Shown here: one piece after another, positions 1 to 64,000 of the stretch
Layout: every line of letters begins with the position of its first letter
How positions within the stretch are numbered: position 1 is the first letter of the stretch
Assembly (NCBI GenBank): GCA_022578605.1
Contig: MU394072.1
Coordinates: forward strand, 496,001 to 560,000
Direction: 5' to 3'
Length of the DNA: 64,000 nt
Source of the DNA: Camillea tinctor
Taxonomy: Eukaryota; Ascomycota; Sordariomycetes; Xylariales; Xylariaceae
The notes under the pieces: generated by a model
Told to the model about the DNA's origin: nothing
Seen by the model: only the letters and a program-made list of their open reading frames with translations
The model's database searches: none
Translations under genes and position numbers: made by a program

Positions 1-809
1 TTGCATTCATCGCCAAGGAGCCATAGAACCTGAGTAAAGCCTCGTTTCGAGGCTTCGGCCTGGGCCGCAAGAGCGCCTCCATAGTTTCCACCAACCTTAG
101 CATAACCGTAACCACCAGGCCAAGCTCTTACCATCCCGTCCTCGCTGGCTAGTAGGGAGATACCTCCTGGTACAGTGTCCATCTGGGGGAAAAGGACGGA
201 AATGATGAACAAGGTCGCCTCTTTCGGTGCCCCGACGCCAAGTCCAGCATGGCTTCCGATGAGGGCAGGACGAAGGTAGAGGAACTGTCCAGGTCGCGAC
301 TTGGGAAGCCACCTAGCTCCGTCAACCTCCATAAGGCTAATAATGAGCTTCTCCACCTCAGCTGGGTCGAAGGCGGGCAGACCGACACGGGTCGAAGAGA
401 TGACCATGCGCTTCGCGTTGCAGTCGGGGCGGAAAAGACGCAGCTTGCCGTCATATCCACGATACGCCTTCAGCCCTTCGAAGCACTCGGTTCCGTAGTG
501 CAGGACGGAAGCCGTTGGCATCAAGGTGAAGGCGCCGTACGGCTTCAACTCGGGAGTACCCCACCCGGTGGTGCTATTCCAGACGGCAGTGACCATATGA
601 TCTGTGCATTGGCTGCAGGTTTTGTAGATGGGGTCGTCAACCTCAGGGACAGGCTGAGGGTTCTGGGTGAGGGTTACTTTCAGGGCCGAGGCATCAAGCG
701 GTCTCAGGGTGCCGTTAGACTCTGCTGCTGCTTTCTTCGCCATTGTTGCGGCGATGAGGTCAGAGCCCTGCTGGACCTCATCGTGGATCTGGACAGCGGA
801 TGGTGACAT
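1..809 (-). CDS. Branched-chain amino acid aminotransferase, N-terminal part (cut by window edge)
   Basis: Fold-type IV PLP aminotransferase that interconverts Leu, Ile and Val with their 2-oxoacids. The frame is open from the ATG at 809 to the window edge: 269 codons, with the C-terminal part outside. Visible family landmarks are the GTECFEGLKAYRG block (about residues 106-118), the RPDCNAKRM block (127-135) and GYAKVGGNYGG, whose Lys238 should be the Schiff-base lysine. Fungal members are about 400 residues, so roughly a third is missing. No clear mitochondrial presequence precedes the conserved domain, which leaves a cytosolic location possible. No intron is needed in the visible part. The family call is firm. 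Which paralogue this is cannot be told here. Confidence 0.93.
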   Translation of the reverse strand, partial: MSPSAVQIHDEVQQGSDLIAATMAKKAAAESNGTLRPLDASALKVTLTQNPQPVPEVDDPIYKTCSQCTDHMVTAVWNSTTGWGTPELKPYGAFTLMPTASVLHYGTECFEGLKAYRGYDGKLRLFRPDCNAKRMVISSTRVGLPAFDPAEVEKLIISLMEVDGARWLPKSRPGQFLYLRPALIGSHAGLGVGAPKEATLFIISVLFPQMDTVPGGISLLASEDGMVRAWPGGYGYAKVGGNYGGALAAQAEASKRGFTQVLWLLGDEC

Positions 810-3201
810 TTTTGTTCTTCTCTTTTTGCAGTATCCAAAGTGTACAGGCTACAATCAGTTGCAATGGAACTTGAGGAGAGAAAGAGAGAAACTTGAAGAC
901 TAAGTGAAAGGAGGGAACAATGTAATTTATGTCGACAGCAGTGTTTGTTATATTAATAAGAGTCATAGTAGAGGAAAAAATCAACCGGGCCTTTACCCCC
1001 TGGTTCCAGCCCCCAACACCATCAAGGCCAAGGCCACCTTAGCCTTACCGCAACTCTCTCCACAGCCGTCATGTCATTCAACGGATCCCCCGAATCGACC
1101 GGCGGACCCTCTGTATCAGATTTTGCAAGGGGAAACAAGAAAGAAAAGGAAGATAAGAAAAGAAAAGAAAAGAAAAAAAGAAGAGACCAAAAAAAAAAGC
1201 CGGTGCCAACCGCCACCCACCCACGTTCCGCAGTGGGGATCCAACGGATTCGAGCTAATAGTTAGTCATGACGAGCGCTCATAGGTCCGTGGATGTGTAT
1301 AACAAGTGAAATGTATGGATAACCAACCAAGGTGGATCTGGTTCGATCTACACTACCTGTCAAGCACCGCTATTTCGAGTGAAACATCGCGTACTTACCT
1401 ATAGTTGGCAGCAAAGAACAAAAAGAAAAAGAAGAGCGAAAAGAAAAACAAAAAGAAAAAAAAATGAATCACGGATACCGGGACCGTAGACCGCGTGTTG
1501 ATATGTGGACCCCGATGCCGGTTACGGGAGCCAAGGCCAGTGTAAGTAAGGATAGATTACAACCTCGCCCTTTCGGCAGGGCTACGAAAACACCGATAAA
1601 TGAGGGCCTGTCTGCTCGGTGACTCTTTTGGAAAGCATCGGTATTGGGTGTTGGAGATAAGACTGGACAGGGTGATGATGAGGAATACGAAGATGAAGAT
1701 GAAGACGAAGCACGTGATTATTGTGTTGACTTGAGTTTAGCAAGGTACCTGGGTACATAACCTAGGTACTTAGCACTAATAATGTTATGCATTGGTCAAG
1801 TCACATGTAACACACCATTAAACTTTATAAAAATAGCTGTCTATAGTGTTACTACATGTATAACCAGCTATTTGAGGAAACTATATGAGCCTAGATTGAT
1901 GCATGTGATATTGCATGTGACATATGAGGTTGTTAATGTGCTTAAGTAACTATATGCAATAGCTTTCATGCTAAGAGCAGTTTCAAATATCCATTAAACA
2001 ATATGTTGCACTTAACACACAACATAACACAACATAGTATAGAATCACACCGCAGTTAACATCGAAAACTAACCTGGCCTAACTCACTGTCCTGACTAGC
2101 TAGGATTTCCCACAAGTGCTGGGTTAGAGATGTATGTACAGCTCGCGCCCTTCCGTCTTGCTGCTCCTTACCGGCTCCGAGCTCGGACCATTACCACCAG
2201 GTTCAACCCAGGTACGTGTAGTACTGAGAAGATCTCATATGTTGTGTACCATGTAGACCAATTTGATAGATCGGATCATGATGAATGCTCTGCAAACTAA
2301 GCAAGGTTCGCTACAATATTTTCTGGATGCTGGGTGTGGATTGGCTCGGCCATGTGTGTTTATATATTTGCTAGCGATGTGCTCGTGTTGTTAATCACGA
2401 TATCGGTGCGTCTTGTTATTCAGGGTGCGGCAACTTTGATGTCGGCGCCAAGTTAACGTTGCCGGCATATAATCTACATCGATATATTAGGTAGCCTGTT
2501 TGCATATTTGTATGACATTCATACCTACTTAAACGTCGGGTATTGCACATCTCAGTTGATTAATATTGATGGTCGTGTGTAAGTCAGGTCAATACACTCC
2601 GGCCACCAAATGTCTCCGAGATTAGAACAAAAGAGATACTAATCCTCCAAAACACGTAATGTGTAGTTACCTAACTTATATAAAATAGATACAACATTTA
2701 TCGTTTCTACTAATTCGGGAATACCCAAGAGTTAGAGTTAGTAATTTGAGGCAACCTCATTTACGTCACTTAGACCACCTTATCCCGGGGTTTACGGATA
2801 TAGTGTGCTGTATATACGGCTTATACATACCTCTCAGCTCAGCACCAAGGAATTAAGGTATGTACTAATACACTAACACCTACTACGGAGTAGAGGTATT
2901 GGAGGGGTCACCAGGTCTGTGCGATTACTCAGGTTAGCAGCTTTCACAACTATCCGGGATCCCGAGACATACCTAGGTACGGCCTAATCCAATCGATAGG
3001 GAATATACAAAGACTTACCTAAGTATTCTCTAAGAGATATTTAAGTTCTTTTACATACTACATATGTAGTACCTTTACTAGACTTACATCTATTTACTAC
3101 TATTTATTTACATTGCTTCTTTTCTCCCCACATCGTGATACTACATAACCATACTAAGTACAGGTTTTCAATCAATTATCTTAAAAGAAAAAGAAAAAAA
3201 A
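810..3201. other. Intergenic region, 2.4 kb, no gene seen
   Basis: It holds the upstream region of the aminotransferase and of FMP52. Two A/G-only tracts built of AAAAG-like units lie at about 1132-1200 and 1412-1470. The palindrome ACCTAGGT occurs at 1760-1767 and TACCTAGGTA at 2970-2979. The stretch 1750-3200 is AT-rich with stops in all frames. A purine run ends directly at the FMP52 start codon (3183-3201). Confidence 0.6.
1132..1200 (+). repeat. Purine-only AAAAG-type tract
   Basis: About 70 bases of A and G with irregular AAAAG/AAGAAA units. Such tracts are common in the upstream regions of filamentous fungi. The short frames crossing it code only K/R/E and are not genes. Confidence 0.7.
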
Positions 3202-3989
3202 ATGATCACCACCACGGCAGTTTTCGGTAATACTGGTCTCGTAGGAGCAGAGATCCTATCGACTCTATTAGCCCTCGATGCATGCAAGACCGTTTACACC
3301 ATCTCCCGTCGCCAACCCAAGGCAGAGTCCCCCAAGTTGAATGTCACCATTGAGCCCGACAGCACCAAGTGGACCTCCATCCTCTCGTCCCTCTCGCCCT
3401 TCCCCTCCATCGTCTTCTCTGCCGTCGGCACCACCCGGCTGCAAGCGGGCGGTATCCAAAACCAGTGGAAGATCGACCATGACTGTGAGATACATACATA
3501 ACCCCTTTTTAGCAGCAGCATCAACAACAACAACCACCATACAGAGCTAACCTTTTCCTGCTAACCCCAGTAAACGTCGAGATCGCCAAATCCGCCCGCG
3601 CCTCGGGCGCCAAAACCTTCGTCTTCGTATCCTCGGCGGGCACGCGGGGCCTGCTCGCGAACCACATGCCCTACTCGCAGATGAAGCAAGGCGTCGAGGA
3701 CAAGATCAAAGAGCTCGACTTCGAGCAGGCCATCATCTTGCGCCCGGGCCTGCTGCTGGGCCACCGCGAAGTGTCGCGCACGGGCGAGGGCGCCGCCATA
3801 GCCCTCGCCCGCTGTATCGGGCGCCTGAGCCAGGCCGCCCAGGACATGTTCGCGCAGGAGGCCGACGTTATTGCGCGTGCGGCCGTGTCAGCAACGCGGA
3901 TTGCGGCTGAGGGCAAGGCCCCGAATAAGTACTGGGTGCTGGAGGCGGCGGATATAATTCGTCTGGGCAGGACGGAGTGGAAGGCGTAG
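3202..3989 (+). CDS. FMP52: FMP52-like mitochondrial outer-membrane short-chain reductase
   Basis: NAD(P)-binding Rossmann protein of the FMP52 family, found at the mitochondrial outer membrane in yeast; substrate unknown. Two exons, 3202-3484 and 3571-3989, with an 86-nt intron (donor GTGAG, CTAAC branch site, acceptor CCCCAG), give 233 residues, matching the family length of about 230. The N-terminus carries the dinucleotide motif GNTGLVG (residues 9-15). SSAGTRG (115-121) and Y129-x3-K133 fit the SDR active site. The splice joins IDHD to LNVEIAK in frame, as expected for the family. The ATG is preceded by an A-rich leader. The second exon is clearly GC-richer than the first. The family call is firm; enzymatic activity is inferred. 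Confidence 0.9.
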
Positions 3990-4654
3990 GAGTAGTAGTA
4001 GGTGGCTTGACTGGGGAAGAGGGGGGAGAGAGGAGGGAAGTTTGGGGCGGGGGGCTCATTACTGTGGTTTTTTCTCCCCTCTACACATGATTATTCCCAA
4101 CGAGGCGTTTGGCGCAAAGGGTTGGCTGAGGAACCGGGTGGCGCATCGTATTGTTCAACCATCATGCACACGCACATAGATGTCTGATCACATGGCGGTC
4201 GAAACAAGAGAAACACATTCAGAGATAGTAGTGTTGTTGTAAAGATATTATATCACGTGTAGTCCAACATATCGATCGTAAACAGGAGATAAGGTAGCGT
4301 ATGTACTAAGTATGTAGGCTAGTCCATTAACAAATGCATAGGTTATGTTATAGATGTGGTGGGAGAAGGCCAACCTAGTGCTTACACACAACTTCTGTAT
4401 ATAGAGATGATCTGCCCTGTCACCACGGTATTGGGCAAAGGTGCTATATAAGGGTATCTTATTAGATCTCAACAAGATGGCCAAGGGGAGTAGAGTATCA
4501 TAAAGAACCTTAAACAGTCAGACAACCGAGTCGTCATCACTTAACCATAAGAGTAAATAGCCATGAATATCTAGTCTATATTCTATCGTAGACCAAATGA
4601 TTCTACCGTGAAAAGGGGCTCTATCAACAGGATGAAAATGCCAGGTTAGATTAG
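3990..4654. other. Intergenic spacer between convergent genes
   Basis: 3' flanks of FMP52 and of the kinase-like gene, which converge here. GC-rich just after FMP52, then AT-rich. No coding signal or structured repeat seen. Confidence 0.6.
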
Positions 4655-5947
4655 TTAGTTAGGGAGTGCTTGCTCTTCCTCCTGTTGGCTCGCAACATGC
4701 TGCTCGTAAAGCCAACTCCTCCAGCCTTCATCTTTCAGTATAGCTCGCACCCGTGCCTCGAGCCACTCGGTATTCCCCCAGAACCCCCACGACGCCTGGA
4801 ACCGCAGCCAGTCCACCAGCGCCGTCTCCCAATGCCGTACGAAGAGCGCCCACTCATACTCCCCCTCCCCTCCCTCCAACAAACCCTCGCGGTACCTCTC
4901 CAAAAGCGCCCTCTCCCCCATCCCCATCCCCAACTCCTCCTCCCCTTCCTCATCTTCTTCCACGAGCATCCCCAGCGGCACCGAGCACGTAAACAGCTTC
5001 GCCAGATCGCACACCCCCAGCCCCAAGCCCACATACTGGAAGTCATAAAACGCCACCACATCCCCCGCCGCGCTCGCAAACAAGTTCTCCGACTTAACAT
5101 CCCCATGGATCAAGCTCTCATGCGCCCCCACCCCCCCTTTCCGCGGCGCCAGCACACCGGCCACCACCTCCGCCACGCACAACCCCGCGTACTCACCCCT
5201 CGGCCCGCACAGCACCCCGCTCCACTCCGACCCCGCGTCCGCGGCCAGGGCCGCGAGCTCGCGGCGGCGCGTCGCGAGGTACGTGTACCCGCCATTGAGC
5301 CAGACGCCGTCCCCCTTCCCCTTCCCCTTCCCCTTCCTTCGTTCATACTCGACCAGCGGGGGCAGCACCAGCTCGCCCGCCACGTTGCCCCCGTCCTCTC
5401 TCAACAGCGCCCGTGTACTGCGATGAAACCCCGCGAGCCACGAAAGCGCGGCGCGCACCTGCGTCGGGGATAAGGCGCCGCGCCGGCCCGCCACGGCGGG
5501 GAACCGCGGGCGCAGGTCCGCCATCAGGGTCGCGGTGAGGCCTGGCAGTTCGTGGTCGCGGGTGCTGGCCAGGGGCCGCGCGACGGGGCAGCAAGGGGGC
5601 AGGCGCGGCGCCACGCGCGCGTAGAAGTACTGCTCCACGGCGTAGCTGAGCATTTTGCGGAGGTGGCCCTCGTCTGCGGAAGATTGGGAAGGGGGCGCGA
5701 TGAGCTTCAGGACCAGGGCGAACGTGTCGTCCGCCGGGGTGTTGTTGTTGTTGTTGTTGTGGTCGTCGCCGAAGAGCAGGCGCCGGGCTTGGGCGCCGGC
5801 TTGGGCGTTCTGCGCGCGCGCGGTGATGGCGCAGATGTGGCCGTAGCCTGCCCAGAGGGATTGCAGGGGCGTGCAGGATGTGAGGTCTAGGGAGTGCGGG
5901 GAGAGTAGGATGGAGGCTACTTCCGAGGCTTTTATAGGGGTTGCCAT
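4655..5947 (-). CDS. Aminoglycoside phosphotransferase/choline kinase-like (APH) protein
   Basis: Single exon, 430 residues. A protein-kinase-like phosphotransferase of the APH superfamily that probably phosphorylates a small molecule; substrate unknown. The catalytic loop is H281-G-D283 followed by N287 (HGDVKSENLF). The Mg-binding aspartate is D302 in YDFQYVGLGLGVCDLAKLF, the Brenner-type second motif. K81 in FALVLKLI is the likely ATP-binding lysine. A poly-Asn run (about 64-69) and a KGKGKGKG run (about 205-212) are coded by simple repeats and probably form loops. An acidic insert (about 330-340) follows the second motif. Fungi carry many APH paralogues of unclear role. The start is the only ATG before the conserved domain. 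The superfamily call is good; the substrate is not assigned. Confidence 0.8.
   Translation of the reverse strand: MATPIKASEVASILLSPHSLDLTSCTPLQSLWAGYGHICAITARAQNAQAGAQARRLLFGDDHNNNNNNTPADDTFALVLKLIAPPSQSSADEGHLRKMLSYAVEQYFYARVAPRLPPCCPVARPLASTRDHELPGLTATLMADLRPRFPAVAGRRGALSPTQVRAALSWLAGFHRSTRALLREDGGNVAGELVLPPLVEYERRKGKGKGKGDGVWLNGGYTYLATRRRELAALAADAGSEWSGVLCGPRGEYAGLCVAEVVAGVLAPRKGGVGAHESLIHGDVKSENLFASAAGDVVAFYDFQYVGLGLGVCDLAKLFTCSVPLGMLVEEDEEGEEELGMGMGERALLERYREGLLEGGEGEYEWALFVRHWETALVDWLRFQASWGFWGNTEWLEARVRAILKDEGWRSWLYEQHVASQQEEEQALPN
5740..5760 (+). repeat. (GTT)n microsatellite inside the APH-like gene
   Basis: Trinucleotide run that codes, on the minus strand, the poly-Asn stretch of the APH-like kinase. 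It keeps the frame and is a likely site of length polymorphism. Confidence 0.8.
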
Positions 5948-6489
5948 GGTGGGTTGGTGGGGGAATAGGGGGTTGTAAATGGTCAGGGGGGAGAGGGGAA
6001 GGTGGTAGAGGTTGCAGCTGTTTGGGCCTTTCTACGATTTTGTGTCTTGGGCGATTACAGTTGGCAGACTGGGTTGGAGATGGACTCCAGCTGGTTGCGG
6101 CCGAGAACAGCTGTAGGAGTACGTGTATTCCCCCTTTTAGGGGTCAACCCTCTTCTCACATCTCAATTAAATGAGTGTAGGCTGATTCAAAGAAACATAA
6201 TTAGTCTAGTGTTGTTCTTCTATAGCCCATGGGTAGCTCACATTGGTACTAAATGAATATAAGCTGCAGGAGTGTGTGATACCGTCAATTAAGAAGAACG
6301 ATATTGAATGAGTTATGTGATGAGTAGTAGGGAAATACGCTTAGAACATAGAGATAAAGTCAACTCTGATAACTTAAGGCTAGGGTATTCAAATCAAAGC
6401 AAGTCACGTAGTGAAGACTTAAAATTTATTATGAGAGGCGGAAAATCATCTGATCATTTCTCCGAGTGGTATCCCTTCAATAACCTGAA
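5948..6489. other. Intergenic spacer upstream of the APH-like gene
   Basis: Promoter side of the kinase-like gene. GT-rich near the start codon, AT-rich further away. Nothing else recognised. Confidence 0.5.
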
Positions 6490-6864
6490 CTAATAACCTG
6501 AACTCCCAGCTAACCAAAGATTCCCTCCATCGCATATCCGAAAATATAACCAATGTTTTCCTCCAATAAAATACCCAAAAATGGTGTTATGGTTTCTCGC
6601 TTTGATCCCAAAAAGTTCAATATCTCCTGGTTGATGATGTGTTGCAATTCTGTCGTGGCTCATAAAATCCCAATCCTTATATCCTTCCCATAAGCGAGGC
6701 ACATGGTCGATTATATACAAGCCCTTCCTTGACGTCTTCTCGTGAATTGCTCCCCCCAGCTCGTGAATAAGATTCAAATTCGAGGTGCCCAAGTTGTAGG
6801 TGTCCAAGCTTGACGTGTCCAAGTTCGTGGTGTCCGAGTTCGTGGTGTCTAAGTTCAAGCCCAC
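6490..6864 (-). other. Open frame with pentapeptide repeat, overlapping the 3' end of the next gene
   Basis: A 124-codon open frame without an ATG start (it opens on GTG) that overlaps the stop of the gene at 6855-8208 in another frame. It begins with five degenerate 15-bp units (6778-6852) coding LDTTN, SDTTN, LDTSS, LDTYN and LGTSN. It continues with a Trp/Gly-rich stretch that looks coding-like (RLWEGYKDWDF, GGKHWLYFRICDGG). It could be a frameshifted or separately spliced extension of the upstream gene, or the chance product of a minisatellite in its 3' UTR. No homologue recognised. Confidence 0.25.
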
Positions 6865-8208
6865 GTTTTGTTTGCCCGGCGGGTGGGGACCTTGTTCGCC
6901 TGCTTCTTGGTCTGCTGCCCCTGCGTCGGTTGCGGCTTTGGTTGTTGTTGCCGTTGTTGTTGGTGAGTTTGAGGAGAGACAGGGGCAGAAGTAGCAGGAC
7001 CGGCGGCGATAGAGCTCCAGAGAGGCTTGGCCGGGGTGCTGGATGAGGGCGTGGGTGAACCCTTGGTCGCGATAGGGGTGGAAAGTGGCCGGGGCGCTGG
7101 CTCGGGGCTTGGACTACTGGACGGCTTTGTCTCCGGGGATTCCGGGGTTTGGGGCCATGATCCCGATGTTGGTGGAGATGGTGGCGGAGACATAGTTTGG
7201 ACAGTGGGTTTCTTTAAGATCCTGGCATAGCTATTGCCAGAATCTGGTGATGATGGGCAGGAGCTGGGGGGAGTGGGAGGTTTGCCGTTGACGCGGGATG
7301 ATTTGGCCCGTTTTGGTAATATCTTGTCTCCGCACCCGGGATTGAGACAAGTATTACAGTTGAGTTTAGGGCTCCGAATCCCTGTCTGGTACATCCGGCT
7401 TTTAACCTCCATGTGACTGAGAAGGTCGGAAAGGCTCTCCGAGGTCAAGCGAAGTTGATGGGGCGTCTTGTCGAAGAATTTGAGTGTCGTGGCTGGGACG
7501 ACGTAAGCGTTGTGGACGTATACCCAAGAGGTGCGGATCTTGGGGCAGTATCGTCCATCAGCCAGACGAAGGAGCGGGAATTTATTGTTTGGCCGCTCTG
7601 AGCCTTCGAATGCTCGGAACCCATCAACCTCCTTGCGGCTGTGCCATTTCTGGTTCCATGGAGCCACTATAAAATAGGGTGTTAGTAAATGTTATAACCT
7701 AGGTAGTGGGCAATGCTTGAACTCAGAGAACTCTGTGGTAATCAAAATTCATAGGATTTGTGTCACACCCCTATACATATCAACTAGCATTGGCCCTGCT
7801 CACTTAATCTCATCGCTTTTCGATACAGAACGTCACTGGGCCCAGCATATTCTTCCCCAAAACAAACAACACGAAGCAGCAAAAGACACAAAGTCACTCT
7901 GATTACTTACAGAAGTTGTTCGCGGCACTCGATCCATACGCTGAGATCGTCGTGACAAGGTAGTGCTCGTAATTGGGAGCCCGAGCTAGAATGACCACCG
8001 GGTGGCCCGCCGCCTTGATGTGAAGGTATTTGGTTGAGATCAGTTCATCATGATCTGCGGCATTGAATTCGCGGGCTTCACGCAGGTAGGCGATATCGCC
8101 AGCCTCCCATTGAGACCAGCTATTATCTCTAGGCTCCTTGGTGTCGTATTGGTTGTATGATCTCTTGGTAGCGCGTTCGGAGCGCCAGTTGTTGGAAAGA
8201 CGTGCCAT
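6855..8208 (-). CDS. Fungal-specific hypothetical protein with Pro/Ser-rich tail
   Basis: Two exons, 8208-7911 and 7666-6855, separated by a 244-nt intron (GTAAGT donor, TTTTATAG acceptor); product 369 residues. The N-terminal half (about 25-200) looks like a folded domain, with WEAGDIAYLRE, GHPVVILAR and YCPKIRTSWVYVHNAYVVP. The join reads ...AANNF-LAPWNQKW.... It is followed by a Cys-rich patch (CNTCLNPGCGD) and then a low-complexity Pro/Ser/Thr tail with Gln-rich stretches ending in basic residues. The layout resembles fungal proteins with an N-terminal domain that handles small ligands or cell-surface cues, but I do not recognise the family. No signal peptide or membrane segment. The intron is longer than others in the window, so a missed small exon is possible. 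Confidence 0.65.
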
Positions 8209-10663
8209 GGTGAATCAATAAGGGAGTTGTATAAGATATGGGGAATAATGATGTGGGGGGTAATGAATGGGGGATAATTGTATAGGGGATAATAGTATAG
8301 GGGTAAAGCTATATTGTGAGAGGATTGGATTCTGGGGAACTCGTTCGTCTTGGTGTGATAGGAAGAGAAGATTGATGAGGAATGATGGGAAAGAAAGGGA
8401 GAATCAGTCCCTCTTATATACCCACAACACCCTTCCTCTGACTTTTCTGTCCCGGTGAAACCAAAGCAAGATGAAGGAACTCATACGTGTCCTCGGCCGT
8501 TGAGTTAGTACGATCATGAGTTTAACTGTATTGAAAAGAGCTGCCCGGTGTCCAATCTGAACTTAATACGACTGTTCAACTATATAGTGGCAAAAGGAAT
8601 GGATTAAAATTCTTGACTGAACTCAGTATCGTGTAATGATTCAACCCAAAGGGTCCTACTGAACTAGAGATAGGGAGGACCCCCTACCAACAGCTGTATG
8701 AGGCTGTGAGGGACTAGGGACAGCAGTTCCCAGTCTACGACACCCAACCTTCATACTGTTGGTTTAAAATAGGAAGCAGAGGAATGGATATATGAAGTGC
8801 AATGCAACACAATCTATATACACAGAAATATGGTCCCTAGTTCCCCTAGTCCCCACAACGCTACTAGTCCAGGAAAGGGGGAAGAATATTTATGAAGGAA
8901 GGCTCTGTTTTCAAACTCAAATGCCCTGCAAAATCGACATGTTCACCTATCATTAGAGTTTTCGAAATAGTTACAATACCTTGGAAAAAAAACTTAGACA
9001 CATGCTCATTCATCAGGGGATCATTTTTAAGGGAGTTCATCTCAAACTGCCCTACGGGATTTGACATTCTCATCTCACAAACCCAGTAGCTTACCGTTGA
9101 ACTCAATTAGTGAGCAACAAATAACGTCTTTTCCCCCTTGACAAGGCTATGCTACAAACCCAATTTGATACAAGTAACTAGAACTGTTGAAAGGTACAGC
9201 GAATCAACTCTCTCACAAAGTTCTATGTTAAGTTTACAACTCTATTTCTTCTTGAGTTTGTAAACGCGGTTGCTTCCTCTAAACATCAAACTCAACATCC
9301 TGCCCTCGAAAAAAGGGGGTGAAAACAAACTTAGTCGCATCATCAGGTGATGTCTGAAGGACAAGCTTTTACATGGTGGCTCTTGGTAGAAACGAGAGAG
9401 AGAATAGCAAGCCACACAGGATTGAGTTAGTTAATAAGCTTTACATACACCTGCCTTGCCGTTTATATTTATTATTGGCTCACGAAAAGACGTTTAAAAC
9501 CGACTAGTGAAAAACAAAAATAGATAGGGTTCATCTGAATTGCGTTGCTCCGTGCTGTGTGCGCAAAGCTTGAATGCTTTAGGTGCGGATATGTAATGTA
9601 TGTAAGTGATAAATAAACTCTGGGGAAGCGAGGTGCATGTATGTATGTAGGTTATCTACATCATATCAGCTATAGTTTGTCATTTAGTGAACTTAACTGG
9701 TTCATAGAGGAAAGCGAAATCTAATGGCTATGGAACTGAACCTACCTAAGGTATGGGCCTATGCAACCTGAAATACCCTTTAGCCACAGTGACTACTTAT
9801 TCAAGCACATAGTATGGATGAGTAGGTAGTCAGGCCATATATTGATATAAGGTTATGCGTTAGTTGTCAGTTGAGTGTCTATCGTACGAGAAGCCGTTAG
9901 ACGTTTAACCTCGATAGACTTCGTGGAGAATGTTAAGCTGAGAGAGTTATTAATAGAAAAAAGTTAGACACGCGAGAAAAAGAGGGATAGACCCCTTAGT
10001 AATATATACTTTGGTACATAACCTAATTATTCCCGAAGCCAGACCGGATATCTCCCAAGATTAGGTAGTACAGGAGATTAGTAGCCAAGCTTAAAAGAAA
10101 AGGGCGGGCAGTCGGGATGCCAATGGAAGATTGACGAAACTTGGTTACATCAGCTGAACCCCGCGGTCGTTGCGCATTCGATTCTCTTATCTTTACTCTT
10201 TACTCTTTTCTCATTTATTTATTTCATCTTTTCTTTCTGACTAACACAACAACCCCCCAATCCAATTATTAGCTTGTCTAGTAAGATATCTACTACCTAG
10301 GTAGTAATTCATCTTATCTTTCAAAATTCATTCTACGATATAATCGGCGCAATAACTATTATTTGACTCACTTTTCTTACATCCAATCTATAATACATCA
10401 AGAATACCCCGCGCATTCTTCCCGCGCATTCTCCCCCCCTCATCCTTGCCGTCACACCCTCATCCCGTTTCTTCATCTTTCTCCCTTCCACCCATTGGCC
10501 TATCTAGATGAACACAAAACATTAAACACGGGTCTCACGGGAAGATCTCAGACTCTTACACCAAAAAAAGCAAATCCATTCCATCCCGTCTGCCCTCTGT
10601 GCAACCCCCTCCTTCTTTCACCCCACCACATCGATCTACACCATCAGTCTCAGCACCGCAACC
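8209..10663. other. Intergenic region, 2.45 kb, no gene seen
   Basis: Divergent promoter region between the hypothetical gene (-) and riboflavin kinase (+). AT-rich in the middle. Only short ORFs on both strands, none with domain-like composition. A perfect 16-bp palindrome TACTACCTAGGTAGTA lies at 10291-10306. A pyrimidine-rich tract at about 10185-10245 is a plausible core promoter element of the riboflavin kinase gene. Confidence 0.6.
10291..10306. repeat. 16-bp perfect palindrome with CCTAGG core
   Basis: TACTACCTAGGTAGTA reads identically on both strands. It lies 358 bases upstream of the riboflavin kinase ATG. It belongs to a motif seen repeatedly between genes in this window. Confidence 0.8.
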
Positions 10664-11359
10664 ATGTCAGCCTCCACCTCAACATCAACATCAACATCCA
10701 CCACCACCACGGCAACCGAACCGTCCTCCACCACCACCCCGTCCTCGCGCCCCCGAATCCTGTACCCCGACTCCGGCCCCACGCCGCCCTTCCCGCTGCG
10801 CATGGAAGGCGAAGTGATATCCGGGTTCGGGCGCGGGTCCAAGGAGCTCGGGATCCCCACGGCGAACCTGCCGGTGGACTCCTCGGCCACGCCGTGGATC
10901 GACTCGGCCAAGTCCGGGGTGTACTTCGGGTGGGCGTCGTTGAAGCTGGCCCCTACGCACCCCGACTCTTCGCCCTCCCCCTCCTCTTCCCATCCCTCTA
11001 ACCCACCCTCTACCCCCGCCCCCTCCGGCTACCAGATCCACCCGATGGTCATGTCCATCGGGTACAACCCGTTCTACAAGAACGCCGTGCGCTCGGCGGA
11101 GGTGCACCTCCTGCACCGCTTCGCGAGCGACTTCTACGGCTGTCCGATGCGGCTGCTGATCCTGGGCTACGTGCGGGAGGAGCTGGACTACGCGGGCCTG
11201 GAGGCGCTGGTGGCGGACATAAACATCGACTGCGAGGTGGCGCGGCGGAGTCTGGCGCGGGAGGCGTGGGTTCCGCGGGAGGGGGTGGTGGTCGAGGAAG
11301 GGAAGGAGGGCCTGCAGAGGGGTACGTTGGATGGGAGTTGGCTTGTTAGGGAGGAGTGA
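10664..11359 (+). CDS. FMN1: Riboflavin kinase
   Basis: Phosphorylates riboflavin with ATP to give FMN, an essential flavin-cofactor step. Single exon, 231 residues. The flavokinase core starts at about residue 45 with GEVISGFGRGSKELGIPTANL; PTAN (65-68) is the Mg/ATP-binding signature. MSIGYNPFYKN (131-140) follows, then SAEVHLLH, where Glu146 is the expected catalytic base. The C-terminal helices read LRLLILGY-type sequence followed by REELDYAGLEALVADINIDCEVAR. Two additions are low-complexity: an N-terminal Ser/Thr repeat from ACATCA units (about 2-28) and a Ser/Pro insert (about 101-121) between core strands. The ATG was chosen because it opens the Ser/Thr extension; M47 inside the core would also keep the motifs. 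The family call is firm. Confidence 0.93.
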   Translation: MSASTSTSTSTSTTTTATEPSSTTTPSSRPRILYPDSGPTPPFPLRMEGEVISGFGRGSKELGIPTANLPVDSSATPWIDSAKSGVYFGWASLKLAPTHPDSSPSPSSSHPSNPPSTPAPSGYQIHPMVMSIGYNPFYKNAVRSAEVHLLHRFASDFYGCPMRLLILGYVREELDYAGLEALVADINIDCEVARRSLAREAWVPREGVVVEEGKEGLQRGTLDGSWLVREE

Positions 11360-12081
11360 GGAGGAGGGGAGGATGGAGTGGGGATATAGATAAAGAGCCA
11401 GTTGGGAGGAGGAGCTTAGATGGGAGGAGAGAAACCAGAAGGATGTTAGATACCAGGGGTGATAATTATGGCAATGGTGGTGATGGCTACGGTGCCGTTG
11501 GAGACAATATGCCAAGCGTTGAGGAGGCAGAAAAGGGAATATGGCGACTCCGCGACCACCCGCATAACATCTTTCATGGTCCGGTGGTTTGCCATTCGAT
11601 TTTATCGTACATTACTTACCTAGAGACGAACACGCAAGATAACGATAGAACGTGGTGCCGGCGTCCAGGTGGCATTTGAATTAGGCGGGGTTAAAGATAT
11701 AATAGAAGAGAAAGACATCAAAACCAGTTAACTCATCTACGTGAAATCTTAAGTTTTACTTTTTTTCTTTTTAATCACTTCATAAATGCGAAAATTTTTA
11801 GAAGAGAAAAATATCCCGGCTTTATGCGGTAAAAAAAAAATGTGGTGTGCTCGTGTTCTATGCCACGATTCTATAATATGTGAAATGAGAAAAGAACTGT
11901 ATGCAATGAAGATGACCAGCTCCTATATGAGAAAAAGAATCTAGGAAAGGGGCCTTATAAAAATGATAGGCTCTATCCAAAAACGCCGCCCATGCTCTAT
12001 GAAACCCGTATACCAAAGCTATATACAGGAAAACGTGCTGGTATCTATAAGGAAACCTAGTGCTAACCTAACCCATTTCAT
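11360..12081. other. Spacer between convergent riboflavin kinase and acuK-like genes
   Basis: 3' flanks of both genes. AT-rich with homopolymer T and A runs near 11756-11840. No gene recognised. Confidence 0.5.
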
Positions 12082-14423
12082 TTACACGGCGAGCTGATCC
12101 TGGTTGCGATAGTAACAAGGTAAAAACTAGATAAACTTGATCAGCAAGGCTCGATTAATCAAGACTCAGGCTACAGGGCGTATAGTAACTCACGTTCATA
12201 ACGATCAACATGGGTATATCAAACACGTCGCGCTTGATCGTCCAACAAAATGTGCAATCAATCCTACCATCCTTCTCGAGCTTCGAGATGCCGTGTTCGC
12301 CGTCGATCCTGGTAACCCGATTGCTAAGAATACTGCTGCGTTTGTCCCTCTGCGGCGACTCATCGTTGGTTAAATTCTCGCTCATCTCTTTGGTCCGGTA
12401 CTTGAGTAGACGACACTTCCGTGTCACGTGCCCACGACTATCTCCAAATGCAAGTTGGGCAAAGTCTTCGTAGAATTGGATAACACTATCATCATCCATG
12501 AATTCGGCAATAAAGACGGGCTGGATCTGCCCCTCCGTCGATTTACCCATATCGGGCTGGGCAGCCTTGAGCCGGGGAGTGGAAAACTCCGGCTTACTTG
12601 AGCTGCTTAGACTGCCCGTCTCGGATCCGGATCGGCCGACATTGACATTCATGTTAGGTTCCTTGCCTAATAGCACATTCTTGGTCCATCCAGTCAAGGC
12701 GATGAACTCTTTGTTCACAGCAGCCACTTCTCCGGTTCTGCGGCATACAATCGTGGGTGCTGAGCAATGGCCCATAAAATCTTCATACTCGAATAGCGTG
12801 CGTTGAAGGCATTTCTCCATGAAGATAAGATCTTGTCGGTTGAGATGCCTTGTGCACGTAATGAAAGATGGTCGAATACTAGCAAGAGATTGGGCAATGC
12901 GCAACGTCTTGCTAGGTGAGAATCTACGCTGAACAAAGTCGATCAAATTATGAAACCCGGTGAGATATGGGTATGGTTCTTTGACGGTTTCGTATATCGA
13001 GGATGGGTCGCGATGCCGTTTCCCTAGTATAGATGAGGACATGAACTTCGTACTCGTATTAGGTGGCTTGGGTTTTGTCCGGGCTGGCTGGGGTATTGAT
13101 TGTCCGCTGGCAGGAGTGTAGGTCCCAGCAGTCGGCGACTTGTCAAACCCGTAGGTGGTCGGCTGTGGGCTCGCGGTGTTGTCTGTCCCTGGACTAGCCA
13201 AGCTAGTCGGGGTCGGACCAGCAGCAGCTATGGCATACGCGTGAGGCAACCCATGTTGGAGGTTGCCTTGCTGGTACGTGTGGTTGTTGTGATCTATGTT
13301 CATGAAATTCTCAACCATGCCTTGGTCGTAAAGCTGGTTGTACTGACCGACCCCATTGGAAAAGATGGGCGAAGGACCATAACCGACGTCGCCACCATTA
13401 TTATGTACCGGGGCCTCCCGCGGCGGTGTTTCAGCAGCACCCGAAGACATGTGGCCTAGCATCCCGAATTCGAGCGCGCCATAGTGATTCCCAAAGTTCA
13501 GACCTTCTAGGTCAAAATTGAAAATGGCAGGATTGCTCGGATCAAATAGCGCTGTGGAAAAGTTGTTTGGCATTTCCCCAGACACCTGAGGGACCGGCAT
13601 GGCGCCCAACTGACCAGCTCTGGAATTGCCGGGTGGCTGGAAACCGGGCGTTACAGGCGAATGCTGGCTGCCGAAAGGCATTCCTTCCGCCAGCGCAGCT
13701 ACTTGGGCCTGGGTGGTGCTGGCATATATCGGATACGTTGGACCATTGGTAGCCGAGGGATAATATGACGCAGGTTCAATAGAACCGTTAGAAGGATGGC
13801 GACCGTTGGTGGTTTCGGACGCCGGCGCATTTGGATTGTAAGTCGGACCCAGTACCGGTCGCAAAGCTTCCGGGGGGGCGTCGTGAAGGTACTTGGCCTT
13901 CTTGCGCACTCCGTCCTGACAAGCATCGGCAAGACCGCGCTTAATGCAGCGCTGACACGGCCGTTCATCACCTATTAATTTTTGTGACTAGTTTTAGCAA
14001 TTATGCGCGCAATTATTTTTTTGGACCCAGGGACTGCATGGCGACAAGGACCCTGGGTGAGGAGGATCGAATCGGTGGGGGTTCGATCGTGGGGGAATAA
14101 TTACATAGAGGCTGAAATTGGGGATCCGGCAATTTAAAGGTAGGGAGAGGCTGAGACTTACCGCACGTCAGATGTGCCCGTTGACAAGCAAAACAGGCAC
14201 GTCTCGCCTTCTTCCGCCGAGGGCGATGAGGGTCTTTGGGATCATACTTCTTCTTGACCTCTCCAGCATTTTCAGTGGCCGGTTCGGGCGAGGTGTTTTG
14301 GTCTGCCATCCTATCGTCTTCGTCTTTGATAGCGTGGTCCGGGTCGTCGTACTCGTTGTCGTTCTCGTTCTCAGACATAGCGTCCGAGACCTCAGTCCCA
14401 TTTGCTTCAGCATCGTCCGGCAT
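12082..14423 (-). CDS. acuK: Zn2Cys6/PAS transcription activator of gluconeogenesis (AcuK/Ert1 type)
   Basis: Regulator of gluconeogenic and non-fermentable-carbon genes in the AcuK/Ert1/Rds2 family. Proposed exons are 14423-14162, 13971-12194 and 12099-12082, giving 685 residues. Intron 1 splits the zinc cluster: C77-x2-C80-x6-C87 | x5-C93-x2-C96-x8-C105, followed by basic [21 protein letters not shown], which is diagnostic for this family. The middle is disordered. The C-terminal third (about 430-680) has the PAS-like region, with [29 protein letters not shown], and ends in [14 protein letters not shown]. The last intron has a good GTGAGT donor after that Asn. The last exon (Asp-Gln-Leu-Ala-Val-stop) is my inference; read-through would give a 13-residue different tail. 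M at 14423 is the first ATG; upstream in-frame sequence has none. Family call strong, 3' end uncertain. Confidence 0.88.
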
Positions 14424-14953
14424 CTTGTCCGAGTTTTTATATAGGCCGGCGGATAGATACGCAGGCGTCACGACGACCAATGGCAGGGCAGACCCCGACC
14501 CTGACTCTCGCGCAACCACACTTCCCTGGAAGATGTGCGCAGCTTGCGAACTCCTGCAGGAGTATCACGGTCACGGTCAGCACCAGGGGGGTGGGTGGGC
14601 GAGTAGGCAATTCCAATCTCGAGGTTGACTAATGGTTGAAGGGTAAGGGTCAATGGAGTGGTCCGACCGGTCTATGAGTAATCTTGGAATACTAGAAACT
14701 GGGGTCTGGATCTTGGGCCAGTGTCAATGATCTTCCAGAAGTATGCAAGCCAATGGTGCCCGCCGAGAGCTGGACAGCAGAGTTAGGGGACAATAACAAC
14801 GAGGTCCAGCTAGCGCGTACGTGAGACGTAACAGGCCCTGCGCGCGATGGCGCTGTGCGCTCCCGCAGTGTGACTGGGGATACTATGGGTCGGTAACCCA
14901 AGAGACAGATCGTGGACAGCAAGACAGGTGGTGTAGGTGTTGGTTTGGGTATC

Positions 14954-14994
14954 GGTAGGGTACGGTAGCGTACGGTAGGGTAGCGTACGGTAGG
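14954..14994 (+). repeat. Short tandem repeat of GTACGGTAG/GCGTACGGTAGG units
   Basis: Imperfect tandem copies of a TACGGTAG(C/G)G-like unit, about 530 bases upstream of the acuK-like start codon. Confidence 0.7.
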
Positions 14995-15611
14995 AAGCAC
15001 GACACAGCAACAGGAAGGGCGCTCGTATTCAGAGATGGACTGGGAGGGCCAGACTCCAATAGGCAGCTTCCCCGTGCCAAAGAGGCGCTCTTCGTGCAAC
15101 GGGGACGGGGCTCGGGGGAGGGAAGGAGAGCGGCTCTATCCGCTGTGTTCGTACAGATCGCGGGGGTGTTGTTCTCCTGCAAGAGGGACAAGGGCGGGCC
15201 GGTAACGCGGAAGCGCAGGTGTTCGTTCTTCCTCTTCTATCATGGAGTCACGCGCCGGCGGATAAGGCACTGGGGAGTCTGGCTGGGATGGTATGCGGGA
15301 TGGTCGATGCTCCTGCAGCTACCCGCGACGTCTGAAGCAGTTCGCATTGGGTGCTGGTGCGAAGGGGAGGGGTTTTGGGATATCGGCGACTCGGATAAGT
15401 GGCCTGGGGGAGCCCTGGTAGGGGGTGAGGGCGAGGATGAGGGGAGGGGTGTGTGTGTGCGTGTGTGTGTAAGTGTGTGTAAGTGAGTGTGTAAGTGAGA
15501 AAGGGATATAATGGGATGGCGGCTGTAGTGGTGGATGTAGTAGTGGATAGGATGATATGGTGATATGTGATATGAGAGATATGAATGTGGATGTGGATAT
15601 GTAGGTGGATG

Positions 15612-15715
15612 TATTGGTGGTGGTGGTCGTAGTGGTGGTGGTGGTGGTGGTGGTGGTGATGGCGATGGTGATGATGGTGGTGACGGTGGTGACGGTGGTG
15701 ACGGTGGTGGTGGTG
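15612..15715 (+). repeat. (GGT/GAT)n compound microsatellite
   Basis: About 100 bases of GGT triplets with interspersed GAT and GAC. It produces a false poly-Thr frame on the minus strand. Confidence 0.85.
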
Positions 15716-18026
15716 GATGTTCGGCGACCTAAGTATACGTATAGGTTATATAAAAATGTATAGGGATGGAAACGGGAACGGGAACGGTCGAAGATGTGCT
15801 GAGACAAGTTGTATAAGGTGAGTTACTTCGTAACCCTTCAGACCAGGATAAAAAAAAAAGTCTATAACAAGAACGTGGCGCTGCGACGGGGTTGGGATAC
15901 AACGACGCGCTCTGCATTGGAATATCTACCGTGCATGCATCTGGGGGGGACCAGGGAGTGTGAAACCCAAAACTTTCTTTTTTCTTTTTTCCTTTTTCCT
16001 TTTTTTTCTCGTCCCTCCTTCCTTGATCTTGGTGTTCTTTATCGTTTCCGTTCTACCGCTCTACCGTTGTCGTTGCCGTTGCTACTGCCGTTACTTAAAT
16101 ATCGCCACTGCTTGGTTGCAGCAGCTAAGTAAACTAGCTGTTGTCGCAAGGACAGCGAAAGAAAGTAGAAGAGAAAGAAAAAAAAAATAAGTTGAGTAAA
16201 AAAAAAATTCTAAAAAAAAAAGTCTAGACGTACAAAGTCGTCAGCAGCAAACAATAATAATAACAATAAAAAAATATAGAATGGTTTTAGTTAGTCAGAA
16301 CTTCTACTGCAGCCCAATGGACCAATCAGTCAACTGCAAATAATAAAGAATATTAACCTAGGATATAGTGTGTAGTAGTAGTCTAATATGTAGGTTACGT
16401 AGGTAGCATATAGTGTTTGGTAGACAAGAAAAAAAAAGCTTTCAACGGACCCAGAAACGTTGGAATGGAGATTTCCAATGGGGGAGGGCGGTGTTCTACC
16501 AGTGACGATATCGGTCGGTATTGTTACAAACCGAGAGAGAAAATTTAAACAAGTCCAATTGGATAAAGAATTCCGGTTTTCTCGAATTATTTTCTGGTAC
16601 AACCGAATAGATTGCGGGGTTTTGGACAAAAGCAGAATAAGAACAAGACAGAAAGGAAAAGTACATAACCCGTTACCCAATATACAGTAATAAGTATGGT
16701 AACTGTTATGTACAACTACTTTTTGGTGCCCTGGAGCTAAGCACGCTAATCGATTAAACGGGAAAGGCGTTATGGTGGAAGGAAAGCAGGGAAAGTGGAG
16801 GGAAGGGAAAAACAAAGACAAGACGAAGAAAAAAAAAGAAAAAAGAAAAAAGAAAAAAAAAGAGCCTAACCTTACCAGGCCTTTACTAGAAGAGGGGCAT
16901 ATTTTTCTACGTAACTTTCTTTTTCTTTTTCTTCTTTTTTCTCCCTTCCCCCCTTCTTTCCTTCTATCCCCTACCACCCTCTTCTCATAACGCTTACCAC
17001 TTACCACTTTACCACCTTACTTACCACCTGCAACTGCACCCACCTGCACCAACACCACCACCATCATCATACCCCTAGCCCATTGCATCAGCGGCAGCCA
17101 AGCCCCCCCAGAAAACCTTCTTACCAGTGCTGGCAGGGTGATCAGGCACGGACCAACCAGCGCCAAGATCGCGCCAAGGATATTCGATCAACCACGATCC
17201 AGATATGGATTCGTAACTGTAAAAAACGTGAGAACCTTGCACAAGATCACTTATGGTCTGCATAAAATAAATTCGAATACTACCCCACTGCGCTGAAGAG
17301 AAAACCAAAATGTGAGAAATATATACGTAAGCCAGCCTTATTTAGGTAAAGGGAACGGACAATGCCAATGGCTATGACTTCTAGAGGTATATACCTGGGT
17401 AGGTATTAGATTATAAACATAGAGCACGGAGTAACTAGCTTATACTCCGTATACATAAATATATATGCATAGAGAGGAAACTGCTCAGATCTTCCCTCCC
17501 CCCGGTATTGCATATGCATGAGGATTCCGCCAAGCATTTGGAGTTACCTAACCTTAGCATGCAGGCGTGTTAGGCTAGTGTAGTGTAAAACTCTCTTTCC
17601 TAGGTTGTTCTCTTTCCCTCCCCCACTTATCACAGGCCAACCCAAATACTTGTCACCTTTTAGTTAGCCCGGCTGTCGGAGCTGCTTGGCTGCTTCTCAG
17701 CTTCAACATCAGTCGTCTATTCTTCTCGGCATGCTGCCATTCTGCCATCTGACCTGGTAATCAGCTCTTTCGTCATTAAAGAGGAGACAGCTGACAAGCA
17801 CAAATGCAATATGACCAAATACGACACCAAATATGACACCAAATATGACCATCTGGTTTCTTTGATCTGTTGGGCGCAACGTACCATTCGCGCCCCTCTT
17901 TGCCAGAATAGTCCTTTACTCCCGGCCATGGAGGACGTGGGAAAGGACATGAAGAAGAGGGGGGGGGTTAAGGGGAGGGAAGATGACTTGCAGCTCGATT
18001 GAAAATCTACACCGGCATATTCTGAA

Positions 18027-18050
18027 GATCCTGATCCTGATCCTGATCCT
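18027..18050 (+). repeat. GATCCT x4 tandem repeat
   Basis: Four perfect hexamer copies in tandem, followed within 200 bases by CTCCATA-type repeats. Confidence 0.8.
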
Positions 18051-18510
18051 TCTGACTCAAAATCTTGCTACGCTACTACATTCTCCATACCCAATGCTCC
18101 ATACTCCATATTATTCTATACTCCATACTACTCCATACCTACCTAATGCATAGGACGGCACGAGCCGCAATAACAGAAGTGGGAAAGACAAAAAAAAAGA
18201 GAAACGAATCAGACTCAGGCATTTGTTTTTGCCGAAGCTTGCTTGGACAACAGACCACGGACAACGGACAATGGACAGTAGTAGGTATACCACGGACCAC
18301 GGACAGCAAAGAGGCAAAAAAAGATACGACATTGGTGTATACAACGGAGAAAAAGATAAGTCTACCTACTACAGCCTCCAATACGACACACTGCCGAGGA
18401 TCTTTGCTTCACCTCCTTCCACATGCGTTCTCCAGTATTGCCCTACCACTAATCACCACGTCTTTCTCTCCGAATGTTACCATGACAGAATAAGAATAAT
18501 TCCAATTTAC

Positions 18511-18602
18511 TCACACACATATACACATACATTTACACATACATACATATACACATGCACATACACATATAACCTACACACATACACATACACATACTCA
18601 AG
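18511..18602 (+). repeat. (ACATAC)n-type microsatellite
   Basis: Alternating CA/TA hexamer tract of roughly 90 bases with irregular units. Confidence 0.8.
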
Positions 18603-18662
18603 TTACCTAGGGACATGTATACTTCACCTTACTCACTTTAATGGCTGAAAAGAATAAAAATT

Positions 18663-18694
<32 letters not shown>
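18663..18694 (+). repeat. (GAT)n microsatellite
   Basis: About ten GAT triplets; gives a poly-Ile frame on the minus strand that is not a gene. Confidence 0.85.
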
Positions 18695-20496
18695 AATGAA
18701 AAGGGGGGTAAGAGGATAAGGGGGTAAGGGGGTAAGGGTAAGGAGAGATATGAGTGAAAGGGCACGCGACGGCACATCTTTCAGATCTCTCCTCTTGCAG
18801 TTATTGTCTGTTTCTTCCCGAAATCCCCGGGCGTACCTGAAGATCTTCGCTGCAGTCAACAATCGACACATTCCATGTTCATTCTTCCTCCGTCTCAAGG
18901 CAACCCACAGCGATCGTCCCCCCCCCCCAACCAGTCACACTATTGGTAGCCAGCATCCGACTATACAAGTTCCTGTTTTGACTCTTGGGCGGTTCGTGGC
19001 TTTTATTGCTTCATAGCCGCCACCTCGTTGAGGAGCGATCTGAGCGTAGATTCCACCTTCATCATCATCATCGTCGTCGCCATTATCATCATCTCGTCAT
19101 TACTCACATATCATCCCCATCCAAGATGGCTTACGCCGCCCTTGTATGCTCTGCCGCTGCTTACCATCGTCTACCGCAATGTCGTGCATCGCATTTAATC
19201 TACACTTGCGTATCCATACGGGATGCAACCTAATCGTCCCCCCCTTATCCTCCAGCACCACCGCTTTCAGACTTCAGCCCACATTGCTTTTGATATTATC
19301 CTTATGGGTGGATCCAGCCAGACTACAACCTTCAGTTTCAGTTTCTAGATGCTTATTATTATTTACTACCCTTTTCTCAGCAGAGAAAATTCAATTACCC
19401 CGACCGCTCCTCGAAGTCCATTAATCTCCGAGCCGAATGTTGAGTTGCCCGATCTGGCTGTGCGCTACAATAGAGACGGCAGAGTAGACCAGTGAGTAAG
19501 GCCAGGTAATTTGACTCCCTGATTCGTCTCCCCTAGACTGATAAGAAACCAATAAGCATGAGAAAGAAAAGAAAAAAACACGACATATGCTCTAACTAGA
19601 TCTTTAAACCCCCCTAATAGGATTTGAGCTAAGCCCATTCTTAGACGTCGGTGTGATAGAGTGAAAGAACCGCCAATGTACTTGCAGGCCAGCAACCACT
19701 CGCTCATGGATTTACATTTTACATGCTGGGCTAGGCTACTGGAGATATGTCCAGCTTACATTCTTACACTCCTGACTTAGATCGATGACCTACAGAGTCA
19801 GCTGGACGGCTAATGGCATCGTACGACCTCATGGAAATCTTCTCCGAATACACTTCGGCTCGAAGCATTTCCTGCATGCTGCGCATCACAGAAGTAGGAT
19901 ATACATCAGTACCACGCGACCCGCAGCTTCTCATTGCATTCATTTTGCGGGCATCCGGTTTGTCCCACACCGTGATGTCAAGGTTCGTAACAATCCATAC
20001 CTGGAATCCACGGAAATATTTTCAATAAAGCGATGACCTGCAGTCATTTCAGCCGGTTATACACGTAGCTCTGGATTTGGTTTCTTCGGATATGCAAGAT
20101 CACAAAATAACCCGGAAGGTCCTGACAAAGACCTTACCAACGGACTCGATGACCCTACGTGCAGGTCAATGATGCGATAAAAACTAGATGTCTTTATTGC
20201 CTCGCAAGAGGCCATTATGTTCCAGGCCCTAGAATTGCTAATTTTATCGACTTCTTTATGAGTTTCAGGCTTCCGACTCCAAGTAAGCACCCTATATAAT
20301 GTGGAAGAGGTGGCTTGAGATACTCCGATGTCATTGTAGCATTCTTTAGCAAGAATACCAACATACATCATGACTAACAATACTGCGGTGAAAATCCAAT
20401 CACAGAGCTCGATCAATCTCCATCAGATTAATTTTATTCACTCTTCGCAAGATTACCTATCTCTAGACAACCAGGAGGTAACCCTCCAAGTTAAAC

Positions 20497-20526
20497 CAAA
20501 AAGCAGTCAGAATTGACTGCTTTTTG
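20497..20526. repeat. Perfect 13-bp inverted repeat with GAAT loop
   Basis: The left arm CAAAAAGCAGTCA and right arm TGACTGCTTTTTG are exact reverse complements separated by four bases. A stable hairpin is expected in RNA or in extruded DNA. It lies in the gene-poor stretch, 80 bases from the frame at 20057-20416. Confidence 0.85.
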
Positions 20527-21950
20527 TCAGGGGCCTCTTTTCCATGGTCAGAATATTACAGCCAACATAGTCCTTGTGCTTCCAGAAACTCTATTATACC
20601 TAGGGGTTTTTTTTTAACCAAGCGGACAACATAATGCTGTTTTACCGCCCATTAATGATTTCAATCGATGAGCCTATCACATGAAATAAGGGGTAAGTAA
20701 CACGTCCGTGGGGGCTTCGGTCAACTAAAAACGTTACTCAACGTGGCGCTTCACCGGTTTGTCGAGTTTAGCAACATAATTCAATACGAACACACTGCCC
20801 TAGAAAAGGAAAAGAAGTGTTCGGCCTATGTGTACTGTGTCATCCGGAGTAGAACTAATCCGATCAAACGTTCAGCTAGCAGCCACACAAATTCCCAGGG
20901 GGGATCCATGCCTCAATCTGACCACAACCGTTACCGTTTGTGAGTGTCACAACATCTTCCAGCCTGCTGTTCAACAGACACTGTCTTCCACTCGGTTTCT
21001 CACATAATTTACGACATCATGCCCATGTCTTGCCTCTCTTCTTAGAGGCCTTCACCGCCCAAATTCTACACGTTGTGTGGTTGTTAAACGAGGTTCACTG
21101 GGATGACGCGGTCGCGTTGGCTACTATATCATGTCGCCACGACCAATGATCTCTCTCAACTCTCATATAAGCCCATCAGCTTGGTATGCAAGGAATTCAG
21201 GTCTCTCGACGTTGATACAAGACTGATAGATGACGGTGGCCCCAGCTGTGCCAAGACAAAAAACAGGGTGGAGAGAAGGAGGGTAGCAGCAACGTAGGTT
21301 TCTCTACATTGCCGGCCGCAGAGCCGCCTACTATCGATCTCAGATTCTGGTTCTAATATAGATCTCCGCGGACGTGATATAGCCCCTTGGGTTGGATTAA
21401 ACACAGACCACGATAGTCCCCTTTCGCAGTTCACATATTAGGAAGCTGGCTGCGGGATCTAAGGTGACTTTGATTGCTTTTCCCTTGAAAAAGATCGGCT
21501 TAATTCCCGATCTATGGGATTCTAAGAAAGCCAAGCTTTTCAGGGACCGGACCCCGACTTTGACCTGGGGGTCAGGGAGGGGGGCAGCGTGGTGGTGCCT
21601 CTCGGATCTGGACCCAGAGGAGCCGGGGGTTGAAGAACAAAAAAAACAAAAACCCGTCTACCCTTCAATACGCGTAATGTATGTCAATGTGCGTGGTAGG
21701 GTAGATAGGTAGCATGGGTATCTGTAAGTAATAAATACGACATTGCAGCCAGCCAGCCCTGGAGGGAGGGAGGGGTGGCAGGCAGGTAGAGGAGGGGAGA
21801 AATCTTGGTATTGGGTCTAGTCCCTTCCTCCACTGCGTATAGTATCCTTACATTTTACTACCCTACAGGTTCTCTCTCTCTTCTTCTTAGATTTTTTTCA
21901 GCCGCACCGTCACTACACTCAGAGAAAGTGTAGGAGGAAGGAGGAGTGGC

Positions 21951-21980
21951 AGGGCAGAACAGAGCAGGGCAGAACAGAGC
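21951..21980 (+). repeat. 15-bp direct tandem duplication
   Basis: AGGGCAGAACAGAGC occurs twice in perfect tandem, followed by a partial third copy. Confidence 0.8.
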
Positions 21981-23986
21981 AGAGCAGGGGGGAGGAAGTT
22001 CTCCTCTTCGCGTTTCGGTACGACCTCGCGGTTCGCCTATCATTTCTCACTAACCTACACCTTTTTTTTCAGCCCCGTCGTCTGATCCACGGTTCACCTG
22101 TTGCCTATCTCACATGCACGCACTGCACATGTTAGAAACATCTCTATCTTTTTTTTCCCTCTGGTTTCCCATCTCATGTGAGGTAGGTTATGTTTCCCAA
22201 TCCCCCCTTCGGTCCCGATCCTCTACTTCTCTAGCTAGACCGGTGTACGTCAGTCAGTCACTTGATTTTTGTGACCCGGCGTATTCTAGGACTTTTCTTG
22301 GGAGGGGATCAGCTTGTCGGGGTTTGAAAGGATTTTTATTTCCTTTTTAATTCTATACTTTCTTTACCCCCTTCGGCCTTTCTTTCTATATCGCCGAAAA
22401 ATTGCGAGAGAAAAGGCACGAGAGGAGAGACCAATGAGTTCGAACACTAGAGAGGAAAGAATATAAGCAAGCCAAGAGAGATATACGGGAAGCAATGAAG
22501 AGGACTATCGCTATCACGCTCCCTCTCTCTCGCTTTCCCGTTGTAAAGCAAGCCGAGATAGAAGCTAAGATGACAGCTCTCTGGCACACTTTGCTGCTGC
22601 TGCTAGACGGCGATTGCATACGTACCTACATACGTACGTACATAATGTGATTTCTCAGGATCCACCTTGGGGTTACAGTACAGAAAAGAAAATGGCATGA
22701 TGGGAATACTAGAAAAAGAAGCTTATGTAGGTAGGTACCGTACCTTGCCTGCGTCGGTTTATTGGTTAAGCAAGGGATAATTATCTCTCCGAATCGAATA
22801 GGGGAAGAAAACCGATGGGATCATGAGTTAGAGAGAGTAATTTTGTCTTCTCGGAGTTTTTGGAAATTATTGATGCGTTGATCGTATGGGTATGTTTGGA
22901 TATGGCGTGATGGTTGGCTTTTACCTTCTTATTTTTGTTGTACTCGTTCATTTTCTTCTTCTTCTTCCCTTTTGGCAAACTTCATCTGAACGCTCCGTCT
23001 CACTGTGTCTGTCTCCATACTTTTTTGTTCTATTTCTTACCTCCTTACCTTTCCACCAGTACATGAGCAAAAGCAGGTGATATTACTTAATATTATCTCT
23101 GCTCCTCGACATCGACATCGACGGCGATGTCAATAATGATGCTTTGGTAAGATGGTAGTAGACAAAAAGGAAACAACACGGGTTGGATTCATTTATATGA
23201 CGGGGGCTTTCATATCAGGTAAACCTATATAAACTATGCTATCTACCTATCAACAAACATTTATACATACAAACGCGTACATAAATTCAAAACCATATAC
23301 CATAACGCTACATATCCAACATATCCTCCATCGTCTAATAGTGCTGTGATTATTCCTAATTCTCGGTTCTCATATCTCCTTTTCGTGTCCTTTTTTTTTT
23401 CGTCTTTGTATATTCTGACATGCCGGTAGTGATAACAACCTCCCCCCGATCTTGGTCACGTTTAACCTTACTCGTATTTTCGTCCCTCTGTCACGCCGTA
23501 AAAGAGATAAGCCTCCTACCCATCTTTGCCCCTTTAATCCCCCACCCCCACTAGCCCTTCTCATTCGTCATCATCCATTCTCGAACATCCTTCATCTGAC
23601 TCCTGCTTGTATATAGAGGCCAAAAAAGAGAAAATTATGAAACAAAAAAAAGCAAACAGAAAAGATAACAACTAATACAAGAACGTAAATCAAAACCAAA
23701 ACTCCGTTTCTCCTCATCGTCCGTTTGCTCGAGAAAGAAAGAACCGCCCCATTCTGTATATGTATGTATGTATGTGTGTGTATATATGTGATGTGCGTGC
23801 ACATGCAATCTTTATAAATGTGCTTGGCCAACTCCTCTCTTCCCCCGGGGTACAAAAAGGGAAAGCAACAACAAAAAAGGGGGAAGGACGGGGAAGAAAA
23901 ACACCGTGTGAAGCGACTCAACGTCCTACTTAGACATACTTAAGCAAAGAGTCTGTAATAAAAAAATAGAGAGGAAGTTAGACGAC

Positions 23987-26288
23987 CTAATACGTCTCGT
24001 CCAGGCCGTCGCTGCCAAAATCCGGCACGTCCGAGTCGCAGTTGAAATCCCTCTCGTACGACTTCTCGGGCAGGATGCCGGCGGCGAGCCCCTTCTTGTA
24101 GCTCCAGAGGGGCGCGCTCTCCGTGTCCCAGGTCCAGTACCACCAGCCCCAGCCCTTCTCGAACGAGACCATCTGGGCCTCGGCGAACATGCGCAGGAAC
24201 TTCTTGTACTCGTCGGAGTAGGCGGAGGGGTCGGCGTTGGCGCCGTCGCAGCTGCAGGACGCGTCCTTGGCCGGGCAGCGCGGCGTGAGCGCCTCGGTCG
24301 ACGCGTTGCCCGAGTCGTACGTGCCGGTCCAGCGGTTGCCCCAGCCCACGTTGGTCACGTACTGCGCGCAGTCGGTGTCGGCCTGCGACCACTCGGCGAA
24401 CATGGTGGGGCCGTAGCCGGTGCTCGTGTCCATGCTCTGCTGGGCCTGCTCGGTCCAGCCCGCGCACGCGTAGTTGACCTTGGCCTGGTGCGTGTACACG
24501 ATCTGGTCGTTGTTGAAGATGACGTACTGGTGCACGTCGAGGACGAGCCCCGAGTAGCCCGTCATGCGGCCCTGCCAGTTGGCCAGCCCCATGAAGCCGT
24601 CCCCGAACACGACGTTGCCGTTGTACCCGTTGCCGCGCACGAGCTCGAACGCTTTCTCCGTCCACGCGATGACCGAGTCCGCCGACAGCGACACCATCTG
24701 CGGCTCATTGGCTAGCCCGTAGAAGGCGACGATGTTCTTGTAGCGGTCCTGCGCGAAGAACTTGGACAGCCGGTCGTGTATGTCGAGCGACCGCTGCGCG
24801 TTCAGGTCCCCGTCCGTGCCGTTCAGCCAGCCCACCACGCCCTGCCGCCCGCTGTGGTTCCAGCCGTTCTGGCTACCGGGAAGCCCGTGTAGGTCTAGGT
24901 TCACGCGCAGGCCGTACTTGCGCGCCCACTCGATGGCCCTGAGGAGGTAACGCCACGATGTACGAAACACGTACGGGTCCCCGTCGTACGTCTGGACTGC
25001 CCAGTAGCTGTAGGGGATGCGAACGTGGTCGAGCCCGGCGGCCTGGATTTCGGAGAATGTCTGTTCCGTTACGAAAGTCGCATAGTGCTTTTCGAGCGTG
25101 GATGCGGCCGTCCTCGGGCCGAGGTGAGTGCAAAGCGTCCATTCATCGATAATCCCCAGCCTGGAATCATAGTTAAAGAGAGACGGTGTGATGAACGGCT
25201 CTATAGAGAGCCAACCGCCGAGATTCACGCCCCTCGCTGGGGTTTTAGTATATGCTCCCCAGTCTTTGTCTAGAGCTGGGACTTTGTCGTTGGCTTGTGT
25301 GGAGTCGTCCCAGTCTGTAAACAGGCCCATTACTGGGAGGTCGCCGACGGTCTCGTTCGTGTATGTCGTGTTGAAGTCGGTAGTATCGTACCACGTGAAA
25401 GGATCTAAGTATGTCCCTCTAGCCGCGACAGGTATGCTGTCCTCGGACATGCCATCAAGGCCTGATTTTTTACTGCTAGAGTCTGACGAGTTCTTCTTAC
25501 TCACAACCACCGCTACTACGATGATAATGATGAGCACGACCAAAGCCACACCAGCGATGATCCCTTTTCGATACAAGGTTAATAAAAACATGTTTTTCCA
25601 GAGGGTATAGGATAGTCTCGTTCTTACATCGCTTCTTCTTCTTATTTGCGGGCTTGTATTTCGTCATTTCCTTCTCGTGCTCAACGCTATCCCAACTACT
25701 GTGCTTGCTGCTAGCTCCACCTCGCATAACTGGGATTGCCCTGCCTTCCTCCGCAACTGCACCGCTGACGACCCTCTGTTTCTTTTTCTTCTTTTCACGT
25801 CTCTTTTCTATTTCTCCCTCTGTCTGGATGCCCCTGTCGTCTTCTATCCCACCACGTTTGCGATGCCGTCGCTCGCGTTGTGGTTCGTACTCCATGTCTG
25901 AATTCTCAGTTTGCGCTGCTGCACGGCGTCTTTCCCTCCTCCGGGCCTCCAACTCCCGGTCAGAATCCGCATGGCTGTCTCTTCTTCGCCTCTCTCTTCT
26001 GGGAGCTTCATAGTCCGTATCTACAGCCCTGTAGTCTTCGCGCCTTCGCTTTTCTCGTCTCGGTTTACGCTGAGTTTCCCTCGCTGGTTCGGAGGCATAC
26101 CCTAACGCATTGTATGCATCTAACTGTGCGAGTGCTCCGGGAGACAACTTCCGACCTGCGTCACGGTCGGTGGAGGTCCGCTTCGCACTAGGGTCTCTAG
26201 AACTGCGTTTGTGATGGTGCCTCCTGTGCCCATCAGAGTCCCTACGGCGGTGACGACGAGCCGGTTCCGCATCGTCATACTGCGGCAT
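23987..26288 (-). CDS. exgD: Membrane-anchored glucan 1,3-beta-glucosidase (GH5, ExgD type)
   Basis: Exo-beta-1,3-glucanase acting on cell-wall glucan at the cell surface. Two exons, 26288-25628 and 25563-23987 (64-nt intron, GTAAGA donor, AAAAG acceptor), give 745 residues. Residues 1-220 form a very basic, disordered cytosolic tail rich in RRER and KKKK. One transmembrane segment follows (about 221-243, starting WIIAGVALVVL), making a type II membrane protein. The GH5 catalytic domain holds GVNLGGWL (about 332-339), DLHGLPGSQNGWNHSG, acid/base Glu507 in GLANEPQ and nucleophile Glu611 in TMFAEWSQ. The ATG at 26288 is the first in frame; upstream frame codons have no ATG. It shares a 525-base divergent promoter region with the E1-beta gene. 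Family call firm. Confidence 0.92.
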
Positions 26289-26813
26289 CGTGGTGACGAA
26301 TTTCGAGGAATGTCCAAATACCAAAGGAAGTAGTAAGGCCAAAACCTCGAGAACGTCGGGGAAATATGTAGGCTATTTGAGGAAGGAATCTGCAAATTGT
26401 CTTGGCAGACAAAAAGAAAATCCTAGAACTGCCACATATGTACTCTTGAGACTCGATTGAGCCTGTGCCTTGGTTGGGCGCGAAAGTCAATTGTTGACCG
26501 GGCAACTATCAGCGTATCAGTAGCTGGGCCCACTATAGTGGCTCCTGATCCTAGCTCGCGGGGCTGGTGCTTGGTGCTTGCGCTTGATCAGTTTCCAGGA
26601 TTAAGGGCCACTGATGTAATGCCGTAAAGCCGCAATGCCGCCACTAAGCGCGCTTGTCCACGGCGTTGGCATTGGCATTCTTGTAGGTAATGTATGGCAC
26701 CGATGGATTCCTCGTTCTAGTTCCCGTGCCACCATTTCATCTCTCCTAAGACTTGAGTTAAACAATCTGCCATGATTCCAATCCGGTAGTTAGAGGGGAA
26801 ATTTTCAGGAATA
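26289..26813. promoter_or_regulatory. Shared divergent promoter region (glucanase / E1-beta)
   Basis: The 525 bases between the two start codons must contain both promoters. They include GCCGTAAAGCCGCAATGCCGCC-like GC-rich steps near 26622-26645 and no strong TATA box. Assignment rests on gene orientation only. Confidence 0.5.
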
Positions 26814-28084
26814 ATGAAGCAACTCCTTTCCATTCGTCCTCTAAATAGGACACTGGCGTCCTTACCAATATACACCCAGCGCCCATCACCGATCCGACGG
26901 GCTTATTCAACCCATCCCCCAAACGCTCGGCTTAATCTTCCCACCGACTATTCGACAACGTCCTTGTTAGCACATAGTTCACAGGTGGCGTTGGGCAATT
27001 CAGAGCTATCCCCAGAAGTGAAGAATGGCACGACGAAGCGCATGAACCTTTTCCAAGCGGTCAATGATGCCCTGTCGACCGCGCTCACAGAAGACGAAAA
27101 TGTTCTGGTGTTTGGCGAAGATGTATCCTTCGGCGGCGTGTTCCGATGTACGATGAAGTTGGCAGAGAATTTCGGGGGCGATCGTGTATTCAATACACCC
27201 CTGACAGAGCAGGGTATCGTGGGATTTGCTATCGGTCTCGCTGCTGAGGGTATGAGACCTGTCGCAGAGATACAATTTGCAGACTATGTGTATCCAGCAT
27301 TCGATCAGCTCGTAAACGAAGCAGCCAAATATCGATATCGAGAAGGGAGCACGGGGCGAAGCGCAGGTGGTTTGACCGTACGGATGCCATGTGGGGGTGT
27401 TGGCCACGGTGGTTTATACCATTCCCAGTCGCCAGAGAGTCTCTTCACTCATATCCCTGGATTAAGGGTGATTATGCCGAGGTCGCCGTTGCAAGCTAAA
27501 GGATTACTACTGGCTGCTATCAGAAGCAATGATCCGTGCGTATTCATGGAGCCAAAAATCTTGTACAGAGCAGCAGTCGAGCAAGTCCCAACAACCCCAT
27601 TTACCCTGCCCCTTTCGAAGGCCGAGGTTTTGAAGGAAGGGAAAGACGTGACTATTGTATCGTACGGACAGCCGCTGTACACTTGTAGCGCAGCCATCCA
27701 GAAAGCAGAAGAAGAGTTGGGCATCTCGGTTGAGCTCATAGACCTACGGACATTATATCCGTGGGATAAAAAGTGCGTGCTCGAGAGTGTTCGAAAGACA
27801 GGCAGATGCATGGTTGTGCACGAAGCCATGGTCAACGCAGGCATCGGGGCTGAAGTATCGGCAGCAATCCAAGGAGACCCAGATACTTTCCTACGGCTTG
27901 AAGCTCCCGTGTCCCGGGTAGCAGGCTGGAGCATCCCCACGCCGTTGTTGTATGAAAAGTTCAACGTTCCAGACGTGGCCCGTAAGTAGCTCCCAGGAAC
28001 GATCACGAGAAGGTTGGGGAATTGGTGGCTAACCTGTGATGTTTAGGAATATACGATGGGGTTAAAAAGCTCCTAGAATATTAG
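26814..28084 (+). CDS. Branched-chain 2-oxoacid dehydrogenase E1 component, beta subunit
   Basis: Mitochondrial subunit that works with E1-alpha to decarboxylate the 2-oxoacids from Leu, Ile and Val using thiamine diphosphate. Exons 26814-27981 and 28047-28084 (65-nt intron, GTAAGT donor, GTTTAG acceptor) give 401 residues. The short last exon supplies the family-typical end [13 protein letters not shown]; without it the frame stops one residue after VAR. An Arg-rich, Ser-rich presequence (about 1-30) suggests mitochondrial import. Conserved parts are [56 protein letters not shown], and the C-terminal transketolase domain with DLRTLYPWD and VVHEA. The partial aminotransferase at the window's left edge acts one step earlier in the same pathway, but is not adjacent. 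Family call firm. Confidence 0.95.
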
Positions 28085-28976
28085 ATGAAACGCAGCGATG
28101 GCTGTGAATATAGTGCGGATCGGAAACCCGAGGTCTGACCATATAAAGCAAGCAGATATAGAGAGAGGTCATGTTTGGGCTCTAGTTTCTAAGACAACTT
28201 GCCCAATCCTCTTTTTATTAAACCAGGGACGATAGACACCGGTCAAGGGCACCAGCATTAGTTAGACAAGTAGACCATGTTACAGTGGTTTGATAGCATT
28301 TCATGTTTAGTGGGTTGCTGCTTTTAATGTAGGGCCGATGCTGGGTATTTTGGGCAATAGTTCATTTGGAAGTATGAGTTTGGAGTTTAAGTTTTATTTG
28401 AAGAATGGGAGGAGAGAAGATACAACCAATTAAACTTGCTTGTGGTTGATCTATGCATCTATGAGGCTTGCTGAATTACTTTAAACAGATAAAGCACCTA
28501 CTTACATAGTACCGTACCTAGCTTAGATAGTACCTAATCGGTAAAAAGATAAAAAAAAAATAAAAATAAAGATATGAGGAAACGACGATGTTCGAGACCC
28601 TTATGTATTGCTAAGGTTTGTCTTTGTCTACTGTACGCTACCTTAACCTTATAGACCCATGTCTTGGCATTTAGACGTTGCTGCCCACCTTTTTAGGTGC
28701 CTTACCCACCCCTACCCTGCCAGCTGCACCTCGCTTGCCCCGCGCTTTGCGTCTCAGCGACATTTTTACATCTTTACCAGGTCGTACACAAGTCGGGACT
28801 CGACCTACCCCTACCCCTACCTCCTACCTCATACCTCATACCTACAGAACTTGAACCTTTTCACCTCCTTTGAAAGATACTTTCACCCGAACCCCTTCCC
28901 TTTGATACAATAGACATTTTGTACTTAGCACCAACCTCGACGATCTACCTTAGCTATTGAATTACGCGAGCGAATA
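28085..28976. other. Spacer before the capping-protein gene
   Basis: 3' flank of the E1-beta gene, then the promoter of the actin-capping gene with repeated CCTACC/CTCATAC motifs (28805-28850). No other gene seen. Confidence 0.5.
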
Positions 28977-30166
28977 ATGGCGTCTGTTCTCGCCACCGTC
29001 GAATCCTTCGTCCAAGGTGCCCCGCCAGGCGAGGTATGAATTTCTTTTTGCTTGACTTCCTCGACTTCCTCGACTCAATGCCCTCCCAAGGATTTTAGGA
29101 GTTTATATTTCGATGCTAACATTGGCGCCTGCAATCAGCTAGCAGATGTGGTGAACGGTACGACTTATATATATACTCCCAATTCCCAGCGTAACCCGAC
29201 AGCCCCTAATGCCTAGTGCTCCGGCCTCCAGATATCAAAGCTCTTACCGCCCACGAGCCCGAGCTCATCTCTCAGCTTGGGCCCGCATTCGAGAGATACA
29301 ACGAGGAGCAGTTCATCACCACCAAGCTGCCCGGTAGTAGCCAGCAGGTCATCATCAGCTCGCACAGCTCCCTCGGCAACGGCAGATACTACGATGTCGA
29401 GAGCTCGTCCAGTTTTGCCTTTGATCACACAACACAGGTTCGGTTTGCTAGTTTCTCGCCTTGAAAGAACACAACGGGAATAACCATGGTATCAGAAAGC
29501 AAGCGATGTCCAGAGCTACGTGTTGGAGGGTCCTCAGACCGAGTTGGTGTATGTCCACGGTGCAGCCCGGCAACTAATGACATGACATGAAACTCGGTGG
29601 GTTAACACTTGTTGATGCAGGAAATCCACACTGAAGAGCTTGTCGACCTACGTGAAGGAGCACTTTCCGAACGCTTCCTACGGCGTATATCCCATCGAGA
29701 ACGATTCGAAGGTGGCCGTCATAATTGTGGCTAACAAATACAGCCCCAACAACTACTGGTAAGGAGAAGATGGCATTCGCGGTAGGGTGGGTAGCCTCAC
29801 TTCTAACCTGGATCTAGGAACGGACGATGGCGCTCACTATATATCATCGATCCGGCCTCGGAGAGTTTGGAGGGAAGCATCAAGGTCGATGTACACTACT
29901 ACGAGGACGGTAACGTGCGGCTTTTGACCAACAAGCCTATCGCAGCCTCGGTCTCTTCGGGCTCGGGCGCGGGCATTTCCAAGGAGATCTCAGTCGCGGA
30001 GAAGAAGTACCAGGAGGAACTGAACAAGGGTTTCACCAGCTTAAGCGAGGGGGCATTCAAGGGACTGCGGAGACAACTTCCAGTGACGCGGCAGAAGATC
30101 GAATGGGACAAGGTGGCTAGTTACCGTGTCGGACAAGATATTGGAGGTGGGAGCTCGAGGAGGTAA
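28977..30166 (+). CDS. CAP1: F-actin-capping protein, alpha subunit
   Basis: Alpha half of the CapZ heterodimer that blocks barbed ends of actin filaments, acting in cortical patches and hyphal tips. Six exons: 28977-29033, 29139-29157, 29232-29437, 29496-29548, 29621-29758 and 29818-30166. Every junction keeps the frame, and the product is 273 residues, the usual family length. The 19-nt second exon (LADVVN) is very small. The exon 4 donor is GTATGT; the exon 5 donor splits Trp in NNYWNGRWRS. Family landmarks include GNGRYYDVESSSSFAFDHTTQ, the NGRWRS block, KVDVHYYEDGNVRL and the C-terminal actin-binding tail containing RGLRRQLPVTRQKIEWDK-like sequence. Intron density is the highest in the window, as is common for actin-related fungal genes. 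Family call firm. Confidence 0.93.
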
Positions 30167-31399
30167 AATACCTTTTTTTAGAAAAAAATGTCTAGGTAAC
30201 CCAGGTGCCCAGGTATTTCAGATGCCCAGGTATTTCAGATGTCCCGATGTCCAGGCCGAAATGACAATGATAGCAACTTGGTTGGCTTTTTGGCCGGATA
30301 CTTTAACATGGGGATGGCGGGGGTGGCTTCGGGGTCGGACCAACTACGATGGACTCTAGCATGTGCTGACGATACAACCCGCGGAAGATGTTGCAATATA
30401 CCTAGACTGGATTTTCTGTCGTATGCCCCTCCATTGTCGAATGATAACAAGCATATTACATAAGAAAATATTATTAGAATGGTATCTTACGGATGGCACG
30501 GATGAGTTACCTAGTACATATGATAGGTATTGGCAAGGGATGAGGCGCGGACGAGGGGGGGATTTTTAATTCCCCCCCTTCGCATATTTCCCCTCGCATT
30601 CTTCTTCGCATCGCATTCTTACAGGTTGAACCTCGACAAGGGATGAAAGTTCGGATTCATAAATTGCATAAATGGGTTTGATGCTTATGTACGCAGCATA
30701 CCCTTCTAATAAGTAAAGTGATTAACTACTTAACTAGGTAGCGTGGTCTGATGCCGGCTGCGTGGTGCCCGACGGGTCGGACTCTTGCTAGCGTCCCGAT
30801 TACTTGCTAGGTTGGACTTATGCAAAGGAACACTGAAGAATCCCAGGAATCCCGGTAATGGGTTGATAAAAGCAATCAAAAGGATTCTGATTCGCCGAGA
30901 GACCGCAATTAAGATTTCTAGCAGTGAGCAAAGTAAAGTAAAGTAAAAAAAAAGTCTGGGCAGAATTACGCTAAAATCCTATTTGGCACCCTTTTTTTCC
31001 CTTCTCTTCTTATTCTACTTTTCTTTTCGACCTGTAAGGATCCCGTCCCAACATCTGACACCACCTGTATTCTGTTCTTCTCTCTTACTCTACCTAATCT
31101 CTGTCTTCCGCTCTCTTTTCCTCTTTTCTCTCCCACTCCCACCAACTCTTACTTTCCCACACCTTCGCTCTCCCGGCTTCTATCTCGTTCCTTCAGCCAA
31201 CCCAACTCAAGCTTGTCCCTTCTTCTTCTCCAATTCATCCGGCTACCACGTTTTTCTCTTCTTCCCGCGTCACGTCACTTTGCAGCCAACGAACCCCCCT
31301 CCAAATTGCGATTGATTAAAACTTAATAGATTACCTTAAACATTGTCTTATTATAATATCAGCTCCCTCCGAGTTCGACTCTACGAATATATATTCAAA
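30167..31399. other. Spacer upstream of cytochrome b5, with long CT-rich leader
   Basis: It holds the 3' flank of the capping gene, including a perfect tandem 17-mer (30206-30239). From about 30985 to 31270 follows a strongly pyrimidine-rich, GT-poor strand. That tract gives an artefactual 110-codon frame. It is best explained as promoter plus 5' leader of the highly expressed cytochrome b5 gene. Confidence 0.6.
30206..30239 (+). repeat. 17-bp perfect tandem duplication
   Basis: TGCCCAGGTATTTCAGA occurs twice head to tail, 40 bases after the capping-protein stop, so probably in its 3' UTR. Confidence 0.85.
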
Positions 31400-32030
31400 A
31401 TGGCCGATAAGGTATTCACTTACAGCGACGTTGCCGAGCACAACACCAAGAAGGACCTGTTCCTCGTCATCCACGATAAGGTCTACGACAGCACAAAGTT
31501 CATCGATGAGCATCCGTGAGTTGAATTTTTCTTTTTTCTTTTCTTTTTTTGTTTCTCTTCCCTTCTAGCTTTGTCTCGGGTAATAAAAGTCCCTTGCTAT
31601 GGCGTCTCACATCGGGGACATGGTGACCTTGTGCTGACCCGCCTTTCTTACTCTGTAGCGGTGGTGAGGAAGTCCTGCTCGACGTCGGTGGACAGGATGC
31701 GACGGAAGCTTTCGAGGACGTTGGACACAGTGACGAGGCCCGGGAAACTTTGGAGCAGCTCCTCGTCGGCACGCTGAAGCGGCAGGTAAGTTTAATATGT
31801 CATTGCTTAATCTCTCCGTGATATCCCCGAAGCTCGGCATAACTAACGGCTCCCCCTCGTAGCCTGGCGACCCTGCACCTAAGGCTGCCCCCGCCGCCAG
31901 CGCTTCTGCTTCGACTTCGAGCTCCGGTGGTCTCGGTGGTGCGCTGTATGCCGTCGTACTTATCGGTGGTCTCGCCGCCTTCGGTGCCTACCAATACCTA
32001 CAAGCCCAGCAGGCGGCTCAGGAGGCTTAG
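31400..32030 (+). CDS. Cytochrome b5, tail-anchored
   Basis: Small haem protein of the ER membrane that passes electrons to desaturases, hydroxylases and P450s. Three exons, 31400-31515, 31659-31785 and 31863-32030, give 136 residues. The N-terminal cytochrome b5 fold carries both haem ligands: His38 in HPGGEEVL and His62 in EDVGHSDEA. The second exon begins exactly at the HPGG motif. A Pro/Ala/Ser linker (about 82-103) leads to one C-terminal membrane segment (about 105-125), the tail anchor. Acceptors are CTCTGTAG and a CTAAC-branch intron ending CCTCGTAG. The ATG is the first in the mRNA-like leader. Family call firm; which redox partner it serves is not visible. Confidence 0.95.
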
Positions 32031-33696
32031 GTGGCATTTTCTCTCTCTCTCTCGCCCTTCCCCCGCTTTCTTACCTCAACTTGGATGGTGCACGATCGAG
32101 GAGAATCCACTTATAAAAAAAGAGTGATCGTACACGACTTAAAGAAATACAACAATAAAAAAAACTGTACTGGGTTGGTGAAATGGTTGGATGGGCCGCA
32201 AAGGGGATCGGGAAGGATGGTGATCAATACGACACGATATGATACTTCTTGATCGATGCATATAACTTCTTATTGTCTCTTTAATAGATCAGATTATTGT
32301 TTTGGTTCAACCCATTACGGGGATATTGGTTCCTACTATCTTGTCTATTTTTTTTTCCTCTTCTTTTTTTTTCAAGAACACTTACACGACACTGTATTGG
32401 AATCGCATATAAAAAAAGGAGATACTACGTGTGTTCTTAAGGCTTTCGTAGCACCCCTGGAACCTACTTCTACACTACGGGGATACAAGTGCAATATCTT
32501 GCATTGAAAAAAAGGAGCACTAAAATAAAAATAAGTAACGTTGGACCACATATGCTTTGAGAGAACTGGGAATTGTATTTTAGAGTTCCGCAAATGTAGG
32601 GAAGAGAAATAGCATGTATCACTTCACAAACTCTCACTACTAACGTTCGTCTTCCTCGTAACTCTCACAAGTAAATGAATGTTTGATTAGGTCCCAGGCC
32701 CACTAATACTTCTAAATGTCCCGTATGTACTTAAGTACTTAACTACCTATTAACTAAAACCCTCCGGACAACCCTCCGAAACCTCTGTCGGAGGGCCCTC
32801 TTTTTATTTCGAAGGTTCAATTGTTGGGGGCTTTAATGTTATTCAACGGCATCAACGTTTGAGGTGTGAACGACGGGATTCAGTCGGGTTTTAAAATTCT
32901 CGAGCTCGGCAATTAAACTGTAATATATCTGTCCTTTACGCAGCTTTTGAAAGTTGCGCCGACCAACCAACCAAATTGCATTGCATTAGTAGCAAGAAAC
33001 AGCGGTAAGGAAGAGAAATTGAGTGCACACATAGGTTATGTATGTACAATACATAGGTAGCTTAGCTGAACTACCCTATCTACCACTACACAAGTCCGCA
33101 TTCGCCGTCTATTTCACTAAAGAAGAAAAGGTGCATTAGCTGGGTCTCATTGGCCAATGGCCTTATCAGATATGTGTTAGTGTAGTCCATCAGATTGCCT
33201 GGACATGTCCCCCCCAGCTTCTCCACATTCTACCTTCGACAGCTTAGGTAAGGTACCGAAATCGTAAACTATAATCAAGCCACACCTGCACCGCCTCGTT
33301 AAGGTTATGAGAGATCAAATCCTTTCCATTATAGCAACCTTATTAAGAGGTACTTAGGTACCTACCTATTGTAAGGTTTAGGTAGAGTTCAAGTGTAGCC
33401 TGTGTAGGGCAACCTGCAGGAGGGCTATTAAGTGGGCCATTAACTTATGGTTACCTCAGCCTCGTTCCACCATAACTACGTCAACGCTTCAAGTTCCTTT
33501 CTTATATATTCATTCATTTTCTTTCATCTTTCATCTCGCGCCAAGCTCGACCATTACCAGTCAACCAAACCCATCACCACCACAAACAACATCACCACCG
33601 ACCCCGAGAATCGAAGAATCAAAAATAACTGTCCATCGCGAAATCGATAACCGATACTCGATATTTCCTTCTTCCAGAAACCTTCCAGTAGCTAGG
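32031..33696. other. Intergenic region, 1.67 kb, no gene seen
   Basis: 3' flank of cytochrome b5 and promoter of the TFIIE-beta gene. A hairpin with an 8-bp stem (32772-32779 with 32788-32795) is followed by a T-run. A GGTACTTAGGTACC-type motif lies at about 33350-33364. Pyrimidine-rich sequence precedes the next gene. No coding signal. Confidence 0.55.
32772..32795 (+). repeat. 8-bp stem hairpin followed by T-rich run
   Basis: CCCTCCGA pairs with TCGGAGGG across an 8-base loop, with GCCCTCTTTTTATTT directly after. It looks like a bacterial terminator, but that has no established role in a pol II setting. It lies about 740 bases after cytochrome b5. Confidence 0.5.
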
Positions 33697-34596
33697 ATGT
33701 CTACGTTAGCAGCAACCAAGATCAACGGCAATGGCAAGCGACTAGCAGCACCATCTTCATCCTCCGCCACTTCGCCTTCGCCCTCCATCAAATCCGGCGA
33801 TGCAGCTTCGAAACGTCAGAAGCGCGAATACAACTTCACTCAGGATGATGCCTCTTCCACCCCAGCTGCTGCCGCCGCGCGCGCCGCCGCGAACGACTTC
33901 GGAAAGCACATGTTGACCCAGCTCGTCTACGCCGTCGAGTTTCTCAAATCCAAAGGCACCACCAAGTCCCTGCAAGAGATCCTCGACCATCTGACCCTGA
34001 ACCAGCTGGACGAACGACAGCTTAAGACGTTCGTCGAGACTCTAATCAAGCACCCACAAGTCACCTACACCCCTGTGTCCCAGGCCAAAGCTGCCGCGAG
34101 CAAGCTGCCGGCCTGGCGCCTAGGCGAATACCAATTCCGCGCCAAGATACCTGGAGTTAAGGACAAGGTCACGCTGCTGGAAAGCCTACAGAAGAAAACG
34201 GACGCATCGTGCATTGTGGTACGAGATCTTAAGGATGGCTGGCCTGAATGCGACAAGGCCATCCAAGAGCTGGAAGACGAGCGCAAGATCCTCGTCGTGC
34301 GCACCAAGAAGGACAACCACGCTAAATATGTCTGGCCCAACGATCCATCTCTAAGCCATCGTGTCGACCCCGAGTTCCAGGCCATGTGGCACAAGGTCGA
34401 GTTGCCCTCAGTTGACGATATCGTCCGCAAACTACAAGCCGTGGGCCAGAAGCCCGCCAGCGAAGACCCTCGCCTGAAGAAAATCGATGCCCCCAAGACC
34501 GGACCTAAGAAACGCAAGACTGCACGTCCGCCTAAGAACCAGTCCAACGCCCACATGGCACACCTACTCAAGGACTTCAGCCATATGAAGCGCTAA
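33697..34596 (+). CDS. TFA2: Transcription initiation factor IIE, beta subunit
   Basis: General pol II factor; TFIIE-beta pairs with TFIIE-alpha to recruit TFIIH and help open the promoter. Single exon, 299 residues, the usual fungal length. The order is a Ser-rich N-terminus (about 1-45), first winged helix (about 68-128, LTQLVYAVEFLKSKGTTKSLQEIL), second winged-helix region (about 145-215, GEYQFRAKIPGVKDKVTLLESLQ... and KYVWPND), then the family-typical DPEFQAMWHKVELPSVDDIVRKL (about 227-250). A basic tail follows (GPKKRKTARPPKNQSNAHM). The ATG at 33697 precedes the whole conserved region. The nuclear location follows from the role and the basic tail. Family call firm. Confidence 0.94.
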   Translation: MSTLAATKINGNGKRLAAPSSSSATSPSPSIKSGDAASKRQKREYNFTQDDASSTPAAAAARAAANDFGKHMLTQLVYAVEFLKSKGTTKSLQEILDHLTLNQLDERQLKTFVETLIKHPQVTYTPVSQAKAAASKLPAWRLGEYQFRAKIPGVKDKVTLLESLQKKTDASCIVVRDLKDGWPECDKAIQELEDERKILVVRTKKDNHAKYVWPNDPSLSHRVDPEFQAMWHKVELPSVDDIVRKLQAVGQKPASEDPRLKKIDAPKTGPKKRKTARPPKNQSNAHMAHLLKDFSHMKR

Positions 34597-35883
34597 GAGG
34601 TCCGACAACCCTCTATTCAGTCGCTCTTGTTTTCTTCTACTCTTTTCTTACTATACACACATCCACATTTCGTCCCCAAAATTTAGGACAATTTCAGGGT
34701 CTGTCTTTTCTAGACTGGCAACAACAACAACAACAACAATCATGGCATACGGAAACGGCGTTATTTAAGATGGCAAAAAGCGGAATGGCACATACCCACA
34801 AAACGAAACCCCAAAAAATACACAATATCAGGTCTGGGAGGCTTTATAGGTGGATGCAAAGCTCGTCAACCCCGCTGATAGGGATAAATGCATTCAGCGG
34901 CGTTTTTATTCCCCCTTCCGTTTTCACTATTTGGCTTTCGATGGAGGATGTGGTAATGGAACACGAAGGCGAGGAGGGAGGTATGGAAGAAGGGCAAATT
35001 CCTGTCGATAAATAGGAACGCATTCACGCCCACAATTGGGCAGGTCAGAACAACCAAATACACACAAATGACCTCCTCTCAAGACCTTTCAAGACGAATT
35101 GAAACGAACCAATGTGAAATCGTTTATGGTTTTATTTCTTTTTTTTTCCTTTTTTTTTATTAATAACAGCGCGGCGTTATAAAGGCTAGATGTGTGTGTA
35201 CTTCTATCATATACCTACATTTACTAAAGTGAACAACGGAATAAATCCCTTTTTTAGGGTTGTGCGTTTGGGTTTCTCTCGGATCTTCCTTTCTTTTTTT
35301 TCTTCTCTTCTCTGTGGCGATAGTTGTCATTTACCTTTACCTCTGTGACTCGGACAAGTATCAAAAACTTTGAGATGCGAGTTAGTATTAAGTTGAATAT
35401 CTCGCTTACGCTCGGGTTTACAGAGTTCGGGCGTGTGCAGTCTTGCGAAGCTTAATATAAGTCGATTCTGCAGACCATAGTGGCGAGGAAGAGGGCCGTT
35501 TCTTTGCGCAATAGCATAATACGCGCCTTGGGGGGGGAGTACATACTAGAGTCTGCGAGTGGAGGGTATACGCAAAGGCAAGGATAATAGCGAATTATAA
35601 TGCAAAGATGTGGATAGATACTCCTCTGTAACTAAGCCTACCTCTAAGTTACCCATTGAGCGCCAGGGGGTAAATCGAATACAGAAGAATTAGTATGTGG
35701 TGTGCAGGTATTCTGAGTTGAGTAAGATAATGTTACAGTGAACGCACAGCTTGTGCAGTCCGCAGCCGGCGCCGTCGATAACTAACTAATACACACATCA
35801 ACCTCGATCCACCTATCAAGCAAACCCGCCCCTTTTCCTTTTCTCCAAATCCTACAAGTCCCCCGTCCATGTTACGCAACCCC
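34597..35883. other. Spacer between convergent TFIIE-beta and nuclease-ATPase genes
   Basis: 3' flanks of both genes. A CAACAA tract lies at 34719-34738 and T-rich runs at 35136-35160. No gene seen. Confidence 0.55.
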
Positions 35884-38800
35884 CTACGCGGAAGAAGAAG
35901 AAGAAGAAGAAGAAGCCGTGCTCCTAATCCTCACACCCCCGACCTCGAACTCGGTGCCCGCATCCCCCGCCCGCGCCGTCACCACGCCGGCGGGCTCGCT
36001 CGCGTCCTCGGCGAGGCGCACGAAGCTCTGGCTGTGCGTGATGACGAAGACGTGGGCGAGCGGGCGCGCGACCCAGCGGCACAGCTTCAGCACGGCGCCC
36101 TGGCCCGCGCGGTCCAGCCCGTCGAACGCCTCGTCCACGAGCATGTACCCCGTGCGGTGCGCGCTGCGCGCCTCGCTCATGACGAACAGCGCGAAGAAGA
36201 GCGCCAGGTCGACGCGCTTGCGCTCGCCGCCGCTCTTCTTGGCGTAGCCCAGGGTCGTGGACATGCTGAGGGATGGGTCGAGGACGGGGGTCGGTGCGTC
36301 CTTGTCCTTGCTGTTGTCGTTGGAGCTGGAGCTGGAGCTGGATGGTTCGGAGGCGTCGTTGTCGTCGCCTTCGAACAGGGTGCGCAGCGTGCTGGCCACC
36401 ATGCTCCGCGCGTAGTGCGCGTCCTCGTACATGAACATGAGGACCTCCACCAGCAGCTTGTTGAGCTCCCCCAGGTGCCGCCCCACCACGTACCGGCGGA
36501 ACGTGGTCTTCGATGCGGCGACCTGGCGCCGGGTGAAGGCGATCTGCCAGAAGGCGAAGATTTCCTGGTGAGACTGCACGTCTGCGATTTCTTTGCTGAG
36601 CTCGGCGGCTTGGAGCTTGAGTTTAGCGAGGGATTCCTCTTCCGATACGACCAGCTCTTCGTAAGTGGCGATTTCCTGTTCTTTCCTGGCGAGCAGAAGA
36701 CGATACCTGTCCGAGGATTCTACTTGATCCCTCTCTGCTACCTCGATCTCCTTCTCTTGTTTTTCAACTTCACGGAGCTTGCGGTGCTGCTTCTGCTCCT
36801 GCTTCTCGTGTTCAAGTTGTAATACTGCACGTCGGTTATACAGGGCCCCCAGGTCATTGATAGCTTTCACACGCTTATCAGGGACTTCCGATGCTTCTTG
36901 TATTGTTAATGTTCGTATAGCATGGCGAAGGTCGCTCTCGCTAATTTTAGTCTTGCTAACAACATTGCTGAAAATACCTTCCCCTTTGTCTATGATTTTC
37001 CTTACTCTACCCTGTGCATGATCAATGCTGTCGGAGAAAGCTGACACGGCCTTCACGTGTTCACCCCAACGTCGTCTCGCTTCCATAGCTCTAATAGCGG
37101 CCTCTTCAATTATCCTGGCTCTCTTCCTTGCTGCCGGGCTAATGGCGAGAAGGACAGATGTCCAAAAGTTTCGCAAGACAGGTGTGATGTTCAATAGGAA
37201 AGCTCGAATACTACCAACATCGTGTATTTCTTTATGCTCATTTTCTTGTACGACCGGAGGCGGGATTTCCAATGTGCTGTTATTTTGAAAAAGGTGTTCA
37301 AGGTCGTCTTCAAGGTTTTGAAACCGTGTTACAGTATCTGCTATCTCTTTCTGGATGTTGATTCGCTCTTGGTCTACAGACAAGCGAGCTTGAGCGAGTC
37401 TGGCCAACTCGTCAAGTCTGTTCATCTCATTTAGCGCCCGAGAAATATCACTTTGAAGGCTCTGAAGCATGGGTTTCAAATCCGGTAAAAGCTGTAGAGC
37501 CTCCAGTTCGGCCTGGAGCTTGTTTTTATTCAACTCTTTGGCGCTCAGGAGTGCAGCGTGTTGCTTTTTCTTGCCTTCCATGTCCTTAGTGAGAGATGCT
37601 ACCTCGTAACGCAGGCGTCTTAATGTCTGCTCTGCGTGCTGGACTCGACTGTTTAGGTGCTCTATCGTGTGAGAAACTCCTTTAAGTCGCGATTGTATAC
37701 CTTCTAGCTTCTCCTTCACTTGATTGAGCATCAGGTTGCAGACCTCGTAGCATTCATCTAGGACCTTCAGGTCCAAAACTGACTCGATCAACTGCCTCTT
37801 TTCTAATGAAGTAGAACTTAGAAAGCTTTGAGAACTCTCATTCCCGAGCAGTACTATTCTGATAAATGTGTCAAAGTCTATTCCTAGCAGATTGTTAATA
37901 GATGTCTGGGTGCTTTTAGCGTCAGGTCCTTCGAATTGTGGTTGAATTACGCCGTTCTTTTCCACAACTACACGATTATGGAATTTGTGGTGCTTTCGAG
38001 ACCGCGAGATCGAGTATCCATTTGCAAATGTTAGACGGACGTTGCAGTTCTTCCTCGCAACGTCATTCACGATGTCGTTTACGCCCAGGCCACCCCGAAT
38101 ACACTGCCCAAATTGGCACCACACAATTGCCTCAGTAATGGTACTCTTCCCTGCTCCGTTGTGACCCACTATTAAGTTTACCCCTGGCTGGAAGTGATGC
38201 TTGAAATCAAGGTTGAGGGTGCCCTGGACGCCAAGAAAGTTCGTGATCTCGATAGCAATCAGGTCCGCAGCAAAAATAGTTTCTGTTGCAGATCCCCGTT
38301 GGGTGTCATCTTCGGAGATAAAAGGAGTAGATTGGGGTGACGGGTCAAGTATATCTCCATACTTAATTTCACAGCCGGCCTTGTCACCGATACAATGCCG
38401 GATGTTGAAGAGCCTTTTCCCTACAAGGGATAGAATATCACGCCTATCTTCAAGGGTAGATTCAAGGTCTAGAGATGACACGTATTCGTGGATAAGTTCT
38501 TCTAGGTCAATTGGACGATGCTTCATCTCATCAGCGATCAGTTTTTGCTGTGGTTCGGCAGTCCGAGGACCAGCAAGACCAGGCCAGGTATTCCCTGTTT
38601 CTTTTAAGCCTGCCTCATCTGTGTCAACTGGTTGAAGCTGGATATCGGCAGGGAGAGCTGTGTTCCCAAGGCCTGTTTGCTTGAATTGCCATTTCGACGC
38701 AGCATGCTTCCAGTCTCTTACACTACGCACTCCTAGTTTAACAAGGTGATCCCTAGCAGAGATGTATTTGTATGGCGATGACTTCCCAGTGATCATAACA

Positions 38801-39663
38801 TGCTTATCATGAACCTTTTCGGCGTCTGTCCGGTCCGCTAGCACATCTTGTATTTCTACAGACGTGTAGCCCACGGCATATGGGTTCTCGACAAGCTCAC
38901 TCTCCAAGGTTTGAGGGTCGAGTAAGATAGCGCCTTTGTTCGTATCGAACAAATCCGCCCAGGTGAGTTGCAATGGCGCTCCGATGTAGGTTATACTCCC
39001 ATGGGGGTCTTGGGGTTCCGTGTTCGTAGCTTGGAAGATAGTTTGGTGACTGTGAAAGTGGCCGGTGAACGTCCTTGCCAGTGGGGCAAATTCGCCGGCG
39101 CTGGTGAGGCCTGGGTACCTGGCAGGCAGCCCGGGGCGTCCGGTCTCGGGATTTATGGTGTGCTTTTGGGTAATGGCTCGGTTGATTGCCAGATGTCCAA
39201 ACCCCACCGTCTTAGCCGCGATGTTGGGATCTAGGTCGCGTATGTATTTAATAATTTCGCCTTGGTCCTCTCGGAACGGCATTACCAGCACGCGCCTTTC
39301 ATCCCATTTGTGACATGCTATCTCGGTGTGAAGCGTAACGAATGGGGCTAACCGAGTGATAGCCAGGGCCTCTAAAGCCGAAGTGGTGTAGTCCCGGCGA
39401 TAGGCCAAGTCATGATTACCCAAAATAACGTCGACATGGGGCACGGTGCTGGTTAGCTTGCCCAGAAAGCGGTAGCATGCTGCGAGCACATTGGTGGGCT
39501 GTGAAGTGCGTGCTGTGAACACATCACCGCAGAGTATTACTCTGGAGATGTTATACTCATGCGGTAATGAGGCGATCCAGTCGGCTGTGCGAATGACACG
39601 GTCGAGGTCATTAAATTTGAAATGGAGGTCACTCGCTAGCAGCCAGCGAGGATTAACTTTCAT
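35884..39663 (-). CDS. Single-chain SbcD/Mre11-like nuclease fused to SbcC/Rad50-like ATPase
   Basis: One uninterrupted frame of 1259 residues. Residues 1-245 form a calcineurin-like phosphoesterase with all metal motifs: D12-x-H14 (SDLHF), GD (46-47), GNHD (82-85), H157 and GHFH (201-204). Residues 250-460 resemble a capping domain and linker. An ABC-type ATPase head follows: Walker A GHNGAGKST (500-508), then coiled coil (about 640-795), apex (about 796-850), returning coil (about 850-1035), signature KSGGERKR (1143-1150), Walker B YMLVDEAFDGLD (1173-1184) and H-loop ITHSQ (1208-1212). Nuclease first and ATPase second matches the SbcD-SbcC gene order of bacteria and phages. There is no CxxC hook. 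Poly-Ser runs occur at about 1107-1114 and at the C-terminus. Predicted role: ATP-gated DNA end processing in nucleus or mitochondrion. Eukaryotic Mre11 and Rad50 are separate, so this is not their simple orthologue. Confidence 0.88.
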   Translation of the reverse strand: MKVNPRWLLASDLHFKFNDLDRVIRTADWIASLPHEYNISRVILCGDVFTARTSQPTNVLAACYRFLGKLTSTVPHVDVILGNHDLAYRRDYTTSALEALAITRLAPFVTLHTEIACHKWDERRVLVMPFREDQGEIIKYIRDLDPNIAAKTVGFGHLAINRAITQKHTINPETGRPGLPARYPGLTSAGEFAPLARTFTGHFHSHQTIFQATNTEPQDPHGSITYIGAPLQLTWADLFDTNKGAILLDPQTLESELVENPYAVGYTSVEIQDVLADRTDAEKVHDKHVMITGKSSPYKYISARDHLVKLGVRSVRDWKHAASKWQFKQTGLGNTALPADIQLQPVDTDEAGLKETGNTWPGLAGPRTAEPQQKLIADEMKHRPIDLEELIHEYVSSLDLESTLEDRRDILSLVGKRLFNIRHCIGDKAGCEIKYGDILDPSPQSTPFISEDDTQRGSATETIFAADLIAIEITNFLGVQGTLNLDFKHHFQPGVNLIVGHNGAGKSTITEAIVWCQFGQCIRGGLGVNDIVNDVARKNCNVRLTFANGYSISRSRKHHKFHNRVVVEKNGVIQPQFEGPDAKSTQTSINNLLGIDFDTFIRIVLLGNESSQSFLSSTSLEKRQLIESVLDLKVLDECYEVCNLMLNQVKEKLEGIQSRLKGVSHTIEHLNSRVQHAEQTLRRLRYEVASLTKDMEGKKKQHAALLSAKELNKNKLQAELEALQLLPDLKPMLQSLQSDISRALNEMNRLDELARLAQARLSVDQERINIQKEIADTVTRFQNLEDDLEHLFQNNSTLEIPPPVVQENEHKEIHDVGSIRAFLLNITPVLRNFWTSVLLAISPAARKRARIIEEAAIRAMEARRRWGEHVKAVSAFSDSIDHAQGRVRKIIDKGEGIFSNVVSKTKISESDLRHAIRTLTIQEASEVPDKRVKAINDLGALYNRRAVLQLEHEKQEQKQHRKLREVEKQEKEIEVAERDQVESSDRYRLLLARKEQEIATYEELVVSEEESLAKLKLQAAELSKEIADVQSHQEIFAFWQIAFTRRQVAASKTTFRRYVVGRHLGELNKLLVEVLMFMYEDAHYARSMVASTLRTLFEGDDNDASEPSSSSSSSNDNSKDKDAPTPVLDPSLSMSTTLGYAKKSGGERKRVDLALFFALFVMSEARSAHRTGYMLVDEAFDGLDRAGQGAVLKLCRWVARPLAHVFVITHSQSFVRLAEDASEPAGVVTARAGDAGTEFEVGGVRIRSTASSSSSSSSA
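35890..35915 (+). repeat. (GAA)n microsatellite coding a C-terminal poly-Ser
   Basis: AGA/GAA triplets give Ser8 at the very end of the fused nuclease-ATPase. This is likely to vary in length between strains. Confidence 0.85.
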
Positions 39664-40672
39664 TCTTTTGCAGAGCCCCGACTATTGTGGTCCCGCCCTA
39701 CAAAAGAGAGCGGTTGTGATCAAGTATCGTGTTAAGGAAACACATGTGATGTGAAGAAGAAAAGGTACAAGTTTACATCATGAATTCATGACGCAGAAAC
39801 TTTAGTATGTGACTTAGTAGTTTTGGTCCCAAAAACAGGAAAGTGGGTATTGTAAGTTTAACTAAAGCGCTTTAAGCCATCCTTAACACTGTTATTGGTT
39901 AAAATGTTTTCATGGCGGGAGTGAGACTTGAATAACTAAGAATTGAGGTTCAGAAGATTCATGTATGTACCTATTGGGGCGAAAAGAATGAATTGATGTA
40001 AGAAGAATTGCTTGTAGTTGTATGCACGGGCCACACACTCCAGCATTTTTACCTTAGGTAATAAGGCAACTAGCAAATATGGATAGATGCATATCCGATA
40101 CGACACTTTGTTAACCAGATTACGTGCCTCGGTTAGTACATAGGTATAAGAGATGTGCTCATGGGAATTGCGCGTGTCGTCTAGGTATATTGATCAATAA
40201 TGATAGGCTATTCAGTTCCATCCAAATCCTTAATATGATTTCATTCCCAATGTGTAAGCGTACAAACGCTATTCAATCTTGTCTTGAAATTGTCAAGAAC
40301 TAACAAAAAAACACAGCCTTAGCATCTAGGATTTTAGGCGATCAATATACATATCTGGGATTAGTAGAACTCCTAAGTCATGGCTAACATTCTTTTATGA
40401 GGAATATTATTTATATAGATAGAAACCGGTCTCCTCCTTGACTCGAGCTTCAGAGTATGAAGCAGAAAAGACTACGTCAAGTGGTAAAATGAAGTGGATG
40501 ACACATGATAGTTTTGAATAGTTCTAACAAGGGGGGCATTTTCATTAGTGTAGGTAGTTACATACATTATCTTCTATTTTGTATGGTGTTTACACGCTCT
40601 CTTTGTATAGGTATTCCTTTCTTTAACCAGAATTATGTTTAATTATATAGCTAATATAATTAGCTTCAGTGT
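39664..40672. other. Spacer between two minus-strand genes, no gene seen
   Basis: Promoter of the nuclease-ATPase gene and 3' flank of the transporter gene. AT-rich, no long open frames. Confidence 0.55.
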
Positions 40673-42418
40673 TCACAACTTCTCCGGAACCGCCTCAATG
40701 TCCCTGCTTGCCCCTGAGGTGGGGTGCTTCTCTATCTTCTTCCATTGTAAACCGAGCGCTACTAGGAAAGCACAAGCTGCCCCCGCGGCAGAGATGTAGT
40801 ATGTGTTTCGCAGGCCTTGCATGTAAGCTGTGAGCACAATCTCGACGGCATCTTCCTGGCCCATAGCAGCGAGGACTTGGCGGATCTGGCTCGCGCCGCT
40901 GTTGATGAAGATATTAGGATCAAGCTGGGGTGCATTGCGCGTGACGCCGTCGATTAGCCCGTTCTGGAACACGGTCTGCGCAACGGCGATGAATAGCGCG
41001 CCGCCGAGCGACTGGAAGAACTGCACACAGGCGGTGCCTTGAGGAACAAGTTCTTGTGATACAACATTCTGCACTACTAGCACACCAGCCTGGAAGCCGA
41101 TACCTGTGCCGAGACCATTAAGCACCTGGTACCCAAACCACCGACTAAACGGCGTGGTTAGGTTGAATGTAGTAATCATGCCGGCGCCGACAGCGGCGAT
41201 GGCGATTTCGACAAGGATGATAGGCGTGTAGTAACCTGTTGCAGTAATAAGACCACCCGAGACGATAGAGCTGATGACGACGGAGATGAGAAGGGGCAGG
41301 AGCTTGATGCCAGCCTCGACGGCGCTGTCCCCCTGAATTGCCTGGAAGTACAAGGACAAATAGTAGATCAGAGGGAAAAAGGAGGCGCCGAAAAAGAGGG
41401 CAAAGATCATCGCGCAGAGCACATTGCGGTCTTTGAAGAAGCGCGGCGGTAACAACCCCTTATCTTGCTGCCAGTGCTCAACGCCCACAAACATCACCGC
41501 CATCACCCCAGCGCCAACGAAAAGCCCGATGATGCGCGAGTCGCTCCAGGGATACTCGGCACCGCCCCACTGGAGAGCCAGGAGGAGCATGATGATGGCT
41601 GGGACGAGGACTGCGGTCCCGATTAGGTCGAGTTCCAGGATCCGAGAGACGAAGGACTGATTCTCGGGGTTGTTGACACGAGATATTCTCAGGAACATGA
41701 ATATGACCACCATAGCAGCGCCTCCAATAGGCAGGTTAATGTAGAAGCACCAGCGCCAGGTGATGTGGCTCGCGAACGCGCCGCCGAGCAGGGGGCCCGC
41801 GACGGAAGCGATGCCCCAGATGCCGCCGAACATGCCAAACATAATGGGCCGCTTGCGCAGGGGCAGCGAGTACGACAGGATGACGATGGCGCCCGAGAAC
41901 AAGCCGGCGGTGCCCATACCCGCGATGGCGCGGCCGACGATGAAGGCCGTGGACGAGGGCGCCACGGCCGAGACCAGGCTGCCGAGCTCGAAGAGCGCCA
42001 CCGCCCCGAGGAACGTAGCCTTGATGTCGAAGATCTTGTAAACTTTACCATAAAGCGGCTGCAGGGCCGTCGACGTCAGCAGGTACGAGCTGCCGTACCA
42101 GCCGATGTCCTTGACGCTGCCGTACTCGCCCGTGATGGCGCCCAGGGCCGGCGCGATGATGGTCTGGTCGAGGGCGACGAGGAACACAGCTAGGCATAGG
42201 GAGAGGATGACAGCCCATAGCTTCAGGCCCGTAGGGTACACGATGTTTTCGTCGTCTTGGGGTGTCGTCGTCGTCATCTTTTCCGCCGGCGAGTTAGACG
42301 ATGGCTTCATCGATGGAACTGAGCCCGGGGTCACGTCCGTACGCGGTATCTCCTTGTGCGACGCCAACGAAGCGGCCACTGAGTTCTGAGTGGCCGTCTC
42401 CGTGGACGAATCTGCCAT
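40673..42418 (-). CDS. MFS multidrug transporter, DHA2 (14-TM) family
   Basis: Proton-coupled export pump of the plasma membrane. Single exon, 581 residues. A hydrophilic N-terminal tail (about 1-60) precedes the first membrane span. The DHA2 signature LDQTIIAPAL lies in TM1. Motif A is represented by QPLYGKVYKIFDIK. Antiporter motif C is seen in GIASVAGPLLGGAF with WRWCFYINLPIGG after it. About 14 hydrophobic spans follow, and the tail ends in KKIEKHP...EAVPEKL. The substrate cannot be told from sequence; relatives export mycotoxins and azoles. There is no biosynthetic cluster next to it. Two sequence elements upstream (12-bp inverted repeat and CCGAGTCCGA direct repeats) could be regulatory. 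Family call firm. Confidence 0.92.
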   Translation of the reverse strand: MADSSTETATQNSVAASLASHKEIPRTDVTPGSVPSMKPSSNSPAEKMTTTTPQDDENIVYPTGLKLWAVILSLCLAVFLVALDQTIIAPALGAITGEYGSVKDIGWYGSSYLLTSTALQPLYGKVYKIFDIKATFLGAVALFELGSLVSAVAPSSTAFIVGRAIAGMGTAGLFSGAIVILSYSLPLRKRPIMFGMFGGIWGIASVAGPLLGGAFASHITWRWCFYINLPIGGAAMVVIFMFLRISRVNNPENQSFVSRILELDLIGTAVLVPAIIMLLLALQWGGAEYPWSDSRIIGLFVGAGVMAVMFVGVEHWQQDKGLLPPRFFKDRNVLCAMIFALFFGASFFPLIYYLSLYFQAIQGDSAVEAGIKLLPLLISVVISSIVSGGLITATGYYTPIILVEIAIAAVGAGMITTFNLTTPFSRWFGYQVLNGLGTGIGFQAGVLVVQNVVSQELVPQGTACVQFFQSLGGALFIAVAQTVFQNGLIDGVTRNAPQLDPNIFINSGASQIRQVLAAMGQEDAVEIVLTAYMQGLRNTYYISAAGAACAFLVALGLQWKKIEKHPTSGASRDIEAVPEKL

Positions 42419-42647
42419 TTTCTTTGATCGTTCTTTGTGTGTGACTAGGGGAGAGCAGGGATAAGATTAGACGATGGAAACGCTTTTGTTGATATTTCCT
42501 TCCAATATTCAGTAACGGAAGATATTCTTCTTTTTAGCTTTTCATTAGCATCTAGTCGATAGTTCCACACTTTTTGGGATCAATGGGTATCGGTAGTTTT
42601 GGACCAGTTAGGAGAGTAATATACAGTTTTCCAGAAGAAGAACAGAA

Positions 42648-42677
42648 AAAACACGTTCCCACCTAGGAACGTGTTTT
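42648..42677. repeat. Perfect 12-bp inverted repeat upstream of the DHA2 transporter
   Basis: AAAACACGTTCC and GGAACGTGTTTT are separated by six bases. The centre lies about 245 bases before the transporter ATG. It could be a dimeric regulator site or a leader hairpin. Confidence 0.8.
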
Positions 42678-42734
42678 AAATAAGAACAAAGGACAGTCTT
42701 CCTGCAGCACGGCTTTTCACGATAGTCAATATGT

Positions 42735-42767
42735 CCGAGTCCGATGTCAATTTGGGACCGAGTCCGA
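42735..42767 (+). promoter_or_regulatory. Two direct copies of CCGAGTCCGA
   Basis: Identical decamers at 42735-42744 and 42758-42767, 23 bases apart, about 320-350 bases upstream of the DHA2 start. Each holds two CCG triplets, the half-site read by Zn2Cys6 regulators. Function inferred only. Confidence 0.4.
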
Positions 42768-44586
42768 CATACGTCTGATTCATCCCAAACTATAAAACAT
42801 TCCGCTTAGGCCCTCTAGTTGTAATAGATGTGGGAGAGATGGGCTGGCTGCCAAGATAATCCAGGCATCGTGCTCCATCAGATTCAAGGGAGAATTTCCT
42901 TTTTCAGGATATGATATACTAAGCATATAGTATACCTAGGACAAAGTTACTGCGTCGATAAATTGGAACTAGGACCCCGGAGGCTAAGGCCACCGAGCAA
43001 GGCTCCTCTAGCATGCAAAGACTGTACCCTATGATGACCGAGATCCGTTCACCTGACGGGGTTAGCAAGCCCGTTCGGCCACTAGATGTGCGAGCTAGAC
43101 GATAAATAAGCATCATTGAAGACGCCACGACAAAAGCCTCTTTGTAGTATTCTGAGTCATCACTCCATACCTACCTATACTCGCCCTTTGATATACACCG
43201 ACCATTTGTCACAACCTCCTTGAAGTCTATCCGTCATGGAACGATCTAATCAGATCCGTTTCAGCTCCGAAGGCTTAGTTGAATACCATCTTCGAGATCC
43301 ATCCAGTCCTTAATTACCAATGTATCCACTAACTTAAGTTTTCTTTTTGAACTACTTGTAATGCATATGCTCTTTCAAGGTCTTCTTCTCTTCGAGTTTC
43401 TCATCCAATTCTGTTTCATTTCAAGCTTCAATGATCCCATCTAGGAGGTTTGCTAGTATGTGCTTATAGCTAGCTTCTAACGATTACCGGGTTTTCATTC
43501 GGATGAATACTAGAGATATATATTAGTATGTGTATCGGTAAAATAGTAATCTTATTAGTCGTTGCAGGGGGTCTTTTGTCATTTGCCTCGGGAGTTAAGC
43601 GATTCCAATATCCAGCCGTAAAATCCGAAAAGAGCCCAAGATAATACCCTAAATCCGCAAAAAGGCACTATTGGAATCTCCGCGTCGTTAGCTTATCGGC
43701 GGTGTCTCGATACATATACCTTTCTAATCTCCGTCTCATCCAGAAACTTGGTCCTCTTCTTTTTTAAACGATAATTTCTCTTAGTAATCCACCATCTAAG
43801 TCTCGGGCATTCAACAACCACTAAGAGTCAAGACCTACGTACTTTTATAAGCCGCATCTACTCCTTGGCTAGTTAGTCGCATGCTAAATACTGAGTCTTC
43901 CCTTCAAGTGTGTTATATTATCGAGTCATTTCCCCATTTTTCTTCATCTTTAGGATCCAAACCAAATTAAGCATCGTTACCGGCGATACACAAGGTCTAC
44001 CACGGAAGCTTTATAGAGTCAACAAGTTTTATAGTAAGGATCGGCAACATGTCTGAAAAACAAACTGAACAACAATTAAGACGTCAAGATAGTACAATGG
44101 GTATTTTCTCAGACGGATGTTCTCCAGACATATGTGCCCAGTCGTGCTACCTCCACATGTTACAATTGCAATATGCAAAGGACCAATTCTCTATCAGCTT
44201 CTGTAAATACATCTTTAATTTCTTGAGTTTCAATGAAACACATCTCCACGAAGTGATGCTTGCTATATCGATAGCTGAGATTGTCGAACTTCCCAACGCG
44301 AAGCTATCGTGCTTTTATAGTATTTTCGATACTTCCTACAATAGCATTAGTTATACATGACTTCAAATGTTGCCTATGTATTATTGATAGACCAACTAAA
44401 TATAAACCATCTACGTTATATTGAAAGTCTACATGGGACATTAACATTAGGAAAAATAGACCCAATTGCCCGTGGAAAGAAGACTCGAGTGAGCTCTCCC
44501 GTGGTATGCCGCCAAAGTGGTTGGCAGCAAAATCTGTGACAAATGTGTCAAGACCGATTCCTCTTTAATTTGTCCATCCTTGTCTA

Positions 44587-45144
44587 TTGGAAAGCTTCGT
44601 GTCGATTCCGATTTCAACATGTAATGCAACTACGGAGGCCGTAATACGCACTCTTCGCGCGCAGCGAGGCTTTGCAATTGAGGGCGAGGGCGTGGTGGGC
44701 ATGGAGGAGTTACGCCGTACTGACTGTACTGGGCTGATAGAGATGGGCTTGGAAATGATGGGGAATGTTGGATTTTCGCAGCCCCGGAGCTTGAGGGATG
44801 TGATGCATCAGCCTGGTGCTAGATCTAAGTTCGCCATCAACATGTTACACTGGAGTATGCGACCAGTGAAACATCGAGATGTCCTGCTTGGGATGGCCTG
44901 GGCTTTCGTGGACCTACATGAGAGCTTAGTTGCAGATGGCTGCGGAGTTTTGTCAGAGCAGAGATTGCCCAGTGCTTCGTGTAGATCGTCGTGTACATTC
45001 CATGGGTTAGGTTTAGAATCTCGCAAACATGCTAAATTGGCCCTTGCTTCTATTGCCATCGCTTTGTCATGGACAAATCCACCAGCCGTGTTTGCCCCTG
45101 ACGTTCTCTGTTGGAACAGACCTCAAGATCTCATTGGTGCGTAG
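44587..45144 (+). other. Orphan 185-codon open frame, unknown
   Basis: ATG-initiated frame with mixed composition (for example SMRPVKHRDVLLGMAWAFVDLHESL), no membrane spans, no family recognised. The flanking sequence is AT-rich and stop-rich. It may be one exon, a lineage-specific gene or chance. Confidence 0.2.
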
Positions 45145-45509
45145 GTTAAGCCTCAACTGTTGCTCCAGTTGTACAACAGAACCCGCCGAGTTAGCACCGG
45201 GCACTAGAAGAACATCAATGTGGTAGCCATAGTTTGCTCAAGGAGAGTCGAGACTTCTGCTCTTTGCCACACCGAAAAGATTTGTAGCACACATACAAAG
45301 AATCCTTAGTTTCTGGACGTAATGAATTCCTTGATGCTAGTTCTAGCTTTTTCTGCTGACAAGAGCTTATTATCATTAAAAAATGTTGACCGAGTTTGTG
45401 CAATACCATCCAACTATATTTACTATTGTGTTAGCCCTTCAACAACCGATTAATTGGTCTTCATCATAACACTTCTTCTGGTATTCTTGTGCTCAAGTCG
45501 GTTAACACA

Positions 45510-47212
45510 ATGACAACTTTGCAAGAGCCCACATCTGCGTTCGTTGATGAAAAGGATGCCCGCTTAGGCTATGAGGCTGGACAACCGCCCGAAACTACAT
45601 CGACAAAATATCCCCCTCAGGATACAGGCCTCAAGGCTTGGTTGTTCCTTTTTGGGGCATCCATCGTAGAAATTACCGCATGGGGTTCGAGAAATATCAA
45701 TCACACCAGGCCGATCAATGTACTGACAGGATGAATACAGGCTTCCCCTATTGCTACGGTGTTTTTAGGGAATACTTCATTACTCATGAGCCTTTCAAAG
45801 GTGACAATGTAGTGTCTACTGGTGGTGTTCTAGCTAATGTTCGTTGTCCCCTCTCCTCCCCTCTCTATATTGATATTCACATCATGCTGACTCGAGCCTC
45901 TCCTGATCCCAGGGGGTGCTTCAAATATCTCTCCCCTTTATTATCTATGCCCTAAATAGGTTTCCACATCAACGCAAAAACGCCATGTGGCTTGGGTGTT
46001 TAATCTGCACCGTAAGTCCCATTGGTGCCGCTTTTACACAAACAGTAGGTCAATCCCACTTCTATCATGTTGCAATGGATTCTAATGCAGACAGGCTGGA
46101 GCGTTGGTGGTATGTCTCGGACCTCTCTACGGCCTTGGAGCCGGTCTTCTCTTCGCGCCATCTATGCATTTTATGGGAGACTGGTTCGTGAAACGTAAAA
46201 GTTTCGCCTACGGCATCATGTAAGAATGGCCTATGAGCTCGACCGTTCTTGTATTGTCTGACGAGGATCTAGATGTGGCGCCGGAGCCGCTGCCGGGGCC
46301 GGTCTTCCACCAGTATACACGGTATGCCTTAATAAGTATGGATACAAAGCTACCCTCATCGGATGGGGCCTAGTCACCTTTGTCGTCACTACTGTAGGGC
46401 TTCTCTTTGTGCACTCTCGAACACCGCCAGAGAAGGCACCTAAGCCGACCCGTCACGACTTTGATTTCCTCCGCAAGCCCTTATTCCTGATATTCCTCGC
46501 AGCGACAGTTGTCCAGGCCCTAGCGCATTATGGACCTAGCGTCTACCTGCCATCTATTGGAGCCGACTTTGGCCTGACGAGCGCACAGGGGGCTCTGTTG
46601 GTCAGCTTGCTGAACCTAGCCCAAGCTATCGGACAACCCCTACAGGGGATGCTTGCGTAAGTCTAAACCTGTCGCTCTCCGAATATGTTCTGCTAACGAA
46701 AGCATATAAGTGACACTCGAGCATCATTCTATGTCCCGTTTGTTCTGAGCACTATAGGTGGTGGTGTGGAAAGCTTGCTTATTTGGCCATTTGCGCGTAA
46801 TCTTTGGTCCCTTGTGGTTTACTCGCTTGCCTTTGGTGCAACAGCCGGCGGTTTTGCAGTACTTCGGCCTCGGTTCGCCGCGGCGGTAATCGGGGAAGAC
46901 GCAACAGATACAGCAGAGACACCTTCGGAGAATGATGTCCAACCTAACGAACTCAAACAAACTGATCAGAAGAATAAGTCAATGCTCATATTCGGGATAT
47001 TCACGGCGGCTCGTGGGATTGCTATCCTCTCGTCCGGCTTCGTGACAGTGGCACTCGTCCATGAAGAATCGACCGATCTAAGCGGCTACGGGCTTGGGAC
47101 GAGATGGCGAAGCCTGATGCTATACACTGGCATCACCATGACTGCTGCATCATTCGGGGCACTGGCTAGATTTGTGCGTCATGACCTGAAGATCGGGGCC
47201 AAGCATACTTGA
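45510..47212 (+). CDS. MFS monocarboxylate-permease-like transporter
   Basis: Fungal MCT/MCH-family transporter, probably for carboxylates or other small organics across the plasma membrane; substrate unknown. Six exons, all phase-consistent: 45510-45684, 45741-45838, 45913-46044, 46095-46219, 46273-46656 and 46711-47212, giving 471 residues. The first span includes LKAWLFLFGASIVEITAWGFPYCYGVFREYF, the family start. Later parts are GVLQISLPFIIYAL, GLGAGLLFAPSMHFMGDWFVKRKSFAYGI, a central hydrophilic loop (SRTPPEKAPKPTRHDFDFL) and the second half with YGPSVYLPSIGADFGL. The tail is short (VRHDLKIGAKHT). The exon 2 donor is the weak GTTCGT. Because the exons were joined by hand, single junctions may shift by a few bases. 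Family call good. Confidence 0.85.
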
Positions 47213-47795
47213 GTCCCTCATCCAGCTCCTTGGATCCCTGAGCTTATGCACTTATGGATCTTATTTATCAATATAGCAAAGGCAAGCGGTCGCCTGCAGG
47301 AACCACGTATGTGTCTGGATTGGTGGTTGAAGTCACACACCCCTTTCAGCTATGATACAGAGTACTAGGACACTCAAAGACTCTTCGTTTGCCAACATAG
47401 GTACGTGTATCAACAAGTTGACTACCTAGGTACTTAAAAATTATTAAATGAATACCTAGTCAAACAGTTATTCTGATTATCATCGTAATCTTCGGTTCTT
47501 TTGACAACCATCAGAAGCATGCTTCAATGGCAATTAACTATTGTAGAGATGGCTGTTTAATAATATATCGGAGGGCAGGTCACTTGAATACGAAAGCATG
47601 CCAAGTTTTCTTTCTTCTTTTTTCTCCGGTATTGAGCTGCTGTATGTATCAATGAGTAGATCCGGCTATGCATTCGAGATATCCAATCCCGTTTAAAACC
47701 TTCATCCTCTCCACCTCACTCAACTTCCTACTGCATTGAATATAGCAATACCTACCACCACCAATTAAACACCAACAGACAAAGAGCCACGATGC
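47213..47795. other. Spacer, no gene seen
   Basis: 3' flanks of the permease and of the decayed thioredoxin gene. It contains TACCTAGGTA at 47423-47432. AT-rich. Confidence 0.55.
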
Positions 47796-48175
47796 TCAGG
47801 CTGCAGCCTCTTGCCGCTTCTTGGCCAGCCCTGCCACTTGCCGGCGGCAGCGGCGAGGCTCTGCGGGTCCGTGCCCTAGATCATCTTCTGGCCGTTGACA
47901 GCGACCTGCTTGCCGTCCTTGAAGAAGAGGAAGGTCGGCATGGCCGTGACACGGTGGGTCCTAGCGACGTCCTGGACATGGTTGACGTTGACCTTAGCGA
48001 AGGCCAGGACGCTCGGGACCGCATGCTGGGCAGCCAGCGACTGGAAGTGCGGCGCGATGGCCCGGCACGGCGGACACCGGTCGGCGAAGAAGTTAACGGT
48101 GACGTAGGTTATTAATTTGAATAGCGAGTCCAGCTCGGCGAATAAGGTGATGTAGTGGATTTTATCTTCGCTCAT
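47796..48175 (-). pseudogene. Thioredoxin-like gene with premature stop and frameshift
   Basis: Reads as a thioredoxin fold from the ATG at 48175 (another in-frame ATG at 48202): FFADRCPPCRAIAPHF, a cis-Pro MPTFLFFKDG strand and VAVNGQKMI. The frame then hits TAG (47878-47876). Beyond it the family-like end resumes: GTDPQSLAAAAGK in the same frame, then a one-base loss between 47837 and 47836, then LAKKRQEAAA with a stop at 47798-47796. The TAG would be CAG (Gln) after one C-to-T change. The active site is unusual: RCPPC instead of WCGPC or WCPPC. As it stands, translation gives about 99 residues lacking the last helix. This could be a pseudogene, a truncated working protein, or two sequencing errors. 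The domain call is firm; the pseudogene status is inferred. Confidence 0.6.
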
Positions 48176-48202
48176 CTTTTCTGTACTTTTTCTAATTTGC
48201 AT

Positions 48203-50829
48203 ATTTTCATTTTCTTAATATTTTTCACGTATAACAGCTATAAGTAAATAACTATGCCGCCATATTGATATAACAGAGTAAATCTTCCAGCTCTAGCCTT
48301 AAACCGGGCAATTTTCTGTCTAAGTTCTATAACATCCTTGATATAATATTTCTAACAAAGCGAGCCTTCCAAGGGTTCGATCGTGGGAATAGGCTATGCG
48401 CCGCAACCGGAGAGAGCGCGACGTGGCCAAGAGTTTGCTGTTCGGACAGCGAACACCGGGGTAGCAGATCCCAAAGGGCCTAGTCCCAGCGAATATGGCA
48501 GTAATAACAGCAGTTTTGTATGGTCTTATCTACCTTCAAAGCACAGAATATTCGTTGGGAAACGACATAAAGCGTAAAATACTAATAAACAGAATAATTA
48601 AGGGCTATTCTTAGGCAGAATGTATATATAAATACCTAGGTCCATATTTTTCATATGGACTGACCTCCTTAACTAGTAAACCAGCGGTATTGATTTGCCT
48701 TTATTAGATAGACTGACATCAGGCACCTAACCATGATTGGGTTACCTATATGTTTATGTTATATTCATTATTAGAATCAGTTAAGCTTTCAAAATAGTAT
48801 ACAGAGTGTATGCCCATAACCCATCGTTATATAATTGACACCTTGATCGGTACTATGGTTGTAGTAAATATCAAATCTTTCTTTTTTCTTTCCTCTGACT
48901 GTTGGGAACAATGCGCTATAGTCGATGGTTCCTACGGCATTAATAGACTATGATTAGCACCCTCCCCTATTTAGGACCTCACCCATTTTAGACTGCCAGC
49001 TCATAAAATAATTGACATTAATGCTTCTTGCTTTAGCACCGCCTCTCACCTACCTATCTAATCCACCCATGGTGCATTTTAGATCGCGGGTTGGTTATGG
49101 ATGAAGTTAGGTGTGACTCTTAGCCACTGTCCAGGGACGATGGCTCAAAACCAAAAGAAAAGAAAGTTCTAGCCCTGTCTTTATCTTTTTTCTTTTTTTT
49201 ATTCCCTCCCTTTTTTTCAGCCTGCAGCCTAAAAGTTCCCAGGTACTAAGTTCAATATAGTCTAGATCTTCGTATTCCTCACTAGGGGGAGATTTAAGTG
49301 TCCTTCAACATATGAAATGCAATGCCGCGTGATAACAGTCTCGTAGTACTAATAGTGGCAAAATAACAGACACTATGGACAATCACGTAGAGCGGAACAT
49401 GCTTAGCACTTACAGGTTTCGACTGCGCTCGAATCTTTGACTTTCGGCCCCTAACGTCCCGAACCGGAATGAATCCCCTCCGCCTTTCTAAACCTGTATG
49501 CCTTATAGGTTAGATGCCTTAGATCGGCGGTCTCGAGATGGATATATCTGCCTACACGGAAACCGACACCCTTCTGATAAAATTTTGTGAGTTGTCCTTA
49601 GCGGCGGATTGAGGTTAAGATTGGCTTCTTACACCTTTCCCATTTCTCTCCAGCTTTGGCTCTATTCTACGCTACTAGACAGCTAGCTTCTCCTATGTAT
49701 TTTTTGGGCCGATATGATTGGCGACAACCGCGGTCACTATAGTGAAAGAGGAAGGTTTCCCGCAGGGGTCTTCTTCAGCTTGTGGGTCTCTTTGTATACT
49801 AAATCTCGGGCCACAGGATAAGCGAAGGGATGGCCAGCTCACACCGCGGCTGAAATTCTCCAAATGACTGTCGATTATTTCCTCAAATCTCCTCGGATTT
49901 CATACGTATATAAAGGCCTCTTCGGTGAGCGTAAACTTGTTAGTGTTCTGTGTTGTTATACGCTGCTGCAAAGATTAGATGTGTGTAGATACATATCTCG
50001 AATACATGCACTTCTTGTTAGAGAGAACAAGCCTTCACACCTGCCCTGTCTCTCAGGGCTAGACCATGTAATATAACATATATTATACATATCATGACCA
50101 GGGAAATTTTAACTCTAAAGGGTGGGCTCATTGGTAGCTAGATGGGTACATGCCAAGGGTCCAGTGCGGCTGAACCACAACGCTAGCGACTGTTTACAAC
50201 AGGGTGTGTGAGTGTTTTCTACCCTTCCCCCTTGATACGGACCTTAAGTATACAAAATAATATTAATTGCGTATCGAATCAACAAAGAATTATGGTGCTA
50301 GTATTGGTAATTGAAACGAAACTCATTATTGCTTATCGTCCTACTAGATAGAACAGCTCTATAGGCATCCAACGAGCAAGACGAAAGATGTGCAGTCGGT
50401 GCCTTGCATGAATGTTCTTTTGCGGCACGGGTGAATCATAGTAACTTTGTCATACGGGCTGACACTACCCTGGCTTGCCAAGATGTTCAATTAGACTTAG
50501 GGGTTAAAGCAATTATTCGGATTGGTTTCTTTGACTTTACTTGCAGATGCAGCTAGCCAGTCTCGAGACTAAGTCGCGTCTTTAGCCTCAAGCCCATCAA
50601 AAGTTCATGGCGGTGCTTTATTCTATCCTGTCAGTATCCCGCCACGCGAGAAATTTGGCAGGCTCCCACCGGAGATGATAAAGGGGCGGACTCCCTCATC
50701 CAGCGGTTCCAGTGTTGAGTGGATTTCCAAGGACTTCCAAGGACGGCTACAACTTTGAGCTCTCGTTTAAACACCCTCATCTCAAGTTTATCACCGTCCA
50801 AGCACCACCAAACACTCCTTCAAAGCATA
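48203..50829. other. Intergenic region, 2.6 kb, no gene seen
   Basis: AT-rich with short frames only. An ACCTAGGT palindrome (48634-48641) sits next to an 8-bp stem hairpin GTCCATAT/ATATGGAC (48640-48660). It also includes the promoter of the Cys-rich surface protein gene. Confidence 0.55.
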
Positions 50830-51591
50830 ATGCGTTCCCAAGCACTCCTCCTGCTAGTCCCGGTCGTCTTGGCCACGACGCCGAGAATACGCCCAGCCGT
50901 ATCCAAAGGCTTCAGCGGCCAAAGCAAGCTCGTCAACACGCTAGCTTTCAGTTCCTGTGAGGACGGGTACACAATCTGCGAGGATGCCTGCATGCCGGAG
51001 GATGCCGTCTGTTGCGGTGACGGCACTGATGAGTACTGCTATGAGGGATATTATTGCATTCCCAACGCATGTTGCCCCGAGGGTGAGATATGCGATGGCA
51101 GCGGCGTGGGTGATGCCGAGTGTGGCATAGGCGAGACAGAGTGTGGCGACTCATGCATGCCTCTTGACGGTACTTGCTGTTCCGACGGTCTGCACTACTG
51201 CCCGGACTTTGGCACCTGCACGGACGATGGGTACTGCTGTGACCTCGGTGACGACTGCGATAGTAGCAGCGGTGGCGGCATCTTCTCATCGGACCTACCC
51301 ACCTCAGCAAGCTTCACCTTCACCACGCACCAGACGACTTCCGCTACGGCCGCGGCAACAACGACCTTCTCTGACGGTGATGAAGAGACCACTACAAGAA
51401 CAACGTCGTCGACGTCGACGAGATCCTCTACCACTAGCACCAGCACCAGAACCACGGCTACTTCCACTGCTACCGAAGAGACAGCCATCGCGACTCCCAC
51501 AAACCCTATCCTCCAACAAGCCGGTGGTCACTTCGTCGCTGATGGCAAGCTAGCCGCTGGCATAGCCGTCGTCGCGGCGATGCTCCTCTAG
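50830..51591 (+). CDS. Cys-rich, Ser/Thr-rich GPI-anchored-type cell-surface protein
   Basis: Single exon, 253 residues from the ATG at 50830. In-frame codons upstream lack an ATG, and this start opens a clean signal peptide (MRSQALLLLVPVVLATT). The middle (about 40-160) holds many Cys in repeated CxxxCMPxD..CC and YCxxGxYCxxxxCC patterns, like granulin or chitin-binding-style disulphide modules. A Ser/Thr stalk (about 170-225, TTRTTSSTSTRSSTTSTSTRT) is a likely O-glycosylated spacer. The C-terminus is hydrophobic (GKLAAGIAVVAAMLL) after a small-residue stretch, as expected for a GPI-attachment signal. The role is probably in the cell wall or host-surface contact; this is an inference. The exact disulphide family is not recognised. 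Confidence 0.8.
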   Translation: MRSQALLLLVPVVLATTPRIRPAVSKGFSGQSKLVNTLAFSSCEDGYTICEDACMPEDAVCCGDGTDEYCYEGYYCIPNACCPEGEICDGSGVGDAECGIGETECGDSCMPLDGTCCSDGLHYCPDFGTCTDDGYCCDLGDDCDSSSGGGIFSSDLPTSASFTFTTHQTTSATAAATTTFSDGDEETTTRTTSSTSTRSSTTSTSTRTTATSTATEETAIATPTNPILQQAGGHFVADGKLAAGIAVVAAMLL

Positions 51592-52564
51592 GTCGATCAC
51601 TTTCGCCTAGCTTAGTCCCTTTTCGTGATGTTTAGTATACTGCGGATGGAATATAGTGGACGCGCAACACTGTCCTCTAAATTTGGATACGATGTTTATG
51701 GGAGAAAATACTTTTTGAAGTCGATGTGCTTGGATTATGAGAGTATTATGGTGTGAATAATGTTAGCTTCCTATACCCCCAACATAAAAGATACAACATA
51801 TATATGCGGTTGTATTAGTATAATATAACCTATATTGGTTAAGAGTCTTAGCGCATTGTGTCCTGACAAGCTTGTGATTTGTAAATAATTAGCCTTAAAT
51901 TTTAGTACGTTTAATTTGAAACACGACAGACTTGGAGACCAATTGTAGGTTTTGGTTGTTGCTTAGGTAAATGAACATAAATGCATCTGCAGTGTACATC
52001 GGCGATGATCGCAAGTGTTGTGTTTCAAGAGGAAGAAGGGAAAACCCCGAAACCGGGCCTCCAAATCATTAAATAAGGTTATTGTATAGCGCGGGGGAAG
52101 CTTAGCAGATCAGCAGATCCATGCAGGCTAGTGGAGCTCTGCTTTCAGGTAGGTGCAATAATACTCCATTACTTCTGAGTACATCCTGACGTCACGATGC
52201 GGTTACACACATCTCTCTATGAGAAACGCTCACAATGACACAAGCAAAACGAAACATAAAAGAACTCCTCACGCCAATTGAGTCTTTACCTTTAATTTTC
52301 ACTTTTAAAAAATAGGAAGAAAAGAAAAAGAAAAAACCTAGACCTGCTACAAATTACAAAATTGCCAACAAGCAACATCATTCGAAAGTCTTGTTACTCT
52401 TCATAACCATTCTTCTATAATATCATATACACAGGACATCAACACCAATCGTCTAAATCTACCAGACCCAACCTACCTCGACATACACCCTTCTGCACCA
52501 CAAAAAAAAACTAGGAGTACAGAACACACGTAAACATACACCAACAAGAACTCCAAAAAAAATA
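51592..52564. other. Spacer, no gene seen
   Basis: 3' flank of the surface-protein gene and promoter of the mitochondrial small protein gene. An A-rich run lies directly at its start codon (52551-52564). AT-rich. Confidence 0.55.
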
Positions 52565-52981
52565 ATGGCCTCCCTCCGCCGCAGCACCCTCCACCTCCTG
52601 CGTCCCACGCCCCTCACCCGGCGCCTCCACCTCTCCACCCCCCTCTCCCGGCCGCCCTACAAAGACGCCATGGACCGGACCTCGCTGCAGCCCAAAGCGC
52701 AGGAGAACACGCAGAGCAGCACCGACGACGCAGCAGCGACCGTCAGCGAGGAAGCCGCGTTCGACCCGCACAAGACGTCTCCCGAAGCGGAGCGCGCGGC
52801 GGCGGGCGAAGCGGCAGGTCGCAAGGGCGAGACCAACCCGCTGGAGACGAGCGGCGCGGATCGGGAGACGGCGGAGGCGGGTAGGGGCGCGGGGAATGGG
52901 GGCCAGGAGAAGGGGAGGGTGAAGGGGAAGGAGAAGAGTAGTGGGCAGGGGAGGGGGCCGAAGGGGGGGAGGGTTGGGTGA
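52565..52981 (+). CDS. Small mitochondrial protein of unknown function
   Basis: Single exon, 138 residues. The first 30 residues are rich in Arg, Leu, Ser and Thr with no acidic residue (MASLRRSTLHLLRPTPLTRRLHLST), typical of a matrix-targeting presequence. The rest is hydrophilic and probably disordered. It includes the stretch KDAMDRTSLQPKAQENTQSS and AFDPHKTSPEAER, a pattern I associate with small conserved fungal mitochondrial proteins. The tail is Gly/Lys-rich. No membrane span or enzyme motif. The ATG follows an A-rich leader. It is convergent with the RING gene 300 bases away. The function is not known to me. Confidence 0.7.
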   Translation: MASLRRSTLHLLRPTPLTRRLHLSTPLSRPPYKDAMDRTSLQPKAQENTQSSTDDAAATVSEEAAFDPHKTSPEAERAAAGEAAGRKGETNPLETSGADRETAEAGRGAGNGGQEKGRVKGKEKSSGQGRGPKGGRVG

Positions 52982-53280
52982 GTGAGTGGATGATGGGGCA
53001 AAGGCTGGAATTGTGTTTAGTATAGATGGGGGGAGAGGGATTCGGTGGAGATTGTATTGTACGGTTTGCGATTTCGGTAAGGAGGAGGGAGTGCAGGGCA
53101 AAGAGTTGTCATTTTGCCAGTTCTTGCGGCATGGAGTGTGTTCATGCGAACACCATGCGCCGGGGGAAACAGCAGAAAGAAATTCAATAATTCAGACCTC
53201 ATTTCTACCGGGCATCACCTCACGGCCTCAAAAACCATTGCATTATTCCATTTTTTTTTCTCTTTCTGTCTATAAAAACC

Positions 53281-53957
53281 CTAGCCGTAAAGCCCATCCA
53301 CGTCATCTTCCTCCTCCTCCTCATCCTCCTGCTTCGGCACTTCAATGACCTTCTTCTCCGCCAAATTCTTCCGGCACATGGGACACGTGCCCTTGCTCCT
53401 TAGCCAGGGCCCCACGCACTCGAGATCGAAGCGGTGCTGCCCGTGGCACGGCAGCTCCACCACGAGGCAGTACTCGTCGTCGAGGTAGCGCTCCGCGCAG
53501 ATGGGACACGCCTCGTCGTCCTTGAGCGCCTTGCGCGCCACGCGGTCCAGCCCGTCGAGATACTCCTGGCTCACGCCCGGCACGTGGTCCGGCGGCGCCG
53601 CGATGTCGGCTTGGATCTCGGTCATCAGCCCCTGCAGGAGGGTCCGGTTCTCGCCCGTCGGCGCGTCGAGGGCTAGCGTCGCGAACTGGTCGTGCACGAG
53701 CCGGTATAGGGCTGACATGTCGGGGGGCGTGGGACCGAGGTGCGCCGCGGCGGAGGAGGAGTCGCGCGATATCTGGTGCAGGTGCGAGTCGAAACTAGAC
53801 ATGTCGGGGCGGCGGCGGTGCTGGCGGGATTGCGCCTTGATGTTGTGCTCGACTAGACGGGGTAACAAAGCAAAAGGCTTGAGTGAGTATAGAAACTAGA
53901 CGCTGGGAAGCGAGGGGTAGGTATCTCAGCCTTACCTTCATAGGGATTGCTAGCCAT
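53281..53957 (-). CDS. RING-type E3 ubiquitin ligase
   Basis: Probable ubiquitin ligase. Exons 53957-53936 (only MASNPYE plus one base) and 53852-53281 (83-nt intron, GTAAGG donor, CGTCTAG acceptor) give 197 residues. The join reads MASNPYEVEHNIKAQSRQHRRRP. The RING spans about 123-167: C123-x2-C126, C143, H147, D150, C153, C164-x2-C167, with the usual Trp before the last pair (GPWL). The position normally held by the second His is Asp (HRFDLEC), so this is a C3HDC3-like variant; C143-H-G-Q-H also has an extra residue compared with C-x-H. The tail is acidic (QEDEEEEEDDVDG). No membrane span. Substrate unknown. Confidence 0.82.
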
Positions 53958-54964
53958 TGCGAGAGGTGGTATTCGTTTAGTAGGAAACCGAAACCGAATA
54001 TACTTTTGTGAGTTAATACAGTTTGTATTGCCAGAAAAGGCAAGTATTTAAGTCGTGATTAGATTGTGGTGTTTGTAGATGTGAAAGTACGTAAGTTTCT
54101 GGTGTACTTAATTGAAACTTGGAGGGAGCTTCTACCTAAGTACTTAGTGCCCCTCACCTTGAAACCCTAGCCTAGGTAGGTATTGTAGGCATCGTTTGTG
54201 CCACGCGTTTCCCCATGCCCCACCTAGAAACCTTATCTAGGTATGTACCTGGCCACTAAGCAAGTAGCTACCCAGGCAGAAGTACCTACCCGAGCATCTG
54301 GAAGCAAAGGCGCCGGGGTATTAAGGCTATCAATGCAGCTTTATGCATGTGACGTTAGCTGCTAGGTTATGCTGAACTACCGACTGAAACAACTGAGGCT
54401 ACACCACGTACCGTAGGTGGTAGGTAGTACTTAGTGTGGTGTACATGTACTCCCTTCCTTCGTCATTAAACCGAACCTACAGCCAATAGGTACCTGTTTA
54501 CTTATATCCGGCTCAGTTGGTTATCGCTCATGTGCCCCAGGCAGCTCATAAGGGGCATAAGTTGTGAGAAATTTATTGATGGTGATGCAGAGACATCGGT
54601 ATTGGGGGGAGAAAGGGTGCCGGCTTTAATAAGGCTTAATGGGGCTACGTTAATGGGGCTACGATCGGAGATGTGGAGGTTGGAACATCCGTTGCGCTAC
54701 GTCACAGACGGCCGGATTGTCCTGCGACAGACTGGAGTTTATCAATTAGCGGAGTACTCAAGATGATCACTTCGGAGCCGAATTTCAAGACCTTTGTATT
54801 GATATATACCTTGTCTAACGGTCTGAACCTAGCCTCTTTCTATCATATATTCACGGCCTAAGAATAATAAACGCCTTTGCTTTCGCCCCAGTCTTCCACC
54901 TCCTGGTGTTTTTATACTCCTCATTTTCCCCCAGGGCAATAAAAATCAAGGCCAAGCTCGCTAA
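53958..54964. other. Intergenic region, no gene seen
   Basis: Promoter side of the RING gene. Dense in CCTAGGTA/TACCTA-type motifs between 54130 and 54500. Confidence 0.5.
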
Positions 54965-55294
54965 TCAGTAGTATTGCGATGCGTATTGTAGAGAGGATGG
55001 CCTATAGTATTGAGAATAGTGTTGCGGAGGTTGTAGGTTGTATTGCGGAAGATACTGGGGATGGTACTGTTGAGAATAATGCGGAAACGATTGACTATCT
55101 TGGTTGTCTCGACGCCGGTCACGGGCTTCTCAGTCCCAGTTAGCATATAAAAGTGAAAAACATGGAGGTTAAAATGACGAACCGCTATTCCATAACCGTG
55201 TAAGCCAAGCTGAAAGGACTGCTGCGGTGAGAATGGCAACGGGAGATATAAGGCTTCCTGCAGCTGATATAATTTGAGGGACAGAAGCAGACAT
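54965..55294 (-). CDS. Probable small membrane protein with Tyr/Gln-rich tail (two exons)
   Basis: Proposed exons are 55294-55183 and 55128-54965 with a 54-nt intron; product 91 residues. The first exon codes a likely single membrane span (about residues 7-32, IISAAGSLISPVAILTAAVL) after MSASVPQ. The intron has a CTAAC branch site 10 bases before its GAG acceptor and a weak GTTCGT donor, like one in the permease gene. The second exon continues as RDRRRDNQDSQS followed by a PQY/SQYY-rich tail ending in SQYY and a stop. The layout is signal-anchor, basic stop-transfer, then a low-complexity Tyr/Gln/Pro tail. It resembles small fungal membrane proteins with PxY-like tails, but no homologue is recognised. 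Not visible as one open frame. Confidence 0.4.
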
Positions 55295-57260
55295 GACTTC
55301 AAGATCGATAGCGTGGAGTATGTAAAAGTAAATTGATAACGTTAAATTGGACAAGACTTCTAAGCACGGAATGAAAAGAAATCAACATCTGGCAAAGTTT
55401 GTTATCTAGTTATATAACTCTATGGATTTCATCTATTTCTCAGATCTGAAAGCTACGACATCATAACATCCTGAACTTGGAGAGTCGCCGAATTTAGGAA
55501 TTAGACTAGTACGAGTGGCATAAGGTCAGAGTCATAACAGTGGGGGGGAGTAAATCGAAGGCATTGAGGCACTGATCAAAGGAGATTGAGCCTTGGGAGT
55601 AAGAATTTACGTCGTCAAATTAGCCTGCCATAGGCCAAATTCAGAGTAAGATGTGAGAACAGTCGTGTGGTATAAGACGGACGGTACTAGAGCGAAAACA
55701 GCAATCAGATGGAAGTGATGCGATGCACGGCTAAAAAGTGGAGAACGTTTCAAATGCCTAACCTGGAGTACAAGTCCCCGGCTACCCCAGTGGTTAAGAC
55801 TTCCGAATTCAGAGTCAAAAACCTACCTTACTAAAAGAATTTGAATACCTAATACGTGAACTATGTAAGCACTGAAAGTTTCCATGACCTTATCGGGATA
55901 CTAGACTGCCGGGTCGGTGCCAAAATCCAACCAATCGGGTGTCTCCTCCTTACACACAGACAACCGCCATCAACGCTACCTAAGTACGTACCTACCGGGT
56001 CTTTCCAACTTTCATAAGACAGACCAGCCGAATCCCCAACTTCCCGAATCGCATGATCAAAGACATAACAGGAAGATCTCTCAAGGATGAAGAAGAAGAA
56101 AAAACGTGCGCAGGGTCACACCAATGCTACAGTAGCATCGACAGAAGATTTTTTTTTCTTATCGACAACCTCGTCGCAGCGCCGACTCCTCGCTTTTACT
56201 TAGGTACCTACTTACTCCGTTTGCCGCCCCCAGCTGTGTTCTCGTACCTTGCCTTCACTTACACCCGTAGGTTACATATGTTATCAAATGACGGAATGTG
56301 CCAAAATCTTAAGTCAAGTAAGCAACCACGTGCAAAAATAAGATTCTCGGTGTATACAAACAAAAGGCCCCTATGAGATGAGCTAATAGAAAGATACCAA
56401 TAGCGCTCATAGGAATCGAACCTACACTTACTATTAAACTCGCCAAGTCTATGATGGCGGCAATCAAGGGGTTTCCATCACATACATAGACTTAACCTCC
56501 AAACCACGAGAGAACACGGTGGAAGGTAAACCGGAAAGGGGAATATGGTTTCTTTCAACTAAACTATTCGATGAATCTGCTTTAGTACCAAAATACCAGT
56601 CGATCAGACTCTATATATATATATAAACTAATCAAAAAGAGCAATATTCGAGTTAATTTGTATTTGTCAAATCAGACTTCAACCACGATTTAAAAGAATG
56701 TGATCAAGTTTCGAATAAACAGACCGGAGAGCTCGTGAGAGCTCCCCCTTTTTCCGGTGACCTTTTTTCTCATAGCGAATTGGATAGACCAGTCAGCATC
56801 TAGGTACTGAATGTGAACTACAGTCCCGGCAAACCGGGTCAGTATCTGCTCATCTCTGGTACCATATCGGATGATATCCAGCTCAGCCAACCCAACCTTT
56901 CTTCTCCAATGCCCCATATAAACGCACCCTCCTATTTGCCAAATCCGTGTAGATAAGGAGGCGAGGTAAGGGGCTGGTATCCATTCGCTCTTTCTTGGCA
57001 TCCCACAACCCTCTCGTCCCCGGGACTGGGTATTATCGCCGCGACACGCTATGTGCAGTGCTCGGGTCTTGCTGATGATAGTATAATCTCAAAAGACCCA
57101 TCTTACTGGTAGTAATCCCGACTCTCGTTCTCGGGTCACTGTCCGTCCGGTCACCCACCACTACTACGGCTTTCTTGCATCCGTAGACTGTAGCGCAGCG
57201 CAGTGTAGTGCAGTGTAGTATAGAATAAGCATCACTCAACATCTTCCCCCCTCCCCCATC
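55295..57260. other. Intergenic region, 2 kb, no confident gene
   Basis: AT-rich. It contains a tRNA box-A-like stretch at about 55777-55800, a T-arm-like stretch on the minus strand (56406-56428), a long imperfect hairpin (56447-56491) and a TA microsatellite (56612-56625). No cloverleaf could be completed. The small frame at 56690-57001 (-) is not convincing. Confidence 0.4.
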
Positions 57261-58415
57261 TTAACCCGCGCTCATCCCCCTCGCCGTGCCCGACCGCAAC
57301 CTCTCGAACTCGGCGACGAAGAGCTCCGGCTTCTGCCAGCCGCCGTACAGGGACAAGCCGTTGACGATGACCGTCGGCACGGCGTCGACCCGCAGCCGGG
57401 CCCGCACCTCGTCGGACAGCACGTCGATGGCGGCGCCCCAGTCCTCGCTCTCGAGCACCCTGCGGATGTCGGGCGGGGCGAAGGCCTTGACGCCCGCGCC
57501 CACGGCGGCGCCGACCTCGGCCAGGAAGCCGCGGTCCGAGACGTCGCGGTCGTGCTCGAAGTAGCCCTTGAAGAGGGCGTCGAGGAGGCGCATCTGCAGG
57601 GCCGGCCCGCGGCACGGCTGCGCGGTCCTGGCCGACTTCGCGCGCGGCGGCGTGCCCGCTCGCGGCGCCCGCGAGACGAACTCGGTGCTCGGCCGCGTGC
57701 TGGGCGTGCGCTCCAGCGCGTACCGCAGCAGCTTGTGCGAGTCGCGCGTGTTGCCCGTGCGCCCACCCCAGCTGAAATTGATGCCGAGCGACGACCCGAG
57801 CCGGGTCCACGTCTCGAAGAGGTTGCTCTGCCCCCCGTGCGTGTGCAGGTAGTATGGGACTTTGTCGTGGGCTGGAAATGGAAATATTGTGACATCAGTA
57901 AGCGATACAATCACCGAGGCCCCGGTGGATTGGGGGAGTGTAAGTTTGTGTTAGGTATAGGACAAATAATAAGGGGAATAAATCGGTAGGTTGTGTTGCG
58001 CTCACTTGAGGATAGCAAGTTATAAGTCAGGATGTTTCCACATCTCTCACTGAAGCCTGCCCGATTATCCTAACTCAACCCACTGATACGCCTGTGATGG
58101 ATTATGACAAAACAGCAAAGACTCACCACTTCGCATGCTAGCTGGATATAGAACTAGAGGCGAACATACTAATTCGAATGTCGCGTCTGGGTGCCGTGCT
58201 TTATGGGTTTCTATGGCTAGATTGAGGTGCTTCATGCCGATATAACAGTGAGGACAAATGGTGTCGATTATTAGCTCGATAGTGAAATGTGTGGTTGTCC
58301 CTGATCCTGGGCTTCCCGACTTTCTACGGGACTCTCTTCCTTCTCTGAAGTCGTCGTCTATCTCGATGGATCCGTCTTCGCTCGAGCTGAGTAGGTCGTG
58401 TATACTCGACGACAT
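57261..58415 (-). CDS. DsbA/FrnE-like thioredoxin-fold oxidoreductase
   Basis: Member of the DSBA-like family (FrnE/2-hydroxychromene-2-carboxylate isomerase branch), probably a cytosolic disulphide or glutathione-linked enzyme. Exons 58415-58127 and 57871-57261 give 299 residues; the intron is 255 nt, long for this genome. Landmarks are IELIIDTICPHCYIGMKHL with active site C54-P-H-C57, then INFSWGGRTGNTRDSHKLLRYA (the family's helical-domain hallmark), LDALFKGYFEHDRDVSDRGFLAEVG, VRARLRVDAVPTVIVNGLSLYGGWQ (cis-Pro at VPT) and PELFVAEFERL. An N-terminal Ser/acidic extension (about 1-40) and an Arg/Pro-rich insert after LERTPSTRPS are additions. The second exon is very GC-rich, so long false frames run on the other strand and frames. 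Family call firm. Confidence 0.88.
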
Positions 58416-61400
58416 GGTATTATCCTGACTTTCTCTTTCTTTTTTCTTCTTCTTCCGTTGTAATTTCCTTTATGAGATAATTAGTTATTACCAAGTTTTG
58501 ATGGATCTATTCATTGGTGTGTATAAATAGAATAGAAAGGAGTTAAGAAAGTAGCGGGAGTTCTTAGAGAGAGAAAGGGGGACCCACAGAGTGAGGCTAA
58601 CTTTAGAAGATCGCGAACGATTCATCTAGTACCAAACCTTCCAGAATTAATTGTCTGAGATATATATTTATCCTTTTTTCCTTACAGCAAAGATGCCAGC
58701 AAGAAGACAGGTAAACGTTACCTATCACCCCACGCTCGCAACCCACCCCCCTTTGAGGGTAAGTATGCAAGTTCCATGAGGATTGTTCAGTAATCATATA
58801 ATCACACAACACCACGACACCATAAAACTTTTTTCTTTTTCTTTTGCCCTCCCTCGCTCTACTCACTTAAAGCATGTTATTTGGTGACATGTGCAAGTGG
58901 GAACCTAAGCGGTTCTAAAAAAAAAATCAATTAAAACGATACCGCCTTTCGCCCCTCTCCCCTCTCCACTCATCTTTTCCTCCCTTCGTTCCGTTATCCT
59001 TTTCTCCTAGCTTAGCTGCTACCCGCCGAGAAGTGACGTATATCTTTTTTTCTTCTCTTTCAAATCTGTGACATGGTTTAATCAGTAGGTAAGGTAAGCT
59101 AGAGTAGTATACGATACTACCACACCAGATCAGACGACCCTGGCAGAAAGCGGGAAGCCCATCCTTAAAAGGATGGGTACCCGGCAGATTGGCCTGGCCT
59201 TGCCTTGCCTTGCCTTACCTTAGCCTTTGACTTATTCGACAGAGAGATCCCTGCCGAAAAGTCGACGCGGCACAGCAGCAGCAAGAAGAAGAAAAAATAA
59301 CAAAAGTTACAAATATATATTTTGTAAGACGTGGTTTTTAATCAATTTCAAACATACTTGGTTGTTGCTTTGTTATCAGCGGCCAAGTGAGGGAGAAACG
59401 GCAACTATTCTCTTTAACATAATACTGATTACTTATTGTAAATTTGTAAGTCGAGAACATGCATATTGATGCACGAGTCAAGGACCGAAACTGGTATAGA
59501 CGGATGATTAAGCTTTAACCCGTTTCCATTCCTTCGTCTCCCTTTAGTCTATCTAATCTACGTAGTATTGGGTTAATATACTGGAGATAGGCGGGATTAT
59601 GTACATAAACTCTTTCCCCCGGTTTACCTGACCTGGTTAGGAGAGGATTTCATGACATATGATCTATCTAACGCAACTAGTGTAGTGAAATTGCTAGTAT
59701 ACAGGGTGCTCTTCAGTTCCACATGGTAAGGCGGGTCAACTTACATTTTTTTTAATTAACATTAACATAGGTTACCTCCTTGTTAAATGTTAAGTAGGTT
59801 AAGTCAGTATACCTCTTTAACTTCTGTTACCAACCAATCAGATATCATAATCCGACTCTTTGCTTGGGTCATACACCTTAATCTGCATAACATCTTATTT
59901 CGTGATCCCAGATAACTTCTTTTTTCTCTCGGTCAAAAGATCATTGCACAAATGTATGTCAATATGTACGTGAATACTAATCAAGTTTATGTATTACTAT
60001 TCAATCGTCCCTTTTTTTTACTCCACAGGGCCGTAGTTGAGCTAGTCACGAGGCGTGGAACCCAGCCTAGACACACCAGCTATAGTATAGTATTACCAGG
60101 CTTGACCAGGGGGAGGAGGTTCATTTTCCCTCAACTTTTTTTTAACCCATCTACATAACCTTAGCTCCCCCCCCCCTCTCTCCCTCCCCACCAAAGCCGT
60201 GTTGCATGTGCATGCAAGTATACATACTAGGTATGCTATCCTTCGATGATCACAAATCATTAAAAAAAAAGCAAAGAGTAAAGTAAGAAAAGAAGACAAA
60301 TCGTAAAACTTACGTGCATACGTATGTGCGTATGTGTGCAGGTTCTTTTCTCCTCTATCTATCTATATCCGTCACCTTCTCCCTTACTTTCTCATACGCG
60401 TATGTCTAGGTTATCTAGTTATCTATATATACCCCCCTCCCCTCCTCCCCAAAACTCTCCAAATGTCAGCATACACAGAGAATACCATTACCATCCATGT
60501 CTAAACTATACTCCTCAACACTACACACACATAACCTACTTAAAAAAACATAGCTTATTACGAATCTCTCTTCATTTACTTACCTAGTAAGCCTTAAAGT
60601 GGGGAAGAAGGTGAACTGAAACCTCTCCCCCCCCTTTTTCTTTCCCCTCTCCCGCATCATTCTCTAGGGTCAGCTGAATACCTATGCACCATAACCAAAA
60701 AAGGGGGAGAGAAAGAAAAAAAGGCTACTAGTTTTCTAGTGTATTCCTCCCTCCCATTTATAAGATACTACTACTACTTACCTTCCAAACGCCCCCTATT
60801 TTAGCTCAAAGGCTTCCATATGCACGTCTCCGTCTTCATCCCTGTCTTGTCCTTTCGTTCTCGCTGCTTAGGATATACATATACACACGCCCCCCACAAT
60901 ACCTCACCGGCAAATCATATCCTTACCTGGGTCCTGATATATTCAGCTGCCGCCAAGGAACGTAGTGACATGTATCACCCATTATCCGGGAAAAATAATC
61001 TATAAGGAAAACAACCATTATCAGAATCTCACAATCACTTGAAACCCAAGACATGTTTCCGCTCGGGGAAAAATAACCAGTCAATTCATGAACCTTTTTT
61101 TTCCTATCCTACTTTTTTTTTATCACCCGTAATTCGCCCCAAACCAAAGCGCGGACGAGAAGAAGCAGGCAATCGCTATGATATCCTCTACTTTACAACA
61201 TCAAAGGAGAAGAGAGCATCCTAAACCCAATAAACCCACTTGTGGCTTTGCCTAACTGTTTCTTTGTCCTTTTTCTTCTCCGATCTTTCCCTTGTGGTCT
61301 CCCGCTGTAACCAGGAAAGCAAAGAAATCCGTTCATGCGTGCGCTGTGCTGTAGAATCGAGCCCTAAAACCAATCAAACGCCAGATCCATCCCAAGTCTA

Positions 61401-61895
61401 TCCTTCTCGTATGATCTCTCTTAGTATCATCAAGGCCACCGAGCCCAACCAGTCTAGGACATATAGGAAAATTGCGCGAAACGTATCGAATCTAGACACC
61501 CAGCCTCGCATGAGTACATCAATCGAGGATCTGCCGTCTAGACTCTGTATTATAAGATCCACCAGTGAGGCTCGGTCCATACCGTGGTCTGTATTAATTT
61601 TGGTTTTCTGTAAGAGATCATGTTCCGAGTGGGGCAAATGTGCAATGCAGCACAGTCAAATCCAGAACCATATTCTTCGTAATAACGCCGTGCTATACCC
61701 CACCTCAGCTTTGTGGAATAAACGCGGAAACCGTGCCGTAGGGTATTGAGCCTCCCGTAACCGAGCGAAAAATGAGCGGAACAAAAGAAATCCATCCATC
61801 GGCTTCGTAGCAAAGCTATCACTTTAGAAGAAAAGTGAGTTGGGCTGACCATACGGCCAGTTTCCGAAACCAGAAGTGAGATACGGCGACCCATC
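58416..61895. other. Intergenic region, 3.5 kb, no gene seen
   Basis: Between the DsbA-like gene and the 3' end of the zinc-finger gene. It contains the 20-bp near-palindrome CCCATCCTTAAAAGGATGGG (59158-59177), a CCTTG repeat (59197-59222), and C-rich and T-rich runs. Frames are short and low-complexity. The stretch 60300-61890 may include a long 3' UTR of the zinc-finger gene. Confidence 0.5.
59158..59222. repeat. 9-bp stem hairpin followed by CCTTG tandem repeat
   Basis: CCCATCCTT and AAGGATGGG flank two bases at 59158-59177. From 59197 a CCTTG pentamer is repeated four times. Confidence 0.75.
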
Positions 61896-63360
<1,465 letters not shown>

Positions 63361-64000
63361 ATTGCGAAGATCAAAATAGATAAGATTCGGTGATGCTCTG
63401 ACGCTTTGGTCAAGCGTTCATGCAAAAAATCGAGGGTAGGAAAATGGTCTCACAACACCGGGATAGTACTAGGGGAAATCTATCTCGGGGACACGTTAGC
63501 AACGAGATTCACAAGATAAACTTAGGTGTTTCTTTCTTCTTTTCTTTCCAGTGTGCACCCAGTAATATGCCAGCGCATGATTTCAAGATATTTCACGTGC
63601 CACTAGATGCAGCACAGATGGCGGTGAGAAAGTCGACCGCCTCTGGCTTGACGCATAATAAGGCACCAAGTCCCAATACTCGGTTAGGCATAGAGGCAGG
63701 AATAATGGCCCTGCATGCAGTTCAGACTTACCGTAACAAGTTTCACCGTAGTGGCAGACAATATGCCGTGATAGATACCGCAGAACCCACACGTTGCAAA
63801 TTGTGGGGTTGCCGACTCGTTCAATACCAGCACCGGAAGCCCTTTACGACCAGCTTGATACTTCAGGCCGACTTCTTTAGTTATCGGATGCGCGGACGGG
63901 TTCGTACCGAAACACCACGTTGGGGTCAAAACAATGGCTTAATATACCGGCACCAGTAACGCGTGACTGACAGCTCGATTACGTCGAACTTATAGTTAAA
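63361..64000. other. Upstream region of the zinc-finger gene
   Basis: The region lies 5' of the gene on the minus strand. A 179-codon plus-strand frame (63420-63959) crosses it, but it has no recognisable domain and opposes the likely promoter or leader, so it is not called. The window ends here. Confidence 0.45.

What the first reader, a model, noticed from the sequence alone, without database searches (positions are those of the whole stretch)
35884..39663. Single-polypeptide Mre11/SbcD-Rad50/SbcC fusion in a fungus
Seen: one uninterrupted 1259-codon frame with a complete SbcD-like phosphoesterase (SDLHF, CGDVF, GNHD, GFGHL, GHFH) followed by a complete SbcC/Rad50-like ATPase (GHNGAGKST, KSGGERKR, LVDEAFDGLD, ITHSQ). 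Known: Mre11-Rad50, SbcD-SbcC and T4 gp47-gp46 are two-chain complexes, and a eukaryote already has separate Mre11 and Rad50. Inferred: an extra DNA end-processing enzyme with fixed 1:1 stoichiometry, perhaps gained as an adjacent phage/bacterial sbcD-sbcC pair that lost the stop between them. Possible jobs are mitochondrial DNA or plasmid maintenance, hairpin cleavage or defence against foreign DNA.
Basis: partly seen in the sequence, partly recalled or inferred. Interest (0 to 1): 0.87.

Follow-up and report, generated by a model that had tools for sequence, protein, structure and literature searches.

The report
Fungal one-piece phage-type Mre11-Rad50 nuclease
This fungal gene encodes, in one chain, a DNA-end-cutting machine that most organisms build from two proteins; fused versions were already known in other eukaryotes and viruses, but this fungal branch has lost the usual zinc clasp, and its sister proteins look as if they are sent to mitochondria.

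Summary
In detail: one intronless 1259-codon frame (35884-39663, MINUS strand) carries a complete SbcD/Mre11-type nuclease and SbcC/Rad50-type ATPase. Among collected relatives 180 have both halves, mostly Sordariomycetes; catalytic residues are kept in at least 108 of 113 scored. The same genome has separate canonical RAD50 and MRE11. Both halves resemble T4-like phage gp47/gp46 rather than these, and 26 sampled fusions form one group in each half-tree. The architecture is not new: Mre11/Rad50 fusions in eukaryotes, viruses and plasmids were described in 2011 (PMC3175470), without fungi. New here: the fungal branch; loss of the Rad50 zinc hook in its Sordariomycete type, with a hydrophobic coil apex instead; presequence-like N-termini in 14 relatives of the other type, 12 of them with the hook; and rejection of one Sordariales clade, suggesting transfer between fungal orders. 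Most likely a single-chain phage-type MR nuclease, ancestrally mitochondrial (inferred). Verdict: new variant of a known kind.

The parts
35884..39663 (-). single-exon gene for the Mre11/Rad50-type fusion protein, 1259 aa (P0001)
38674..39648 (-). nuclease plus capping region, about aa 6-330; metal-ligand positions D12, H14, D47, N83, H84, H157, H202, H204
38404..38505 (-). helix-loop-helix, aa 387-420, candidate for the Mre11 Rad50-binding element, inside the inter-domain linker
   Evidence: AlphaFold2 model of window aa 300-1259; similar helices at 389-427 in the Fusarium model; function inferred
37765..38268 (-). ATPase N-lobe, aa 466-633
38140..38166 (-). Walker A GHNGAGKST, aa 500-508
   Evidence: K506 in 113 of 113
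37279..37764 (-). ascending coiled-coil arm, aa 634-795
   Evidence: model
37102..37278 (-). coil apex, aa 796-854, without CxxC zinc hook
37132..37206 (-). hydrophobic apex segment, aa 820-844, in the region where other relatives have the zinc hook
   Evidence: Kyte-Doolittle 19-residue peak 1.31; alignment
36535..37101 (-). descending coiled-coil arm, aa 855-1043
   Evidence: model
35926..36246 (-). ATPase C-lobe, aa 1140-1246
   Evidence: PF13558 and PF02463, model
36214..36237 (-). ABC signature KSGGERKR, aa 1143-1150
   Evidence: S1144 in 113 of 113
36112..36141 (-). Walker B and D-loop LVDEAFDGLD, aa 1175-1184
   Evidence: E1178 in 112 of 113
36028..36042 (-). H-loop ITHSQ, aa 1208-1212
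   Evidence: H1210 in 111 of 113

Best explanation
It is a single-chain Mre11-Rad50-type DNA end/hairpin nuclease of phage gp47-gp46 descent. Two chains are expected to dimerise through their nuclease domains and, when ATP is bound, through their ATPase heads; the helix-loop-helix in the linker would dock on the base of the coil, and ATP hydrolysis would open the nuclease channel to a DNA end (inferred from the MR family). The fusion fixes a 1:1 ratio. In the ancestor of this clade it most likely worked on mitochondrial DNA (ends, hairpins, recombination intermediates), beside the separate nuclear MRE11-RAD50. In the Sordariomycete branch, which holds this window, the zinc hook and the long presequence are gone; two chains may meet there through a hydrophobic coil apex, and the compartment is open. 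Shown: architecture, intact motifs, phage-type kinship, one group in each half-tree, hook loss. Inferred: activity, dimer geometry, location.
Confidence: 0.6

Rival explanations
1. A nuclear or cytosolic accessory nuclease, kept because it destroys or processes foreign or mobile DNA (defence-like), and passed between fungi.
For: Sordariales proteins are not one clade: AU test p 0.0002 (group chosen after the tree was seen). F. solani and Chaetomium strumarium proteins are 85.7% identical, while two Trichoderma are 61.9% and two Fusarium 63.2%. Divergent copies occur under one species name (Gaeumannomyces tritici P0057 and P0059, possibly different strains). The ATPase half matches defence ATPases: mad3 63 bits and LmuB 38 bits in the window protein, LmuB 91 bits in the Rhizina relative. 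Most Sordariomycete-type proteins have no long N-terminal extension.
Against: Matches to defence ATPases are partial and shared across this ATPase superfamily; in the window protein they are weaker than to phage SbcC-like phrog_77 (193 bits). The window's copy sits among ordinary genes (TFIIE beta, transketolase-type, F-actin capping protein). Old duplications, unequal rates or mislabelled records could mimic part of the cross-order pattern; control gene trees were not built.
Confidence: 0.25
2. A structural DNA tether rather than a nuclease: ATPase and coil matter, and the hydrophobic apex attaches DNA to a membrane or joins two molecules.
For: In 148 of 157 Sordariomycete-type coils the hydropathy peak lies in the middle (relative position 0.40-0.66), against 7 of 22 of the other type; median 19-residue peak 1.18 against 0.60.
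Against: Metal ligands are conserved, so the nuclease is under selection. Only 15 of 157 peaks reach 1.6 (the usual transmembrane threshold, recalled), and only 14 of 157 exceed 95 of 100 shuffles of their own coil. Rows are related, so counts are not independent.
Confidence: 0.1
3. A gene-model artefact or remnant: two neighbouring genes read as one.
For: No RNA data for this window.
Against: One open frame in genomic DNA without introns; the same fused order in 180 collected relatives; one of them labelled a complete ORF on an assembled transcript (P0178); catalytic sites conserved.
Confidence: 0.02

Closest known systems
Mre11/Rad50 (SbcDC) fusion proteins, Yoshida, Claverie and Ogata 2011 (Mimivirus R555, moss, diatom, Micromonas, slime moulds, bacterial plasmids and chromosomes, a Bacillus phage), PMC3175470
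   Same: Same N-to-C order in one chain; outside the canonical clades in that paper; canonical split genes also present in the cellular hosts except Deferribacter; a stretch of Mre11 capping and HLH length between the halves in most.
   Different: Fungi, zinc and hook are not mentioned there, and mitochondria only for MutS7. The Deferribacter fusion is not matched by the fungal-family profiles, so it is probably an independent fusion.
T4-like phage gp47/gp46 (and SPO1-like relatives)
   Same: Best-scoring relatives of both halves outside the fusion clade among those compared; nuclease and ABC motifs.
   Different: Two separate genes: of 94 loci scanned only the window's own and one archaeal MAG were fused. 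Some phage proteins in the fold search are long enough to be fusions.
E. coli SbcD-SbcC and archaeal Mre11-Rad50
   Same: Fold of both halves.
   Different: Two chains; lower profile scores than phage proteins (E. coli); zinc hook (recalled).
Canonical fungal MRE11 and RAD50 of the same genome
   Same: General fold and chemistry (recalled).
   Different: Separate genes on other contigs; RAD50 has CELC in its coil and scores 23 bits with the family's ATPase profile; the MRE11 frames do not match the nuclease profile.

Membership tests
Mre11/Rad50 fusion proteins (2011 description) | Mre11/SbcD-like domain followed by Rad50/SbcC-like domain in one polypeptide | tested here: met
Mre11/Rad50 fusion proteins (2011 description) | Canonical split genes also present in the same cellular genome | tested here: met
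Mre11/Rad50 fusion proteins (2011 description) | Placed outside the canonical clades | tested here: inconclusive
   profile scores point that way, but the own RAD50 joined the tree only on a very long branch and MRE11 could not be placed
Mre11/Rad50 fusion proteins (2011 description) | Common descent with the named eukaryotic and Mimivirus fusions | not testable with these tools
   their sequences were not at hand by name; giant-virus proteins appear only as fold matches with low TM scores
Mre11/SbcD nuclease | Metal-ligand motifs D-x-H, GD, GNH, H, GHxH | tested here: met
   D12 108, H14 109, D47 109, N83 109, H84 112, H157 112, H202 112, H204 112 of 113
Mre11/SbcD nuclease | Capping domain and Rad50-binding helix-loop-helix | tested here: inconclusive
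   capping fold covered in the match to S. aureus SbcD; helix-loop-helix modelled, docking not measured
Rad50/SbcC ATPase | Walker A, signature, Walker B, D-loop and H-loop in a split ABC head | tested here: met
Rad50/SbcC ATPase | CxxC zinc hook at the coil apex | tested here: not met
   absent in the window protein; CxxC anywhere in the coil in 4 of 158 Sordariomycete-type, at residue 946-947, about 120 residues past the apex peak; present in 21 of 23 relatives of the other type
SbcC (NCBIfam TIGR00618) | Score over the curated cut-off of 478.5 bits | tested here: not met
   77.6 bits
Mitochondrial protein | N-terminal basic, acid-poor presequence | tested here: inconclusive
   pattern in 14 relatives of the other type, weak in two of them; not in the window protein, which starts 10 residues before motif I
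Anti-phage defence ATPases (Lamassu LmuB, mad3) | Match to defence models together with partner genes | tested here: inconclusive
   63 bits or less for the window protein, 91 bits LmuB for Rhizina; partner genes not examined

The most novel reading that the evidence does not exclude
A phage-derived single-chain MR nuclease is the dedicated end/hairpin-processing enzyme of mitochondrial DNA in several eukaryotic lineages, alongside other phage-like mitochondrial replication proteins; in Sordariomycetes it swapped the zinc hook for a hydrophobic apex that joins molecules, or tethers DNA to a membrane, and then spread horizontally between fungal orders.
Probability: 0.2. Interest if true: 0.8.

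Novelty: new variant of a known kind. Interest (0 to 1): 0.5.

Why it matters
If the location inference is right, it names a candidate phage-type nuclease for mitochondrial double-strand breaks and hairpins, testable by tagging one gene. Independently of that, a large natural set of Rad50-type proteins without the zinc hook, next to hook-bearing sisters, is a natural experiment on what the hook is for, and a one-chain MR enzyme is convenient for structural work because its stoichiometry is fixed.

Tried and rejected
Novel architecture: rejected after PMC3175470 was found and read in part (parts 1-3 of 5; passages). Gain by this one fungus: rejected. Origin from the fungus's own MRE11 and RAD50: disfavoured by profile scores. 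Plasmid and phage records: partial matches only, no place over 80% of the query. Viral relatives with the window protein alone: none in viral contigs; with the family alignment, phage-type split genes. Hidden upstream exon with a presequence: the upstream in-frame stop and the short tails of most relatives argue against it; not excluded without RNA. Foreign composition: GC3 and codon usage lie within the range of neighbours, nearest to the own RAD50. Antisense ORF 35869-36822 (+) as a gene: one Pfam match, under its cut-off. Pfam's hook model in the own genome: three places, none over the cut-off, one of them inside the canonical RAD50 frame. Hook in some Trichoderma: the CxxC lies about 120 residues past the apex peak.

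Rows dropped or not used: one search left out four rows of the nuclease tree (E. coli, L014, L083, L026) and five of the ATPase tree (these and the own RAD50) that were. The half-trees hold 26 collected fusions (18 fungal, one EukProt, seven unnamed), 26 of 60 usable loci and 6 named pairs. One search used 74 and one search used 25 of the collected proteins. One search scored 14 of 23 proteins of the other type (7 begin after motif I, P0168 lacks its start, P0186 has no extension; 12 of the 14 have CxxC, P0174 and P0182 do not) and 142 of 158 Sordariomycete-type; in the other 16 motif I was not found or lay more than 25 residues in, some with long N-terminal parts that may be gene-model errors. 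One search used 157 of 158 and 22 of 23. 'Sordariomycete-type' (P0001-P0112, P0121-P0166) includes unnamed metagenome proteins. Searches listed 120 of 141 and 120 of 271 hits, so the breadth beyond those is unseen. In the half-trees the root is not inferred.
Full report
What is there. PHROG models give SbcC-like 2.5e-56 and SbcD-like 1.6e-21; Pfam sees only the ATPase half in this protein. There is one match to it in a 44.7-Mb genome of 154 contigs. Closest relatives are Biscogniauxia proteins at 70-73% identity, so the host is probably a xylarialean ascomycete (inference).

It is a conserved protein. The window protein gave 141 hits, 120 listed; a 28-row alignment 271, 120 listed; three distant rows 27. 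Of the 191 proteins collected, 182 match both the nuclease and the ATPase profile; leaving aside two weak outliers (P0187, P0188), 180 are fusions of this kind: 158 of 158 Sordariomycete-type and 22 of 23 of the other type. I scored 113 of them of at least 1000 aa: D12 108, H14 109, D47 109, N83 109, and H84, H157, H202, H204 112 each; Walker A lysine 113, signature serine 113, Walker B glutamate 112, H-loop histidine 111. Part of the shortfall is gaps. Named hosts are Xylariales, Hypocreales, Sordariales, Diaporthales, Magnaporthales and Ophiostomatales (names, orders recalled) and Pezizomycetes (Rhizina, Tirmania, Terfezia, Kalaharituber, Peziza, Ascodesmis, class recalled). One relative, P0178 from EukProt, is labelled a complete ORF on an assembled transcript.

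The genome also has the ordinary pair. TIGR00606 finds a RAD50 frame of 1327 aa on contig 46 at 539 bits, with CELC in its coil. TIGR00583 and PF04152 find MRE11 on contig 2, in pieces that suggest introns.

The hook is gone in one branch. CxxC occurs in the coil of 4 of 158 Sordariomycete-type proteins, all at residue 946-947, about 120 residues past the apex peak. Of 23 relatives of the other type 21 have one, mostly CPTC; P0174 and P0182 do not. Where the hook would be, the Sordariomycete type has a hydrophobic stretch: 19-residue Kyte-Doolittle peak, median 1.18 (range -0.06 to 2.01, 104 of 157 at 1.0 or more), against 0.60 in 22 of the other type; 148 of 157 peaks lie in the middle of the coil against 7 of 22. 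Against a strong reading: only 14 of 157 peaks beat 95 of 100 shuffles of the same coil, only 15 reach 1.6, and rows are related. I read it as a hydrophobic contact surface; a membrane role is only possible.

The N-terminus. Fourteen relatives of the other type with a readable start (12 with the hook) carry extensions before motif I; 11 of 14 have no D/E in up to 35 residues, and for 13 of 14 at most 1.3% of same-length windows of the same protein are as basic and acid-poor. Mitochondrial presequences look like this (recalled). P0167 and P0182 fit poorly, and P0186 has no extension. In 142 of 158 Sordariomycete-type proteins motif I comes within 25 residues (median 12), and these tails hold 3 D/E in 875 residues against 13.3% elsewhere in the same proteins. 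The window protein starts 10 residues before motif I, and a stop follows six open codons upstream of its ATG. A DNA-contacting tail is the alternative reading.

Ancestry. With profiles of the family, viral contig L017 scores best outside the clade on all three domains (138, 123, 71 bits), the second by a single bit only behind (L015, 122 bits). L017 is a phage replication cluster with DNA polymerase, clamp loader and clamp. T4 gp47/gp46 score 70/88, E. coli SbcD/SbcC 24/64, the own RAD50 23, and the own MRE11 frames do not match. The viral loci were fetched with the family's own patterns. In careful trees of 54 rows the 26 fusions (18 fungal, one EukProt, seven of unknown host) are one side of a branch in the nuclease half (96/93) and the ATPase half (99/97), among phage-type sequences. 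With long rows kept, E. coli SbcC fell inside the ATPase group, which I take as long-branch attraction. The nearest phage is not resolved. One fusion event before these lineages split fits best; the Deferribacter plasmid fusion is not matched by the profiles and an archaeal-MAG fusion (L014) lies far away, so fusion has happened more than once.

Movement between fungi. In a 74-row tree Diaporthales, Magnaporthales, Apiospora and Pezizomycetes each hold together, Xylariales need two changes, and Hypocreales and Sordariales, five changes each, are mixed. With 25 rows, holding Sordariales together costs 51.6 log units, AU p 0.0002 (the group was chosen). F. solani and Chaetomium strumarium are 85.7% identical, while two Trichoderma are 61.9% and two Fusarium 63.2%. 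Transfer between orders is the likeliest reason; control gene trees are missing, and record labels were trusted. Neighbours of the window's copy are ordinary genes.

What is known. Yoshida, Claverie and Ogata (2011, PMC3175470; I read parts 1-3 of 5 and passages) described thirteen such fusions including six eukaryotes, with canonical genes beside them in the cellular hosts except Deferribacter, and favoured viral origins. The words for fungi, zinc and hook do not occur in its text, and mitochondria only for MutS7. Seven held papers contain its title, itself included (listing only). Ten library searches (one more failed) found no report of the fungal family or of a function (listings and abstract starts only apart from this paper); bioRxiv and most subscription papers are not held.

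Verdict. Observation confirmed; novelty of the architecture refuted; a new, hook-less fungal variant of a known kind, with a testable mitochondrial lead.

Noticed in passing
L014 1802-4954 (+): A contig of a MAG labelled archaeon carries one 1050-aa ORF with SbcD-like and SbcC-like halves next to a DNA primase; far from the fungal clade, so another independent fusion, possibly viral.
   Followed up: partly
window 35869-36822 (+): 317-aa ORF antisense to the C-terminal end of the fusion gene; third-position GC of the fusion gene there is 0.88-0.95; one Pfam match, under its cut-off. Probably a shadow ORF.
   Followed up: partly
P0122 (Cladobotryum mycophilum): The fusion protein is annotated as a cytochrome P450 with a P450 domain attached (1547 aa), probably a joined gene model.
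   Followed up: no
P0057 and P0059 (Gaeumannomyces tritici), P0135 and P0162 (Fusarium lateritium): Divergent copies under one species name, possibly from different strains (60.5% identity for the F. lateritium pair).
   Followed up: partly
fold search of the Fusarium model: Giant-virus proteins (Tupanvirus, Catovirus, Harvfovirus, Yasminevirus, Tetraselmis virus, Pyramimonas orientalis virus) and phage proteins (Listeria phage LMTA-57 first) of about 870-1420 aa align along most of the model with low TM scores (0.24-0.41); many look like further viral fusions.
   Followed up: no
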